From an uncultured Pelagibacteraceae bacterium (GTDB lineage: Bacteria > Pseudomonadota > Alphaproteobacteria > Pelagibacterales > Pelagibacteraceae): a stretch of DNA of 64,000 nucleotides. Positions 1 through 64,000 of this stretch are shown piece after piece; within the stretch, counting starts at the first letter, position 1; each line of letters starts with the position of its first letter. The stretch is taken from positions 59,845 through 123,844 of the forward strand of contig CABXYE010000001.1 in the NCBI GenBank assembly GCA_902516425.1. Direction: 5' to 3'. The notes under the pieces are model-generated. The model was not told where the DNA came from. It searched no databases and was given only the letters and a program-made list of their open reading frames with translations. Made by a program: the position numbers and the translations under genes.

Positions 1-1436
1 TCGTTAGTAAGTCTGTCTGCACCAACTGTAATAGCATCAGTTCCGATTTTTTTGGCTGAGGCGATATTCGAGTCTCCTATTCTACCAACAGCAATACTTC
101 CCTCACTCCAATAAAAAATATCCTTTTTTTTATCCTCTTTCTTTTTCTTAGTAGTAGAAGTTTTTACTGCTTTAGTTAAAGAATTAAGAATTTGATTGTT
201 AAAATTTAAATCAATATTTAGATTTGTAAAATTTTGATTATCTTTATTTCTTCTAATCCATTTTAAACGATTTAAAGCAGTATCAGTTGAATGATCTATA
301 GTTCTTTTAGCAATTTCGATTTGGGCTTCCATCATTGCAGTTCTATCTTTGTTATCTGTAATGAGAGGACATTTGCCTGAAATGATATTGAAAGGACAAA
401 CTAAATCATATTCATAAACTTCATCCTTACTATTTTGATCTCTATCACTTCCTATATATACTTTCAGTCCAGACCCACTAAACGCAGCTGCTCTTGTTTG
501 TGTGTTTGCTTCAGACATTTCATTGCCTGTTCCACCAAGAATCCTACTGCCATCAATTGTAAATGAAGATGTGTCAAAACCTTTTGACAGACTAACTTGT
601 AGAACTCTTTTAATTCCACCGTGAGCATGACTTGTTATAATTAGTCTTTTTCCGTTAGGACTAAATCTCATCCCAGCGGGATTAGTTACACCATTTTGAG
701 TTTCCGTTCCTATTTCAATTCCAGCAGAAGTGACGATTGATAATGTTGAGACATCATATGGAGTGGAAAGGTTAAATTCATACAGCCTGCCGTTTACAGT
801 ACCACTTGCAGTATCCATAAAAAGTAAAAATAATTTAGAGCCGTCATTATTAATTTCAATAGACTGTAATCTATGTTTATCTAAATTATTTAGTACATCT
901 GACGCATTTCGAGTGTAACCAAAATCTCCAGCATTACTTCCAATTGTGAATACTGCATTATCTAAATTTTCAGTTTCTGAGACTAATAAACAACTTGAAA
1001 TATCGTATGGTGAAGTCAAATCGAATCCATAAACTTTATCACCATCTTGATCAGCACTATTTACTCGTCTTGAAACTACGAATAATCTCATTCCATCACT
1101 ACTGATATCTAAGTCATATATTGTATTTCCATCAGTACCTACCATTTCACATCTTTTACTATCGCCAGTGTAGACTTTAGTGGAAATATCATATGGTATA
1201 GTTAAATTATACTCATTTATAAAATGAACAGATGAATTATCAAATCTATTAGCGTAACTTATGAACATTTTTGTTCCATCATTATTAAATTCAATACCAG
1301 CTATAAGGCCAGATGATCCCTCAGTATCATAATCATGAACTTCAGCTTTTTGGTTAAAGGTCATCATAGCTCCAAATGAATTAGAGATAGGAAATATAAA
1401 TAATAAAATTAGAATAAATCTTTTAATAAATTTCAT
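1..1436 (-). CDS. Secreted beta-propeller / autotransporter-barrel protein, C-terminal part cut by window start
   Basis: The frame opens with ATG at 1436 and runs off the window at base 1, so about 478 residues are visible. A hydrophobic signal peptide (MKFIKRFILILLFIFPIS) is followed by repeats carrying the core NNDGTKMF or a variant (NNDGSKLF, SPNGKRLI), the blade signature of a WD40/YVTN-like beta-propeller. Near residues 445-478 comes a segment with GSIAVGRIGD and IGTDAITVGADRLTN, which matches the first strands of an autotransporter-type barrel in the neighbouring gene. It is a paralogue of the 733-residue protein just upstream on the same strand. The two are separated by only four bases, so they are a tandem duplication and probably cotranscribed. 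Surface exposure of the propeller is inferred from the architecture. Ligand unknown. Confidence 0.8.
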   Translation of the reverse strand, partial: MKFIKRFILILLFIFPISNSFGAMMTFNQKAEVHDYDTEGSSGLIAGIEFNNDGTKMFISYANRFDNSSVHFINEYNLTIPYDISTKVYTGDSKRCEMVGTDGNTIYDLDISSDGMRLFVVSRRVNSADQDGDKVYGFDLTSPYDISSCLLVSETENLDNAVFTIGSNAGDFGYTRNASDVLNNLDKHRLQSIEINNDGSKLFLLFMDTASGTVNGRLYEFNLSTPYDVSTLSIVTSAGIEIGTETQNGVTNPAGMRFSPNGKRLIITSHAHGGIKRVLQVSLSKGFDTSSFTIDGSRILGGTGNEMSEANTQTRAAAFSGSGLKVYIGSDRDQNSKDEVYEYDLVCPFNIISGKCPLITDNKDRTAMMEAQIEIAKRTIDHSTDTALNRLKWIRRNKDNQNFTNLNIDLNFNNQILNSLTKAVKTSTTKKKKEDKKKDIFYWSEGSIAVGRIGDSNIASAKKIGTDAITVGADRLTN

Positions 1437-1440
1437 GAGA

Positions 1441-3642
1441 TTAAAACGTTGCTGATAATTCAATACCTGCACCATAGTCAGGAATATTACTATAAATCGC
1501 ATAATTAGATTTAATTTTCAAATTAAAATTATCATAATTTTTTAAATAACTGATCTCAGTATTATTATTTTTTAAAGGATCATAAATTACATCAAAATTA
1601 GTATTTTCATTTTTTTGTTTTCCCCATTTAAAAAGGAGAGTATCTGTGTGTGCACTATTATCTAAACTTTGAAATCGCTCATAATTTATTGCAAATGTAT
1701 AACCGCTCTTTTTAAATGATTCATAACCAATATTTCCTTTAATATTATTTGATGAATATCTTTTAATGGTGTTTTCAACTGTGACATTATCGATGTGATT
1801 TTTATAACGATGATCTATATCAGGAGTAAAATCAAACACATATTCTAAAAATCCATTTCTACTTAATCTGCTTTCATCCATATATAAAGTGTGATCAAAC
1901 TTAAAGCCAGCAGATGCATTTCCTGTTCTAAAAGTAAGTCTTTCATGTGTCTCAACATTATTTGTGGCTTTTGTTCCAAAATCAGTATATGCAGATAACT
2001 GTGTGATCCCTATTTCTGCTTTACCATAAGGAATTATGTCAAATTTATTGTAATTTTTTTCTTCTTCGTAACTTAAAGCTGTATAAATTTGTTTTCCATT
2101 TCTTTTACCAGTGTTGTTTCCCGAGACCATTTTATCCATACTTATAAAGCTTAACCCTAATAAAGCATTTAAATTTGAAGAATTACCTGGTAATTGGCTA
2201 TAAATATTAAAAGATAATGATTGAGAATTTAATTCCTCGTCAGTTCCAGATTTTATATCAACATCTTCATTACCGTATCTCATAGCAAATCCAAGAAAAT
2301 TGTCATTTTTGGTTAATTTATCCGTACCAATTGATATTCCCATGGTAGTAATTTCTTTTGGTTTTAATGAGATGGTATCACCTACTCTTCCAATTGAAAT
2401 ATCTCCATGAGTCCAGCTAGACCATTTTCTTTTATCATCTGATGATTTTTCTGTTTTTGATGATGCTTGAGTATATTTAAGATCTTTAAAAGAAGATTGT
2501 AATTTATTTGTTAAAGATGCTAAAATCGGATTGTTAATATTTAATTTTAAATTATGACTATTTAAGTTTGTTTTATTTTCATTTCTACGCAACCATTCAA
2601 ATCTTTTAAAAATTGTTGAAGTATTTTGATGAATAACATTTTTAGCTATTTCTACTTGAGCACTTACAACTGACGCAGTTTCACTTTCACAAATAACTAT
2701 TCCATAGGGACAAGTTAAATCAAATTCATAAATTATATCATCTCCATCATTATTTGAGTCTTCAGTTCCGATATAAAGCTTCATTCCATTGTTTCCAAAA
2801 GTCCAGGAATATGAAGAAATATTGTTTCCATTTCCTTTGATTGGCCATTTGCCAGCAAAATTTGCAGAACTTAATTCAAATGGATTAGATAATTTGTAAA
2901 CATACATATAATTAGTAGCACTAGTTGAATTACTTTGAGCCTCACTTATGTACAATCTTGTACCATCGTCATCAAAGGATGGTTCCATCAAATATTTGGA
3001 TACTCCAGCAGGCTCTGTATCAAGAGTATGTACTTTAGTTCCTGAAGTAGGATCGAATGGAGTGGAAAGATTAATTTGTGCTATATTAGTTGCATTTAGC
3101 GATCCATCTACAAAATACATCTTAGTTCCATCGTTATTAAATTCGACACCTTTAATATTATTTACAGAATACTTAGTTTTGTAATTAAGTTCGTCATCAG
3201 CTACAAGTGTTGAAGAAGAAATTGAAGCTACATCATATGGAGTTGTTAAATTATGAATTTGCAATGAACCATATTCACTAAAAAAGAACACTTTTGTTCC
3301 ATCATTATTAAATTCTATATCTTTGTTATCGTTATTACCTAATAAATTATCACCATGACCTTCTAAACTTATATTTAATCTGTTTGTGACATCCATAGTA
3401 CTTAGATCAAATGGTGTTGTTAAATCATAAATATGAACTTTTTTAGTACCTGCATTTCCAAGGTGATCCAATACAAACATTTTTTTTCCATTTGGAGTTA
3501 TTTGCAATGAAACTGTTGATGGCAAATTATCTGTACCAGGATCCTTTAGTTGTTTATAAACAGGCTTAACTATTTCAGCTTGTGCTGGAAGAAAAGCAAA
3601 GAAAAGAGTGAACAAAACAAAATTTATTAATTTAATACTCAT
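1441..3642 (-). CDS. Secreted beta-propeller protein with C-terminal autotransporter-type barrel
   Basis: A 733-residue protein. Residues 1-22 form a signal peptide ending PAQA. Residues about 30-320 contain at least six propeller blades with the recurring core (E)FNNDGTKMF, each followed by an (L)TTPYD or LSTPFD motif. Residues about 330-420 form a polar, probably helical linker. From about residue 430 the chain is rich in alternating beta-strand patterns, starting with ISIGRVGD and IGTDKLT and ending with LSATF. A terminal Phe is the usual outer-membrane barrel assembly signal. This is the order of a classical autotransporter (signal, passenger, translocator), with a propeller passenger in place of a beta-helix. 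The neighbouring truncated gene is a close paralogue. A secreted trypsin-like protease lies 14 bases upstream. Function unknown; adhesion or ligand capture is a guess. Confidence 0.8.
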   Translation of the reverse strand: MSIKLINFVLFTLFFAFLPAQAEIVKPVYKQLKDPGTDNLPSTVSLQITPNGKKMFVLDHLGNAGTKKVHIYDLTTPFDLSTMDVTNRLNISLEGHGDNLLGNNDNKDIEFNNDGTKVFFFSEYGSLQIHNLTTPYDVASISSSTLVADDELNYKTKYSVNNIKGVEFNNDGTKMYFVDGSLNATNIAQINLSTPFDPTSGTKVHTLDTEPAGVSKYLMEPSFDDDGTRLYISEAQSNSTSATNYMYVYKLSNPFELSSANFAGKWPIKGNGNNISSYSWTFGNNGMKLYIGTEDSNNDGDDIIYEFDLTCPYGIVICESETASVVSAQVEIAKNVIHQNTSTIFKRFEWLRRNENKTNLNSHNLKLNINNPILASLTNKLQSSFKDLKYTQASSKTEKSSDDKRKWSSWTHGDISIGRVGDTISLKPKEITTMGISIGTDKLTKNDNFLGFAMRYGNEDVDIKSGTDEELNSQSLSFNIYSQLPGNSSNLNALLGLSFISMDKMVSGNNTGKRNGKQIYTALSYEEEKNYNKFDIIPYGKAEIGITQLSAYTDFGTKATNNVETHERLTFRTGNASAGFKFDHTLYMDESRLSRNGFLEYVFDFTPDIDHRYKNHIDNVTVENTIKRYSSNNIKGNIGYESFKKSGYTFAINYERFQSLDNSAHTDTLLFKWGKQKNENTNFDVIYDPLKNNNTEISYLKNYDNFNLKIKSNYAIYSNIPDYGAGIELSATF

Positions 3643-3656
3643 TTTCTTTAAGATTA

Positions 3657-4637
3657 TTAGTTAAGAGAACATTGCTGCTGACAAACACTATCGCTATTTC
3701 TTTGTTTACAATCATTATAACAAACGAAATCGAATGCTAATTTAGGCTGACCGAAAGCAGTTTCAACAGTTTTCAGTGCAGAAATCTTATTCTCAGATGT
3801 ATAACAACCTACATAAGCTGTGGCATTTAAAATTTTTTCACCCACTTTATCTTTTGTAATTTCTTTAGGTGCTTCATTTAAATTTTTAATATTATTAGCA
3901 GATGTAAAGTTTTTTAATATTGATGATTTAATCCCAAAGTTTGTATTCTCAGGAATTGTACCATAAGATTCTAGAGCATCTTTATAATCAAGTTTTGCAA
4001 CTGCCACACCTATGACATCGCCATTGGTATTAACAATGGGACCGCCACTATTACCTGGTTGTATTGCTGCATCAATTTGAACTAGTGCATAATTATTTTG
4101 TAAACCTGCAAGTGCGCTAACAACTCCTTTAGTAACTTTAACTGATGAACTAACTGCCTTACCAAAAGGGTAACCAGCGACATATATATCATCTAAAAGT
4201 TTAGCATCTTGCGTTGCTATATCAAATTTGTCTTTAGGTTTAATGTTTGTCTCTAATAATGCTAAGTCATTCATTCTATCGTATGCAAGTATTTTTGCTT
4301 TACTGGTTTTGCCAGCATAATTAACTTGATTTATATTGCAATAATTGACGACGTGATAATTTGTAACTAAATGTCCTTCATCGGAAATAAAAAAACCTGA
4401 TCCAGAGCCAGTGAAAATATTGTTATCAAAAACTTTAACTATTTTTTTTTGTTTTGAACCACTATCTATTTCAGTTTTCGCCTTTACTTCTTTACACACA
4501 AAAGTAACATTTAGTGGATTAACTACTTGCTCAGCAATTTTTTTAGATTCGTTACAAACTTTAAGGCTATCTTTGTAAACATGCTCAACCATGTTTCCAT
4601 TTAAAAAAAGTAATAGTGCAACTACAGTTTCAACCAT
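3657..4637 (-). CDS. Trypsin-like serine protease, secreted (HtrA-like, no PDZ)
   Basis: A 326-residue protein with the S1C/HtrA-type catalytic triad in order: His95 in TNYHVV, Asp124 in RMNDLALLE and Ser197 in QPGNSGGP, preceded by the SGSGFFIS strand. The first 15 residues are hydrophobic and could be a signal peptide. The C-terminal third has no PDZ domain. It ends in a Cys-rich tail (Cys pairs in DFVCYNDCKQ and VCQQQC), suggesting disulfides in the periplasm or at the surface. This is shorter and simpler than DegP, closer to stand-alone periplasmic trypsin-like proteins. It sits between the prepilin genes and the propeller autotransporters on the same strand, so it could process or quality-control either; that link is inference. 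Confidence 0.85.
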   Translation of the reverse strand: MVETVVALLLFLNGNMVEHVYKDSLKVCNESKKIAEQVVNPLNVTFVCKEVKAKTEIDSGSKQKKIVKVFDNNIFTGSGSGFFISDEGHLVTNYHVVNYCNINQVNYAGKTSKAKILAYDRMNDLALLETNIKPKDKFDIATQDAKLLDDIYVAGYPFGKAVSSSVKVTKGVVSALAGLQNNYALVQIDAAIQPGNSGGPIVNTNGDVIGVAVAKLDYKDALESYGTIPENTNFGIKSSILKNFTSANNIKNLNEAPKEITKDKVGEKILNATAYVGCYTSENKISALKTVETAFGQPKLAFDFVCYNDCKQRNSDSVCQQQCSLN

Positions 4638-4658
4638 AAGTTTATTCTAACTATATTG

Positions 4659-5246
4659 TTATTTATGAACAACACATATTTTAGTACTTAAAACATCGTC
4701 AGATCCAGTATTTGAGAATATCCAATACTCATTTTTTAATCCAGCTTGAACTATAATTTCTCTATTACAACCATTCGTTTCGACAGTCTCTGAATACAGT
4801 CCAATTTGACCTCCGCACATTTTTTTTCCAATATGTGAAGAGTGTATAGATGTCATATCTGCCCAAGATTTTGCTAAGTCACATGTTCTATCTGAACCAA
4901 CACTTCCATAGGGATTTTTTCCTGCTACACCAATATAACCAATATGAGTTTGTAATACGTTTTCATGAAATGGTGTTTTGTTATAATCGGTAACATTTCC
5001 ACAATCTTTTTGCTGGCCACCTCCATTAGAATTTGTTTGTCTAAAGACTTTAGAGGTTGATCCATTCATTTTACACAAAGCTGCATCTGCTTTAATCCAC
5101 TCAACAACTGCTTTAAAATTTTTTTTTACTGCTGTCTTTTTTGCACTTTCAGTAACTCCTAGATAAACTTGTATGGCAATGCCAATTAATATTCCAAATA
5201 TAGCCACAACCACTAGAAGTTCTATTAATGTAAAACCTTTTTTCAT
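4659..5246 (-). CDS. Type IV prepilin-like protein
   Basis: A 195-residue protein starting MKKG/FTLIELLVVVAIF, the class III prepilin leader. It has a short basic leader, Gly at -1, Phe at +1, Glu at +5 and a hydrophobic N-terminal helix. The leader should be cut and N-methylated by the prepilin peptidase encoded at 24534-25286. The globular part carries several Cys (CKMNGS, KDCGN, RTCDLA, KKMCGG, NGCNRE, KICVVHK), consistent with disulfide-stabilised pilins. The start overlaps the stop of the upstream 231-residue gene by four bases, so the two are translationally coupled. It may be a major or minor pilin; the sequence alone does not decide. Confidence 0.85.
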   Translation of the reverse strand: MKKGFTLIELLVVVAIFGILIGIAIQVYLGVTESAKKTAVKKNFKAVVEWIKADAALCKMNGSTSKVFRQTNSNGGGQQKDCGNVTDYNKTPFHENVLQTHIGYIGVAGKNPYGSVGSDRTCDLAKSWADMTSIHSSHIGKKMCGGQIGLYSETVETNGCNREIIVQAGLKNEYWIFSNTGSDDVLSTKICVVHK

Positions 5247-5938
5247 TTTAATAATTTTTTAAACTTTTTCTTGAGTTGTTCTTTGATTTTATCCTTTATT
5301 ACTTCCTCGTCAACACCGCCTGCTGCAATTTTCTCTTTAATTTCTCTATTTGCAATTTCTATTATCTCTCTTGATAAAATATTATAATTCTTACTGCCCT
5401 TAGCATTACCTAAATTTGTAAATTTCATGTCATTTAAAACTACTTTGTGTGTAAGATTTAATTCTAATGAAGTAGCTGAAACCTGAATATTTTTGATATC
5501 AAATTGTTTAATTAAAAACTTTTTTGAATCTGGCTTTGAGGGTTGTCTATTATTATTTTCAAGTGTTCTTTTTAGTGAACTAAAATTGTTATTTGCTGTG
5601 TTATTGATGTTAGAAAAATAGTTTACATTAATACCATCTAACAAAATATTATCAATTTTTATGGTGTCTTCATAAAATGACATTGCATCTAATTGAGCAA
5701 ATGCTTTATCAACAATTAAAAGTTTGCCTGGAAAATCTCTATTACTAATCTCAATTTTCTCTAAATTAACCTCACCACTTAGATATCCAACATCAAAACT
5801 ACCAATCTCAACAACTCTTTTTAAATTATTAGATAAAATACCTTCAAAGGTCTTTTTTACTATTAAATCCCTAAATAAAATTAAAAAAATAAATGAAGTT
5901 ATGATTAAACAAATTGTGAATATTAAAATTTTTTTCAC
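5243..5938 (-). CDS. Membrane-anchored protein of unknown function, AsmA-like pattern
   Basis: A 231-residue protein with one N-terminal transmembrane or signal-anchor segment (ILIFTICLIITSFIFLILF). The rest is soluble, with repeated short amphipathic strands such as GYLSGEVNLEKIEISN and DTIKIDNILLDGINVNYF. That pattern (periplasmic strands, DxxxYLSGxVxLxxIxIxN) recalls AsmA/DUF748-type envelope proteins. The C-terminal 35 residues are strongly basic and helical. It lies inside the pilin gene run, starting just after the stop of one prepilin and overlapping the next by four bases, so it is part of the pilus operon. A role in pilus assembly or envelope passage is only suggested by position. 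I do not recognise a specific family. Confidence 0.65.
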   Translation of the reverse strand: MKKILIFTICLIITSFIFLILFRDLIVKKTFEGILSNNLKRVVEIGSFDVGYLSGEVNLEKIEISNRDFPGKLLIVDKAFAQLDAMSFYEDTIKIDNILLDGINVNYFSNINNTANNNFSSLKRTLENNNRQPSKPDSKKFLIKQFDIKNIQVSATSLELNLTHKVVLNDMKFTNLGNAKGSKNYNILSREIIEIANREIKEKIAAGGVDEEVIKDKIKEQLKKKFKKLLK

Positions 5939-5947
5939 AACTTTAAT

Positions 5948-6358
5948 TTAACAGCTATTATTTCTATTGGCTTTTAAGGTTTGATTTAACGAAATCTCAC
6001 ATCCGGTGGTAGGATTTTTAGCTGTTATTGTATAATTTGAACCACTCGCACTAATACAAAATTGAAAATCTTGCTCCGTTAAATTATCTTGTCCATCTAA
6101 TACATTTGTCACTATTTTGGCACTTGAACTAGCATTACAAGTTGATGCCCCAGTATAGTAAGACCCATAACTAGATTTGTATTCTTGAAGACCAAGGTTT
6201 ATTGTATTTAAGCTAAGTTCAGCATTTTTTTGTTTAGCACTTTTAGTGTAGCCACTATACGAAACAATACCTACAGCTGATAAAATCCCAATTAAAGCTA
6301 CTACAACTAGTAGTTCGATTAAACTAAATGCTCTTTTAAATTTATAATGAGAAACCAG
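5948..6358 (-). CDS. Prepilin-like protein with no ATG, GTG or TTG start
   Basis: A complete pilin frame reading FKRA/FSLIELLVVVALIG, then about 110 residues with Cys in STCNASS, QFCISASG and PTTGCEIS and at the last residue, ending TAA at 5948-5950. Upstream in frame the codons are ATA CCA CTG GTT TCT CAT TAT AAA TTT AAA AGA GCA, preceded by a stop, so there is no ATG, GTG or TTG. The interval given assumes the CTG at 6356-6358; ATA at 6362-6364 is the only other near-cognate. The frame overlaps the end of the preceding prepilin by 17 bases in the +1 frame, so coupled initiation at a rare codon, a +1 frameshift, a decayed start or a sequence error are all possible. The leader ends in Ala, not Gly, at -1. 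The body is intact and looks under selection. Confidence 0.6.
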   Translation of the reverse strand: MVSHYKFKRAFSLIELLVVVALIGILSAVGIVSYSGYTKSAKQKNAELSLNTINLGLQEYKSSYGSYYTGASTCNASSSAKIVTNVLDGQDNLTEQDFQFCISASGSNYTITAKNPTTGCEISLNQTLKANRNNSC

Positions 6359-6806
6359 TGGTATCTATTGTAGTTGTTATATTCTCAGCATCCGCAGTTT
6401 TCTCATTAGCTGTTGTAGGACATGTAGAATTATTTTTCTTAGCAGCACATGTAACAATGGAAGTCCCTGATACTTGGACTTGTCCTTGTGTTGGAGTGCC
6501 ACTCACAAAAGGGCTTCCTCCATGGGGATTTTTATTAGTTTTATTTAACTCACCAGTTATATCCGCAACTGTTAAGGAAGCACATGTTTTGCCTGCTATA
6601 GCAAACGGTATATGGTTTGTTCTATCTAATTCACATTGTTTTGACTCTGCTGATATAATTTTAACAGCATTAGCATGCATAGATTTTGTAGCGTTCAGGT
6701 TTGCAGATTGAGTATAACCAGAATATGCTGTTACACCAACCGCAGCAAGAATACCGATAATTGCTACGACAACAAGTAACTCGATTAGTGTAAAGCCTTT
6801 ATTCAT
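6342..6806 (-). CDS. Type IV prepilin, probably the major pilin
   Basis: A 154-residue prepilin, MNKG/FTLIELLVVVAIIGILAAV, with Gly at -1, Phe at +1 and Glu at +5. The mature chain begins with the usual hydrophobic helix and SGYTQSAN motif, followed by a small globular domain with four Cys (KQCELDR, KTCASL, VTCAAKK, STCPTT), likely two disulfides. It is the pilin next to pilC and follows a 55-base gap that contains a TTGACA-like box. This placement matches the mshA position after mshE-mshG in MSHA loci, which favours the major pilin, though abundance cannot be read from sequence. Its last codons overlap the start region of the unusual downstream prepilin frame. Confidence 0.85.
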   Translation of the reverse strand: MNKGFTLIELLVVVAIIGILAAVGVTAYSGYTQSANLNATKSMHANAVKIISAESKQCELDRTNHIPFAIAGKTCASLTVADITGELNKTNKNPHGGSPFVSGTPTQGQVQVSGTSIVTCAAKKNNSTCPTTANEKTADAENITTTIDTTGFSL

Positions 6807-6816
6807 CGTTAATGAC

Positions 6817-6843
6817 TATTTAATAAATTTGTTATTTTGTCAA
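6817..6843 (-). promoter_or_regulatory. Possible promoter before the main prepilin gene
   Basis: On the minus strand TTGACA (6843-6838) is followed after 15 bases by TAAATA (6822-6817). The spacing is short and the implied start point lies only a few bases before the ATG at 6806, with no clear Shine-Dalgarno sequence. A separate promoter for the major pilin would make sense, since it must be made in excess over the machinery genes upstream. The match is weak. Confidence 0.3.
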
Positions 6844-6861
6844 CCATATAAATTTCATAAC

Positions 6862-8094
6862 TTATTGCCCCATAATTGCACCAACATTGAATATTGGAGA
6901 ATATAAAGCAAGCATAAGACCACCAATAGTTAACCCCATAAATACGATCATAATGGGCTCAATCAAACTAGATAAATTTCTTACAGCAGTATCAAACTCT
7001 TCTTCATAGTACTGAGCAACTGATGCAAACATTGAGTCTAAACTTCCAGTTTGTTCACCTACAGATATCAATTGACTAAACGTAGGAGGAAATATTTTTT
7101 CCTTTGAAAATAAAGCTGTTAGAGTTTCTCCTGAAAAAACTCCTTTTTTTATGTTTTCTAAAGCCTCTGTCACTATAGTATTTGTACTTACAGATTTAGC
7201 AATATCTAAACTTTCAAGTATATCAACCCCCGCTTGGTTAAGATTACCCATTACTAATGAAATTCTAGCTAACAAAGATTTTCTTATCAAATCTCCAAAT
7301 ACAGGAATTTTAAAAGTAAAAGCATGCCAAGCTTTTCTAAATTGATAGCTTCTTTGTAAACCAACTTTAAATAAAACTATTGTAACAATTGTTATGACCA
7401 AGCTCATAAAGCCACCCGTTCCACTCAAAAAAGCACTTGCACTCATAATTGCAGCGGTAGCTCCTGGTATCTCAACACCCATCCCCTCATACATTTCAGT
7501 GAAAATTGGAACAACTTTTATTAACATAAAAATTGTAACACTAAGTGCAACTGTTAATAAAACACTTGGATAAAATAAAGCACTCTTTATCTGGGATTTA
7601 ATCTTTTCTCTTTTTTCAAGAGACATTACTATTCTCTCTAAAAATGTATCTAGTTTTCCACTAGCTTCTCCGGCTTTAATTAGGTTAACAGTCACTGTGT
7701 CAAAAGTTTTTGGATGATTTTCAAAACATTTAGATAAAGCATTTCCTGCTTCCAGATCTTTTTTTATTTGTTCAATAATTTTTTTCATATTCGGAGAAGT
7801 GGTCTGATCAATAAGTAAATTCAGTGCATTTAAAACAGGTAGTCCCGATCTCAACATTGTAGAAAATTGTTTGCAAAAAATTAAAATTTCTTTAGCTTTT
7901 ACACCTTTACTAAAGCTAAACCCTGCAGATTTTTTTTTTTCTTTTTCTACTTTTTTCTTTTTAGCTTGTATAAGCTTAGTTATAATAACTTTTTGTTCTT
8001 TTAGCTTATATGCTGCTTCAGAATTATTAAGAGCTTCAATTTCTCCTTCGACATATTTTCCTTGAGAAATGCCTTTATATTCGAAATTAAGCAT
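6862..8094 (-). CDS. pilC: Type IV pilus inner-membrane platform protein PilC (MshG/GspF family)
   Basis: A 410-residue protein with two copies of the GspF/T2SSF domain (about residues 70-190 and 275-395). Each contains the family pattern: FCKQFSTMLRSGLPVLNALN with LIKAGEASGKLD in the first, and ISLVMGNLNQAGVDILESLD with LISVGEQTGSLD in the second. Three hydrophobic segments lie near 172-192, 222-242 and 375-400. The N-terminal 60 residues (FEYKGISQGKYVEGEIEA) match the PilC N-terminal region. It would form the membrane platform on which PilB extends and PilT retracts the fibre. It starts one base after the stop of pilB, so it is cotranscribed with it. Confidence 0.93.
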   Translation of the reverse strand: MLNFEYKGISQGKYVEGEIEALNNSEAAYKLKEQKVIITKLIQAKKKKVEKEKKKSAGFSFSKGVKAKEILIFCKQFSTMLRSGLPVLNALNLLIDQTTSPNMKKIIEQIKKDLEAGNALSKCFENHPKTFDTVTVNLIKAGEASGKLDTFLERIVMSLEKREKIKSQIKSALFYPSVLLTVALSVTIFMLIKVVPIFTEMYEGMGVEIPGATAAIMSASAFLSGTGGFMSLVITIVTIVLFKVGLQRSYQFRKAWHAFTFKIPVFGDLIRKSLLARISLVMGNLNQAGVDILESLDIAKSVSTNTIVTEALENIKKGVFSGETLTALFSKEKIFPPTFSQLISVGEQTGSLDSMFASVAQYYEEEFDTAVRNLSSLIEPIMIVFMGLTIGGLMLALYSPIFNVGAIMGQ

Positions 8095-8095
8095 A

Positions 8096-9814
8096 TTATT
8101 CTAAACTTAAAATTCTTTGATATTCACTAAAAGACAAATCACCAGTTGCAATCAATTCCTTACCCATGTCCTGCATTGTTCGAAAGTTATCCTGTTTAGC
8201 AACTTGTTTTAATTCAACTGTAGTAGCTTGTCTTAATATTGCATCTTTAATATTTTTTGTAATTTTTAAGATTTCATAAATTCCCATTCTGCCTTTATAG
8301 CCATTTCCAACCCCTGAATCTCCACTGGCACACGCACTGCAACCTTTTCCTATTACCGGCCTTATTCTTGATGCCTCCTCTGCAGTAAAACCAATTGAAG
8401 TAAGAGTTTTTGGATTAATTCTATCGTCTGGCACTCTACATTCTTGACATGTCTTTCTTGCTAATCTTTGAGCCATAACTAAAGTACATGCAGCAGAGAT
8501 CAAATAGTCTGGGGTTCCCATGTTTTGAAGTCTTGTAATTGTGCTTGGCGCATCATTTGTATGAAGTGTACTAAAAACTAAGTGTCCAGTTAATGCAGCT
8601 TTTAGGGCAATATCAACTGTTGCTTTATCTCTTATCTCTCCAACTAGTATTACTTCTGGGTCTTGCCTTAAAAAAGATCTTAAAGCTGTTTCAAAAGTGT
8701 ATCCTATATCTTCTCTTACTTGAACTTGTCCAACGCCCTCTAACTCATACTCAACAGGATCTTCCGCAGTTAAAATATTCATAGATGGTTTATTAATTGT
8801 TTTTAAAATACTATAGAGAGTAGTTGTTTTACCACTTCCAGTTGGGCCAGTAACTAGTACCATACCTTGAGGTGAGTTTATAGCTTCCTCTAAAAGTTTT
8901 AAGTCTTGATCTGCAAAGCCAAGTTGATTTAAAGACACATCTCCAGCTTCTTTATTTAGTAAACGCATTACAATTCTCTCGTTATTTTTAGTTGGCATTA
9001 TTGATATACGAAGATCCATCTCCTTATCACCATATTTAAAGTTAGAACCACCATCTTGTGGAATTCTTCTTTCTGCAATATCTAATTTACTTATTATCTT
9101 TATTCTGGTTACAACAGAATTATAATTTAAAGGATCTTTATTTAAGAAATCAGAAAATTCATCCATGACCCTTAATACTCCATCGATTCTAAATCTTACA
9201 TGGGCAGTGTCTTTAAAAGGTTCAATATGGATATCACTTGTTTCTAATTTAATTGCTTTATTAAGAATTTTATCAACAAAAGCTATAACATCTGACTCTA
9301 CTTCTAAGGGCACATTAGCTTGTTTCTTTTTAATTTGTTCTATTTTTTGGTTTTTAGATTTAACTGGAGCACCTTGTTCTAATCTTGCTATAAAATCTGA
9401 TATTTGTTTAATAGAAGCTGCAAAAAGTTCTGGCTCTAATTTCGTTAAGCTTTGAATATTCTTAATTAAACTAAATTTTGAAGCATCAGCAATGGCAACT
9501 TTTATGGATTTATTGTCAACTTCAAATGGTATGATATAATTTTCTTTTAAAAATCTAATTTCAGTATATTTTTTTATTTCCTCTGATATTTTAATCTCAT
9601 CCAGTTTAGCCATTGGTATCGAAAAACTTTCTGATAAAAGCTGAGCAACTTTTGTGTCGTTTGTGATATTTAGTTCAAAAGCTGTTTCAATTTGAGACTT
9701 TCCAGACTCTTTGCTTAAACTTTCAATTTGTTTTATTTGTTGTCCATTTAGAGCATTGTGCTCTCTTAGCATGTTTATAATACTTTGCTCGCTTGTAGTA
9801 TCTAATCTAATCAT
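8096..9814 (-). CDS. pilB: Type IV pilus extension ATPase PilB (MshE/GspE family)
   Basis: A 572-residue hexameric secretion ATPase. An N-terminal MshEN/T2SSE-N region (about 1-150) precedes the ATPase core. Visible motifs are Walker A GPTGSGKTTT (about 323-332), the Asp box ILTAEDPVE, Walker B-type DPEVILVGEIRD and the His box TGHLVFSTLHTNDAP. A zinc-type tetracysteine region (CQECR at about 456 and CSAC at about 495) is the feature that separates extension ATPases from PilT. It would drive pilin polymerisation at the cytoplasmic face of PilC. It follows the secretin gene with one base between, and pilC follows it, as in MSHA loci. Length is normal for the family. Confidence 0.95.
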   Translation of the reverse strand: MIRLDTTSEQSIINMLREHNALNGQQIKQIESLSKESGKSQIETAFELNITNDTKVAQLLSESFSIPMAKLDEIKISEEIKKYTEIRFLKENYIIPFEVDNKSIKVAIADASKFSLIKNIQSLTKLEPELFAASIKQISDFIARLEQGAPVKSKNQKIEQIKKKQANVPLEVESDVIAFVDKILNKAIKLETSDIHIEPFKDTAHVRFRIDGVLRVMDEFSDFLNKDPLNYNSVVTRIKIISKLDIAERRIPQDGGSNFKYGDKEMDLRISIMPTKNNERIVMRLLNKEAGDVSLNQLGFADQDLKLLEEAINSPQGMVLVTGPTGSGKTTTLYSILKTINKPSMNILTAEDPVEYELEGVGQVQVREDIGYTFETALRSFLRQDPEVILVGEIRDKATVDIALKAALTGHLVFSTLHTNDAPSTITRLQNMGTPDYLISAACTLVMAQRLARKTCQECRVPDDRINPKTLTSIGFTAEEASRIRPVIGKGCSACASGDSGVGNGYKGRMGIYEILKITKNIKDAILRQATTVELKQVAKQDNFRTMQDMGKELIATGDLSFSEYQRILSLE

Positions 9815-9815
9815 A

Positions 9816-11366
9816 TCAATTAATTACTCTAGGTGCTAAAAAAATAAGCATTTCTTCTAACTTATTTTGATTATTTTTTCCTTTAAACAAATTTCCAACA
9901 ACTGGTACATTTCCTAAGCCTGGAGTTTTAGTGTTAGAGGCTGTGTCAGTATTTATTTTAATACCACCAATAACAACAATATCTCCATCACTTACAAGAA
10001 GTTTTGTATCAATTTCTCTTTTTGTAATTCCTGGTTCATCTGATCCTGCCACTTCAACAGGAGTATCATTGTTTACCAAAATATCTAACAATACATTTCC
10101 ATCTCCAATAATACTCGGAGTTGCAGTTAAAGACAAAGCAGCATCCTTAAATTCGGTTGATGTTGCTCCATCAGCTGTAACTGTGTAGGCAATTTGCGTT
10201 CCTTGGGTAATCTTCGCTTCTTGGTTATTTAGAGTAAAAACACTAGGACTTGAAATAATTTTTGTTTTTCCAAGCGATTCCAAAGCCTCTATTTCGAGTT
10301 TAAGAGCCGCTGTTCCAAAAGTTTTAATTATTCCTATTCCACTAGTGGCCCCTGTTATAGAATTGTTAGTCACTGTTCCTGCCGCTGCTCCTAGTGAAAT
10401 TCCAGATGCTGTTGTAGCTGAACCACCAATTGTTCCAGACAATATTTGAGAATCTGCCTCGCCACTTGTGCCTCTTTTTGACATAGCTCCAATCCTTGTA
10501 CCCAAAGCTTTTTGAAAATCTGAAGTTGCGGTCACTATAAATGCTTCAATTAAAACTTGTTGTGTTTTAATATCTATTTCCTTCAATACTGCATCGATTA
10601 CGTCTAAGTCTGCTTTTCTACCTCTTACAATAATTGATCTTGTCATACTTTCTTCTGTAATTTGAATTGAACTTAAAGTACTGGTTCCCTCAGCGCCCTG
10701 AGATTTAAAGAGATTTTCTAAAGTAACTTTAGCCTCAGATGGACTGATATAATATAATCGAAAAATATCAGCTAAAATAGGTTCAACTGTATCCTCTAAT
10801 TGAATTTTCTTTTTAAGAACTTCAGCTCTCGCGGATTTCAAAGTTTCTTGAGCAGTTAATCTCTCAGGTGTATGAATACGGATAATTCCTCTTGCTACAT
10901 CGATATCAGCTCCTAATGTTTTCATGTCAAGCAAAGTTTGAAAAGCTACATCCCAACCAACATTTTCAAGTTTAGCAGTAAGTGTCCCGCTTACTTCCTC
11001 CCCAATAATAATATTTATATCTCCAATTTCAGCAAGTGTTTCCATGGCATCTCTAAAATCAACACCATTTAAGTTTAAACTTATATTTTGTTTCAAATTT
11101 GTATATTCATCAGAAATAGATACATAATTTCTTACTTGTTCAGTTGTTATTGTCTTTCTTTTATTTAATGTTGGATCAAATTCAGTTTCATATGGCTTTG
11201 GACCATATTCAACTTTTTTTTTCATTTCTTTAGATCCCTCAACAATTACTTTTGAAGGATCAATTAAAGGTTTATCTCCATGGACAGATTTTTTTTGGGT
11301 TGCACAATTTGTTAGTAAGTAAAAACAAAATAAAAATAATATTATTTTAAAATAATCAAGTTTCAT
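9816..11366 (-). CDS. Secretin lipoprotein, MshL/PilQ-like outer-membrane pore
   Basis: A 516-residue protein. The N-terminus MKLDYFKIILFLFCFYLLTN ends in a lipobox-type LLTNC, so it is probably lipidated at Cys21, as in MshL and unlike most PilQ proteins. Residues about 95-165 form an STN/N0-like domain (LNLNGVDFRDAMETLAEIGD). About 190-270 form an N1/NolW-like domain (RLYYISPSEAKVTLENLF). Residues about 340-515 form the secretin barrel, with the conserved closing motif VPVVGNLF. It would form the gated outer-membrane pore for the pilus. Its start overlaps the stop of the preceding PilP-like gene by one base. The absence of AMIN domains and its position favour MshL over PilQ. Confidence 0.9.
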   Translation of the reverse strand: MKLDYFKIILFLFCFYLLTNCATQKKSVHGDKPLIDPSKVIVEGSKEMKKKVEYGPKPYETEFDPTLNKRKTITTEQVRNYVSISDEYTNLKQNISLNLNGVDFRDAMETLAEIGDINIIIGEEVSGTLTAKLENVGWDVAFQTLLDMKTLGADIDVARGIIRIHTPERLTAQETLKSARAEVLKKKIQLEDTVEPILADIFRLYYISPSEAKVTLENLFKSQGAEGTSTLSSIQITEESMTRSIIVRGRKADLDVIDAVLKEIDIKTQQVLIEAFIVTATSDFQKALGTRIGAMSKRGTSGEADSQILSGTIGGSATTASGISLGAAAGTVTNNSITGATSGIGIIKTFGTAALKLEIEALESLGKTKIISSPSVFTLNNQEAKITQGTQIAYTVTADGATSTEFKDAALSLTATPSIIGDGNVLLDILVNNDTPVEVAGSDEPGITKREIDTKLLVSDGDIVVIGGIKINTDTASNTKTPGLGNVPVVGNLFKGKNNQNKLEEMLIFLAPRVIN

Positions 11367-11788
11367 TATTCAGACTTGGTTAACTTATTGTTTAAATCAA
11401 GGGAGTACTCTACTTGATTCATTTTAATAAAAATCCCTTGATTGTATATATCTAAAACCATCAGATCATCTGAAATTGCTGTATCCTCTTCATATCTAAT
11501 AGTTCTACCATCAGGTAAATTAAAAATCGCAAATTTTTTATTCTTTCCAATTATAACTCCACTTAATTTTAAATTCTTTAAAGATATTGATTTATCCGAT
11601 GAAGTAGTTAATCCACTCGAGCTCAAATCATCTCCTGATAAACCACTTGATCCAGTAGCCCCACCTAAAAAAGGATTTACTGCAGGAAGCTCCTCCTCAA
11701 CAAATTCCTCCTTTTCTTCAGTTAAGCCTGGGCTTAAAAAAAGCAAAGACATTAATAGAAAAGTAATTAATTTTTTATTTATATTCAT
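11366..11788 (-). CDS. Periplasmic pilus alignment protein, PilP/MshK-like
   Basis: A 140-residue protein with a signal peptide (KKLITFLLMSLLFLSPGLT), an acidic and Ser/Gly-rich linker (about 25-65) and a C-terminal beta domain. In that domain LKLSGVIIGKNKKFAIFNLP and a buried-strand pattern resemble the HR/PilP-type domain of PilP, GspC and MshK. Such proteins connect the inner-membrane PilN-PilO pair to the secretin. Its position between the PilO-like gene (14-base overlap) and the secretin gene supports that role more than sequence similarity does, as this family is poorly conserved. Confidence 0.7.
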   Translation of the reverse strand: MNINKKLITFLLMSLLFLSPGLTEEKEEFVEEELPAVNPFLGGATGSSGLSGDDLSSSGLTTSSDKSISLKNLKLSGVIIGKNKKFAIFNLPDGRTIRYEEDTAISDDLMVLDIYNQGIFIKMNQVEYSLDLNNKLTKSE

Positions 11789-12413
11789 CTGGTAATCCTA
11801 CTATTGAAAGTGTTCCAACTGAATTGATTCCTCCACCTTTTATAACTTTAATTTCTTCTCTGTCAAAATTTATAACCTTATTAGATTTAGCGAGTGCTCT
11901 TCTAAATTTCAAATATCCTAAATAATTTCCAGATATTTCATAAGAAACTGGAATTTTAAAATAAGCAGCTTTTTTTTTATCTTTTCCTGGAGAAACTGGT
12001 TGTGGGTTTTCTTTGTTCAATTTTATTATATTTAAATTATTCAAAGAAGCAAAATTACTTATATTCTGATAAAGACCTTCAACCTCTTTCTGACTATGAA
12101 AAAGTTTACTTTTTTTATCATACTCAGGTTGAATTTTTTTTATTTTTGCTTTCAGCTGTATAATTTCCTGTTTGAGAATGCTAATTTGTTTTTCATTTTG
12201 TATCATCAAATTAATTCTTTCTTTCTGAGCATTTACTTTGGGATTAATAAAAGCGTAATAAATAATTAAAAAAACCAAAATAGATCCAAAATAAATCCCA
12301 AATTTTGTTAGAAGTTTTTTATCTTTAAATAATTCACTGTTTTTTAGTTTTTCAAGTAATTCCTTAACATCAATATTTTTAAGATCTAAATTTTTAAGTT
12401 CATTTAAATTCAT
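11775..12413 (-). CDS. Type IV pilus inner-membrane protein PilO-like (MshJ position)
   Basis: A 212-residue protein: short cytoplasmic N-terminus with charged helices, one transmembrane segment near residues 40-58 (FGIYFGSILVFLIIYYAFI), a coiled-coil stretch (about 65-115) and a C-terminal alpha/beta ferredoxin-like part containing ISGNYLGYLKFRRAL. The last pattern (G-x-Y-x-x-Y-L-x-F-x-x-x-L) is typical of PilO. It should pair with the PilN half of the upstream fusion protein. Its start overlaps the stop of that fusion gene by four bases and its end overlaps the next gene by 14. Confidence 0.8.
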   Translation of the reverse strand: MNLNELKNLDLKNIDVKELLEKLKNSELFKDKKLLTKFGIYFGSILVFLIIYYAFINPKVNAQKERINLMIQNEKQISILKQEIIQLKAKIKKIQPEYDKKSKLFHSQKEVEGLYQNISNFASLNNLNIIKLNKENPQPVSPGKDKKKAAYFKIPVSYEISGNYLGYLKFRRALAKSNKVINFDREEIKVIKGGGINSVGTLSIVGLPDEYK

Positions 12414-14509
12414 GTTTTCAATTTACAAAGAATTGTAAATCCTTTCTTATTATTTGCTGATTGTAAATCATCTTGACCAGTAGGTACATTCATTGCTTTC
12501 AAAGAAGCTTGGTCAATAAGGTCTTTGCCATTTAAATTCGATATAAAATTTATAATATCTTGATCAGAGAAAGCTAAGCCGGTTATAATAATTTCACTTG
12601 TTCCATTATAGTTTAAATTAGTGAATTGTACTCTCTGAGGAACACTTCTAGTAATCTGAGCTAAGGCCCTGTAAGAAATTGTTTGATTTGAATTTACCAT
12701 TGATCCAAGTTTTAAAGCTTTTTCCATATCATTTGCTATTTTGCTGGCTTTTTTATGCTCAGCTGTAATAAGATTAAATTCTTGCTGAATATTATTTTCA
12801 TTTACTAACTTATTTTTATTTGAATTGATTTGGAAAAAAGAAAAACCAATTAAAAAAATGTATAAAGCTGCAATACCGCCAACCAAGCCTTTCACCGCAA
12901 AGCCAGAAAGAAATTTCATCTTAGTTTGTCTTTTTAAGGCATCTCTGTTTGGTAAAAGGTTTATATTTTTTACTGCTGTAACAAATTTATAGTAACCGAA
13001 TACATCTAACTTTCTGTAAGCTAAGCCCAAAACTGATGTATAAATTGATCTATTTTTTATGTCAGTTTTTTCTTTATTGTATTCAGGTACTTTTATTTCA
13101 TTCAGTGGATCAAAAACTTGAAGACCTGTATTCAACAAATTTTTTCTGAATAAGGGAATTAATTCTTCAATATTATTTAAATTACTTACAATTTTAATAT
13201 TGTTTATCTTTGATGTATATTTGCTCTCATAATCACTTAAAGCTTGTTTTAACTGCATAGAATAACGTCTTACTACGCTCTCTGTATCGGTATTATTTAT
13301 ATTTGCTGAGTGTTGTGATAAAATTTCTTTTTCGTTAGGTCTCAAAAAAATATCTGTAATAATCGGAATATTATCATGAACTATAATTAAATAATTATCT
13401 TCAGCTCCAATTTCAAGTAAAGCATTATTTGCCTTGTTTTCTATTTTTAAAGTATTATCGAATGCATTCTTTAAAGTAAAACACTTAACATCCATAATTA
13501 CAGGATTTAATCCAGCCTTTTTAACTATTGAGGAATATGAATTAACATCACTAAGTTTTGAAGCTACAAAAAGAATTTCCATCGTATTAGTTTTATTATT
13601 TCTACTTATCACCTGATGAAATATTGAATACTCATTTAAATCATCTGTTAATTGAACTAAATTTTCCCAAAGTGAATCTGTCTCTATTGCTTTTTGAAGC
13701 TCTTCATCAGACATCAAAGGGCTGGTCACAACTCTGATTATAGCACTTGTTACTGGAATAGAAATCGCAACATTAGTGGTAGCTATTTTTGAATTATCCA
13801 TGGCAAGTTTCAATTCATCTGATACGTAATCTTTTGAATTAATTATTCCATCTGCTGTTTTATTTTTATCAAGAAGCCTTAAAGAAATTTTCTCTAATAT
13901 CCAATCTGAATCCTTTTTACTTAGTTGAGCTATTTTAATAGACTCCTCGCTTATATCTACACCTGCTATCTCCTCACCTGCAACATTCGCTTTACTTATC
14001 TTTTCTGAAAATAGTTTTTTAAAGTTTGAAAGACTTTTTTTCTTTTCTACACCCTCTATGTTAGTCCCTTTTTTTTTAAAAGAAAATTTGTCTTTTAAAG
14101 ATGATAAATTTTTTAAAGCTGACAAATCAATATTAAAAAGTTTTTTCTTTTTTTCCTCTTCAACATTAGGAGTAGATGTTTCTATTGTTTCGTCTTTTGT
14201 ATTTTCTTTTATTTCTTGCTCGTTTTCTACGGACTTTGGATTTGAAATATCATTTTCTGAAAAATTATTGATGTTGTTCTCTTTGTTATCCAAATTTTCC
14301 TCTAATTTTCCTGAAATAAGATCATCATACCACTTTTCTAAAATTATTTTTGCTTCTTCAAGGTTAGTTGTACCTGAAGAAATGACTTTTTGCTTCCCAT
14401 TATGAAAAGTTCTCCCTACCCAATTTTCAGATTTCAACTTTCCCTTGTATTTATCTTGTCTTACATAAATATGCAATCTTCCATCTTTAGTTGAAATAAT
14501 ATTTGTCAT
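12410..14509 (-). CDS. PilM-PilN fusion with an extra N-terminal integrase-arm-like domain
   Basis: A 699-residue protein in which two normally separate pilus proteins are joined. Residues about 1-75 form a small basic domain (RLHIYVRQDKYKGK, then ISSGTTNLEEAKIILEKWYD) resembling the three-stranded arm or AP2-type DNA-binding domain of phage integrases. Residues 76-170 are an acidic, low-complexity linker. About 175-490 form a PilM-type actin-like domain (IAGVDISEESIKIAQL, then NNALLEIGAEDNYLIIV). Near 515 the PilN signature NINLLPNRDALKRQ is followed by a transmembrane helix (about 530-555) and a periplasmic domain with RALAQITRSVPQRVQF. PilM normally binds the N-terminal tail of PilN, so fusion is structurally sensible. 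The N-terminal domain must be cytoplasmic. The gene starts the minus-strand pilus operon. Domain boundaries are approximate. Confidence 0.85.
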   Translation of the reverse strand: MTNIISTKDGRLHIYVRQDKYKGKLKSENWVGRTFHNGKQKVISSGTTNLEEAKIILEKWYDDLISGKLEENLDNKENNINNFSENDISNPKSVENEQEIKENTKDETIETSTPNVEEEKKKKLFNIDLSALKNLSSLKDKFSFKKKGTNIEGVEKKKSLSNFKKLFSEKISKANVAGEEIAGVDISEESIKIAQLSKKDSDWILEKISLRLLDKNKTADGIINSKDYVSDELKLAMDNSKIATTNVAISIPVTSAIIRVVTSPLMSDEELQKAIETDSLWENLVQLTDDLNEYSIFHQVISRNNKTNTMEILFVASKLSDVNSYSSIVKKAGLNPVIMDVKCFTLKNAFDNTLKIENKANNALLEIGAEDNYLIIVHDNIPIITDIFLRPNEKEILSQHSANINNTDTESVVRRYSMQLKQALSDYESKYTSKINNIKIVSNLNNIEELIPLFRKNLLNTGLQVFDPLNEIKVPEYNKEKTDIKNRSIYTSVLGLAYRKLDVFGYYKFVTAVKNINLLPNRDALKRQTKMKFLSGFAVKGLVGGIAALYIFLIGFSFFQINSNKNKLVNENNIQQEFNLITAEHKKASKIANDMEKALKLGSMVNSNQTISYRALAQITRSVPQRVQFTNLNYNGTSEIIITGLAFSDQDIINFISNLNGKDLIDQASLKAMNVPTGQDDLQSANNKKGFTILCKLKT

Positions 14510-14535
14510 ATTCGAATCAGTTTTATTTTAGTGTT

Positions 14536-14564
14536 ATAATACAATTGTAACACAAATTTGTCAA
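14536..14564 (-). promoter_or_regulatory. Promoter of the minus-strand pilus operon, with an operator-like element in its spacer
   Basis: On the minus strand TTGACA (14564-14559) is followed by a 17-base spacer and TATTAT (14541-14536), a near-consensus sigma-70-type promoter. The predicted start is about 20 bases before the ATG at 14509. The spacer contains one copy of the repeated TTGTGTTACAATT element (14555-14543), so a protein bound there would cover the promoter. Confidence 0.65.
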
Positions 14565-14761
14565 TTGTTTTGTGTTACAATTCATAATCTAAAATTAATC
14601 GCTTTTTACGCTATTTTTATTTTGTGTTAGAAAAAATTATTCTATTTTTGCGATAAATCATCAAATTTTATTTTGTGTTAGATTCAATTTATTTGTGTTA
14701 CACTATTTACATTTATCATATTTATTTGTTAAAAATATTTTTTTACTAAAAAAGTCAATAA

Positions 14762-14786
14762 AATCAACATTTTTTTATTGTTGATT
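14762..14786. repeat. Inverted repeat in the pilus intergenic region
   Basis: AATCAACA (14762-14769) and TGTTGATT (14779-14786) are perfect inverted arms separated by nine bases of mostly T. The right arm ends in the TTGATT that serves as the likely -35 box of the pilT promoter. It could be a second regulator site or a weak hairpin. Confidence 0.5.
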
Positions 14787-14809
14787 ATAAATTGTATTTA
14801 TAGTATAAA
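14781..14809 (+). promoter_or_regulatory. Likely promoter of the plus-strand pilT operon
   Basis: TTGATT (14781-14786), a 17-base spacer and TATAAA (14804-14809) form a good sigma-70-type promoter. Transcription would start near 14816, inside the repeated element at 14809-14821, and the inverted partner lies at 14838-14850. The ATG of pilT is at 14906, with AAGGA at 14896-14900 as ribosome binding site, so the leader is about 90 bases. Confidence 0.55.
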
Positions 14810-14905
14810 TTTTGTGTTAGAGTACTTAAAATTTTATTCTAACACAAAATTATTTGTTACTATAAGTCAATTAGTTAAAAAAAGTGATAATTTATAAGGA
14901 TTTTT

Positions 14906-15916
14906 ATGATCGACAAAATTGTTAACATTGTAAAAGAAAACCCAAAAGTTTCAGATTTCCATTTAAGAGCAAATTGCCCTTTTTCTTACAGATTAATGGG
15001 TGAAATAAATATCTTAGAGGGAGAAATTGTTAAAAATGAGGAAATTGAGGAGTTATTAAATAAATACTGCTCAAAATCTGATGTTGAGCTATTTAATTCA
15101 AAAAATGAGTTAGATAGTGGATTTATGTTAGAAAAGATGAGGTTTAGAGCAAATTTCTATAAAACCCTTAAAGGTCCTGCTGTAGTTCTTAGAAAAGTAG
15201 AAACAGCAATAATAAATATGGACACTCTTAACTTGCCCCCTGTAATGTATAGTGTAGTTGACATGCATAAGGGGCTTGTATTGGTAACGGGACCAACAGG
15301 ATCTGGTAAGTCAACTACATTAGCTTCAATAATTAATCAGATTAATGAGACCAGACAAGCAAACATAATTACAATTGAAGATCCTGTTGAATTTATTCAT
15401 ACAGATAAAAAAAGTATTATTTCGCATAGAGAAGTAGGAAAGCAAACAGAAAGTTTTTCGACAGCACTAAAAAGTGCGTTAAGAGAAGACCCAGATGTAA
15501 TTTTAGTTGGTGAGCTTAGAGATATAGAAACTATTAGCATGGCCTTAACAGCAGCAGAGACAGGACACTTAGTTTTTGGAACATTGCACACCAGTGGTGC
15601 ACCAAATACAATAAATAGAATAATTGATGTTTTTCCATCAGAACAGCAAGCACAAATTCAAGCTCAGCTTGCTGATAGTTTGCAAATGGTAATTACACAA
15701 AAATTATTTAAAACAACAGATGGTAAAGGGAGAGTCGGAGCATTTGAAATAATGGTTTGTAACTCACCAGTAAAAAATTTAATTAGAGAGAAAAAAATTC
15801 ATCAAATCCCAAGTGTGATGCAAACCGGAACACGGGATGGTATGATCTCTATGGAAAAATCAATTGAAAATTTAATTCAATCAGGAAAAATAAGTAGTAT
15901 AGATGCTAAATCGTAA
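14906..15916 (+). CDS. pilT: Type IV pilus retraction ATPase PilT
   Basis: A 336-residue secretion ATPase without the long N-terminal domain and tetracysteine motif of PilB. Visible are Walker A GPTGSGKST (129-137, Lys135), the Asp box IITIEDPVEFIH, Walker B DPDVILVGELRD and the His box TGHLVFGTLHTSGA. The C-terminal VKNLIREKKIHQIPSVMQTG corresponds to the AIRNLIRE region that PilT needs for retraction. Depolymerisation of the fibre gives twitching or DNA uptake in other bacteria. The start has a good AAGGA five bases upstream. It heads the plus-strand operon, diverging from the PilM-PilN fusion gene, and overlaps the next pseudopilin gene by 14 bases. Confidence 0.93.
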   Translation: MIDKIVNIVKENPKVSDFHLRANCPFSYRLMGEINILEGEIVKNEEIEELLNKYCSKSDVELFNSKNELDSGFMLEKMRFRANFYKTLKGPAVVLRKVETAIINMDTLNLPPVMYSVVDMHKGLVLVTGPTGSGKSTTLASIINQINETRQANIITIEDPVEFIHTDKKSIISHREVGKQTESFSTALKSALREDPDVILVGELRDIETISMALTAAETGHLVFGTLHTSGAPNTINRIIDVFPSEQQAQIQAQLADSLQMVITQKLFKTTDGKGRVGAFEIMVCNSPVKNLIREKKIHQIPSVMQTGTRDGMISMEKSIENLIQSGKISSIDAKS

Positions 15917-16601
15917 AGCCTTCTCTATTTTAGAATTATTAGTTGTTATTACAATTATCGCAATCATATCAGTTTTTGGATACCCTAAAGTTAATAAATG
16001 GCTGACTGATCGGGAAATAAGTAATGAAGTTAATAAATTTGTTGCATATTTTGAGGAAAAAAAATCTGAAGTTGACAATAAAAAGTATGGTTTGTTAGTA
16101 ATTGGGCAAACATCTCCTGAACAGGCCAGTAGTAAAAATTATTATATAACTAACGAAGAGTATGCTATTCAAATGAAAGTTCCAGCTGATGGTAGGACTA
16201 ATAGAAATAACCCAAGTCAATATGATAACAAAAGTATAATGAACTATCATAAAATGTGTCCCGGTTCTCCGGAAAATAGTCCTGATGCTAATTGGGTTAC
16301 AGATGCTAGCGGAGCATTTCAATGGCCTGAGAGTGTATATACTTGGCCAAACAAAAAATATTGTGTTTCAAGAAATGCTATCATGTTCCCTGGAGAACTT
16401 GAGTTTAATGTCACTGCAACAGAGAAAGCAAGCTTTGTAGTTTGCTCAAGGAGTAACACTACTAATTCAAGCGGTAACAATAGATGTAATTATAGTAACA
16501 AAAACGAGCACAGGTATGCAGTTCAAATTGCTAGAAATCTAGATCTTAAAGTATTTAAATATAATTTAAAGAGTGATCAATGGTTAGAACTAAAAAGATA
16601 A
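15903..16601 (+). CDS. Minor pseudopilin, FimT/FimU/GspH-like
   Basis: A 232-residue protein with the prepilin leader MLNRKA/FSILELLVVITII, so Ala at -1, Phe at +1 and Glu at +5. The N-terminal helix is followed by a helix-rich stretch (NEVNKFVAYFEEKKSEVDN) and a beta-rich domain. It is the first pseudopilin after pilT, the place of FimU/FimT in pilVWX clusters, hence the tentative family. The first 14 bases overlap pilT and the last 22 overlap the PilV-like gene, indicating translational coupling. It would be part of the priming complex at the pilus tip. Confidence 0.8.
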   Translation: MLNRKAFSILELLVVITIIAIISVFGYPKVNKWLTDREISNEVNKFVAYFEEKKSEVDNKKYGLLVIGQTSPEQASSKNYYITNEEYAIQMKVPADGRTNRNNPSQYDNKSIMNYHKMCPGSPENSPDANWVTDASGAFQWPESVYTWPNKKYCVSRNAIMFPGELEFNVTATEKASFVVCSRSNTTNSSGNNRCNYSNKNEHRYAVQIARNLDLKVFKYNLKSDQWLELKR

Positions 16602-17044
16602 AAGGCGTCAGTCTTATTGAGTCTCTAGTTTGTTTAGTAATAATCGGAATAGGTTTTATCGGGGTTAACCAAATGATGAGCTATGCCACAACTTCAATTG
16701 ATAGATCTGTAGATGCAAATAAGATTAATTTTTTATCTGAAACAGCAATTGAAGACATAATGGGAGATACTAATAATGCTTCAAATTATAATTTTACTCA
16801 ACAATGCACTAAAAACTATAGCTCTTCAGGATCACTTTCCGAGAAAGCAAAAACTAAGTGGGCAAAACATTTTATGCAAGAAAATCAATTGAAGATAAAT
16901 AATCAATTTAAAAAATTACCGTGTGATCAACTAGATACTAAAGAAGCCACGATAACATCTGGATCTGATGGAACCTCTGTAAAATTTAAATTTAAGTCAA
17001 ACAAAGGGAAAAAAGAGAAATTTATTGGAGTGGTGGTGAAATGA
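16580..17044 (+). CDS. Minor pseudopilin PilV-like
   Basis: A 154-residue protein with leader MVRTKKIKG/VSLIESLVCLVIIGIG, the class III signature with Gly at -1 and Glu at +5 and the SLIESL wording usual in PilV/GspI proteins. The mature part is short, polar and basic, with two Cys (QQCTKN, LPCDQL). It overlaps the preceding gene by 22 bases and the PilW-like gene by four. Assignment as PilV rests on this motif and on the order FimT-V-W-X-Y1. Confidence 0.78.
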   Translation: MVRTKKIKGVSLIESLVCLVIIGIGFIGVNQMMSYATTSIDRSVDANKINFLSETAIEDIMGDTNNASNYNFTQQCTKNYSSSGSLSEKAKTKWAKHFMQENQLKINNQFKKLPCDQLDTKEATITSGSDGTSVKFKFKSNKGKKEKFIGVVVK

Positions 17045-17769
17045 AAAAATTAAAGGGCTTTTCACTCATTGAAACTCTAGTAGCGATGGTTATTGGGGCG
17101 ATTTCAATAGCAGCAATTTCATATTCATATATTTATTTTAATAGCAGTTATCAAAAAATTACGGATAAAGCTAAAATGAGCAAAGCAGGAAGATCATCTC
17201 TTCAAACAATCGCCAAAGATCTTAGAAATGCAGGTTATAAAAATATAAATTACACAAGATCAACTTGGGATAGATGGATTGAAAAAATAGATGCACACAA
17301 CGGGACTAAAGGTGACAAGTTAAGAATTTGGTATAACATTTCAACACAGGATAGAATAGAGATTAGTTATTATTTAGAAAGGAATATATCTGGAGAAACT
17401 TATCTTGTTAGAGAAGTAATTGAAAACCCAGTGGTTAGTCCAATGAAGAGAAACTGTGAGAGATTTGATACACAAAAAAACTGTGCTCCAATAACAATAA
17501 TAGAAAATGCTACAGATTTTCAGGTTTTTTTTAACGACAAAGATGGTAACAGGTTAAATAATGTTAATATTTCATCAACCGAAAATCAATCTAAGGTTCA
17601 TACGGCCGAAGTTTATATTACTGTAAGATCACCTAATGAATTATTGAAAAATCCAATTACGTTTGAAATGTTAAATGGAGGTACTGCCGGGCAGTTTACT
17701 AAAAGTGATAGATATTTAAGAGAAACTTTTTACATAAGTGTTTATTTAAGAAATGTTGTTAAATTATAA
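17041..17769 (+). CDS. Minor pseudopilin PilW-like
   Basis: A 242-residue protein, MKKLKG/FSLIETLVAMVIGAISI, with Gly at -1 and Glu at +5. The mature chain contains RSSLQTIAKDLRNAGY, the helix motif typical of PilW/GspJ minor pilins (LxxxLRxAGY), and two Cys in RNCERFDTQKNC that could form a disulfide. The length is usual for PilW. It sits between the PilV-like and PilX-like genes, overlapping each (4 and 17 bases). Confidence 0.85.
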   Translation: MKKLKGFSLIETLVAMVIGAISIAAISYSYIYFNSSYQKITDKAKMSKAGRSSLQTIAKDLRNAGYKNINYTRSTWDRWIEKIDAHNGTKGDKLRIWYNISTQDRIEISYYLERNISGETYLVREVIENPVVSPMKRNCERFDTQKNCAPITIIENATDFQVFFNDKDGNRLNNVNISSTENQSKVHTAEVYITVRSPNELLKNPITFEMLNGGTAGQFTKSDRYLRETFYISVYLRNVVKL

Positions 17770-18367
17770 AAAAAGAAAAAATGAAAAAGGATTTGCTATA
17801 GCTTTAGCATTGCTTATGCTAGTAGCTATGTCTTTAATGGGTGCATCTTTAATGGTAATAGCAGCTAGTGATCATAAACAAAATGGAAACCTTAATATTA
17901 AACAACAAAGTTTTTATGCAGCTGAAACTGGTATTACCGAAGCTAAAAAATGGCTTAGCACTCAATCATCACTAACAATTGGAAGTGATCCAAGTAATCA
18001 ATTGAGTTTTTGTAAAACTTCTTTTTTTCCTGAGTTATCTACTCCGAAAGCTGTAAAAGATTATGTAGAAAAAAAAGATTTAAGCGAGCTAATTGTTGGA
18101 GAAAGCAAATTATCTGATTATAGTTATGAATATTTTATTACCTATACACCCGATGCTAACGGAAACACCCAGAACGCTCTAACTTCAACCGTTTCAGGTG
18201 CTACTGGAGGGGATGTTTCTCAGGGCACCACCTATAAAAATACAGGCACATCTACTGCAACATATTACAATATTTATTCATGTGGCTGCGATTCAAGTAA
18301 AAACTCCTGTAATCCTGATAATAATGTTATTACAGCTTTACAATCAACTATTACACTTACTAATTAA
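17753..18367 (+). CDS. Minor pseudopilin PilX-like
   Basis: A 204-residue protein with KRKNEKG/FAIALALLMLVAMSLM at its N-terminus. The mature hydrophobic helix lacks Glu at +5, as is common in PilX/GspK. It continues with SFYAAETGITEAKKWLS, the AAExG motif characteristic of PilX proteins. Cys in SFCKTS and near the C-terminus (SCGCDSSKNSC) suggest disulfides. It overlaps the PilW-like gene and is followed directly by a small lipoprotein gene and the PilY1-like gene, the canonical pilW-pilX-pilY1 order. Confidence 0.82.
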   Translation: MLLNYKKRKNEKGFAIALALLMLVAMSLMGASLMVIAASDHKQNGNLNIKQQSFYAAETGITEAKKWLSTQSSLTIGSDPSNQLSFCKTSFFPELSTPKAVKDYVEKKDLSELIVGESKLSDYSYEYFITYTPDANGNTQNALTSTVSGATGGDVSQGTTYKNTGTSTATYYNIYSCGCDSSKNSCNPDNNVITALQSTITLTN

Positions 18368-18889
18368 ATGAAAAAAATATTATTTATATTATTTACTTTT
18401 ATCTTAAGTTCACAACCTCTAATAGCATGTGATTTTAAAATAATAAATTTTGGTGATAGCAAAGATAAACTTGTTTCAATAAGTCCTGGTGCACTTGTGT
18501 TTGAAAACCAGTTTGGAGGTGAAAATGCAATAATCCCAATAACTGATATTTGCAAAAATGATAAAAATTTAGAGGGCACAAAATTAGATTATCTTTTTAT
18601 GAATAAAAAATTAGTTTTGATAACTCTTTTAAGAGGTAACATGGATGATGCTGCTTTATTGGATTTTGCAATGCTTAAGTATGGCTCGTTTAAACTTCCA
18701 ATAGGAACTGAAAAAAACAGCTGGAGAGGAAGCTACGCTTGGGAGGTTGGAAACGATATTATAAATTATGTTAGAACGGATATACCTCAAGGCAGTGCAG
18801 AGCTTTTAGAAGTAAGTAGCAAACTGTACTCTACAGATTTAAACGAATATTTAGAAAAAGTGGGAAAATGGTTCGACTCTCAGGAATAA
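18368..18889 (+). CDS. Probable lipoprotein in the minor-pilin operon
   Basis: A 173-residue protein starting one base after the PilX-like stop. The N-terminus MKKILFILFTFILSSQPLIA is a signal peptide ending in LIAC, an acceptable lipobox with Cys21 as first mature residue. The rest is a soluble alpha/beta domain of about 150 residues with no motif I recognise. Its last 22 bases overlap the start of the PilY1-like gene. Position suggests a pilot or accessory protein for the tip complex or secretin, which is inference. Confidence 0.7.
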   Translation: MKKILFILFTFILSSQPLIACDFKIINFGDSKDKLVSISPGALVFENQFGGENAIIPITDICKNDKNLEGTKLDYLFMNKKLVLITLLRGNMDDAALLDFAMLKYGSFKLPIGTEKNSWRGSYAWEVGNDIINYVRTDIPQGSAELLEVSSKLYSTDLNEYLEKVGKWFDSQE

Positions 18890-21800
18890 TATTATTAATT
18901 TTTTTGCTAATTAGTCAAACAGAGGCGTTTGCAAAAAACCCACCTCCTGGTACGGGTACCTCTGATGTTCCTGCAAATATTTTGATAATGTTGGATAATT
19001 CTGGGAGTATGAGGACAAGACTATCCACAACAAATAGTCTCTATTATCCGGTAGATGTTGAAACTGATAGCTCTGGAAATATTTATGTTTTGGAATATGC
19101 TTACGATAGAATTAAAAAATTTGATAGTGCAGGAAATTATCTAACATCTTTTGGAAGATATGGCAGAAATTGTAATCAGTGGAGAGATGCAAGACAATTT
19201 CAAGTCTTTGGTGATCGTATTTATATTGCTGACTACACAGGTAATAGATTAGTAGTCTTAGACTTAAATGGAGGTTGTGTCGCAACAACATCCACAAGGT
19301 TCGCCAGACCCAATGGTATAGCTGTAAATAATAATTATATTTTTGTAGGAAATACTGGATCGACAATTGAAAAATTTAGAAGGAGTAATAACAGTCAATA
19401 TAATTATCAATCATTCAATTCTGGAGATGTTAATTGGGCATGGGGTATGTCTTTTAATAGCGCAGGTAACAGATTAATTGTTTCAAGTATTAGAGGAATA
19501 ATTACTGAATTTGCTACTAGTGGTGATGGAAGCCAATTAAGTTTACAAAGAAAAATAAGTAGGTCAGCAAATATTACTGACAGTGGTTTTGACAGTAGCG
19601 GTAATATATATGCAACTGAAATTAGTAGACTAAGGAAATATAATTCAAGTTTAAGTTATCAATCACAAAAAACAGGATTTCGAAATCCGTATGGAATGCA
19701 TACTGATAGTAGCGACAATATCTACGTATCTGATTACCGTAATCATCGTGTAATAAAATATGATACAAATTTTAATCAATTGTTACAAATTGGTGGTTCA
19801 AGCTCAGCTACAAGAATTTCTGCTGCAAAAAAAGTTATCAGACAAATAGTTTCTAACACTGATCTTACTTCAGGAGCAAATTTTGGATTAATGGAATGGG
19901 GTTCCCCTAGTCGATTGAGACTTCTTGTTCCTATAAGTGATAATGGAGCATCAAGAATATATAATAGTGTTGGTTCGGTACGAGCATCAGGTGGAACTGA
20001 TCTAAACTACGCTTTGAACTTTGCAAGACGATACTATACTGGTCAAACACGATTTGGTGCAGTTCCTAATTATGGTAAATCCTGTGCTCAAAATTATATA
20101 ATTGTTATAAGTGATGGTATTTGGGGAAATCACTCAGGAGTATTAAGTAAAGCCACAGCTTTAAAAGACCAACATAAAGTAAAAACTTTTGCCGTTGGCT
20201 TTGCTTTAAGTGGAGCAAATTATAGGTATTCATCATTAGCAACGGCTGGGGGTACTTCTACCCCTCTTTATGCAGATAATGAGGCACAATTATTAGCAAC
20301 TTTAACAGATGCCATCAAACAAGCTATATCAGGAAAACTTACCTTTACGACCCCTGCTGTTATGTCTGACGTTCAAAGGGGTGATTTTGTTTACCAAGCA
20401 ACTTTTGAATACGCAAGTAATAAGCAATGGGAAGGTAGTATAAAAAAACATAAATTAAATACCAACGGAACTCTTGGTGCAGTATCATGGGATGCAGCAG
20501 AAAAACTTAATAACAAAGATCCAGCTAATAGAAGTATATGGACAACAGGTATTACAACTTCTGGGTTGAATAACTTTGTAACGAGTAATAGAGATGAGTT
20601 AGCAAGCTTAATATTTCCTACATCTTCACCAACTAATACTCAATTAGATAATTTAATTAATTTCATTAGAGGTGTTGATACTTATGATCAAGACGGCGAT
20701 AATAGCACCACTGATAGCATACATAAACTCGCTGACATATATCATTCTAACCTTGTTGTAGTTGGGGCCCCTGAGGCTTCCTCTACGGCATCTAATACAT
20801 CAAATTTTGATAAAACAGATGTGAAATATAGAATTGATAATGGTTATAATAATTTTAAGATTAATAATTCTTGCGGTGTCGTATGTAATAACAGGGAAGA
20901 AGTTATTTATGCAGGATCAAACAATGGTATTCTTCATGCATTTAAAACATCAGACGGTGATGAATTATGGGGATTCATTCCCCCTGCAGTAGCTGGAAAT
21001 TTAGAGCGTATTCCATCTACCAAAGCAAATGCGACTAATCCTATTTACGGAGTAGATGGATCACCAATAGTTAAAGATGTTTATTATGATGATACACCAA
21101 ATGACAATATTTCAAATCCAAGATGGCGGACAATTTTAATTAGTGGGTTGGGTGCAGGAGGAAATGGTTTTTTTGCTTTAGATGTAACTAATGTAAATAG
21201 TCCAAAACAAATTTTTTCAATTAAAAATGATCCAGTAAATCAAGTAATTACTCATTGGGATAACACTGGGTTAAGTAATGATTATAGTTATGCAGGGGGA
21301 AGTATTCTTCCTGAATTTGATTATCGAAAATTGGGAGAAACTTGGTCAAGTCCAAGAATAATAAGAATTAAAGTTGATGGTAAAGATAGATGGGTTTCAG
21401 TTTTTGGGGGTGGCTACAACCAAGCGGTCAATCCAAATTATGGTTCAGCAGTTTTTGTTGTTGATATTGAAAACGAAGGTAAATTGTTAAAAGTTATAGA
21501 TATTGAGGACCAAATAGGCCAAGCTTACGGATGGACAGGTAGACTTTTCAAAAGAGTAGGTGGAGTGTTAGTTCCTGATAGTAATGGAAATGAAAATCAA
21601 AAATTTATTGTTCATGGTAGTGTATGTTATGATCCCAACAAAAGTGAGCACATGACTGCAGAGTTTACACCTAGAGTAAATTTCTCAATTACATATAAAA
21701 CAGTTGGAAATCTTGAGTGTGTAGACTTCGTAGAATTTGATGAAGCTTGGCCTAATACAAGAGAAGGGGGGCCTCCTAAACCAGATTATGGAAATTATAT

Positions 21801-22641
21801 TTTTCGTAAAATGGCAAATGACATAATAAATTCAGTACCAGCAGATTTAACAGTAATAACTGCCGATGGAACCAGTAAAGCCGATTATGAAGGTGCTTTA
21901 GTTTATGCGACCGATCTTGAAGGTAAAGTGACAAAGATAGATTTAACAAAACCCTTCACAATAGATACTAGTTCATCTAGTAGTAAATTTAGAACTATCA
22001 AAGAGGACATTGGTCAGACCACCCTATTCATTACTGAGGCAACTTCAGATAACGGTAGGTTTCTATATACAAGAACAAGCGCAACTATTAATAATGATAA
22101 TAATTTGTGGTTATACTTTGGAACTGGAAATACTCAAAAATTACAAGAGCAATCTGGTCAAATTCAAAACAGACTATATGGAATTAAAGACAAAGATTTT
22201 CCTAATTTTGCCCCAGTATCACCAGCAGGAGATATTTCAAAGTGTAAGACCGCACCAACCTGCCCAAATGCTAGTGATCTAGGATGGTATGTGAATTTAC
22301 CTAATTTTCAAAAATTAACTGCCGAACCAACAGTAGATAAAAATAGAGTTTATTTTCCAATCTATGAACCAACTACAGGAAACAATGCTTGTAAAACAGG
22401 AAAAGCAATTCTAACCGGCTATGATACTAAGTGTGGAAACTCAGTTTTAAATGTTGAAGTTGGTACAGGAGTTTTATCAAAAGTTGTTGTTCAGGGAGAT
22501 AATTTATATGTTGGTATAGCTGGTGTAGCTAAAGAGAATATTGATGGATTTACATCATCTGGAAACATAATCACGGGAAAATCTGGAGCTCAAGGTACCG
22601 GAGGTGCAGTTCAAACCCAGTATTGGAAAGAAATAGATTAA
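18868..22641 (+). CDS. PilY1-like pilus tip protein with an NHL propeller inside its von Willebrand domain
   Basis: A 1257-residue secreted protein. After a signal peptide (about 1-22), ILIMLDNSGSM supplies the first MIDAS motif of a vWA domain (Asp43, Ser45, Ser47). The rest of the vWA fold resumes only at about residue 311: ATRISAAKKVIRQIV, then GGTDL with Thr377, then VISDG with Asp416. Residues about 57-309 between these are NHL-type blades (VDVETDSSGNIYVLEYAYDR, NIYVSDYRNHRVIKYD). The C-terminal half is the PilY1/Neisseria PilC propeller (EVIYAGSNNGILHAFKTSDG, ISGLGAGGNGFFALDV). An acidic loop DQDGDNSTTD near residue 610 may bind calcium. PilY1 proteins sit at the tip and affect adhesion and retraction. 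The 3-prime end lies in a 51-base direct repeat shared with 24492-24542. Confidence 0.88.
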   Translation: MVRLSGIILLIFLLISQTEAFAKNPPPGTGTSDVPANILIMLDNSGSMRTRLSTTNSLYYPVDVETDSSGNIYVLEYAYDRIKKFDSAGNYLTSFGRYGRNCNQWRDARQFQVFGDRIYIADYTGNRLVVLDLNGGCVATTSTRFARPNGIAVNNNYIFVGNTGSTIEKFRRSNNSQYNYQSFNSGDVNWAWGMSFNSAGNRLIVSSIRGIITEFATSGDGSQLSLQRKISRSANITDSGFDSSGNIYATEISRLRKYNSSLSYQSQKTGFRNPYGMHTDSSDNIYVSDYRNHRVIKYDTNFNQLLQIGGSSSATRISAAKKVIRQIVSNTDLTSGANFGLMEWGSPSRLRLLVPISDNGASRIYNSVGSVRASGGTDLNYALNFARRYYTGQTRFGAVPNYGKSCAQNYIIVISDGIWGNHSGVLSKATALKDQHKVKTFAVGFALSGANYRYSSLATAGGTSTPLYADNEAQLLATLTDAIKQAISGKLTFTTPAVMSDVQRGDFVYQATFEYASNKQWEGSIKKHKLNTNGTLGAVSWDAAEKLNNKDPANRSIWTTGITTSGLNNFVTSNRDELASLIFPTSSPTNTQLDNLINFIRGVDTYDQDGDNSTTDSIHKLADIYHSNLVVVGAPEASSTASNTSNFDKTDVKYRIDNGYNNFKINNSCGVVCNNREEVIYAGSNNGILHAFKTSDGDELWGFIPPAVAGNLERIPSTKANATNPIYGVDGSPIVKDVYYDDTPNDNISNPRWRTILISGLGAGGNGFFALDVTNVNSPKQIFSIKNDPVNQVITHWDNTGLSNDYSYAGGSILPEFDYRKLGETWSSPRIIRIKVDGKDRWVSVFGGGYNQAVNPNYGSAVFVVDIENEGKLLKVIDIEDQIGQAYGWTGRLFKRVGGVLVPDSNGNENQKFIVHGSVCYDPNKSEHMTAEFTPRVNFSITYKTVGNLECVDFVEFDEAWPNTREGGPPKPDYGNYIFRKMANDIINSVPADLTVITADGTSKADYEGALVYATDLEGKVTKIDLTKPFTIDTSSSSSKFRTIKEDIGQTTLFITEATSDNGRFLYTRTSATINNDNNLWLYFGTGNTQKLQEQSGQIQNRLYGIKDKDFPNFAPVSPAGDISKCKTAPTCPNASDLGWYVNLPNFQKLTAEPTVDKNRVYFPIYEPTTGNNACKTGKAILTGYDTKCGNSVLNVEVGTGVLSKVVVQGDNLYVGIAGVAKENIDGFTSSGNIITGKSGAQGTGGAVQTQYWKEID

Positions 22642-22661
22642 ATAAGCTTTATCCAACTAAA
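22611..22661. repeat. Direct repeat, copy 1 (3-prime end of pilY1)
   Basis: This 51-base stretch, covering the last codons and stop of the PilY1-like gene, recurs in the same orientation at 24492-24542 with four mismatches and a 29-base exact core (22617-22645). The offset is 1881 bases. The repeats bracket the two minus-strand genes at 22693-24317. Confidence 0.85.
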
Positions 22662-22692
22662 ATAAAAAAAATTATTTAAATTGTTAAGGTAA

Positions 22693-23478
22693 TCATTTAA
22701 TAGTTATTGTCACCTTTGGTTCCATCGGTTCAAAATAACAAAGGTCAGCTTGTGTTGGATGTTCAGAGGCTTTTATAGCAGCTGAGGTTCCAAAAGAGAT
22801 ATCTATAATGGGAGAAATTAAAGCAACTGTATAGGGGTTCGAAAGTGTATATACCATCACATGGTCGTCTGAAGTGCTCCCATTTGCGTGTTGGGTTTGA
22901 AAAGTTGAAATTACACCCTGATCATAAGTAACAGTTTGTTCATTAGATAAGCCTAAGTTACCGCATTCAGCGTTTCCACATGTTTTCATTTTATCATTCT
23001 TTAAATATAATTCAGCCTCCGCAGCAGTTCCTCCATCCTCTATTACTGGAGTTCTATCATATTTCTCTGTACCGTCTAACGCACCTCCAGGATACGCAGA
23101 ACCAGACAACGCTGCTGTTGTAGTGCAATTTGCAGTTACACCTGAAACTTCTAAGTCAGCTTTTATAGTAAACTTTCTATCAATAGTTACTCTCATATGG
23201 GTATATCTTTCTCCAAGTGGTAATAGTGCAGTGTTGCCGTACGAGGCTGCGGAAGCTCCAGCATTTGCAGAAGCAATATCAACTATTTTGTCGATATTTC
23301 CAATTACAACTGCATTTTCACAACTACTGACGCTTGTACTCGCAGTGCAAAGTTCAACTTTTTTCATTGTAACTTTATATACATCTGCTTTACCAGTAGT
23401 GCTCGCGGAATAAGAATTATTTAAAAAAACTAATAATAAGATTTTTATAAAGATTGTTATTTTAGAAAATTTACTCAT
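22693..23478 (-). CDS. Secreted protein of unknown function paired with an inverse-autotransporter barrel
   Basis: A 261-residue protein with a signal peptide (about residues 1-25, ending SYSA). The mature part is beta-rich and Ala/Ser/Thr-rich, with Cys in ELCTAST, SSCENA, ANCTTT, KTCGNAECGN and DLCYFEP, possibly three disulfides. I do not recognise the family. Its start overlaps the stop of the inverse-autotransporter-like gene by one base, so the two are one operon. A surface or periplasmic role linked to that barrel is plausible. It lies within the segment bounded by direct repeats. Confidence 0.7.
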   Translation of the reverse strand: MSKFSKITIFIKILLLVFLNNSYSASTTGKADVYKVTMKKVELCTASTSVSSCENAVVIGNIDKIVDIASANAGASAASYGNTALLPLGERYTHMRVTIDRKFTIKADLEVSGVTANCTTTAALSGSAYPGGALDGTEKYDRTPVIEDGGTAAEAELYLKNDKMKTCGNAECGNLGLSNEQTVTYDQGVISTFQTQHANGSTSDDHVMVYTLSNPYTVALISPIIDISFGTSAAIKASEHPTQADLCYFEPMEPKVTITIK

Positions 23479-24317
23479 TAATCTGTTCTTGATATTGTTG
23501 ACATTCCTTTAAACTCAACCACAATTTTATTATTTCTTTTTACTTTTTTTAGCAATTCTCCTGACATATCTTTTTCCTTTTTCCAGGCTAAATTACTAAA
23601 AAGACCATCTTTTAGAGATGGACCAGTTCTTGGAGGGTGTATTAATATTATTCTGGCATACCACTCATCTTCAAGACCTTTTTTATCTTTATCATCATAT
23701 GCGAGTTCTAAATTTAAATTTGGATTTAAAAGTAACTCTGAACCTAATTTCATACCTTTAATATCGTCTCTATCTATTCCATCCCACTCATAAGTATTAA
23801 CAAAAATATCAGCCCAATGCATAAAAGGAACTTGAGAAGCTAATCTAAGATCATAACCATCTAAAACTTTTTCGTCAGTTCCATCATCAATTCCAATATA
23901 ATAATTGTAGCCAAAATCTAGTACTGAATTTCTTACCTCAATGCCTAAACTGGATCTCTTATTGCCTATCTCATCAAAATCTAGAAAAGCATTAAATCCT
24001 GTCACTGTAGTTTTATTGTCATTTAAAATTCTTTTACCAAATCCAAGATTTAAAACATTTCTCTCATCATTATTCTTTTCAGTGTTAAAAATAGAGAATT
24101 GCGTAAAAAAATTTCCGTTGGTTGTTTTTTCAATTTCTCTAACTCCTAGAATACTATAATCAGGCTTAAAATTTTCACGTAGATCTATGCTCACCTCTGT
24201 ATCTCCTGTTCCTGGAATTAAATTACCTATGTAACCTGAAATATTATTCAAAATATCATCTGAATAAACATTAGTTGTTATAAAAATTGACAGTATAACG
24301 CCGAAGAACTTTTTCAT
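23478..24317 (-). CDS. Inverse-autotransporter (intimin/invasin-type) beta-barrel without a passenger
   Basis: A 279-residue protein with a signal peptide (KKFFGVILSIFITTNVYS) and the features of the inverse autotransporter beta domain: LGFGKRILNDNKTTVTGFNA, SLGIEVRNSVLDFGYNYY and DGYDLRLASQVPFMHWADIF followed by VNTYEWDG. In intimins and invasins this barrel is followed by Ig-like passenger domains. Here the chain stops right after the barrel end (NNKIVVEFKG), leaving no passenger. The partner at 22693-23478 may serve instead, which is speculation. The pair sits between direct repeats behind pilY1, so it may be an acquired cassette. Confidence 0.8.
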   Translation of the reverse strand: MKKFFGVILSIFITTNVYSDDILNNISGYIGNLIPGTGDTEVSIDLRENFKPDYSILGVREIEKTTNGNFFTQFSIFNTEKNNDERNVLNLGFGKRILNDNKTTVTGFNAFLDFDEIGNKRSSLGIEVRNSVLDFGYNYYIGIDDGTDEKVLDGYDLRLASQVPFMHWADIFVNTYEWDGIDRDDIKGMKLGSELLLNPNLNLELAYDDKDKKGLEDEWYARIILIHPPRTGPSLKDGLFSNLAWKKEKDMSGELLKKVKRNNKIVVEFKGMSTISRTD

Positions 24318-24324
24318 TCATGAT

Positions 24325-24537
24325 TTATAATAATTTTTTTCTATAAAAAAAAGGTTTTTTTTCATCTAATTTACCGCTAAATACTAAGTAACCATCTTTA
24401 TTACAAAATCTTTTTCCAATAAGATTTAATCCAGCATTAAAAATTTGGCCATGATATGCATCACAATCTTTGCAGTGATATCCTGTACATTTCAAATCCA
24501 GTATTGGAAAGAAATAGATTAAATAAACTTTACTCAA
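24325..24537 (-). CDS. Doubtful 70-residue frame partly inside the direct repeat
   Basis: A TTG-started frame of 70 residues. Its first 15 codons are the reverse complement of the second direct repeat copy, so they are unlikely to be an original N-terminus. The rest has Cys in LKCTGYHCKDCDAYHG and KRFCNKDG and a basic tail. It overlaps the end of pilD by four bases and ends eight bases before the inverse-autotransporter gene. It may be a remnant of a gene cut when the segment was inserted, or chance. Confidence 0.3.
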   Translation of the reverse strand: MSKVYLIYFFPILDLKCTGYHCKDCDAYHGQIFNAGLNLIGKRFCNKDGYLVFSGKLDEKKPFFYRKKLL

Positions 24538-24542
24538 CTAAA
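24492..24542. repeat. Direct repeat, copy 2 (overlapping the pilD 3-prime end)
   Basis: Second copy of the pilY1 3-prime end, same orientation, four mismatches in 51 bases with a 29-base exact core at 24498-24526. It abuts the stop of the convergent prepilin peptidase gene. The copy has no reading-frame reason to exist here, so it is a scar of duplication or integration. Confidence 0.85.
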
Positions 24543-25286
24543 AATAAAAAAGTAAATTATTGAAGCCAAAATTAGAAAAGGTCCAAAAGGTATTGCAGTT
24601 TTAAGAGAGCTTTTTCTAGTTATTAAATTAGGAACTGAGAAAATCAAACCTAAAATGGCTGCAATAAATAGTGTGATAAAAATTGATTGAAAACCCAACA
24701 AAAAACCAATTGCAGATAAAAGTTTTGCATCTCCAAAACCCATTGCTTCAACTTTTTTAATTTTTTTATAAGAAATTATTATAAGCCAAATGACAAAATA
24801 ACCTAACAAACCTCCAAATAAAGATGAGAACATATCTTGATTTAGATTTAAAGAAGTTGCCGGAAGAAAATTTTTTATAATACCAATTGATAGTAAAGAA
24901 AAATTTAAACTATCTGGAATGATAAAATGTTTTATATCAATAAAAAAAATAATAAGAAAAATATAAAAGATTAGACTTACAATTATGATGTCTAAATAAT
25001 TAGATACTACAGCAAAAACAAAACATAAAAATAATGCTGAAATCAGTTCCACTACAAAATACTGTAATGAAATTAATTTTTTTCCACACCGGCATCTAAA
25101 TTTTAAAATTATAAATGAAACTAAGGGGATATTATCAAACCAACTGATCTTTTTTTTACATTTTGGACAGAAAGATCTTGTGTAAATAATATCAAGATTT
25201 TTTGGTAAACGATAAATACAAACGTTCAAAAAGCTACCTATCACAGCACCAATTACAAAAATTAGAAAAAAGTTATTCGAAAGCAA
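24534..25286 (-). CDS. pilD: Prepilin peptidase / N-methyltransferase PilD
   Basis: A 250-residue polytopic membrane protein of the GspO/PilD family. The N-terminal methyltransferase-linked part has SFLNVCIYRLPKN and the zinc-type cysteines FCPKCKKKISW and CRCGKKLIS. The two catalytic Asp of the aspartic peptidase are visible in IDIKHFIIPD and GFGDAKLL. About seven to eight hydrophobic segments follow. It cuts and methylates all the prepilins of the locus. The start used here is TTG at 25286, right before the family's opening residues. Length is slightly short but normal. Two small open frames are packed one base apart upstream. Confidence 0.93.
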   Translation of the reverse strand: MLSNNFFLIFVIGAVIGSFLNVCIYRLPKNLDIIYTRSFCPKCKKKISWFDNIPLVSFIILKFRCRCGKKLISLQYFVVELISALFLCFVFAVVSNYLDIIIVSLIFYIFLIIFFIDIKHFIIPDSLNFSLLSIGIIKNFLPATSLNLNQDMFSSLFGGLLGYFVIWLIIISYKKIKKVEAMGFGDAKLLSAIGFLLGFQSIFITLFIAAILGLIFSVPNLITRKSSLKTAIPFGPFLILASIIYFFIFS

Positions 25287-25287
25287 A

Positions 25288-25401
25288 TTAGATTTTTATT
25301 TGAGCTGTAATTTCTAAAACTTGCTCAATTATATAGTTTAATAGTATTAAACCATCTTGATACACTATTTCTAAATTGGGTGTAAAAATAGAAATTTCCA
25401 T
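25288..25401 (-). CDS. Possible 37-residue peptide between two pilus-locus genes
   Basis: An ATG-started frame (start at 25401, TAA at 25288-25290) encoding a 37-residue peptide, MEISIFTPNLEIVYQDGL and a hydrophobic-polar helix after it. It fits exactly between the 75-residue membrane protein gene and pilD with one base on each side, the same packing as other genes here. No recognisable motif and no strong ribosome binding site. It could be chance, but the fit is suggestive. Confidence 0.4.
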   Translation of the reverse strand: MEISIFTPNLEIVYQDGLILLNYIIEQVLEITAQIKI

Positions 25402-25402
25402 A

Positions 25403-25630
25403 TTAATTAAGTAATGATTTTATATCTTTAATAACGTTTTTAAAAGCCTCTGGTTTCCAAATAAAATAGAAGAAATACACAGACAAAAGAGGAATTAAAC
25501 CAAACCACAACCATTCCTCCCAGTTAAAGCCTTTATATTTTCCTGATGATTTGAGGCCGTTATACCAAGTCAAATAACCAACAACTAATAACCAGCTTAG
25601 GGACATTGAAAGTATTAGTTTTTTTTTCAT
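25403..25630 (-). CDS. Small two-helix membrane protein
   Basis: A 75-residue protein with two predicted transmembrane helices (LILSMSLSWLLVVGYLTWY and LWFGLIPLLSVYFFYFIW) and a basic C-terminus. It starts 54 bases from the divergent prepilin gene at 25685 and runs in the direction of pilD. I do not recognise the family. Operon position with pilD suggests a pilus or envelope role, without direct evidence. Confidence 0.6.
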   Translation of the reverse strand: MKKKLILSMSLSWLLVVGYLTWYNGLKSSGKYKGFNWEEWLWFGLIPLLSVYFFYFIWKPEAFKNVIKDIKSLLN

Positions 25631-25684
25631 TTACTTACATTACTATAAATCATAAGTTTTGATATATTATATTAGAATACTAAA

Positions 25685-26575
25685 ATGAAAAAAGCGTTTG
25701 CGTTAATAGAGCTTTTGGTTGTGGTGGCCTTAATCAGTATTTTATCTGCAGTTGGAGTAGTAACATACAACGGTTATGTTTCTACTAGTCAGGATAAAGC
25801 TTCATTATCAAATTTTAATCAAATTGTAAAAACAATGAATAAAGAACTTGCAAATTGTCAAATTAACCCATCTGCACAGGCATTCGCTAATCACAGCTGT
25901 AGCTCAAATTCTGAACCAAGTGTTGGAGGTATTTCAAATTATTTTAAATCTTCTAATCTCAAAAATCCTTATGATGGAAATAAAGATGTCGTTGGTCAAA
26001 ATATTTGTAATAAAGGTGAGGTTGTAATATCAGCATCAAGTGTTTCAGGTTCCTATCAAGTTCAATATGTTTCTCAAAAGAAAGATTTAAAATATACAAA
26101 GGTTGTTGAGTCAAAATGGTCTTCAGAAACAACTTCAGTAATGTCAAAAGAAGAATCGTATAAGTGTGCTTCACAAAACACAAATATGACTGCTACAGCA
26201 ACAGCACCTAGACAAACAATTTTTAATTATACACCACCTCATAGTGGAAGTGGGGCTGGTATAATTGTTGATCAAAATGGTAATATGATATCTGGCCGGG
26301 GAGCTCATGCCTGTGGTCCAAATTGTTTTGATGGCACTATGCCTAATTGGTACACAACGGATGGAAATGGAAACAGAATTTATCCTGGCAGACCCGGAAG
26401 TAATTATAGATGGGTAATGACAGAAGGAGCTTCAGCGAGTGGAAATATTGCATCATCCTGCAATGGTGGTAATTGTAGATATAACTTTGCTGATAATACT
26501 TATACAGTGTTAAGTTCTGGGCAAACTTTCAATGCTGGGGATAGTATTGATACCAGACAACCAATCAATCCTTAG
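25685..26575 (+). CDS. Prepilin-like protein with a Gly/Asn-rich C-terminal extension
   Basis: A 296-residue protein starting MKKA/FALIELLVVVALISILSA, a class III prepilin leader with Ala at -1, then SYNGY-type and Cys-containing pilin body (ELANCQINPS, NHSCSSN, QNICNKG). From about residue 185 a further 110 residues, rich in Gly, Asn and Ser (GSGAGIIVDQNGNMISGRGA, CGPNCFDG, CNGGNCRYN), extend well beyond the other pilins of this locus. Such an extension could be a surface-exposed binding module, perhaps stabilised by two disulfides. It stands alone on the plus strand and is followed by the convergent lpd gene 23 bases away. Confidence 0.78.
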   Translation: MKKAFALIELLVVVALISILSAVGVVTYNGYVSTSQDKASLSNFNQIVKTMNKELANCQINPSAQAFANHSCSSNSEPSVGGISNYFKSSNLKNPYDGNKDVVGQNICNKGEVVISASSVSGSYQVQYVSQKKDLKYTKVVESKWSSETTSVMSKEESYKCASQNTNMTATATAPRQTIFNYTPPHSGSGAGIIVDQNGNMISGRGAHACGPNCFDGTMPNWYTTDGNGNRIYPGRPGSNYRWVMTEGASASGNIASSCNGGNCRYNFADNTYTVLSSGQTFNAGDSIDTRQPINP

Positions 26576-26598
26576 TCTTTATTTGGAATTGTAAGTTA

Positions 26599-27999
26599 TT
26601 ACGAATGTATTGCTCTTTTGTCTACAGATAGAGCTGCCTCTTTAACTGCTTCAGAAAATGTGGGATGGGCATGACATGTTCTTGCAATATCCTCAGAGCT
26701 TGCACCAAATTCCATCGCAATGCCTATTTCAGCTATTAACTCACCTGCGTGTGGTCCAATTAAGTGAGCTCCTAAAACTTTATCTGTATTTGCATCAGCT
26801 AAAATTTTTACAAAACCTTCTGCATCATCAATAGCCTTTGCCCTAGAGTTTGCCATAAATGAGAACTTACCTGTTTTATAATTAATATTTTTTTCTTTTA
26901 ATTGTTCTTCAGTCTTTCCAATAGACGCAACTTCTGGAGTTGTATAAATAACTCCTGGAATTGTGTCATAATTCACATGACCAGACTGACCAGCAATATT
27001 TTCTGCAACTGCAATTCCTTCATCCTCTGCTTTATGTGCTAGCATTGGTCCAGTAATTACATCTCCTATTGCATAAATATTATCTATATTGGTTTGAAAA
27101 CTCTTATTAGTTTTTACTCTATTTTTTTCATCTAATTCGATTCCAATTTTTTCAAGATTAAGTCCATTAGTATTTGGTTTTCTGCCTACAGAAATTAATA
27201 CCACATCACTTTCAAAATCTTTTTGAGCACCATTTTTATCTTTTGTTGAAACGACTGCACTCGAATTTAATTTTTTAATTTTTTCAACTTTATGCTGCAT
27301 ATGAAAATTTATTCCCTGTTTTTTTAAGATTTTCATAAATTCAGTTGAAATTTCTTTATCCATACCAGGAGTTATATGATCTAGAAATTCAACAACGTGA
27401 ACTTCTGTACCAAGTCTAGACCAAACTGATCCCATTTCTAGTCCAATATAACCTCCTCCTACAACAATCATTTTTTTTGGAACTTTCTCAAATTTTAATG
27501 CGCCAGTAGAAGAGACAATAACCTTTTCGTCAAATGCAATACCTGGGAGAGAGACTGGCAATGATCCTGTAGCAATTATTACCTTATCGGCTTGTATTAA
27601 AGTTTCATTTTTTTTTTCATCCCTTATGGAAATTTCATTCTTTGATTTAAAGCTTCCAGCTCCCTTGAAGTAAGTCACTTTGTTTTTTTTCAATAAAAAC
27701 TCCACTCCTTTAGTTAAAACAGTGACGGCTTTGTCTTTGCTTTTCATCATTTTTGGTAAATTAAGTTTTACTTCTCCAATTTCTATTCCCTTATTTGATA
27801 AGTTCTGAACTTTATGATACTCCTCTGATAAATTTAGTAAGCTTTTAGAGGGAATACATCCAATGTTTAAACAAGTTCCTCCCAAAGATCCTCTAGATTC
27901 TATACATGCAGTTTTAAGACCTAATTGAGCGAGTCTTATTGCACAAACATATCCTCCAGGTCCACCGCCAATAACTACTGCTTGAAATTTATCTGACAT
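26599..27999 (-). CDS. lpd: Dihydrolipoyl dehydrogenase (E3)
   Basis: A 466-residue flavoprotein disulfide reductase. An FAD-binding GGGPGGYVCAI motif (residues 11-21) is followed by the redox-active pair Cys43/Cys48 in GGTCLNIGCIPSK. The NAD-binding GGGYIGLEMGSVWSRLG lies near 180, the second FAD motif is NIYAIGDVI, and the interface His445-Glu450 pair is in CHAHPTFSE. It reoxidises dihydrolipoyl groups of the 2-oxoglutarate dehydrogenase complex encoded just upstream, and probably of other lipoyl complexes. It ends the TCA gene run, starting directly after the sucB stop. Length is standard. Confidence 0.96.
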   Translation of the reverse strand: MSDKFQAVVIGGGPGGYVCAIRLAQLGLKTACIESRGSLGGTCLNIGCIPSKSLLNLSEEYHKVQNLSNKGIEIGEVKLNLPKMMKSKDKAVTVLTKGVEFLLKKNKVTYFKGAGSFKSKNEISIRDEKKNETLIQADKVIIATGSLPVSLPGIAFDEKVIVSSTGALKFEKVPKKMIVVGGGYIGLEMGSVWSRLGTEVHVVEFLDHITPGMDKEISTEFMKILKKQGINFHMQHKVEKIKKLNSSAVVSTKDKNGAQKDFESDVVLISVGRKPNTNGLNLEKIGIELDEKNRVKTNKSFQTNIDNIYAIGDVITGPMLAHKAEDEGIAVAENIAGQSGHVNYDTIPGVIYTTPEVASIGKTEEQLKEKNINYKTGKFSFMANSRAKAIDDAEGFVKILADANTDKVLGAHLIGPHAGELIAEIGIAMEFGASSEDIARTCHAHPTFSEAVKEAALSVDKRAIHS

Positions 28000-29325
28000 T
28001 TAAATATTTAAAAATAACCTTCTTGGATCCTCTAAGTTTTCTTTTATCATTTTTAAAAATGAAACCGACTCTTTGCCATCAATAATTCTATGATCATATG
28101 ACAAAGCTAAATACATAATTGGTCTAATCTGAATTTCACCATTAACCACAAATGGTCTCTCAACAATATTGTGCATTCCTAATACTCCAGACTGAGGCAA
28201 ATTTAAAATTGGAGTTGAAAGCATTGAGCCATATACTCCACCATTACTAATTGTAAATGTTCCTCCTTGAAGATCTTCAATTACAAGTTTTCCTTCCTTT
28301 GCTTTTTCAGAAATCTCTTTAATATTTTTTTCTATCTCTGCAAAAGATAATTCATCCGCATCTTTTAAAACTGGCACAACGAGACCTTTATCTGTTCCAA
28401 CAGCAAAACTTATGTTGTAATAATTTTTATATACAATTGTATCTCCATCTATTTCAGCATTAATCGCAGGATAATTTTTTAAGCCAACTACACATGCTTT
28501 GACAAAAAAAGACATAAATCCAAGTTTAATACCATATCGATTTTGAAAATCTTCCTGGTTTTCTTTTCTCATTTCCATAATACTTGTCATGTCCACTTCA
28601 TTAAATGTCGTTAGTAAAGCTGCATTTTCTTGAGCTTGTTTTAATCTTTTCGCTATAGTTTGTCTTAATCTGGTCATTTTGATTCGTTCTTCTTGACCAT
28701 ATTTTATTTTTCTTTCTGAGGGTGGAGGGTTAACTCCCATCAAATTTATCAAATCACCTTTTAATATTCTTCCATCTTTTCCAGATCCTTTCACTGATTT
28801 GATATCAATGTTGTTTTCATTGACCATTTTTCTTACCGATGGAGATAGAGTTTGATTATCTTTTTCAATATTTACCTCTGACTTTTCATCGTCCACTTCA
28901 TCGCTTAGAACAAGTGGTTCTTCTTTTACCCCATTAAAACTATTTTTTTCATCAAATATTTCTAATTCCTCTATGTCTTTTATTGGATCTAACTTCATTA
29001 CATTATCGTTTTTATTTGATTGTTCATTTTTTTCTAGAGTCGAGGGTTTAATCTTATTAATTTTATTTGATTTATTAGTTTCAACTTGATTTTCTGTAAC
29101 TGAACCTAAAATTTCCCCAACTTTAACAGTTGAACCATTTTTGGAATTTATTTCAATTAATTGACCTGTAACAGGTGATGGAACTTCCAAATTGACTTTA
29201 TCAGTTTCTAATTCAACAATTGGCTCATCAATATCGACAGAATCTCCCTTATTCTTCAACCATTTTGAAACTGTAGCCTCTGTAATACTTTCGCCTAAAG
29301 CTGGAACTAATATTTTTTCACTCAT
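28000..29325 (-). CDS. sucB: Dihydrolipoyl succinyltransferase, E2 of 2-oxoglutarate dehydrogenase
   Basis: A 441-residue protein. A single lipoyl domain occupies about residues 2-76, with lipoyl-lysine Lys43 in [13 protein letters not shown] long charged linker follows. The E3/E1-binding domain at about 155-190 reads [14 protein letters not shown] with [13 protein letters not shown]. The catalytic domain ends with SYDHRIIDG (His412, Asp416). It forms the core of the complex and transfers succinyl to CoA. It lies between sucA (six bases away) and lpd. The single lipoyl domain and the succinyltransferase wording of the catalytic region favour sucB over the pyruvate dehydrogenase E2. Confidence 0.95.
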
Positions 29326-29331
29326 TGCAAT

Positions 29332-32205
29332 TTATTCAAAAACTTTCCTAATAATTTCCTGTTGTTGTAAAAGGTGTCTTTTTGCATATCCTGTAGCAGG
29401 AGATGCGTCTGGACTCCTTCCAATATAAGAAACTACTTTATTATTAGCCTTAATATTATCTAAAGTCCATTGGATATAATCTCTAACAGAAAACCAGGCT
29501 CCCATGTTTTGGGGTTCCTCTTGACACCAATAAAATTGAGCATTTTTAGCATAAACCTTAAGCTCTTTTGCAAGACTCTTTACAGGAAAAGGATAAAGTT
29601 GTTCAATCCTGAAAAATAAAATGTCGTCAGCTTTTAATTTTTCTCTAGCCTCTAATAAATCAAAATATATTTTGCCTGAGCATAAAACAACTTTTCTTAT
29701 TTTTTTTGGTTTTTTTAATTTAATAAAACCTTTACTTTTTGGGTCAATTGCATGATCCCATAAAAATCTGTGAAAAGAATTTTGTTTACCAAAATCACTC
29801 AAGTTCGAAACACAATTCTTATGTCTTAGCAAAGATTTAGGTGTCATAATAACTAAAGGTTTTCTAAAGTCTCTGTGCATTTGTCTTCTTAGTGCATGAA
29901 AATAGTTTGCAGGAGTAGTGCAATTTACTACCTGCATATTGTCATTAGAACACAATTGCAAAAATCTTTCTAATCTTGCTGAGGAATGTTCGGGTCCTTG
30001 ACCTTCATAACCGTGTGGTAACAACATTACCAATCCAGTTGCTCTAGACCATTTTCTTTCTCCTGAGGCTATGAATTGATCAATGACTACTTGGGCACCA
30101 TTTGCAAAGTCTCCGAATTGAGCTTCCCAGATTGTAAGTGTGTTTGGTTCAACTAAACTATAGCCGTACTCAAAACCTAAAACAGCTAATTCAGATAAAA
30201 AACTATCTACTATTTCAAATTTTTTTTGACTCTTAGATATATTATTTAAAGGTACATACCGAGAATTATCTGTTTGATTTCTTAAAACAGAGTGTCTTTG
30301 ACTGAATGTGCCTCGTCCTGAGTCTTGACCCACTAATCTGACAGGATATCCCTCATCAAGTAATGAACCAAATGCTAAAGCCTCAGCTGTTGACCAGTCA
30401 ATTCCATTTTCTTTCCTCACAACTAATTTTCTGTTTTCTAAAACTTTAGAAATAGTTTTGTGAATATTAAATTCTCCTGGAATTGTATTGATTTTATTCG
30501 ATAAACCTTTCAGTTTCTCAATGTCATAACCTGTGACACCTTTTTTGTCTTTACCTCTGTCAGGTTTGTATCTTGACCATGTCCCCTCAAACCATTCAAT
30601 TTTTGGTTTATAATCTTTTGCATTTTTATATTGATCATCAAGTAATTCTTTAAATTCTTTAATTGAATTTTTTAAATATTTTTCAGTAATTGATCCCTCT
30701 TGAATTAACTTTTCGCCATAAACTTTTGTTGTTGTTGGATGTGAACGAATTTTTTTATACATGAGTGGTTGAGTAAAAGAGGGTTCGTCTCCCTCATTAT
30801 GACCAAACCTTCTATAGCAAATAAGGTCAATCACAACATCTCTATTAAATTTTAATCTAAAGTCTATCGCAATTCTTGCAGCATAAACGACAGCTTCTGG
30901 GTCATCACCATTAACATGAATAATTGGCGCCTCAACCATTTTTGCAATATCTGATGGATAGGGAGATGATCTTGCAAATCTTGGGCTTGTAGTAAATCCA
31001 ATTTGGTTATTTACTACAATGTGAATAGTTCCACCAGTATTATGTCCTGGTAATCCTGACATTGCAAAACACTCAGCAACAACTCCTTGTCCAGCAAAAG
31101 CAGCATCTCCATGGATTAATATTGGTATAACTTTCTTTCGCTCTTTATCTTTGTGAAAATATTGTTTTGCTCTTGTCTGTCCTAAAACCACTGGATTGAC
31201 TGCCTCAAGATGAGATGGATTATCTGTCAAACTTACATGCACAGAGTTGCCATCAAATTCTCGATTTGATGATGCACCTAAGTGATATTTAACATCACCG
31301 GTATCATCCTCAGAATTTGAGTTAATTTCGCCTGCAAATTCATTAAAAATTCTTTTGTAGGATTTTTGTAAAACATTAGCTAGCACATTCAATCTTCCTC
31401 TGTGAGACATGCCGATTTTAACTTCTTTTATTTTTGATTGACCACCTATTTTAATTATCTGTTCGAGTGCTGGAATTAGGCTTTCACCTCCATCAAGACC
31501 AAATCTTTTTGAACCAACGTATTTTGTGTGTAAAAATTTTTCAAAACCCTCGGCTTGAATTAATTTTTTTAGAATTGCCTCTTTTCCATTTTGAGTGAAT
31601 TTAAAATCATCAGCTTTTTCAACTCTATCTCTAAACCATTTTCTTTCAGTTGGATTGGAAATATGCATATATTCATAACCTAAAGAACCACAATATTTAT
31701 CTCTCAAAAATTTTAAAATTTCTGAAATATTAGAATATTGTTTGTTAATAACTCCATCTAAAAATATTTTACTCTCATATTTGTCCTTTTTAAATCCGTA
31801 GAACTCTGGATGAAGTTCATTTAAATAATCTGTTTCACGAAGACCTAGTGGATCTAATTTAGCAATTAAATGACCTCTTTGCCTATACGATCTTACCATG
31901 GCAACAGCATTGATTGAATTAGCGTTAGTTTCTTTTGAAAATAATTCTTCTTGATTTTGATTTCCATTATCTACATTTTGATCCTTGTTTATTGAAACTT
32001 TTTTTGAAGGGCTCCACGATGGACCATTAATTTCTTTTACAACTACTTCTGCTTGATCCCCAATCTCACTAAAGTAGTTTCTCCAACTATCTGGTAATGA
32101 TGGATCTTTATTTATAAACTTTAGATACATTTCTTCAATGAATGCGCTATTTGATTTACTTAAAAAAGCAGTTTTTTCAAATTCAAGATTTTTACTAGAA
32201 GACAT
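29332..32205 (-). CDS. sucA: 2-oxoglutarate dehydrogenase E1 component
   Basis: A 957-residue thiamine-diphosphate enzyme. The start is placed at MSSSKNLEFEK (ATG at 32205). The frame can be read open to 32307, but that would run into sucD and add unrelated residues. The N-terminal recognition segment SAFIEEMYLKFINKDPSLPD matches the E1o-specific start. Further motifs are GMSHRGRLNVLANV, HGDAAFAGQGVV with GGTIHIVVNNQIGFTTSP for TPP and Mg binding, and CYRRFGHNEGDEP. It decarboxylates 2-oxoglutarate in the TCA cycle. It lies between sucD and sucB, whose products act next to it. Confidence 0.95.
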   Translation of the reverse strand: MSSSKNLEFEKTAFLSKSNSAFIEEMYLKFINKDPSLPDSWRNYFSEIGDQAEVVVKEINGPSWSPSKKVSINKDQNVDNGNQNQEELFSKETNANSINAVAMVRSYRQRGHLIAKLDPLGLRETDYLNELHPEFYGFKKDKYESKIFLDGVINKQYSNISEILKFLRDKYCGSLGYEYMHISNPTERKWFRDRVEKADDFKFTQNGKEAILKKLIQAEGFEKFLHTKYVGSKRFGLDGGESLIPALEQIIKIGGQSKIKEVKIGMSHRGRLNVLANVLQKSYKRIFNEFAGEINSNSEDDTGDVKYHLGASSNREFDGNSVHVSLTDNPSHLEAVNPVVLGQTRAKQYFHKDKERKKVIPILIHGDAAFAGQGVVAECFAMSGLPGHNTGGTIHIVVNNQIGFTTSPRFARSSPYPSDIAKMVEAPIIHVNGDDPEAVVYAARIAIDFRLKFNRDVVIDLICYRRFGHNEGDEPSFTQPLMYKKIRSHPTTTKVYGEKLIQEGSITEKYLKNSIKEFKELLDDQYKNAKDYKPKIEWFEGTWSRYKPDRGKDKKGVTGYDIEKLKGLSNKINTIPGEFNIHKTISKVLENRKLVVRKENGIDWSTAEALAFGSLLDEGYPVRLVGQDSGRGTFSQRHSVLRNQTDNSRYVPLNNISKSQKKFEIVDSFLSELAVLGFEYGYSLVEPNTLTIWEAQFGDFANGAQVVIDQFIASGERKWSRATGLVMLLPHGYEGQGPEHSSARLERFLQLCSNDNMQVVNCTTPANYFHALRRQMHRDFRKPLVIMTPKSLLRHKNCVSNLSDFGKQNSFHRFLWDHAIDPKSKGFIKLKKPKKIRKVVLCSGKIYFDLLEAREKLKADDILFFRIEQLYPFPVKSLAKELKVYAKNAQFYWCQEEPQNMGAWFSVRDYIQWTLDNIKANNKVVSYIGRSPDASPATGYAKRHLLQQQEIIRKVFE

Positions 32206-32239
32206 TATTTTTATTAATATAAACTTACAAGGAAATTTT

Positions 32240-33115
32240 TCAATTAGACAATTTATTAAATAGTGTTTTTCCAATTTTAGATGGAGAGTTCGCCATAATA
32301 ATTCCACAATCTTCCATTTTTTTTATCTTATCTTTTGCGGCACCTTTGCCACCAGAAATTATAGCTCCAGCGTGACCCATTCTTCGTCCAGGGGGAGCTG
32401 TTACTCCAGCAATAAATCCAACAATTGGTTTTTTTATTTTGTGATTATTAAGAAAATCTGCAGCCTCTTCCTCTGCAGTCCCTCCAATTTCTCCTATCAT
32501 TAAGATTGATTGTGTATCATCGTCATTTAGGAACAAGTCCAAACAATCAATAAAATTTGTACCATTAATAGGATCACCCCCTATTCCAATACATGTTGAT
32601 TGACCAAGCCCATTTTCTGTTGTCTGGGCAACTGCTTCGTAAGTTAATGTACCTGATCTTGAGACTATCCCCACAGTTCCTTTTTTATGAATATTACCAG
32701 GCATTATACCAATTTTGCACTCATTAGGTGTTATGATTCCTGGGCAATTAGGGCCAATCAACCTACACTTTGAATTATTTAGTTTTTGTTTAACCTTAAG
32801 CATATCCTGAATAGGAATTCCCTCAGTTATACATACAATAAGTTCAATAGATGCGTCAATCGCTTCGATGATTGCTGCAGCAGCAAATTTCGCAGGAACA
32901 TAAATCATTGTTGCATTAGCACCTTCGGATTCTTTTGCTTCCTTTACTGTATTAAAAACTGGAAGACCTAAATGTTTTTGACCACCTTTTTTTGGTGTCA
33001 CGCCTCCAACTAGATTTGTTCCATACTTTATTGCCTGATCAGAATGGAATGTTCCATGCGAACCTGTAAATCCTTGGCAAATCAATCTTGTATTTTTATT
33101 AACCAAAACTGACAT
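32240..33115 (-). CDS. sucD: Succinyl-CoA ligase alpha subunit
   Basis: A 291-residue protein. A CoA-binding Rossmann half begins with [20 protein letters not shown] and contains GGVTPKKGG. The C-terminal half carries the phosphorylated His248 in RRMGHAGAI together with [26 protein letters not shown] is also typical. It forms the heterodimer with sucC and makes ATP or GTP from succinyl-CoA. Its start codon overlaps the sucC stop by one base. Normal length. Confidence 0.96.
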
Positions 33116-34274
33116 TACTTAATTACCTCTATAATTTTTTTTGCAGCATCATCTAAATTTTCAGCAGAAATTAATTCTAAACCTGAATTTTCTAATATTT
33201 CTCTCCCTTCTTTAAAGTTTGTGCCTGCTAATCTAACAACTAAAGGAACATTAATTTTAATTTCTCTTGCAGCATCTACAACTCCTTGTGCAAGAATATC
33301 ACATCGCATTATGCCACCGAAAATGTTAATCAAAATTCCCTTAACATTTTTATCAGACAAAATTATTTTTAGAGCAGCTGAAACCTTCTCTTTAGACGCT
33401 CCACCACCAACATCTAAAAAATTTGCTGGCTCTTCTCCATATAATTTAATTATATCCATTGTTGCCATTGCTAAACCAGCCCCGTTCACCATACAGCCAA
33501 TTCTTCCGTCTAATTTGATATAAGCTAAATCATGTTTGCTTGCTTCAATTTCTGTAGAATCTTCTTCGTTTAAGTCTCTTAGTTCTAAAATTTCTGGATG
33601 CCTGAATAAAGCATTGCTGTCAAAATTTACCTTTGCATCTAAACATATAATTTTTTTTTCTTTAGTTAGTATTAATGGATTTATTTCGACCATATTTGCA
33701 TCTGTTTCTGTAAACATTTTATAAATTGATTTAATTAAGGATATTGCTTCTTTTTTAGAATTTTCATCTAATTCAAAAGATTGAATAATCTTATCACATT
33801 CTTCATTTGAAATTTCTCCTTTTAATTCTACTTTAGTAGTTGAAATATTTTCTGGTGATTTGTTTGCTACCTCCTCAATATCCATGCCACCTTGATTGCT
33901 AGAAATGAATGCGATTTTTGAAGAAGCTCTATCTATCAAACAAGATAAATAAAACTCTTTTTCAATATTTGATGATGCCTCAACATATAACCTTTTTACT
34001 TCTCTTCCTTCGGGCCCTGTCTGATGAGTAACTAATTTTTTACCTAAAAGTTCTTTAGCTGACACTTCAAGTTCTTTTAAATTATTTAAAATTTTGACAC
34101 CGCCAGCTTTTCCTCTACCGCCTGCATGAATTTGAGCCTTTAAAACATATTTTTCTGTTTTTAATGACTTGCATTTCTCCAAGAGTTCTTCAACTGTAAA
34201 ACCGAATACACCCTCTGGAACAATTGCCCCAAATTTTTTTAAGATTTGTTTAGCTTGATGTTCGTGTATGTTCA

Positions 34275-34275
<1 letters not shown>
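33115..34275 (-). CDS. sucC: Succinyl-CoA ligase beta subunit
   Basis: A 386-residue protein beginning [17 protein letters not shown], the family start. It has an ATP-grasp fold ([19 protein letters not shown]), the Mg/nucleotide-binding EINPLILT region and the C-terminal CoA-ligase part [14 protein letters not shown]-like ([19 protein letters not shown]). It pairs with SucD. Its start overlaps the stop of mdh by one base and its stop overlaps sucD, consistent with stoichiometric expression. Confidence 0.96.
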
Positions 34276-36738
<2,463 letters not shown>

Positions 36739-36780
36739 GAATACGATCTTTTAGAGTAAAAAATCTTATGAGTCTATTGT

Positions 36781-37560
36781 TTAAATTTTAGCTGTTGCTA
36801 ACATTTTTTTTATTTCAGCAATTGCCTTTGCAGGATTTAATCCCTTTGGACATGCACTTGTACAGTTAAGAATTGTATGACAACGATATAGTTTAAGTTC
36901 ATCAGCTACTTTTTTAAGCCTTGCCTGTCTCTCCTCATCTCTACTATCTATTATCCATCTATATGCTTGTAATAAAACTGCTGGACCTAAATACTTGTCA
37001 CCATTCCACCAATAACTAGGGCATGATGTAGAACAACACGCACACATAATGCACTCATATGCACCATCTAATTTTGCTCTATCTTCTTTAGATTGTAAAA
37101 TCTCAGTAACTTCAGATTTTGAACTAGATTTCAGCCAAGGTTCAATTGATTGGTATTGTTTATACAACCCATCTAAATCTCCTATTAGGTCTTTTTTAAT
37201 CTTTAAATGAGGTAATGGATAGATATCAATGTCTCCATCTATGTCTGCATGCGGAGTTGTGCAAGCTAAACCATTTTTTCCAGCCATATTCATGGCACAA
37301 GATCCACACACACCATGTGCACATGATCTTCTATAAGCTAGGGTAGGGTCGATTTCATTTTTAATTTTATTTAAAACATCTAGCACTTTTGAAGGACAAT
37401 TATCCATGTCAACTTCGTAGGTATCAATTCTTGGATTCTCCCCTGAAGATGGATCCCATCTGTATACATTTACTTTTTTTAAATTTTTTGAACCCGTCTT
37501 ATCTTTAAAATATTTACCTTTTTTTATTTGAGACTTTTCAGGTAAACCGATTTGTACCAT
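36781..37560 (-). CDS. sdhB: Succinate dehydrogenase iron-sulfur subunit
   Basis: A 259-residue protein with three Fe-S centre motifs. The [2Fe-2S] cluster binds [12 protein letters not shown] and GLACTT. The [4Fe-4S] and [3Fe-4S] clusters bind [12 protein letters not shown] and [24 protein letters not shown] near the N-terminus and SYWWNG are typical. It passes electrons from SdhA to the quinone site formed with SdhC and SdhD. The start overlaps the sdhA stop by one base. Confidence 0.96.
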
Positions 37561-39335
37561 TAATAAATTCTTTCTTGAGGTGGAAAATATTGTACTTCAT
37601 TAGTTAATGTAGATTTATGAACCTCTCTATAACTTATTTTTGTATTCTTTCCATCACACCAAGCTAAAGTATGTTGCATAAACTTATCATCATCTCTTTT
37701 TGGATAATCTTCTCTGGCGTGTGCTCCTCTACTTTCTTTTCTATTATAGGCAGAATCAACCGTTACTACTGCTTGTCTAATTAAATTGTCAAACTCTAAG
37801 GTCTCGACTAAATCAGTATTAAATATTAAAGATTTATCCTTAACAGATATAGATTCTAAGCCATCAAATGTTTTTTTAATTTCATCTACGCCCTCTTTAA
37901 GTGTCTTTTCTGTTCTAAATACAGCACATTTTGATTGCATGGTCTTTTGCATTGACAATCTTAACTCAGCGGTACCAACATCGCCTTCGGAATTTCTTAT
38001 TTTGTCAAAACGATCTAAGCATTTTTGTGTTTCCGACGCACTAATCTCTTCGTGTGGCATACCAGGTTTAATTAATTCAGCGGCTCTTTTTGCAGCAGCT
38101 CTTCCAAAAACAACGAGATCTATTAAAGAGTTAGAACCTAATCTATTGGCTCCATGAACTGATACACATGCAGCCTCTCCAATTGCCATTAGTCCAGGAA
38201 CTGTTTTCTCAGAACCATTTACATTTAATACCTCTGCTTTATAATTAGTAGGTATACCGCCCATATTATAGTGAACAGTTGGTACAACTGGTATTGGTTC
38301 CTTGGTAACATCAACATTGGCAAATAATCTTGCTGCGTCTGTTATACCTGGTAATCTACTTTCTATAATTTCTTTATCTAGGTGATTTAAATTCAAATGG
38401 ACATGATCTTGATCTATTCCAACACCTCTACCCTCATTAATTTCAATGGACATGGATCGACTAACAACATCTCGAGATGCTAAATCTTTAGCTTTAGGTG
38501 CGTATCTTTCCATAAATCTTTCACCTTTAGAATTTGTCAGATATCCTCCTTCACCTCTTGCTCCCTCTGTTATTAAAGTACCATGTCCATAAATTCCTGT
38601 TGGATGAAATTGTACAAACTCCATATCTTGTAATGGTAAGCCTGCTCTTAAAACCATTGCATTTCCATCTCCTGTACAAGTGTGTGCAGAGGTTGCTGAA
38701 TAATATACTTTGCCATATCCACCAGTAGCTATAATTACAGTATGGGCTCTAAATCTATGTATTGTTCCATCATTTAAATTCCAAGCAATTAAACCTTTGC
38801 ACTCACCATCTTTCATCAAAAGATCTAGAGCAAAGTATTCAATAAAAAATTCGGTTCTGTGTTTTAAAGCTTGACCATAGAGTGTATGTAAAATTGCATG
38901 CCCAGTTCTGTCTGCTGCTGCACAAGTTCTCTGAACTATTCCATTTCCATAATTTTTTGTCATCCCACCAAAAGGTCTCTGATAAATTTTTCCATCATCT
39001 GTTCTGCTAAAAGGAACACCATATTTTTCCAATTCAATTACAGCTTTAGGAGCTTCTTTGCAAAGATACTCAATGCTGTCTTGATCACCTAACCAATCTG
39101 CACCTTTCACAGTATCATACATGTGCCATCGCCAATCATCCTCACCCATGTTTCCAAGAGCAGCGGATATTCCTCCTTGAGCAGCGGAGGTATGACTCCT
39201 AGTTGGAAATACCTTTGAGATACATGCAGTTTTTAATCCCACTTCACTTAAGCCAACAGCAGCTCTTAAACCTGAGCCTCCAGCGCCTAAAACAACTACG
39301 TCGTATTCGTGATCAATTATTTTATATGAACTCAT
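37560..39335 (-). CDS. sdhA: Succinate dehydrogenase flavoprotein subunit
   Basis: A 591-residue protein with the FAD-binding [16 protein letters not shown], the His48 in [11 protein letters not shown] to which FAD is covalently attached, QFHPTGIYG, and the substrate and proton-transfer region [20 protein letters not shown] and [30 protein letters not shown] is the second FAD block. It oxidises succinate to fumarate on the cytoplasmic face. It overlaps sdhD by four bases and sdhB by one. Normal length. Confidence 0.96.
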
Positions 39336-39655
39336 AAATATGTGATTAATATAATTGTAATTGATGGAATTGCTACAGCTGAAGCATATAAAAGCTTATT
39401 TGCGACACTTTTGATTTTATCATTTTTAATATAATCCTCAAAAACCTCACTAATGCTTAAAGCTGAGAAGAAGTAAGCATTAATAATGAAGATACTAAAT
39501 AAAAATTTAGGGAGTGGATTTGTAAAAAAAGCTATTAAATTTGAATAGTCTTGGTCATAGATCTTTATCAAGTTTAAAATAAACCATATCATTAATGGAA
39601 TTAACAGTGCTCCACTTATTTTTAAAAAAATCCATTTTTTTGTTGCAGTTATCAT
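39332..39655 (-). CDS. sdhD: Succinate dehydrogenase membrane anchor subunit D, lacking the usual heme-ligand His
   Basis: A 107-residue protein with three hydrophobic helices (about 10-30, 50-70 and 88-106). The second ends in [10 protein letters not shown], where Asp74-Tyr75 align with the E. coli SdhD Asp-Tyr83 pair near the quinone. Aligning on that pair, the position of heme ligand His71 of E. coli is Phe63 here, and no other His occurs in the protein. Gene order sdhC-sdhD-sdhA-sdhB is standard. Overlaps sdhA by four bases. Identification rests on context and the DY motif. Confidence 0.85.
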
Positions 39656-39656
39656 A

Positions 39657-40040
39657 TTAGAGAAAATTTTTTCCGATTATAAAAAAAATTACAGTGAAAA
39701 TTACCGACCCGAAAATTACAATTAGACCAGATATTTTAGTTGTCTTAAGTTCAAATCCATAACCAAAATCCATAATCAAGTGTCTTATCTCACTTAGGAT
39801 TTGAAACGAGAAAGACCATGTAATTCCTAAGATAATAAATTTTCCAAATGTTGAATTTAAAAATAAATTAATAGTTCCATATTCAATTTCACTAAGAAAT
39901 ATTAGAGAAATCCATAAACAAATTAATGTAATTGCAATAATATTTATTATACCTGTTATCCTGTGAGAGATGGAAACTAAAGATGAGATTTGCCATCTAT
40001 ATACTTGAATATGTGGAGATAAAGGGGGTTTATTTACCAT
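39657..40040 (-). CDS. sdhC: Succinate dehydrogenase cytochrome b subunit C, lacking the usual heme-ligand His
   Basis: A 127-residue protein with three transmembrane helices. The N-terminal RPLSPHIQVYRWQ-type opening (KPPLSPHIQVYRWQISS) and ISHRITG (Ser23, His26, Arg27) match the quinone-binding region of SdhC. SEIRHLIMDFGYGFE is the second family signature. Its His87 corresponds to E. coli His91, but the heme b ligand His84 of E. coli is Gln80 here. The stop lies one base before the sdhD start. The start region overlaps the end of asd by 11 bases. Confidence 0.9.
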   Translation of the reverse strand: MVNKPPLSPHIQVYRWQISSLVSISHRITGIINIIAITLICLWISLIFLSEIEYGTINLFLNSTFGKFIILGITWSFSFQILSEIRHLIMDFGYGFELKTTKISGLIVIFGSVIFTVIFFIIGKNFL

Positions 40041-41037
40041 AAAAATTATTTTTAATTAATGTTTCAGCTATTTCAACTGCATTTAAAGCTGCACCTCTCA
40101 AAAGATTATCAGAAACAATCCATAAGTTTAATCCATTTTCAATAGTTTTGTCTTCTCTTATTCTTGATATGAATGTTTCATTTTTCCCCTCTGCTTCTAA
40201 TGGAGTCATGTATCCACCATCAACTCTTTCATCAATCACTTTACAGCCTACAAAATTGTTCAATACCTCTTTTACTTTTTCTAGAGAAAAAGATTTTTCA
40301 AACTGAAGATTCACTGACTCTGAGTGAGAAACAGGGATTGGTAATCTTACACAAGTTGCTGTAAGATCAATTTTATCGTCTAAAATTTTTTTAGTCTCAT
40401 TTCTCATTTTCAATTCTTCTTTTGTATAACCATCATTTGAAAAAACATCGATGTGTGGAATTGCATTAAAAGCTATTTGCTTTGTAAAGTTTTTAGATTT
40501 AATATTTTTACCGTCTAAAGCTAGTTGAGTTTGTTCGAACAATTCATCCATTGGTGCCTTACCGGCTCCCGAAACCGATTGATATGTGGAAACAACTATT
40601 CTTTTAATTATATATAGATCATGTAATGGTTTTAAGGCAATAACTAATTGTGCTGTTGAACAATTTGGATTTGCAATAATATTTTTTTTAATATTATTCA
40701 AATCATCTGAATTAACTTGAGGAACTACTAAAGGAACATCTGGGTCCATTCTAAAAAAGCTTGAGTTGTCAATTACCAAGCAATATTTTGCTGCTTTTTC
40801 TGCAAATTTTTCTGAAATTTTTCCTCCCGCTGCAAAAAAAGCAATCTTCACTTTTGAAAAATCAAAATTTTCTAAATTATAGACCTCAATTTCTTCTCCT
40901 TGAAATTTAATTTTTTTTCCTGCACTTTTGTGTGAGGCAAGTAAATATAGATTATCAATAGAAATTTCTTTTTTTTTTAGAACTTCTAAAGTCTTTCTTC
41001 CAACATTTCCTGTTGCCCCTATTATTGCAATATTCAT
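40030..41037 (-). CDS. asd: Aspartate-semialdehyde dehydrogenase
   Basis: A 335-residue protein with NADP-binding IAIIGATGNVGRKTLEVL, the catalytic Cys126 in ANPNCSTAQLV and the motifs STYQSVSGAGK and RLPIPVSHSESVNL, where Arg and His bind substrate. It makes aspartate semialdehyde for lysine, threonine and methionine synthesis. It lies upstream of sdhC with an 11-base overlap, so it may share transcription with the complex II genes. dapF, another lysine/peptidoglycan gene, is elsewhere in the window (52718). Confidence 0.95.
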   Translation of the reverse strand: MNIAIIGATGNVGRKTLEVLKKKEISIDNLYLLASHKSAGKKIKFQGEEIEVYNLENFDFSKVKIAFFAAGGKISEKFAEKAAKYCLVIDNSSFFRMDPDVPLVVPQVNSDDLNNIKKNIIANPNCSTAQLVIALKPLHDLYIIKRIVVSTYQSVSGAGKAPMDELFEQTQLALDGKNIKSKNFTKQIAFNAIPHIDVFSNDGYTKEELKMRNETKKILDDKIDLTATCVRLPIPVSHSESVNLQFEKSFSLEKVKEVLNNFVGCKVIDERVDGGYMTPLEAEGKNETFISRIREDKTIENGLNLWIVSDNLLRGAALNAVEIAETLIKNNFYGK

Positions 41038-41052
41038 GAAGTAACTTTTACA

Positions 41053-42162
41053 CTAAATGAAAGGTAAATCGCAAATTTTTCCAACAAATATTTTTTCACT
41101 AATATCTATCTTAAATTGGGTTTTAGCGTCCCAGTAGGGTTTATTAATCATTGCAATTCCTATTACTTTTTTGAAAGTTGGCGAATATGCTGCAGATCTT
41201 ACATAACCCACGATATTATTTTCATCATCTAGTAATGTTTTCTCACAATACATATCAATTTTATCGTGATCAATTTTAACTCCCATTAATTTTCTTTCTA
41301 TTCCTTTTTGTTGAATTTTTTTCAATTTTTCTTTTCCTATAAAATCAACATTGCTATCTAAATTTATAAACTTATCGAAATTTGCTTCAAAAGGATTGTC
41401 TCTATTATCAAAGTCATTACCGTAAGATAAAAGCGCCGATTCTATTCTCTCAATTAAATTTGGGCATCCAGCCCTTACATTAAATTCTTTTCCTAGTTCA
41501 AATAGATAATCATATAAATCCTGACCAGCAAGATTATCTTCAACGTAAATTTCAAAACCACTTTGTTTTGACCAGCCAGATCGGGCAACAAAATATTGTC
41601 TATCTTTGAATTCTAAATATTGAAAATTAAAGAATTTTAATTCTCTAATTTTCTCACCAAATAATTTTGCCATTAAATCGTCTGATAAAGGTCCTTGAAC
41701 TGCAAGTATATTTACGTTTGGTTCACTAATTTCAACTTCAAGTTTTTTTCCAGCTGCAAGTCCTTTCGCAAAAAAAATTACATCTGAGTCCGCAATAGAT
41801 AACCACCACCTATCATCTGCTAATTTATTTATAATTGGGTCATTTACTAGAAGACCTTTATGATCTACTAAAGGTGCATAATAACATTTTCCTACTTTTG
41901 AATTAGACAAATCTCTACATGTCATTAATTGAACCAACTTAGCAGAGTCTTTGCCAGAAATTTCAACTTGTCTTTCAGCTGCAACATCCCATACTTGAAC
42001 AAATTTTTTTAAATGGTGATAATCAGATTCTAAAGACTTAAAAGAAGCTGGTAATAACATGTGGTTATACACAGTGTAACTACTTACTCCATGAGCCTCA
42101 ATTCTATCAGTATAGGGCGTACTTCTTAATCGTCTTGATTTAACAATTGGAAAATTTCTCAT
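41053..42162 (-). CDS. dmdA: DMSP demethylase DmdA
   Basis: A 369-residue protein of the glycine cleavage T-protein/aminomethyltransferase fold. The opening [20 protein letters not shown] followed by TVYNHMLLP, and [20 protein letters not shown], match SAR11 DmdA as I remember it, and the length (369) is identical to that of the Pelagibacter enzyme. DmdA moves a methyl group from dimethylsulfoniopropionate to tetrahydrofolate, giving 3-methylmercaptopropionate. The following genes encode a ligase and dehydrogenase for that product, which supports DmdA over GcvT or sarcosine-type paralogues. The start overlaps the hydrolase gene stop by four bases. Confidence 0.87.
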
Positions 42163-42935
42163 TTTTTTAAAAATTCTAAGATCTTTTCTCTCATTTCAAA
42201 AGCTTTTTCAATCATAATCATATGTCCAGATCCATGAATTACGTGAGTGTTCGAGTACTTGACTGAGTTTGCAAATTTCTTAGCATGTTCCAAATTAACC
42301 ATCTTGTCTAACTCACCCAATATAAACATGGTTGGGCAATTAATTTTTTTTGCTGCCTCTGTCCCATTGGTGTAATTATTACAAGCATTTAAATCAATCG
42401 CTAAGATTTCACTTATATCTCTTGGTGATTGAATTATCTTTTCAACTGGGTTTCCCCCAATGAATTTTTTCGATCCCTCATAGCCCCACTTCATCATTAA
42501 CTTGACCGCCTCAGAGTCACCATTTTGAGCTAAGTTTATCAAATCAGGATGAACAGGCATTTTATTTGATCCTCCTACAAAGACTGCCTTTTTTATTTTG
42601 TCTTGATATCTGTTAATATATTCCAATATTTCAAGGCATCCCTGTGAGTGACCAACTAAGATTAAATTTTTTAATTTTAAATTATTGAATACCTCTTCTA
42701 ACCAATCAGCAATATTTTCTATGCTTTCTAGACAAGGTCCATCCGAGTTTCCATGTCCAGGTAAATCTATAGATAACACATTGAAGTTTTTATTTGAAAA
42801 AAATTGCTCAGTAAGAGACCATACGATATGTGAAAGACCACTTCCATGCAGAAAAACTATTGTATCTTTTTGATAATCTATACCTTGACCAAAGTCAGAT
42901 GCATGAATTTTCTTATTATTTATTTGAAATTTCAA
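42159..42935 (-). CDS. Alpha/beta hydrolase in the DMSP gene cluster
   Basis: A 258-residue alpha/beta-hydrolase. The oxyanion motif is [10 protein letters not shown] (27-36), the nucleophile Ser97 is in GHSQGC, the acid is Asp210 in LGELDKMV, and the base is His238 in [10 protein letters not shown]. It sits between the dmdB-like gene (eight bases away) and dmdA (four-base overlap), so it is in the DMSP operon. Its substrate is unknown. A thioesterase or ester hydrolase acting on a methylthio-acyl intermediate would fit the context, but no motif shows that. Confidence 0.85.
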
Positions 42936-42943
42936 TTACTTAC

Positions 42944-44560
42944 CTAAAATTTTTTTCTTAATTCGAACTTCTGAATTTTTCCTGTTGATGTTTTTGGTAA
43001 TTCACAAAAAACAACTTGTTTTGGTACCTTAAATCCAGCAAGAGTTTCCTTGCAAAAACTTATCAATTCTTTTTCTGTTGTGGGTTTATCTTTTACTATT
43101 TCAATAAATGCACATGGTACTTCTCCCCACTTTTCATCTGGTTTTGCAACTACAGCTGCAATAGATACGGATGGGTGTTTTGCCAAAGTGTTCTCTATTT
43201 CTATGGAGGAAATATTTTCACCACCAGAAATAATTATATCTTTCGATCTATCCTGAATCTTAACGTACCCATCAGGGTGCATTACAGCTAAATCACCTGA
43301 ATGGAACCAGCCGCCACGCATAGCTTTACTTGTTGCATCTTTGTCTTTGAAATAGCCTTTCATAACTATATTTCCTTTAATCATAATTTCTCCAATTGTC
43401 TTTCCGTCCTTGGGCACTTCCGTCATTGTTTCGGGATTCATTACAGTTATTCCCTCTGTATTTGGATACCTTACTCCTTGTCTGGCTTTAATCTCATTTT
43501 GTTTTTCCTCGTCAAATTTATTCCAAGCATCATTCCATGCACATTGAGTTACATGTCCATAAGTTTCTGTTAAACCATACACATGCATAACCTCAAAACC
43601 AAGTTCATTCATTTTTTTAAAAATTATACTTGGTGGTGGTGCTCCCGCAGTAAGCACATAAACTTTATGTTTTAACTTTTTTTTATCAGATTCCGGTGCA
43701 CCTGAGATCATGTTTAAAATTATTGGTGCTCCGCCAAAATGAGTTATTTTGTATTCATCAATTAAATCAAAAATTTTCTTCACATCAATATTTCTCAGAC
43801 AAACAGTTCTTCCATTCAACATTGGAACGGTCCAAGGATAACCCCATCCATTACAGTGAAACATTGGCACAATAGTTAAAAAATTAAGTCTGTTAGGCAT
43901 ATTCCAAGCCACTGCACTTCCAGTTGACATTAAATATGAGCCTCTGTGATGGTAGACAACACCTTTTGGATTGCCAGTTGTACCTGAAGTATAGCTAAGA
44001 GAAATTGCTTGCCATTCATCTTCAGGCATTTTCCAATCATAGTTTTCGTCACCTGTGTTCAAAAAACTTTCATACTCCAATTCACCTATTTTTTCACATT
44101 TTGATTGATCTGCATGTTCATCGTTAATATCAATAATTATGATTTTTCTTTTTAAAATTCCAAGAGCCTTTTTCACTTCAATATGTAGCTGTCGATCTAC
44201 TACTAAAACTTTGGCTTCACTATGGTCTAGAATATAAGCAATTGTTTTAGCATCTAACCTTATATTAATTGTGTTCAACACTGCACCTATCATTGGTACA
44301 GAATAATGACCTTCAAAGATTTCGGGAGTGTTAAATGCTAAAAAAGATACAGTATCTCCTTTTCTGATACCAACCTTACTTAATGCACTTGCAAACTTAA
44401 CTGTTCGTTTATAAACCTCTGCCCAAGAATATTTTCGATCCTCATAAATTATCGCTTCATAATCTGGATAAATTTCTTTGGCTCTCTTAAGAAAAGTTAA
44501 AGGTGTGAGAGGAACATAATTTGCAGCATTTTTATCTAAATCAGTATTGTAAGAACTCAT
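42944..44560 (-). CDS. dmdB: 3-methylmercaptopropionyl-CoA ligase, DmdB-like
   Basis: A 538-residue acyl-CoA synthetase of the AMP-forming ANL superfamily. The ATP loop is SLSYTSGTTGNPKG, A5 is HVYGLTETYG, the hinge is FHSGDLAVMHPDGYVKIQDR and the C-terminal catalytic Lys528 is in STGKIQKF. DmdB converts 3-methylmercaptopropionate, the product of DmdA, into its CoA ester. The family itself is broad (medium-chain acyl-CoA ligases). The specific name rests on the neighbours dmdA and the dmdC-like gene. Confidence 0.82.
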   Translation of the reverse strand: MSSYNTDLDKNAANYVPLTPLTFLKRAKEIYPDYEAIIYEDRKYSWAEVYKRTVKFASALSKVGIRKGDTVSFLAFNTPEIFEGHYSVPMIGAVLNTINIRLDAKTIAYILDHSEAKVLVVDRQLHIEVKKALGILKRKIIIIDINDEHADQSKCEKIGELEYESFLNTGDENYDWKMPEDEWQAISLSYTSGTTGNPKGVVYHHRGSYLMSTGSAVAWNMPNRLNFLTIVPMFHCNGWGYPWTVPMLNGRTVCLRNIDVKKIFDLIDEYKITHFGGAPIILNMISGAPESDKKKLKHKVYVLTAGAPPPSIIFKKMNELGFEVMHVYGLTETYGHVTQCAWNDAWNKFDEEKQNEIKARQGVRYPNTEGITVMNPETMTEVPKDGKTIGEIMIKGNIVMKGYFKDKDATSKAMRGGWFHSGDLAVMHPDGYVKIQDRSKDIIISGGENISSIEIENTLAKHPSVSIAAVVAKPDEKWGEVPCAFIEIVKDKPTTEKELISFCKETLAGFKVPKQVVFCELPKTSTGKIQKFELRKKF

Positions 44561-44561
44561 T

Positions 44562-46328
44562 TTAGTTAAATTGAAAGTTCATAATATTTGAGCTTCCTGA
44601 GATAGCAGATTTATAATGCTGTTCAGCTCTAGGAAGAACTTTATCAAAATAAAATTTAGCAGTATTTATTTTGCTATCATAAAATTTTTTATTTTCCTCA
44701 TAATCTTTAAAACTTATGTTGAGGACTTTAACCCATGCAAAAGCTAATGATACATAACCCAGAGTTTTCAAGTAATCATTAGCAGCCGCGCTCACATCAT
44801 CCTTATTAGTTTTAGCTTTCTCAATTGTCCATTCACTAAACTTTGAAAGAATGTCAATATAGTAGTTAAATTGCTCAACAAACGGCTTCACTTTTTCGTT
44901 ATTTGAATTGGCCTCAGATTTAATTAGACCTAAAAATTTATTGATTATATTGCCATTTTTATTTGATAATTTTCTAAAAACTAAATCAGCTGCTTGGACT
45001 GAATTTGTTCCCTCGTAAATCGGCGTAATCCTATTATCTCGATACAATTGCTCAATACCTTGATCTTTTGTATAGCCATATCCACCAAATATTTGCATAG
45101 CGTCACTAGTAATTTCCATTCCTAAATCTGAAAATAAAGATTTTACAACCGGTGTCATCAACGACACCATATCAGAAGCATCTTGCCTAATTTTTTGATC
45201 CTTATGATTTAGGCTGACTTCGGTTTGTTGTGACAACCAAAAACATAATGCTCTTTCTCCTTCGATGATTGATTTCATATTCAATAAAGTTTTTCTTATA
45301 TCTGCATGTTCAATAATCGAGTCAGCACTTCCATTTTCTGATATGTTATTATTACTTTTTCCTTGCTTTCTGTCTTTGGCATAACTTAATGAATTCTGAT
45401 AAGCAATTTCTGATATTCCCAAACCTTGAATCCCAACAACTATTCTCTCTAAATTCATCATTGTAAACATTTGGCTCAATCCCTTATTTTTTGGACCAAT
45501 CATAAAACCTGTTGCTTCATCAAAATTTAAAACACATGTAGCTGAACCCTTTATGCCCATTTTTGTTTCTATTGAACCTGTTGATATTCCATTTCTTGCA
45601 CCGACTGTTCCATCTTCTTTTACGACAAATTTTGGAACTAAAAATAGACTTATTCCTTTTGTTCCCTTAGGTGAGTCTGCTGCTCTTGCTATTACTAAAT
45701 GAATAATATTTTCAGTTAAATCATGGTCGCCAGAAGTAATAAATATTTTTTGACCAGTAATTTTATATGTGCCATCTGGTTGTTCTAAAGCTTTTGTCTT
45801 AAGTAAACCTAGATCCGTTCCACAAACTGGTTCGGTTAAACACATTGTACCACTCCATTTTCCCTCAACCATCTTAGGAAGAAATTTATTTTTTATTTCA
45901 TCAGTTGCATGATGATGAATACAATTATAAGCGCCTAGTGTTAATTCACTGTAAAGTTTAAAAGCTAAACTTGCTGATGAAATCATTTCATCAAAAAATG
46001 CACTCACTGTTTTGGGCATTCCTTGTCCACCATATTTTGGATCACAAGATAGTGAAGTCCAACCATCTTCGATATACTTTTGATAAACTTCTTTATAACC
46101 AGGTGGTGTTCTTACAACTCCATTCTCTAATATAGCAGGGTTTTCGTCTCCAGCTTTGGCAAGTGGTAAAATCAAATTTTGGTTTATTTTTGCCGCTTCT
46201 TCTAAAATATCTTTAACTAGGTCTGGACTGACATCCTTATATTTTTCTAATTCATTATAATATTTATTGTCCCTTAGTTTCTCAAATAGAAACATCATAT
46301 CTTCTACTGGTGCAATATAGCTTGGCAT
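44562..46328 (-). CDS. dmdC: 3-methylmercaptopropionyl-CoA dehydrogenase, DmdC-like
   Basis: A 588-residue acyl-CoA dehydrogenase. This is about 200 residues longer than the common 380-residue type and matches the DmdC/long FadE branch with an extra C-terminal domain. FAD-binding motifs are MCLTEPVCGTDLG (162-174) and KIFITSGDHD, with IQLYRDNRITPIYEGTN-type block near 428-442, where Glu439 is the likely catalytic base. It would form the methylthioacryloyl-CoA intermediate from methylmercaptopropionyl-CoA. It precedes dmdB with one base between. No crotonase (dmdD) gene is present in the cluster. Confidence 0.83.
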   Translation of the reverse strand: MPSYIAPVEDMMFLFEKLRDNKYYNELEKYKDVSPDLVKDILEEAAKINQNLILPLAKAGDENPAILENGVVRTPPGYKEVYQKYIEDGWTSLSCDPKYGGQGMPKTVSAFFDEMISSASLAFKLYSELTLGAYNCIHHHATDEIKNKFLPKMVEGKWSGTMCLTEPVCGTDLGLLKTKALEQPDGTYKITGQKIFITSGDHDLTENIIHLVIARAADSPKGTKGISLFLVPKFVVKEDGTVGARNGISTGSIETKMGIKGSATCVLNFDEATGFMIGPKNKGLSQMFTMMNLERIVVGIQGLGISEIAYQNSLSYAKDRKQGKSNNNISENGSADSIIEHADIRKTLLNMKSIIEGERALCFWLSQQTEVSLNHKDQKIRQDASDMVSLMTPVVKSLFSDLGMEITSDAMQIFGGYGYTKDQGIEQLYRDNRITPIYEGTNSVQAADLVFRKLSNKNGNIINKFLGLIKSEANSNNEKVKPFVEQFNYYIDILSKFSEWTIEKAKTNKDDVSAAANDYLKTLGYVSLAFAWVKVLNISFKDYEENKKFYDSKINTAKFYFDKVLPRAEQHYKSAISGSSNIMNFQFN

Positions 46329-46354
46329 AAATTCAGTTTAAGATAATTAATAAA

Positions 46355-47461
46355 TTATTGCAATTTTGAAATTATCGCATCTCCCATTTCGGAAGTTGAG
46401 ACTTCTTTCATTCCCTCTGAGAGAATATCTTTTGTCCTTAATCCATCATTTAACACATCTTGTACAGCTTTTTCTAGGACTTCAGCCTCATTATCCAAAT
46501 CTAGAGAATACCTTAGAGCCATCGCAAAGCTCAATACACTTGCAATAGGATTTGCAATTCCTTTGCCAGCAATATCGGGTGCTGAACCATGTATGGGTTC
46601 ATACATTGCTCTCATTTCTCCATCTTTATTTTTTGCTCCTAAAGATGCTGATGGAAGAAGTCCAAGAGACCCTGTCAACATTGATGCTTCATCCGATAAC
46701 ATATCACCAAAAAGATTATCGGTTAAAATGACATCAAATTGTTTTGGATTTCTAACTAATTGCATAGCACAATTGTCTGCAAGCATATGACTTAAATTCA
46801 CATCTTTATAATCTTTATCATGGAGTGCTTGAACTTCTTCCTTCCAGAGTTGTCCTGCCTCCATCACATTTGATTTTTCACAGGATATAACTTTGTTAGA
46901 TCTTTTTCTTGCTAAATCAAAAGCTACTTTTGCAACTCTAATAATTTCACTGCTTTTATAAGTATGTGTGTTAACACCCTTTCTTTCCCCATTTTCTATG
47001 GGTTTGATTCCTCTTGGTTCACCAAAATAAACTCCACCAGTTAACTCTCTAACAATCATTATATCTAATCCAGAAATTATTTCTGGTTTTAAAGTCGAAG
47101 CGTCAACTAATTGTTTAAAACATATTGCTGGTCTCAGGTTAGCAAAGAGTTTTAATTCTTTTCTCAATTTTAATAATGCTCTTTCTGGTTTTTTATCAAA
47201 TTCTACACTTTCCCACTTTGGCCCACCAACAGCACCTAACATTATAACTGCACTCTCTAAAGCTTTATAGAAAACTTCATCAGTAATGGGTGTACCGTGC
47301 TTATCATAAGAACAACCCCCAACTAATTCTTCATCAGTCTCAAAACCTAAAGATTTATTATCATTAAACCAATTGATTATTTTTTTTACTTCTTCGGTAA
47401 CTTCTGGACCAATTCCATCTCCAGGTAGCAACAAAATTTTTCTTTTTTCTAATTTAATCAT
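46355..47461 (-). CDS. leuB: 3-isopropylmalate dehydrogenase
   Basis: A 368-residue enzyme with [26 protein letters not shown], the substrate arginines in [14 protein letters not shown] and the NAD-binding [18 protein letters not shown]. It oxidises 3-isopropylmalate in leucine synthesis. It overlaps leuD by eight bases and is the last of leuC-leuD-leuB. No leuA is in this window. Length is typical. Confidence 0.95.
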
Positions 47462-48059
47462 TAAACACCCAAGGCTTTTTAATCTTTAAACTTTTTTCAA
47501 AATTTTCAATTTTATCTGTTTTTTTTAGAGACAATGCTATGTCATCTAAACCTTCTAGTAGACACTTCTTTTTAAACGTATCAATTTTAAATTTTGTCTC
47601 ATTATTTCCAAAAATAATTTTTTCTGCATTTAAGTCTATAAAAATTTCCTCTTTTCTTTTTGCGTACTCAGATAGCTCTTTAATTTTTTCTTCATTAAGA
47701 ATTATTGGTAAAATTCCATTTTTAAAACAATTATTATAAAAAATATCCGCAAAACTTGAACTTATCACACTAGTAATACCAAAATCTAATAGTGCCCACG
47801 GTGCATGCTCCCTAGACGAGCCACACCCAAAATTTTTGCCTGCGATCAGAATTTTTGAATTATCGTATGGTTTTTGATTTAAAATAAAATCATTAATTTC
47901 TTTACCATTATCATCGTATCTCATTTCAAAAAATAAATTCTTCCCTAATCCAGTCCTTTTAATTGTTTTTAAAAACTGTTTTGGAATAATCATATCTGTA
48001 TCAATATTAACTATTGGGAGATATGCGGGTATACTTCTCAAAGTATTAAATTTTTGCAT
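47454..48059 (-). CDS. leuD: 3-isopropylmalate dehydratase small subunit
   Basis: A 201-residue aconitase-swivel domain protein. [19 protein letters not shown] and [20 protein letters not shown] are the family blocks; the latter binds substrate. It acts with LeuC to isomerise isopropylmalate. It follows leuC with one base between and overlaps leuB. Confidence 0.95.
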
Positions 48060-48060
48060 A

Positions 48061-49464
48061 TTAGTTCTTATATTTCCTTACATCATCAAGGTTTCCTGAT
48101 ATTGCTGCTGCCGCAGCCATACCTGGGCTAACTAAATGAGTTCTTCCACCTCTTCCTTGTCTACCTTCAAAATTTCTATTTGATGTTGAGGCACATCTTT
48201 CTTCTGGTTTTAATTTGTCTGCATTCATTGCTAAACACATCGAGCAGCCCGGTTCTCTCCACTCAAATCCTGAATTTACAAAAATTTTGTCCAATCCCTC
48301 TTGCTCTGCTTGCTCTTTCACTAATCCAGACCCTGGAACAACCATAGCTTGGACATGAGAAGCTATTTTTTTATCTTTAAGAATTTTTGCAGCCTCTCTT
48401 AAATCCTCTATTCTACCATTTGTACAACTTCCAATAAAAACTTTATCAATCTTTATATCTTTAGCTGCCATATCCGGTTTTAAACCCATATAATTTAATG
48501 ATCTTTCTAAAGAATTTTTTTTATCCTCATCTTTTTCATTTTTTGGATTTGGTACTCTTTCATCTATTGTAATAACATCCTGAGGAGATGTTCCCCAAGT
48601 TATCATTGGTGAAATTTCATTGGCAGTTAGGTTTACTTCTTTATCAAACTTAGCACCTTCATCAGTATTTAGATTTTTCCAATTTTCTAATGCTTTATCC
48701 CAATCATTTTTTTTTGGAGACATTGGTCTGCCCTCTAAATATTTAAATATCTTTTCATCAGGAGCTATTAATCCTGCTCTTGCACCTCCTTCTATTGTCA
48801 TATTGCAAATTGTCATTCTATTCTCAACACTTAGTGATTTGATTAGATCACCTGCATATTCTATTACACAACCTGTTCCACCTGCAGTGCCTATTTTTCC
48901 AATTATTTGAAGAATTACATCTTTTGATGTAACGCCTAGTGGCAATGTACCGTTAACATTTATTCTAAAATTTTTAGCTTTTTTTTGTACTAATGTTTGA
49001 GTTGCTAAAACATGCTCTACTTCAGAAGTTCCAATACCAAATGCTAATGCACCAAATGCTCCATGTGTTGCTGTGTGACTATCACCACAAACAATAACTG
49101 TACCAGGTTGAGTAAAGCCTTGTTCGGGACCAGTAACATGGACAATTCCTTGTCTCTTATCGCTCATTCCAAAAAGTTTAATACCAAATTCTTTACAATT
49201 AGCTTCTAAAGTTTCAACTTGGATTTTAGACTCATGGTCTGAAATACCTTTCGATCTATCAGTTGTTGGAACATTGTGATCCGCAACTGCTAATGTTAAT
49301 TTTGGATGTCTTACTTTACGTTGAGAATTTCTTAATCCTTCAAAAGCTTGGGGACTAGTAACTTCATGAACTAAATGTCTATCAACAAATAATAGTGCTG
49401 TTCCATCCTCTTGTTGATGGACTAGGTGTTCGTTCCAAATTTTATCGTAAAGAGTATTGGGCAT
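48061..49464 (-). CDS. leuC: 3-isopropylmalate dehydratase large subunit
   Basis: A 467-residue aconitase-family protein. [11 protein letters not shown] and [19 protein letters not shown] are typical, and the [4Fe-4S] ligands lie in [13 protein letters not shown] and [13 protein letters not shown]. It is the catalytic subunit with LeuD. It is first of the leuCDB group and follows rplS by 11 bases, so it may be cotranscribed with the ribosomal operon. That arrangement is unusual in most bacteria. Confidence 0.95.
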
Positions 49465-49475
49465 TGAGAAAAAAA

Positions 49476-50063
49476 TTATTTTTTTTCCTGTAAATTTTCA
49501 AGTTTTTTTTCAGTTTTAATTTCAGCTTTAGGTGCTTCTTTTTTCATATCTGTTTTTGGTGCTTCCTCTTTTTTAGGTTCAGTAGTTGAGGCAGCCGCTT
49601 TTACAGACTCTAGTGCACTTTCCTTTGCTGATGCTAGGTTTTCCTCAGTGACAGTCTCTGGCTTAACATCAATATCAATACCGATCTTTTTTCTGATTTT
49701 TTCAGCAATTCTTGCAGATTTACCAGTTCTATCTCTCAAATAATAAAGTTTTGCTCTTCTTACTTTGCCTGAACGAATTACTTTAATCGAATCAATAACA
49801 GTTCCATACAACGGAAAAGTTCTTTCAACACCTTCTCCAAAAGATATTTTTCTAACAGTAAAAGATGAATTTATATCTCTGCTTTTTTTAGCTATACAAA
49901 CACCTTCGAAATATTGAATTCTTTCTTTTTTTCCTTCTGTAATTCTGACGCCAACTTTGACAACATCACCTGGAAAAAAATCAGGGATTTTTTTTTCTGA
50001 AAGAATCTTTTTTACGTTATTTTGGTTTATTTCTTCTATTGTTTTCATTTTAATATTTAACAA
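49476..50063 (-). CDS. rplS: 50S ribosomal protein L19 with a long charged tail
   Basis: A 195-residue protein whose first ~120 residues are a full L19: [40 protein letters not shown] and [19 protein letters not shown]. The remaining ~75 residues are low complexity and rich in Lys, Glu, Ala and Pro ([20 protein letters not shown]). They resemble the tail on S16 encoded two genes away. L19 lies at the subunit interface. Tail function unknown. Typical L19 proteins are about 115-130 residues. Confidence 0.95.
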
Positions 50064-50064
50064 A

Positions 50065-50754
50065 TTAATCTTTTTTATATTTATGCCACAAATCTGGTCT
50101 TCGGACGCGTGTTATAGCCTCAGATTGAGATAAACGCCAGTCTTTAATTTTAGCGTGATCACCAGACAATAACACATCTGGAACTGATTTTTCCTCCCAA
50201 ATCTGGGGTTTGGTATATTGAGGATACTCCAAAAGTCCATTTTCAAAAGTTTCTTCTGAAGCCGATTTATCATTCCCTAAAACTCCAGGTAAAAGTCTTA
50301 ATACACTATCAAGCACTACAAGCGCAGCAGTTTCTCCACCTGACAATACATAGTCTCCTATACTAATCTCTTCAATATTTCTTGTAGATAGTACTCTTTC
50401 ATCAACTCCTTCAAAATGACCACAAATTAAAGAAATTGATTTTTCTAATGATAAATCTTGAGCAAGTTTTTGATTAAATATTTTTCCTTTAGGTGAAAGA
50501 TATAAAATCCTATCTCCCTTATTAACATTTTTATCAATAGAGTTTGCTAAGACATCTGGTTTAAGTAACATACCTGTTCCGCCACCATAAGGAGTATCAT
50601 CAACTGTTTTATGTCTATCTGTTGCTGAATCTCTTATATTTATTATATCCAAGCTCCACAATTTTTTAGACATCGCTTTTCTGTAAAGTCCTTTCCCTAA
50701 AGGGCCAGGAAAAATTTCTGGATAAAGTGTAAAAACTCGGGCTTGCAACATCAA
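50065..50754 (-). CDS. trmD: tRNA (guanine-N1)-methyltransferase
   Basis: A 229-residue SPOUT methyltransferase. [31 protein letters not shown] and [20 protein letters not shown] form the knotted SAM site, and the C-terminal part has [11 protein letters not shown]. It methylates G37 of tRNAs reading CNN codons and prevents frameshifting. It sits between rpsP and rplS. The rimM gene normally found between rpsP and trmD is not there. Confidence 0.96.
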
Positions 50755-50765
50755 TATCCTTTACT

Positions 50766-51185
50766 TTATTTCTTTTCCTCTTTTTTAGCTTCTGCTTTTG
50801 GAGCTTCCTCTTTTTTAGCTTCTGCTTTTGGAGCTTCCTCGTTTTTAGATTCTGCTTTTGGAGCTTCTTCAGAGCCTTCCTTTTTTCTATCTTTTTTTGG
50901 AATTGCTTTTTGTGGATTATTACCGTTAGCAGGCATAGGCATCAATTCATTCTCACCTAAAATTCTGGCTACTCTTGTTGTAGGTTGTGCACCTTGGCCC
51001 AACCAATATTTTATTCTCTCCGCCTCTAATCCAATTCTTTCTTTTTTTTCTTTTGGTAAAAGTGGGTTAAAGAAACCTACTTTTTCTATAAATCTGCCAT
51101 CTCTAGCAAATCGACTGTCGGCTACAACAACCTTATAAACAGGTCTCTTTTTTGTGCCCCCTCTAGATAATCTTAGTTTTAACAT
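50766..51185 (-). CDS. rpsP: 30S ribosomal protein S16 with a repetitive tail
   Basis: A 139-residue protein. Residues 1-80 are a normal S16: LKLRLSRGGTKKRPVYKVVV, ADSRFARDGRFIE, FNPLLP and the IKYWLGQGAQPT block. The last ~60 residues are a charged tail made largely of a ten-residue unit EEAPKAEAKK present three times. It is encoded by 30-base DNA repeats. S16 is an early 30S assembly protein. It follows ffh by 12 bases. Confidence 0.95.
   Translation of the reverse strand: MLKLRLSRGGTKKRPVYKVVVADSRFARDGRFIEKVGFFNPLLPKEKKERIGLEAERIKYWLGQGAQPTTRVARILGENELMPMPANGNNPQKAIPKKDRKKEGSEEAPKAESKNEEAPKAEAKKEEAPKAEAKKEEKK
50781..50870. repeat. 30-base tandem repeat coding the S16 tail
   Basis: Two identical 30-base units (50781-50810 and 50811-50840) are followed by a third with three or four differences (50841-50870). 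They code for EEAPKAEAKK repeats at the S16 C-terminus. The unit length of exactly ten codons means copy-number change would not shift the frame. Confidence 0.9.
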
Positions 51186-51197
51186 TTACTCTCCTTT

Positions 51198-52556
51198 TTA
51201 TTTTAATTGATTAAATAATTCTGGAGGTATTCCTTTGTCAGACATACCTTTCAGATTTCCTTTTGACATCTTCTTCATCATTTCAGACATCATTTTAAAT
51301 TGTTTCAACAATTTATTGATAGTGGCTGGGTCAGTTCCTGAACCATTAGCAATTCTTTTTTTTCTTGAGCCATCAATTATTTTTGGGTTTTCTCTCTCTT
51401 TTTTTGTCATTGATAGAATTATAGCCTCGTTTTTTGTAATAACACTCTCATCAATACCAGCTGCATCCATTTGAGATTTTACTTTTGAAACACCTGGCAT
51501 AAAAGACATAATACCTTCGATACCTCCCATTTTTTTCATTTGTCTTAGCTGGGTTAAATAATCTTGCATTGAAAATTGTCCTTTTTTTAAATTCTCCTCT
51601 GTTTTTTTTATATTTTCTTCTCCTAGATCTTGGGCTGCTTTTTCAACAAGAGAAACAATATCTCCCATTCCAAGAATTCTATTTGCAATTCTGTCTGGGT
51701 GAAAAACCTCAAGATTTTCAATTTTTTCACCAATACCTAAAAATTTTATTGGGACCTGTGAAACAAATTTCATACTTACAGCAGCTCCACCTCTCGCATC
51801 ACCGTCTGCCCTTGTTAAAATTATTCCTGATAAATTAACTGTATTATTGAACTCTTTTGCTACTGATGCAGCTACTTGCCCGGTAAGCGAGTCTGCAACT
51901 AGAAAGGTTTCTGCAGGTTTAATAGTATTTTCTATTTGTTTAATTTCACTCATCATCTGCAAATCTATTTGTGTTCTACCGGCTGTATCAAATAAGATAA
52001 TATCAGCACCATTTAAATTTGCTGCACTCATCGCTCTTTGACAAATATCACTAGGTTGTTGACCTTCAATTATTGGAAGAGTTAATATATTATTTTGATC
52101 ACCTAAAGATTTTAACTGCTCTTGAGCGGCTGGTCTGTAAATATCTAAACTGGCCATCATTACTTTCTTTTTTTTTGTATTCTCTAAATATCTCGCAAGT
52201 TTAGCTGTTGTTGTTGTTTTACCAGAACCTTGTAACCCAACCAGCATCATTGGCACTGGTGGTACTGCATTTAAATTTACATCATTATTTTTTTCACCTA
52301 AAAGATTTACTAATTCATCATAGACAATCTTTACCACCATATCACCAGGTGACGTTGATCTAATAATTTCTTGACCTAATGCTTTTGGTTTTACCTTTTC
52401 AATAAAATCTTTAGCAACCTCAAGAGACACATCAGCTTCTAATAAAGCTTGTCTTATTCCTTTCAATCCTTCATCAACCTGATTTTCATCAAGTGATGGG
52501 GCTTTTTTTAGAGAGGAAAAAACTTCCTCAAATTTATTTGTTAAATTTTCAAACAT
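51198..52556 (-). CDS. ffh: Signal recognition particle protein Ffh
   Basis: A 452-residue SRP54 GTPase. The start is taken at MFENLTNKFEEVF (ATG at 52556); the frame stays open to 52583, but the extra codons read into the leader RNA structure and do not match the family. Motifs are the N domain (about 1-85), GLQGSGKTTTTAKLA for G1, DTAGRTQ for G3 and an M domain with KMGGIEGIMSFMPG and a Met-rich end (FKMMSEMMKKM) that binds signal sequences and the SRP RNA. It delivers nascent membrane proteins to FtsY, encoded at 53542. Confidence 0.96.
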   Translation of the reverse strand: MFENLTNKFEEVFSSLKKAPSLDENQVDEGLKGIRQALLEADVSLEVAKDFIEKVKPKALGQEIIRSTSPGDMVVKIVYDELVNLLGEKNNDVNLNAVPPVPMMLVGLQGSGKTTTTAKLARYLENTKKKKVMMASLDIYRPAAQEQLKSLGDQNNILTLPIIEGQQPSDICQRAMSAANLNGADIILFDTAGRTQIDLQMMSEIKQIENTIKPAETFLVADSLTGQVAASVAKEFNNTVNLSGIILTRADGDARGGAAVSMKFVSQVPIKFLGIGEKIENLEVFHPDRIANRILGMGDIVSLVEKAAQDLGEENIKKTEENLKKGQFSMQDYLTQLRQMKKMGGIEGIMSFMPGVSKVKSQMDAAGIDESVITKNEAIILSMTKKERENPKIIDGSRKKRIANGSGTDPATINKLLKQFKMMSEMMKKMSKGNLKGMSDKGIPPELFNQLK

Positions 52557-52576
52557 ATTTATTACACACAGCAGTA

Positions 52577-52657
52577 ATCGCACTAGTGGGCGAACCCTCG
52601 CTGACTAGTGTCGATCTCTTTGTTTCCAAAGACACCGCAAATTTAATGTTTTTGCGG
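52577..52657 (-). ncRNA. Structured leader RNA upstream of ffh
   Basis: On the minus strand the leader between 52680 and the ffh start is clearly more GC-rich than its surroundings and folds into three hairpins in a row. They are CCGCAAA/TTTGCGG with a nine-base loop (52657-52635), TCTTTG-GAAA-CAAAGA with a GNRA-type loop (52632-52617), and a longer stem at 52615-52577. In the long stem, ATCG with CGAT and CACTAGT with ACTAGTG are joined around an inner GCGA-GGGT-TCGC. A fourth weak stem (ATTAC with GTAAT) lies just before the start. A TATTAT box lies at 52678-52673. I recall that a conserved RNA motif upstream of ffh has been reported in Pelagibacter; this could be that. A cis-regulatory role is inferred. 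Confidence 0.6.
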
Positions 52658-52717
52658 AAACAGCCACAAACTATAATAGAGGTTCAAAAAGTCAATAAAT
52701 AAGTTAAATAACTATAT

Positions 52718-53542
52718 ATGGACATCAAAGCTTTTAAAATGGACGGATTGGGTAATGATTTTGTGATAATCGATAATAGAGAAAAAATTACCAATTTGAC
52801 GAAAGATCAGATAGTTAAAATTTGTGACAGAAATTTTATTGGCTGTGATCAACTAATATTTATTGAGCCAGATAATTTTGCAGATGCAAATTTAAGATTT
52901 TTTAATTCAGATGGAGGAGAATCTGGGGCATGTGGAAATGGAACTAGATGTGTTGCAAATTTTATTTCAAATGAAAAAAATAACAAATCAATAATTTTAA
53001 ATACGCTATCGGGAAAATTAAAATCTGAAATTTTAGAAAAGAAAATTGTTACAACAGAAATTGGTAAAGCAAAGTTAAAATGGAATGAAATACCTTTATC
53101 AAAAGAAATAGATACTAAAAACTTAAATATCAAAATTATTGATTCAAATAATAATGAATACTTAGGTGGTACTGCAATTAACGTGGGTAACCCACATATT
53201 GTTTTTTTTGTTAAAAGGATTGAGGATTTCAATATAGGGAAAATTGGCCCTGAGATAGAAAATCACGAAATCTTCCCAGAGAAATGTAACGTAACAATTG
53301 CGCAAATTTTTAATAAAAATTTGATCAAAGTAAAAGTTTGGGAAAGAGGAACTGGTATTACTAAAGCTTGCGGAACTGCAGCGTGTGCTACTGCATATGC
53401 TGGTAAATTAAATAATCTTACAGAAAATAAAACCGATATAGAATTTTCAACTGGAAAATTATCAATTTCAATAGATGAAAATGATTCTATCCATATGAAA
53501 GGGCCTGTTTCAGAAATCGAAGAAATAAATATTAAATTATAA
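52718..53542 (+). CDS. dapF: Diaminopimelate epimerase
   Basis: A 274-residue protein with KMDGLGNDFVIIDN at its start and the two catalytic cysteines in ESGACGNGTRC and KACGTAACATA. It interconverts LL- and meso-diaminopimelate for lysine and peptidoglycan. It is divergent from ffh across 161 bases and its stop overlaps the ftsY start by one base. The dapF-ftsY pairing is common in alphaproteobacteria. Confidence 0.95.
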   Translation: MDIKAFKMDGLGNDFVIIDNREKITNLTKDQIVKICDRNFIGCDQLIFIEPDNFADANLRFFNSDGGESGACGNGTRCVANFISNEKNNKSIILNTLSGKLKSEILEKKIVTTEIGKAKLKWNEIPLSKEIDTKNLNIKIIDSNNNEYLGGTAINVGNPHIVFFVKRIEDFNIGKIGPEIENHEIFPEKCNVTIAQIFNKNLIKVKVWERGTGITKACGTAACATAYAGKLNNLTENKTDIEFSTGKLSISIDENDSIHMKGPVSEIEEINIKL

Positions 53543-54459
53543 TGGGAATCTTCGATAAATTTAAAATAGGATTTAAAAAAAGTGCATCAGCTTTCACTTC
53601 CGGGCTTAAAGAAATAATTGTTAAAAAGGAAATTGATGACGAAAATTTAAACAGAATCGAAGAATTTTTAATTCTATCAGATGTGGGAGTTGAGGCTGCA
53701 TCTGAAATAAAAGAAATAATTTCTAGAAAAAAAATTGATCCAAATAAAAATTTATCTGATGAAATAAACACTATTTTAAAAAAATATATAATTTCTTTGA
53801 TGGAACCTTTAGAAAATAAATCTTTTTTTGAAAAAAAAGAGAAGCTAAACGCAACCTTAATTTCAGGTGTGAACGGCGTCGGTAAAACAACAACTATAGG
53901 AAAAATAGGAAAAATATTGAAGACCAACGGCAATAAAGTTTTATTTTCAGCCTCTGATACTTTTCGTGCTGCTGCAATTGAACAATTAGAAAATTGGGCA
54001 AATAAAGTAGGAGCACAAATAATAAAATCTTCTCAAGGAGCCGATCCAGCCTCGGTTGCTTTTAAAGCGGTGGATGAGGCTATAAAAAATAATTTTAACC
54101 AAGTTTTAATAGATACTGCGGGTAGACTTCAAAATAAAAAAAATTTAATGGAAGAATATAAAAAGATCGCAAATGTCACAAAAAAAATTGATCCTAACGC
54201 ACCTCATAATGTTATCCTAGTTTTAGATGCAACTTCAGGGCAAAATGTATTAAGTCAAGTGGAAGAATTTAATAAAATTATCCCTATAACAGGTATTGTT
54301 ATGACAAAATTAGATGGCACAGCTAAAGGTGGAATTTTACTAGCGTTAGCAAAAAAATATGCAATTCCTATTATTGCACTTGGCTTGGGTGAAAAAGAAG
54401 ACGATTTACAGTTATTTGAAGCAAGGAAATTTGCTGAAGCTTTTATTCAAATTAATTAA
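53542..54459 (+). CDS. ftsY: Signal recognition particle receptor FtsY
   Basis: A 305-residue SRP-type GTPase made of only the N and G domains: GVNGVGKTTTIGKIG for G1, ASDTFRAAAIEQLENW, DTAGRLQNKKNLMEE for G3, and TKLDGTAKGGILLALA. The acidic A domain seen in E. coli FtsY is absent. The short N-terminus begins MGIFDKFKIGFKKSASAFTS, which could be the membrane-targeting helix. It pairs with Ffh at the membrane. Its last eight bases overlap the convergent gene at 54452. Confidence 0.95.
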   Translation: MGIFDKFKIGFKKSASAFTSGLKEIIVKKEIDDENLNRIEEFLILSDVGVEAASEIKEIISRKKIDPNKNLSDEINTILKKYIISLMEPLENKSFFEKKEKLNATLISGVNGVGKTTTIGKIGKILKTNGNKVLFSASDTFRAAAIEQLENWANKVGAQIIKSSQGADPASVAFKAVDEAIKNNFNQVLIDTAGRLQNKKNLMEEYKKIANVTKKIDPNAPHNVILVLDATSGQNVLSQVEEFNKIIPITGIVMTKLDGTAKGGILLALAKKYAIPIIALGLGEKEDDLQLFEARKFAEAFIQIN

Positions 54460-55015
54460 TTAGATTGCTAGAAATCAAAGGTTTATAAATATTACATTTA
54501 TAATTATCATCAAACTTATAATGACCACAATCTTTAGAAAATGAAGAGATTATAAAATCAAATTTACCAGTTGTAGGATAAAGTTCTAGTTTTTTACTGG
54601 TGATATCGTATTTAAAATTAGCATTTAAACTTTTAACAGCACTAATCATTACTAGTGTTTTGTCATCTTTTAATAAATAATAAGCAAAATCATCTGGAAA
54701 TACTGGAAAATCATACTCTTGTAAAAAATATTTTGCTTTTAAAGGAAACCACTCATAAGAAATTAAAGGTGAAGAAGACTTTGTTAAATGATTGTAAATA
54801 TAAAGGTCTTTTGGATAATCATTTATATAATTATTATTTTCACCTCTAGCTAAAATAGATTTTTCTCTACCTTTAAAATATAAGCTAAACTCTTTGTTGT
54901 GTGAGTCCATATGATCTATGTGAAATAAATCATCTGGTTCAAAAAAATCATCTTGTGAATAAGCGTTCGCAATAAAAATAAATATTGTAATAAATAAAAA
55001 AGATAATCTTTTCAT
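54452..55015 (-). CDS. Secreted protein of unknown function
   Basis: A 187-residue protein with a signal peptide (KRLSFLFITIFIFIANAYSQ, about residues 2-21). The mature chain is rich in aromatic and acidic residues (DDFFEPDDLFHIDHMDSHN), with two Cys near the end (KDCGHYKF, YKCNIYK) that could form a disulfide. I do not recognise a domain. It is convergent with ftsY, overlapping it by eight bases, and follows the hydrolase gene after 49 bases, so it may be separately transcribed. Confidence 0.65.
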   Translation of the reverse strand: MKRLSFLFITIFIFIANAYSQDDFFEPDDLFHIDHMDSHNKEFSLYFKGREKSILARGENNNYINDYPKDLYIYNHLTKSSSPLISYEWFPLKAKYFLQEYDFPVFPDDFAYYLLKDDKTLVMISAVKSLNANFKYDITSKKLELYPTTGKFDFIISSFSKDCGHYKFDDNYKCNIYKPLISSNLIN

Positions 55016-55064
55016 TATCTTTTAATAAAATTAAATTCTGAATTATATTTGTTGAGAATGTGTC

Positions 55065-55883
55065 TTAATTTAAACTTTTGAGAAATGACTTAAGAGCTTT
55101 AACAAGACTTTCATCATACTCCATCATATGATTGTCATATTTTGTGAAATAAGAATATTTTGGTTCATTTGCTTTTTCATATATTTTTTTTCCCATAAAA
55201 AATGGAACTATCTGGTCAGCCTCACCGTGCATTATTAAAATTGGAACTTTTATATTCTGAATTTTTTTCTCATTATCAAATTTATCTTTTAGTAATAAGC
55301 CTACGGGTATGTATGGATAAAAAGTTTTAGCTGCATCAATCATAGAAGTAAAAGGAGTTTCCAATACAACGCCAGCAAAGTTTTTATTTTGTGATAAATG
55401 GGTTGCAACACCAGTTCCTAGAGACTCGCCATAAATAATAATGTTTTCCTCTTTGACACCTTTTCTAACTAACCAATTTATCGCACTTTTCCCATCTTCA
55501 TAAAGTCCCTTTTCAGATGGTTTCCCTTTATTACCACTAAACCCTCTCCAAGCAATTATTAAAAAATTGACATCCATTTTATGGAAATGGTTTAATTTAT
55601 GAATTCTATTTTCAAGAGAGCCAGCATTTCCATGAAAATATAAAACCGTCTTATATTTTTGTAGGTTTTTCTCATGAAACCAGCCCAATAATTCAATATT
55701 ATCCTCTGTGTTAATTTTTACTTTTTCAATAGGAACTGATATTTGATCGCCAGAATAATTATTTTCATTCGGGTAATATAATAAATTTCTCTGATAAAAA
55801 TATAAAAAAACTAAGATTAAGAAATAAACAAAAACAACTATTTGAAAAAATGACAACAAATTATTCCTAAACTTTTTTAACAT
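55065..55883 (-). CDS. Membrane-anchored alpha/beta hydrolase (ABHD13/YfhR-like)
   Basis: A 272-residue protein with an N-terminal membrane anchor (about 12-30) and an alpha/beta-hydrolase fold: YFHGNAGSLENR for the oxyanion hole, IIYGESLGTGVA with the nucleophile Ser, LIMHGEADQIVPF with the acidic residue, and a C-terminal DNHMMEYDE containing the likely His. The pattern matches the ABHD13/YfhR group of uncharacterised serine hydrolases. Substrate unknown. Its start overlaps the end of the EamA gene by 17 bases. Confidence 0.82.
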   Translation of the reverse strand: MLKKFRNNLLSFFQIVVFVYFLILVFLYFYQRNLLYYPNENNYSGDQISVPIEKVKINTEDNIELLGWFHEKNLQKYKTVLYFHGNAGSLENRIHKLNHFHKMDVNFLIIAWRGFSGNKGKPSEKGLYEDGKSAINWLVRKGVKEENIIIYGESLGTGVATHLSQNKNFAGVVLETPFTSMIDAAKTFYPYIPVGLLLKDKFDNEKKIQNIKVPILIMHGEADQIVPFFMGKKIYEKANEPKYSYFTKYDNHMMEYDESLVKALKSFLKSLN

Positions 55884-56772
55884 TTTTTTTCTTTGCTAAG
55901 TATATGCCAAAAAACACTAAGATCGTTCCAATGAAATGATAATTTTCGAATTGTTCATCAAATAAAAAATACCCATAAATTGCTCCATAAACTGTAAAAA
56001 CATAAAGAGTGAAACCCGTTAATGAAGCGCCTAATTTTTTTTGAGCAACAGTATAAAGTGTAAAAGCTATTATTCCTGGTGAAATAGCAGCAAAAATTAC
56101 CCAGAAGTAAAATTCAGGTATAAATACTGTTTGTTTAAAAAATATTTCTTCACCAATATAAAATGGTAATAAACTTATTGCTCCAAAAAATGATATTAAT
56201 GTAAATCTTTCAAAAATTTTTAGTTCTGAATTCCAGTAAAATAAATAAATAGAATATAATGCCCATCCTATTGCAGCAGCCAGCATCCATAAATCACCAA
56301 TAGTAAATTGTAAATTAATTAATAAATTTAAATCTCCTTTTATAATGATTGTAAAAACTCCTATTAAACACGCGATTAATCCAATTATTTTAGTGAAATT
56401 TATTTTTTCGTGAAAAAAAAAGTATGATATTAAAATTATAAATACAGGAGAAGATGTATAAATAATTCCCATATTCGTTACAGTTGTGGTTTCACCTGCC
56501 AAAAATGGAAAGGCTCCACACACACCACAACCCATTGATCCTAAAAAAAATAATTTTTTGTATTCCTTTTTAATGATCCTAAAATTTTTTTTTAATGTTA
56601 TGTAAGTAAAAGGTAATAATATTAAAAAAACTAGTGTCCATCTCCAAAAGGCTAATGATATTGGAGGAACAAACTCAACACCACCTCTTGCTACCACAAG
56701 ATTACTTGCCATAAAAATTGGTTGAATGAATAATAAGGAAAATGAAAAAAAATTTTTTTTCGAGTTAATCAA
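55867..56772 (-). CDS. EamA/DMT-family permease
   Basis: A 301-residue protein with ten hydrophobic helices in two repeated halves of five, the EamA (drug/metabolite transporter) pattern. Examples are MASNLVVARGG with PPISLAFWRWTLVFLILLPF in the first, and GDLWMLAAAIGWALYSIYLF in the second. Family members export metabolites or amino acids, or take up purines; the substrate cannot be read here. It follows a 58-residue membrane peptide gene by 11 bases and overlaps the hydrolase gene. Confidence 0.85.
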   Translation of the reverse strand: MINSKKNFFSFSLLFIQPIFMASNLVVARGGVEFVPPISLAFWRWTLVFLILLPFTYITLKKNFRIIKKEYKKLFFLGSMGCGVCGAFPFLAGETTTVTNMGIIYTSSPVFIILISYFFFHEKINFTKIIGLIACLIGVFTIIIKGDLNLLINLQFTIGDLWMLAAAIGWALYSIYLFYWNSELKIFERFTLISFFGAISLLPFYIGEEIFFKQTVFIPEFYFWVIFAAISPGIIAFTLYTVAQKKLGASLTGFTLYVFTVYGAIYGYFLFDEQFENYHFIGTILVFFGIYLAKKKNVKKV

Positions 56773-56783
56773 TTTAATGGGAG

Positions 56784-56960
56784 TCAGCTTTTATCAAAAA
56801 AGGCTTCATAAATCATCATAATGATAGCTGCAGCCATTAGAATATAAACAGGCAATACATCAATAAAACCAATCATCATTGATTTGGTAAGCGTTGTTGC
56901 CAAACCAATTAAAAAGAAAACAGCAAATGATAATCCTATTATTGTTGTTATTTTATTCAT
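56784..56960 (-). CDS. Small two-helix membrane protein (58 residues)
   Basis: An ATG-started frame from 56960 to TGA at 56784-56786, encoding 58 residues: a first hydrophobic helix (ITTIIGLSFAVFFLIGLATT) and a second (IDVLPVYILMAAAIIMMIY), with charged ends. It fits closely between the amidase gene (four bases before it) and the EamA gene (11 bases after it) in the same direction. It may be an accessory subunit of the transporter or part of the preceding TRAP group. The family is not recognised. Confidence 0.6.
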   Translation of the reverse strand: MNKITTIIGLSFAVFFLIGLATTLTKSMMIGFIDVLPVYILMAAAIIMMIYEAFFDKS

Positions 56961-56964
56961 AAAT

Positions 56965-58293
56965 TTATTCCTGACATTCTTTTTCTAACCATTTAGCAAC
57001 ACCTAAAAATCTATGATCATCATATTTGTTACCAATTAATTGAACTCCTAATGGTAGATTATTTTCACCCTCAAGTAAAGGCAGCGAAATACAAGGTGTG
57101 CCTAAATATGACCAGACTTTGTTAAATTCTGCTGTTCCAGTGCTCTTCAATCCTTTGGGTGCAACACCAGGGCTAGAAGGAGATAAAACTCCATGATAAT
57201 CTTCAAATACTTCTTCGTAAGACTCGTAACTTCTTTTCATGAAGTCAATTGCCTCTGCATATTCTTTTGCAGTGTACTTATTTCCATTTAGAATAGCATC
57301 TTGCATATACTTAGAAAGTTTCTTCTTAAATTTTTTATAATAAACAGAAAAATTATTAGCCAAGTCTGTTTCATGAATAATCTGGTGATATTTATGTATA
57401 TCTTTAAAATAAGAGGGAGTATCGAATATCTCAATATTTTTTTTAAATGATTTGATAAAATATTCAAAAGACTCTCTTGATTTTTTATCAATTATTTTCC
57501 AATGATCAGTTTTATAAAAAATAAATTTAGGTTCAAAAATTGGACCTTTCTTCGTTTCAGACAAAATATTTTCTGTAGAATAATGAATTGTAGCTGCATC
57601 ATATTTGTCTTTCTTTATTAATACCTTAGCTAACATAGCTACATCTTCAACCTTACGTCCAAACATACCAATTTGATCTAGGCTAAATGAAGTTCTTAAA
57701 ACTCCATTTCTTGAAATAAGTCCGTAACTTGGTTTATAGCCAACGACACCACAATAAGATGCTGGTCTAATTACAGATCCACCTGTTTGAGATCCGATAG
57801 AAGCTGGAGCCATAAAAGAAGCCACCGAAGCTGCAGATCCACTAGATGAACCACCTGGCGTTCTATTTTTATCGTGAGGATTAGTTGTAGCTGGAGGCCC
57901 TAAGTAGGCAAGTTCTGAGGTTGCTGTTTTGCCCATAACAATTGCTCCTGATGCATGGAGCAAATCAATTATTTCAGCATTTTGAGAATAGGACTTGCCT
58001 TTTCTAATAACAGTTCCACATTCTGTTGGCATATCAACAGTTCCAATAATATCTTTAACTGCTATTGGCACTCCATGAAGAGAGCCTGTAGGTTTGCCTG
58101 CTCTTCTATGTTCGTCTGCTTCAGTTGCTTTTTCTAATAAAACTTTTTTATCGAAATGTGCCCAGGCTTTTACATCTTTTTCAAACTTTTTTATTCTTTC
58201 TATATATGTTTTACAAACTTCAACCGATGAAAGTTGACCACTTTTTATTTTTTCAGCTAATTCTTCTAAACTTAAAGAGAATATATCTGTCAT
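56965..58293 (-). CDS. Amidase-signature family hydrolase
   Basis: A 442-residue amidase-signature enzyme with the Ser-Ser-Lys triad Lys80 in VPIAVKDIIG, Ser149 in TPGGSSSGSA and Ser173 in GSQTGGSVIRPAS. The 24-residue spacing between the two serines equals that of fatty-acid amide hydrolase (Ser217-Ser241). GatA, allophanate hydrolase and aryl-acylamidase share the fold; the lack of neighbours gatB and gatC argues against GatA. It follows dctM by six bases, so it probably acts on a compound brought in by the TRAP transporter. Confidence 0.85.
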   Translation of the reverse strand: MTDIFSLSLEELAEKIKSGQLSSVEVCKTYIERIKKFEKDVKAWAHFDKKVLLEKATEADEHRRAGKPTGSLHGVPIAVKDIIGTVDMPTECGTVIRKGKSYSQNAEIIDLLHASGAIVMGKTATSELAYLGPPATTNPHDKNRTPGGSSSGSAASVASFMAPASIGSQTGGSVIRPASYCGVVGYKPSYGLISRNGVLRTSFSLDQIGMFGRKVEDVAMLAKVLIKKDKYDAATIHYSTENILSETKKGPIFEPKFIFYKTDHWKIIDKKSRESFEYFIKSFKKNIEIFDTPSYFKDIHKYHQIIHETDLANNFSVYYKKFKKKLSKYMQDAILNGNKYTAKEYAEAIDFMKRSYESYEEVFEDYHGVLSPSSPGVAPKGLKSTGTAEFNKVWSYLGTPCISLPLLEGENNLPLGVQLIGNKYDDHRFLGVAKWLEKECQE

Positions 58294-58299
58294 TTAAAA

Positions 58300-59661
58300 T
58301 TAATTAGCAAATAAAGTTTCTGGTAACCAAAGTGCTATTCCTGGGAACAAATACATTAAAACCATTGCTAAAATTACAATTCCTAAGAATGGCATTATTC
58401 CACTAAATATTTGCATTAATTCAACATTTTTTGATTGAACACCTTTTAAATAGTAAGCAGACATAGCCATTGGTGGAGTTAAAAATGAAGTTTGTAAGTT
58501 TAATGCAATCAACATTGCAAAGAAATATGGATTTACTCCAAAAAATTCAACCAATGGTAAAAAAATTGGAACAAATATAATTAAAATTTCTGTCCATTCT
58601 AAAGGCCAACCTAATAAAAAAATAATTATTTGGGTAATTACTAAGAATTGCCAAGGTTGGAGATTTAATGATTTAAAGAAATGCTCAAATACCTCATGGC
58701 CACCTAAATAAGAAAAAACAGAAGCAAAAGTCCATGAACCAATAAATAACCACATAATCATGGCTGTTGTTTTCGCTGTTAAAAATACCGACTCTTTGAA
58801 ATTTTTCCATTTTAAAGTTTTATAGAAATATGAAAGTACCAGGGCACCAAAGGCACCTACTGCTGCAGCCTCTGCTGGCGTAGCAATACCTGCAAGTATC
58901 GTTCCCAAAACTAAAATGATAAGTGAGAATAATGGTAAGAATGAAACTAAAACCTCTTTCATAATTACAGATGGTGGTGGTATCTCCTCTGCTGAAGGTT
59001 TTGGAGCAATTGATGGATTTAACCAAGCCCTAAAAACTGCATAACCTATATATAATCCAGCTAACATCAGTCCTGGAAAAATAGCAGCAGCAAATAACCT
59101 TAATGGAGATAATTGTGCAATAACAGAATAAACAATTAACATAATGCTAGGTGGAATTAATATTCCTAAACATCCGCCGGAACAAATTATTCCTGATGCA
59201 AATTTTTTATCATATCCAGCTTTTACCATAGCCGGCCAAGCTAAAAGACCCATTAATGTTACAACTGCTCCAATAATTCCTGTAGCTGTTGAGAATAAAG
59301 TACAAGTAATTAGTGCTGCAACTGCCATTGAAGCAGGGAGTTTATGAGAAGCCAATCTGATTGCAAAAAATAACTTTGCAACTATTCCCGCTCTTTCAAC
59401 TAAATAACCCATGAATAGAAAAAGTGGTACGGCGGTTAAGACATTGTTGTCCATTACAGTATAGGTATTTTGAACGAAAAGTTGGAATATCCTATTATCA
59501 AATAGATGCTCCATTTTTGTTGGATCAAAATAAGCATAATACCCAAAACCTAAACCCATTGCCATTAATGTGAAAGCTATTGGAAATCCTAATAAAACTG
59601 CAAAAAGGAATATTCCCATCATCATAATTGCTACTTCTGGATTTGTAAGACTAAATAACAT
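58300..59661 (-). CDS. dctM: TRAP transporter large membrane subunit DctM
   Basis: A 453-residue polytopic protein with about 12-13 transmembrane helices. It has the DctM-type NNVLTAVPLFLFMGYLVERAG and GIICSGGCLGILIPPSIMLI motifs plus GIATPAEAAAVGAFGALVLS. It is the channel of a sodium-driven TRAP importer together with DctQ and DctP. The form with a tail of WTEILIIFVPIFLPLVEFF resembles the branch annotated for mannitol/chloroaromatic or keto-acid substrates. Its start overlaps dctQ by 11 bases. Confidence 0.93.
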   Translation of the reverse strand: MLFSLTNPEVAIMMMGIFLFAVLLGFPIAFTLMAMGLGFGYYAYFDPTKMEHLFDNRIFQLFVQNTYTVMDNNVLTAVPLFLFMGYLVERAGIVAKLFFAIRLASHKLPASMAVAALITCTLFSTATGIIGAVVTLMGLLAWPAMVKAGYDKKFASGIICSGGCLGILIPPSIMLIVYSVIAQLSPLRLFAAAIFPGLMLAGLYIGYAVFRAWLNPSIAPKPSAEEIPPPSVIMKEVLVSFLPLFSLIILVLGTILAGIATPAEAAAVGAFGALVLSYFYKTLKWKNFKESVFLTAKTTAMIMWLFIGSWTFASVFSYLGGHEVFEHFFKSLNLQPWQFLVITQIIIFLLGWPLEWTEILIIFVPIFLPLVEFFGVNPYFFAMLIALNLQTSFLTPPMAMSAYYLKGVQSKNVELMQIFSGIMPFLGIVILAMVLMYLFPGIALWLPETLFAN

Positions 59662-60241
59662 CGTCCACGTTTCCTTTCTGAGCAGTTCTCATTAATATTT
59701 TTTCAGTTTCTTCTGCATCCTTTGAAATTCTTTCTGGCCAACTACCTTGTTTAATACAAATTAAACATCTAAACACTTCGCTAATACCTTGTAAGGTTAA
59801 AAGAGTTCCTGACAAAGGTATTAAAGACTTTGCCATGTAAATTTGAATTTGTGCTGGGCTATTCCAGCTGGTCTCTCCAATTTTCCACGCCAAAGCAGCA
59901 TACTCGAAACCATAAAAAGCAAGAGCGATAACACCTGGAAAAAAGAAAATAAAATATAAAACTAAATCAATGTAAGCCTGTGTTTTTTGAGAGAATAATC
60001 TATAAATTACATCTCCTCTAACATGCGCCTCTGTTGATAATGTATAAGCGCCCGCCATCATAAAAATTGCTCCGTACATTTGAAGACTAAAATCAAAATT
60101 CCAAAGAGTAGGGGCGTTTAGAGCATATGCCATAAAAACTTCATAACAGGTTCCACCCATTAAGATGACTATACACCATGAAAATGCCTTACCCATAGAG
60201 ACGCTCAAACGATCAGCAAACTTTATGTAAGATCTCAGCAT
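59651..60241 (-). CDS. dctQ: TRAP transporter small membrane subunit DctQ
   Basis: A 196-residue protein with four transmembrane helices. Family hallmarks are MGGTCYEVFMAYALNAPTLW, the DFSLQMYGAIFMMAGAYTL block and AHVRGDVIYRLFS (the RxD motif of DctQ). The C-terminal tail is longer than in classical DctQ and rich in charge, as in TakQ-type members. It couples with DctM; its start lies after a strong hairpin that separates it from dctP. Confidence 0.9.
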   Translation of the reverse strand: MLRSYIKFADRLSVSMGKAFSWCIVILMGGTCYEVFMAYALNAPTLWNFDFSLQMYGAIFMMAGAYTLSTEAHVRGDVIYRLFSQKTQAYIDLVLYFIFFFPGVIALAFYGFEYAALAWKIGETSWNSPAQIQIYMAKSLIPLSGTLLTLQGISEVFRCLICIKQGSWPERISKDAEETEKILMRTAQKGNVDDVI

Positions 60242-60284
60242 AGATATAAACTTCTATTGAATTGTTCTTAATTAATCAAATAAA

Positions 60285-60304
60285 AAGGGGGCCGAAGCCC
60301 CCTT
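60285..60304 (-). terminator. Intercistronic hairpin between dctP and dctQ
   Basis: The minus strand reads AAGGGGGC-TTCG-GCCCCCTT followed by TTTATT. It is an eight-base-pair stem with the very stable C(UUCG)G loop and a T-rich stretch. Coming right after the substrate-binding protein gene, it is a partial terminator or RNA-stabilising hairpin, which would allow more DctP than membrane subunits. It is the strongest GC stem in the window. Confidence 0.85.
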
Positions 60305-60325
60305 AATAAAATATATAAAAGTTAA

Positions 60326-61483
60326 TTATATCTTAACTTTTCCAATTGGACCAAACTCATTTTCATACGCAAGTTTGTAATTTGGCTGATTCATCAGCAA
60401 GTATTTCATTACTCTTTTCGCATATGATTTCTGAGATTCGACAACTTTCTTAAAGAAAGGATCTTTCTTATTGAAATCACCGATTACCTTGTCCCAACCT
60501 TTTAATTGTTGAGCTAAGATCTCATCAGAAGTTTGATACACATTTACTTTATGCTCATTCATCAACTTAGCTAAGTCAGCTGAGTATCTTACTAAAGCTT
60601 TAAAGTAGTTATCACTATTTGCAGCATAAGCAGCATTTTTCAATATTGCTTGGTGTGCAGGCGATAAACTATTATATGTTTTTTTGTTTACTGGGATCTC
60701 AAACATCTCTTGAGATTGGTGGAAGCTTCCTAAGTGATAGTGCTTAGAAACATCTTGCATACCAAATTGAGAGTCTGAAGTTGGGTTGTTAAACTCAGCA
60801 GCTTCAATCAAACCAGTTTTCATAGCTGGTTGAATTTCACCACCTGGTAATTGTCTAACTACCATTCCCATCGCAGTTAAAACGTTAGTCGCTAGACCAA
60901 CTGTTCTATACTTCATACCTTTAACGTCAGATACTTTAGTTACGTTCTTTTTGAACCAACCAAAAGGCTGAGCTGGCATAGGCATATGGAAAAAACCAAC
61001 ATAATCGAATCCTACTTTTGCAAGAGTTTCGTCATATAGTTTTCTTCCTCCACCATACTCCATCCATCCCATAACTTCTTGAGATGACATTCCGTATGAA
61101 GGACCAGTTCCAAATAAAGATGCAGCTGGATTCTTACCATACCAATATGCAGTCACCCAGTGACCCATATCTACTACACCAGAACTTACTGCTTGTCCGA
61201 TTTCTGAAGTCTTTACGACTGCTCCAACTGGCTGAAGATCTATCTTAAGTGTACCACCAGACATTTGATCTACCATTTTGCAGTAGTCTCCGGCCATTTC
61301 AAAAAAAATGTTCGCTCCACTTGGCCATGCAGCTTGCATCTTTAAAGTTTTGTGACCGCCAGCAGTTGCTATGTTTGGCATTGCAACAGCAGCTGCAGCT
61401 ACAGCACTTGCTTTAGCAGCAGTTTTAAAGAACTTACGTCTTGAAGATGTTTTAATCTTCAATGATTTGTTTTCTTTAGTCAT
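60326..61483 (-). CDS. dctP: TRAP transporter substrate-binding protein DctP (Tat-type signal)
   Basis: A 385-residue periplasmic binding protein. SSRRKFFKTAAKASAVAAAA followed by VAMPNIATAG is a twin-arginine signal (SRRKFFK), so it is exported folded. The mature part matches the TakP/mannitol-chloroaromatic branch: LKIDLQPVGAVVKTSEIGQA, AYWYGKNPAASLFGTGPSYG, and VRQLPGGEIQPAMKTGLIEA. This branch binds carboxylic acids such as 2-oxo acids or lactate, but the ligand is not certain. AAAGAGGAG at 61497-61489 is a strong ribosome binding site. It begins the TRAP operon. Confidence 0.93.
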   Translation of the reverse strand: MTKENKSLKIKTSSRRKFFKTAAKASAVAAAAVAMPNIATAGGHKTLKMQAAWPSGANIFFEMAGDYCKMVDQMSGGTLKIDLQPVGAVVKTSEIGQAVSSGVVDMGHWVTAYWYGKNPAASLFGTGPSYGMSSQEVMGWMEYGGGRKLYDETLAKVGFDYVGFFHMPMPAQPFGWFKKNVTKVSDVKGMKYRTVGLATNVLTAMGMVVRQLPGGEIQPAMKTGLIEAAEFNNPTSDSQFGMQDVSKHYHLGSFHQSQEMFEIPVNKKTYNSLSPAHQAILKNAAYAANSDNYFKALVRYSADLAKLMNEHKVNVYQTSDEILAQQLKGWDKVIGDFNKKDPFFKKVVESQKSYAKRVMKYLLMNQPNYKLAYENEFGPIGKVKI

Positions 61484-61501
61484 TATTACTCCTCTTTAGT
61501 T

Positions 61502-61517
61502 AATTAACTGGTTAATT
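61502..61517. promoter_or_regulatory. Palindrome in the dctP leader
   Basis: AATTAAC-TG-GTTAATT is a perfect inverted repeat with seven-base arms, located 18 bases before the dctP start codon. Short palindromes of this sort are operator sites for GntR- or LacI-type regulators. No regulator gene is near in this window, and the sequence is AT-rich, so chance cannot be excluded. Confidence 0.4.
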
Positions 61518-61599
61518 TAAACATAGAATCAAATTAGAGTCTTTCTAAAAAAACGTGTTGATGCCGCAGAAATTTAATTAAATTCAATCTAGGGTAGTA

Positions 61600-62553
61600 T
61601 TAATTAACTTTATTTACACAATTTCCGGTATTGAAAAACTCATCAATGTTATCAATAGCTAAATTGGCCATTGCAATCCTAGTGTCTTTAGTTGCGCTTC
61701 CTAAATGAGGTAAAATGAATGCTGACTTAATTTTTAGGTAACCGGGATTTAAATTTGGCTCATTCTTGTAAACATCTAAACCCGCTGCATAAATTTTTCT
61801 TCTATTAAGTGCATCTATCAAAGCTTCGTCATCAACTATATCGCCCCTTGCAACATTTGTTATTACTGCTCCTTTTGGAAAATATTCAACTGTTTCTTTA
61901 TTTATCATATTTTCAGTTTCTTTGGTTGCAGGGCAACAAATAGATAAGACATCTGAAACTGAAAAAAGACTTTTAATATTATCGTGATAAGTAGCTCCAT
62001 TTTCTTTATCTTCAGATAACTTTGATCTATTGTGATAATGTATCACCATACCTAAAGACTTTGCTATTCTTGCAATTTTTTGTCCAATCCTTCCCATCCC
62101 TAAAACTCCCAACCTAGTTCCAGTCAGTTGCTTACCAATTAAATAATCTGCCGACCATTTCCAACCACCGTCTTTTGCTGACTGAATACCTTCTGAAGCT
62201 CTTCTGCATGCTCCTAATATTAATAGTATACCTATTTCTGCTGTGGCATCAGACAATACATCTGGAGTATTGGTAACTGCGATACCTTTTTCTTTAGCAG
62301 CATTTAAATCGATATTTCCAAAACCTACTGCAAAGTTTGAGATAATCTTAATTGTATCAGGCAACTTGCTGATAGTTTCTTTATCCATTTTATCAGTAAG
62401 TGATGTTAAAATTCCATCACAACCTTGACTCATGTCTATTACTTTAGATTGAGAGTATAGCTCATCATTGGTATTAAATATTGGATTGAATGTTTTAGAC
62501 GCTTTATCTTCACTATCTTTGATCAATTTTCTTGTAATCAAAATTTTTTTCAT
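61600..62553 (-). CDS. D-2-hydroxyacid dehydrogenase (glyoxylate/hydroxypyruvate reductase type)
   Basis: A 317-residue NAD(P)-dependent dehydrogenase. NAD-binding GVLGMGRIGQKIARIAKSLG, then the catalytic residues Arg in NVARGDIVDD, Glu in YKNEPNLNPG and His in LPHLGSATKD. The pattern matches glyoxylate or hydroxypyruvate reductases (GyaR type), although PGDH-like and D-lactate members share it. It lies between dctP and a GlcD-like oxidase on the same strand. Together they suggest the transporter brings in a 2-oxo or 2-hydroxy acid that is interconverted here. Confidence 0.88.
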   Translation of the reverse strand: MKKILITRKLIKDSEDKASKTFNPIFNTNDELYSQSKVIDMSQGCDGILTSLTDKMDKETISKLPDTIKIISNFAVGFGNIDLNAAKEKGIAVTNTPDVLSDATAEIGILLILGACRRASEGIQSAKDGGWKWSADYLIGKQLTGTRLGVLGMGRIGQKIARIAKSLGMVIHYHNRSKLSEDKENGATYHDNIKSLFSVSDVLSICCPATKETENMINKETVEYFPKGAVITNVARGDIVDDEALIDALNRRKIYAAGLDVYKNEPNLNPGYLKIKSAFILPHLGSATKDTRIAMANLAIDNIDEFFNTGNCVNKVN

Positions 62554-62564
62554 AAACTTTTTTA

Positions 62565-63938
62565 TTAATTAAGATCGAATATCTTTCCAGGATTCATAAT
62601 ATTGTTTTGATCAATACTTCTTTTAATTAACTTCATTAAAGGAATATTGTCTCCATGCTCCTTTAGAAGATATTCTTTTTTGTGAAGACCTACGCCGTGT
62701 TCACCAGTTATTGTTCCGTTTAATTCTAGTGTCTTTTTAATTAATAAATCATTAAATTCCCTTATTTTTTTATAAGTTTCTTTTTTTTCAGGATCAAATG
62801 GTAACAGTACATGAAAATTCCCATCTCCAAGATGTCCGACCATTGGAGCCCTAAGTCCAAATTTTTTTGCTTGCTCCTCAGCATAATTTACGCACTCTGT
62901 TATATTTGAAATAGGTAGACACACATCTGTTGAGTAAACTCTTCCATTATTTATCAAGGCTTTTACAGAATAGTATACATCCCATCTTGCTCTCCAAAGT
63001 TTATTTCTTTCTTCTAAATCTTTAGCCCATTTAAAAGAGCTACCATCGTTATCTTTAGAGATTTCCTCCACGATTTTGATATTTTCATTATTAGATAATT
63101 CTGTGCCATGAAATTCAAAAAAAAGTGTAGGTGTTTCCTCAACATTGGTTAATTTTGAGTAATTTATACTTATGCCCATTTGATCTTTGTTTAGCATTTC
63201 GATTCTTGCAATTGGCACACCATATTGAATTACTTGTTGTGCAGTTTGAACTGCTTTCTCTAAAGATGGGAAATGACAGACAGCAGACATTATACTTTCT
63301 GGTATAGGTGAGAGCCTTAATTGAACCTCAGTGATTATCCCTAATGTTCCCTCCGAGCCTATAAATAAATTAGTTAGATTATAACCTGCTGAAGTTTTTT
63401 TTGTTCTTCCACCTGTATTAATAATGTCGCCAGTAGGCATAACAACTGTGAGACCTGTGATAACAGTCTTCATAGTACCGTATTTAACTGCCATTGTTCC
63501 TGAGGCTGATGTAGAAGCCATACCTCCAATAGCTGCATTTGCACCTGGATCGATTGGAAAAAAAACACCATCTTCTCTTAAATATTCGTTTAGTTGCTCT
63601 TTTGTTACGCAAGCTTGAACTCTACAATCAAAGTCCACGGCATTAACGCTTAAAATTTTGTTCATCTTTTCTAAACAAATAGTTATTCCCTCCTCATTGC
63701 CTACAACATTGCCCTCTAGTGATGTTCCTGTACCAAAGGGCACTACAGGAATTTTGTGTTCATTACAAAGTCTTAGTATTTGAGAAACCTCTTCATTAGT
63801 TTCTGGAAATACTACAGCTTTTGATAAAATCGGATCATAAGTATCCTCACCCCTTGCATAATTTGTTCTAGTAGATATAGAAGTTGAAAATCTTGAATTA
63901 AAAATCTTTTTAAGTTCAGTTTGGACTTGATCATTCAT
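62565..63938 (-). CDS. FAD-linked D-2-hydroxyacid dehydrogenase, GlcD / D-lactate dehydrogenase-like
   Basis: A 457-residue flavoprotein of the FAD_binding_4/FAD-oxidase_C family. The PCMH-type FAD domain has VVPFGTGTSLEGNVVGNEEG, GANAAIGGMASTSASGTMAV and FIGSEGTLGIITEVQLRLS. The C-terminal cap contains GHLGDGNFHVLLPFDPEKKE and TGEHGVGLHKKEYL, whose His residues bind substrate and metal. It would oxidise glycolate, D-lactate or a related acid. glcE and glcF are not beside it, so a single-subunit LDHD-type enzyme is more likely. It starts 12 bases upstream of the hydroxyacid dehydrogenase gene. Confidence 0.88.
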   Translation of the reverse strand: MNDQVQTELKKIFNSRFSTSISTRTNYARGEDTYDPILSKAVVFPETNEEVSQILRLCNEHKIPVVPFGTGTSLEGNVVGNEEGITICLEKMNKILSVNAVDFDCRVQACVTKEQLNEYLREDGVFFPIDPGANAAIGGMASTSASGTMAVKYGTMKTVITGLTVVMPTGDIINTGGRTKKTSAGYNLTNLFIGSEGTLGIITEVQLRLSPIPESIMSAVCHFPSLEKAVQTAQQVIQYGVPIARIEMLNKDQMGISINYSKLTNVEETPTLFFEFHGTELSNNENIKIVEEISKDNDGSSFKWAKDLEERNKLWRARWDVYYSVKALINNGRVYSTDVCLPISNITECVNYAEEQAKKFGLRAPMVGHLGDGNFHVLLPFDPEKKETYKKIREFNDLLIKKTLELNGTITGEHGVGLHKKEYLLKEHGDNIPLMKLIKRSIDQNNIMNPGKIFDLN

Positions 63939-64000
63939 AGGAAAGAATATTAATAAAGATTAATAGAAAAATACAGCTTATTTAGTTAGCATTTTCTTTA

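Follow-up and report, generated by a model that had tools for sequence, protein, structure and literature searches.

A repeat array at the pilM-pilN promoter of SAR11 bacteria that accompanies an integrase-type N-terminal domain of PilM-PilN and may serve in autoregulation

The repeat array upstream of the pilM-pilN fusion gene in a SAR11 genome is probably bound by an integrase-type DNA-binding domain at the N-terminus of the PilM-PilN protein itself, which would autoregulate the pilus operon from its own promoter. This reading is based on sequence comparison, i.e. on the array, the domain, the linkage between the two, and integrases that carry the same domain and have the same motif in their flanks, together with a predicted fold; from these we infer physical binding, repression rather than activation, and a coupling to pilus assembly. 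SAR11 bacteria, which have few regulators, rank among the most abundant cells of the ocean. In the window, i.e. the whole 64-kb stretch of DNA analysed, pilM-pilN occupies positions 12410–14509 on the minus strand and encodes 699 aa. The divergent pilT gene (14906–15916, plus strand) is a neighbour of domain-bearing pilM only in the clade to which the window belongs.

The intergenic region between the two genes contains four exact copies of ATTTTGTGTTAGA and three near ones, just as an earlier note on this DNA had reported, in addition to one decayed copy. The exact copies are located at 14619–14631, 14670–14682, and 14809–14821 on the plus strand and at 14838–14850 on the minus strand. The near copies are AATTTGTGTTACA (14546–14558, minus strand; motif scan and alignment of relatives), GTTTTGTGTTACA (14567–14579, plus strand), and TATTTGTGTTACA (14690–14702, plus strand), and the last of these lies 20 bp, start to start, from the exact copy at 14670, not 21 bases as previously given. 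The decayed copy, TTTTAGTGTTATA (14526–14538, plus strand), is situated at the −10/start region of the predicted pilM promoter, where most aligned relatives have an intact TTTTGTGTTATA. The copies at 14546 and 14567 form a perfect inverted pair, TGTAACACAA-14-TTGTGTTACA, and those at 14809 and 14838 form another, TTGTGTTAGA-16-TCTAACACAA, with spacers of 14 and 16 bp that agree with the earlier description. All seven TTGTGTTA 8-mers of the window fall within 14548–14847, confirming that it holds no further array, and exact ATTTTGTGTTAGA 13-mers are restricted to the pilM-pilT array in a scan of the 884-kb genome; the motif is thus not common genome-wide. Three single-mismatch copies were found elsewhere in the genome, the same number as for a reversed control pattern, and copies with up to three mismatches numbered 88 in the whole window against 72 expected, a count that is uninformative. 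It is barely conceivable that the array acts at the RNA level or serves as a DNA uptake sequence. The inverted pairs of outer copies could fold, but most relatives have adjacent copies in direct orientation, ~21 bp apart, and no Rfam family was matched, and hundreds of genome-wide copies would be expected of an uptake sequence, whereas the exact motif is present at one locus only.

The predicted pilM promoter, TTGACA-17-TATTAT (14536–14564, minus strand; 11/12 match), carries the copy at 14546–14558 in its 17-bp spacer and the copy at 14567–14579 immediately upstream of its −35 element, and both the promoter and the spacer copy are conserved in six relatives. The TTGATT-17-TATAAA promoter predicted toward pilT, at whose start point the exact copy at 14809–14821 is located, is the top-scoring match on its strand, although it is weaker than the pilM promoter. 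Both placements had been made in the earlier note and were recovered here. Promoter-like matches are not in excess in the array region (7 vs. 6.3 in shuffled sequences), and sites overlap predicted promoters no more often than by chance across 109 arrays (77 vs. 66.5 at random). In clades other than that of the window, the sites lie upstream of TTGACA. In the window's clade, conservation in the alignment is confined mainly to the motif copies, TTGACA/TATTRT, and one TTGATTTTATTGA block, the remainder being saturated, and the core pilM promoter is covered by three sites that are conserved together with it. A conserved TTGATTTTATTGACTTTTT block, present once or twice per array between motif groups, is found in the window at 14737–14779 (minus strand).

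The PilM-PilN protein contains PilM_2 and PilN domains (Pfam, 4.4e-24 and 3.9e-9, respectively) and is encoded, judging from the reading frames of the operon, in a pilMNOPQ-type operon. Its domain order is an N-terminal domain, a low-complexity linker, PilM, a transmembrane helix, and PilN. The ~65 extra N-terminal residues have no Pfam match; they include a domain of predicted DNA-binding type at aa 4–66 (coding region 14312–14500, minus strand). Only one strong hydrophobic segment is present, the predicted transmembrane segment at aa 541–559 (12833–12889, minus strand; mean hydropathy 2.12), and the N-terminal domain is therefore expected to be cytoplasmic, on a long low-complexity linker.

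This 65-residue domain is present in the PilM-PilN proteins of some relatives and absent from others, and the array follows it. Among 399 genomes of the genus Pelagibacter, paired motifs (searched as TTGTGTTAGN{9,16}TTGTGTTAG; zero matches with the reversed control) were detected in 66 of the 72 with the domain at PilM and in none of the 327 without it (Fisher's test, 5e-69, with shared ancestry ignored). The figure of 72 is obtained from 77 matches by leaving out one with the domain in an integrase only and four weak matches. The domain-bearing genomes without the pair pattern are that of the window itself (G000), whose array has another spacing; G146, G167, and G228, whose arrays have other spacing or variant copies; and G277 and G338, in which the domain is close to a contig end. 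Among the matches listed, the pairs adjoin the domain, except in G293, where the pair hit and the domain are on different contigs. Weak domain matches in G065, G395 (in a CoA-transferase frame), G104, G290, and G109:C9 were taken as chance. At least three motif copies are present at 85 of the 88 domain loci that have enough upstream DNA. The consensus of 600 distinct sites is TTTGTGTTAGAG, and in the main clade one layout recurs, with groups of two, three, and three sites and successive distances of 21, 86, 22, 21, 128, 22, and 21 bp; a spacing of ~21 bp would place neighbouring sites on one helix face.

The array belongs to pilM, since its other neighbours vary: most arrays of domain-bearing pilM adjoin genes quite different from pilT, and the range of neighbours includes h100, pilY1, PP2C, pirin, pilT, and others. 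In domain-bearing relatives, it is found upstream of pilM even where pilT is ~16 kb away (G015 and G016) or on another contig (G003), and no motif was found upstream of pilT in three genomes with a domain-bearing pilM. Conversely, a divergent pilT is kept at 52 of 52 domainless pilM loci, with a short gap (121–162 bp among those listed), and the motif is absent from all 30 of these upstream regions that were scanned. A general switch acting jointly on the extension and retraction genes, as proposed in the earlier note, is rejected on these grounds, and only for the window's clade is control of two operons tenable. The same distribution qualifies the expectation that the array be conserved wherever both operons are kept: relatives with a domain-bearing pilM have it and those with a domainless pilM do not, a split that the N-terminal domain explains. 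Several loci have features of their own. In L066, the array upstream of pilM is enlarged to ~800 bp and includes numerous decayed copies (TCTAACACA). In L120 (400–520), the domain is joined directly inside an antisense PP2C-like gene and the array is missing, probably an amplification or joining artefact. In the main clade (e.g. L019, 9576–11164; L025, 12552–14140), the neighbours are a 100-residue protein and a phosphatase-like protein (PP2C/SpoIIE-type, by eye), which might form a signalling pair with a connection to pili.

Domain-bearing genes occur on both sides of the deepest split in a PilM-core tree, within which a domainless clade is nested (98/90). One gene with domain and array (G100, L277) falls inside this nested clade, which is consistent with the domain and the array having been lost and regained together. 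As the two are side by side, linkage would be expected from joint inheritance alone, and a formal test of correlated change has too few events to work with, since the tree requires a change of state only about twice. This small number of changes, and the fact that chromosomal neighbours are co-inherited, would also accommodate a separate transcription factor that binds the array, the PilM N-terminal domain being linked to it merely through shared ancestry of the locus. We consider such a factor improbable, because the domain is shared with integrases whose flanks have the motif as well, an independent context, and because no second array exists in the genome. The dedicated regulator proposed in the earlier note is retained in part: the array is operator-like, locus-specific, and conserved with pilM, and very probably has one dedicated binder, but a separate regulator is not needed, since PilM-PilN itself, through its N-terminal domain, is the candidate binder.

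The same domain begins two SAR11 tyrosine integrases of 418–423 residues (G138 and G456; loci L154 and L204), whose N-terminal domains are 58–63% identical to those of PilM; the L154 integrase matches Phage_integrase (9.7e-8). Both genes adjoin tRNA-Leu. Their flanks contain five TTGTGT(T/A)AGA-type sites each, arranged like arm-type sites, and TTGTGTAAGAG, TATGTGTTAGA, and similar sites are found in corresponding places in the two. In 594 bp of flanking sequence, six sites lie within one mismatch of TTGTGTTAGA, compared with a mean of 0.156 and a maximum of 3 in 2000 shuffles, although the flanks are not fully independent because the two integrases are related. Judged from their sequence, these look like arm-type sites. 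Each gene is part of an integrated element at tRNA-Leu(CAA) (L154, 982–3229; L204, 1611–3856), in which the domain-bearing integrase stands beside a serine recombinase and the far end carries an apparent 5′ half of tRNA-Leu. No domain-bearing integrase was found among INPHARED phages or in IMG/VR.

An AlphaFold2 model of the N-terminal domain (pLDDT 89; the full-length PilM-PilN model is poor, with pLDDT 46) has a beta-beta-beta-alpha arrangement, with strands at 5–7/12–16, 30–36, and 39–44 and a helix at 50–66. This predicted fold agrees with that described for arm-binding domains, i.e. three strands and one helix (PMC8138268). A search of Pfam, PHROGs, PDB sequences, and the Foldseek PDB gave no convincing match, and Foldseek with the 67-residue model returned no significant match and no solved arm-binding domain; some of these domains are missed by Pfam according to a review (PMC8138268). 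Descent from known arm-binding domains is thus only likely, as neither Pfam nor Foldseek places the domain. Since domain-bearing integrases are known in the same genus, the array might instead be a remnant of an integrating element, or a place where one docks, recognized by the integrase of that element, with pilM having acquired a domain that has no present role on DNA. We regard this as very improbable: the arrays are kept across divergent lineages while the adjacent bases saturate, the integrases are found at tRNA-Leu and not at pilM, and none is present in the pilM loci with listed reading frames.

Autoregulation by PilM-PilN could operate as follows. Several copies of the protein would bind the sites at their own promoter region, with residues of the sheet of the N-terminal domain contacting the TGTGTTAG bases of the 12-bp site, and would regulate the pilus assembly operon, most likely as a repressor because, in the window's clade, three of the sites overlie the core promoter of pilM. 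As PilN is membrane-anchored and PilM is part of the pilus base, the balance between free and assembled PilM-PilN would report the number of complete pilus machines. Alternatively, the domain might bind the array mainly as an anchor, the membrane-bound PilM-PilN holding the pil locus at the base of the pilus, whether to couple gene position and assembly or to position the chromosome, rather than controlling transcription. The predicted transmembrane helix, the six to eight sites at fixed spacing, which exceed the needs of simple repression, and the variable position of the sites relative to predicted promoters among clades are consistent with such tethering. It nevertheless appears unlikely, although less so than a separate factor, given that no array exists other than the one at the gene for the protein itself and that the three sites over the core promoter in the window's clade are conserved with that promoter. 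Domain copies of a different kind were seen in three IMG/VR contigs (L172, 4992–5339; L175, 4992–5342; and L176), which encode ~116-residue proteins consisting of the domain and a C-terminal membrane helix; a gene next to them has relatives in the Pelagibacter phages HTVC008M and Mosig, and no motif array was found near them in the stretch read. We tentatively suggest, as a rather speculative combination, that the pilus platform protein regulates (or tethers) its own operon and that these membrane-anchored pelagiphage copies (L172–L176) could act on the host array, e.g. to shut off pili during infection.

If autoregulation by PilM-PilN is correct, the pilus machine would be its own regulator in many SAR11 bacteria, and by reading its own promoter, this structural pilus protein would offer an economical way to match expression to the number of assembled machines. 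It would also provide a clear example of a cellular machine that contains a DNA-binding domain of mobile-element type. The array and the domain, which is absent from the protein-family libraries searched, gain a testable function, and one domain links SAR11 pili, integrases, and pelagiphages. No precedent for a pilus protein of this kind was found in the literature searched, which covered few subscription papers.

The SAR11 protein shares the order PilM_2 then PilN with the PilM and PilN proteins of type IV pili but fuses the two and adds a DNA-binding-type domain and a linker. ToxR and CadC are membrane-bound one-component regulators with winged-helix domains and sensory periplasmic parts; PilM-PilN is similarly a membrane protein with a putative DNA-binding domain in the cytoplasm and a promoter as its presumed target, whereas its anchor is a structural assembly protein. 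Arm-binding domains of the Int-Tn916 and lambda Int type (PMC8138268) are N-terminal in integrases, as in L154 and L204, and repeated sites flank the integrase gene in such systems, as at these two loci, whereas the domain of PilM-PilN lacks a recombinase part and is joined to a pilus platform protein. In prophage KplE1, IntS acts as a repressor of its own gene through sites that overlap the promoter of that gene (PMC2951348). Here likewise, a protein with an arm-type domain has sites at its own promoter beside its own gene, and the array is at that gene only; by comparison with IntS, the remainder of the protein is the membrane-anchored PilM-PilN, the sites are more numerous, and the repression is presumed.
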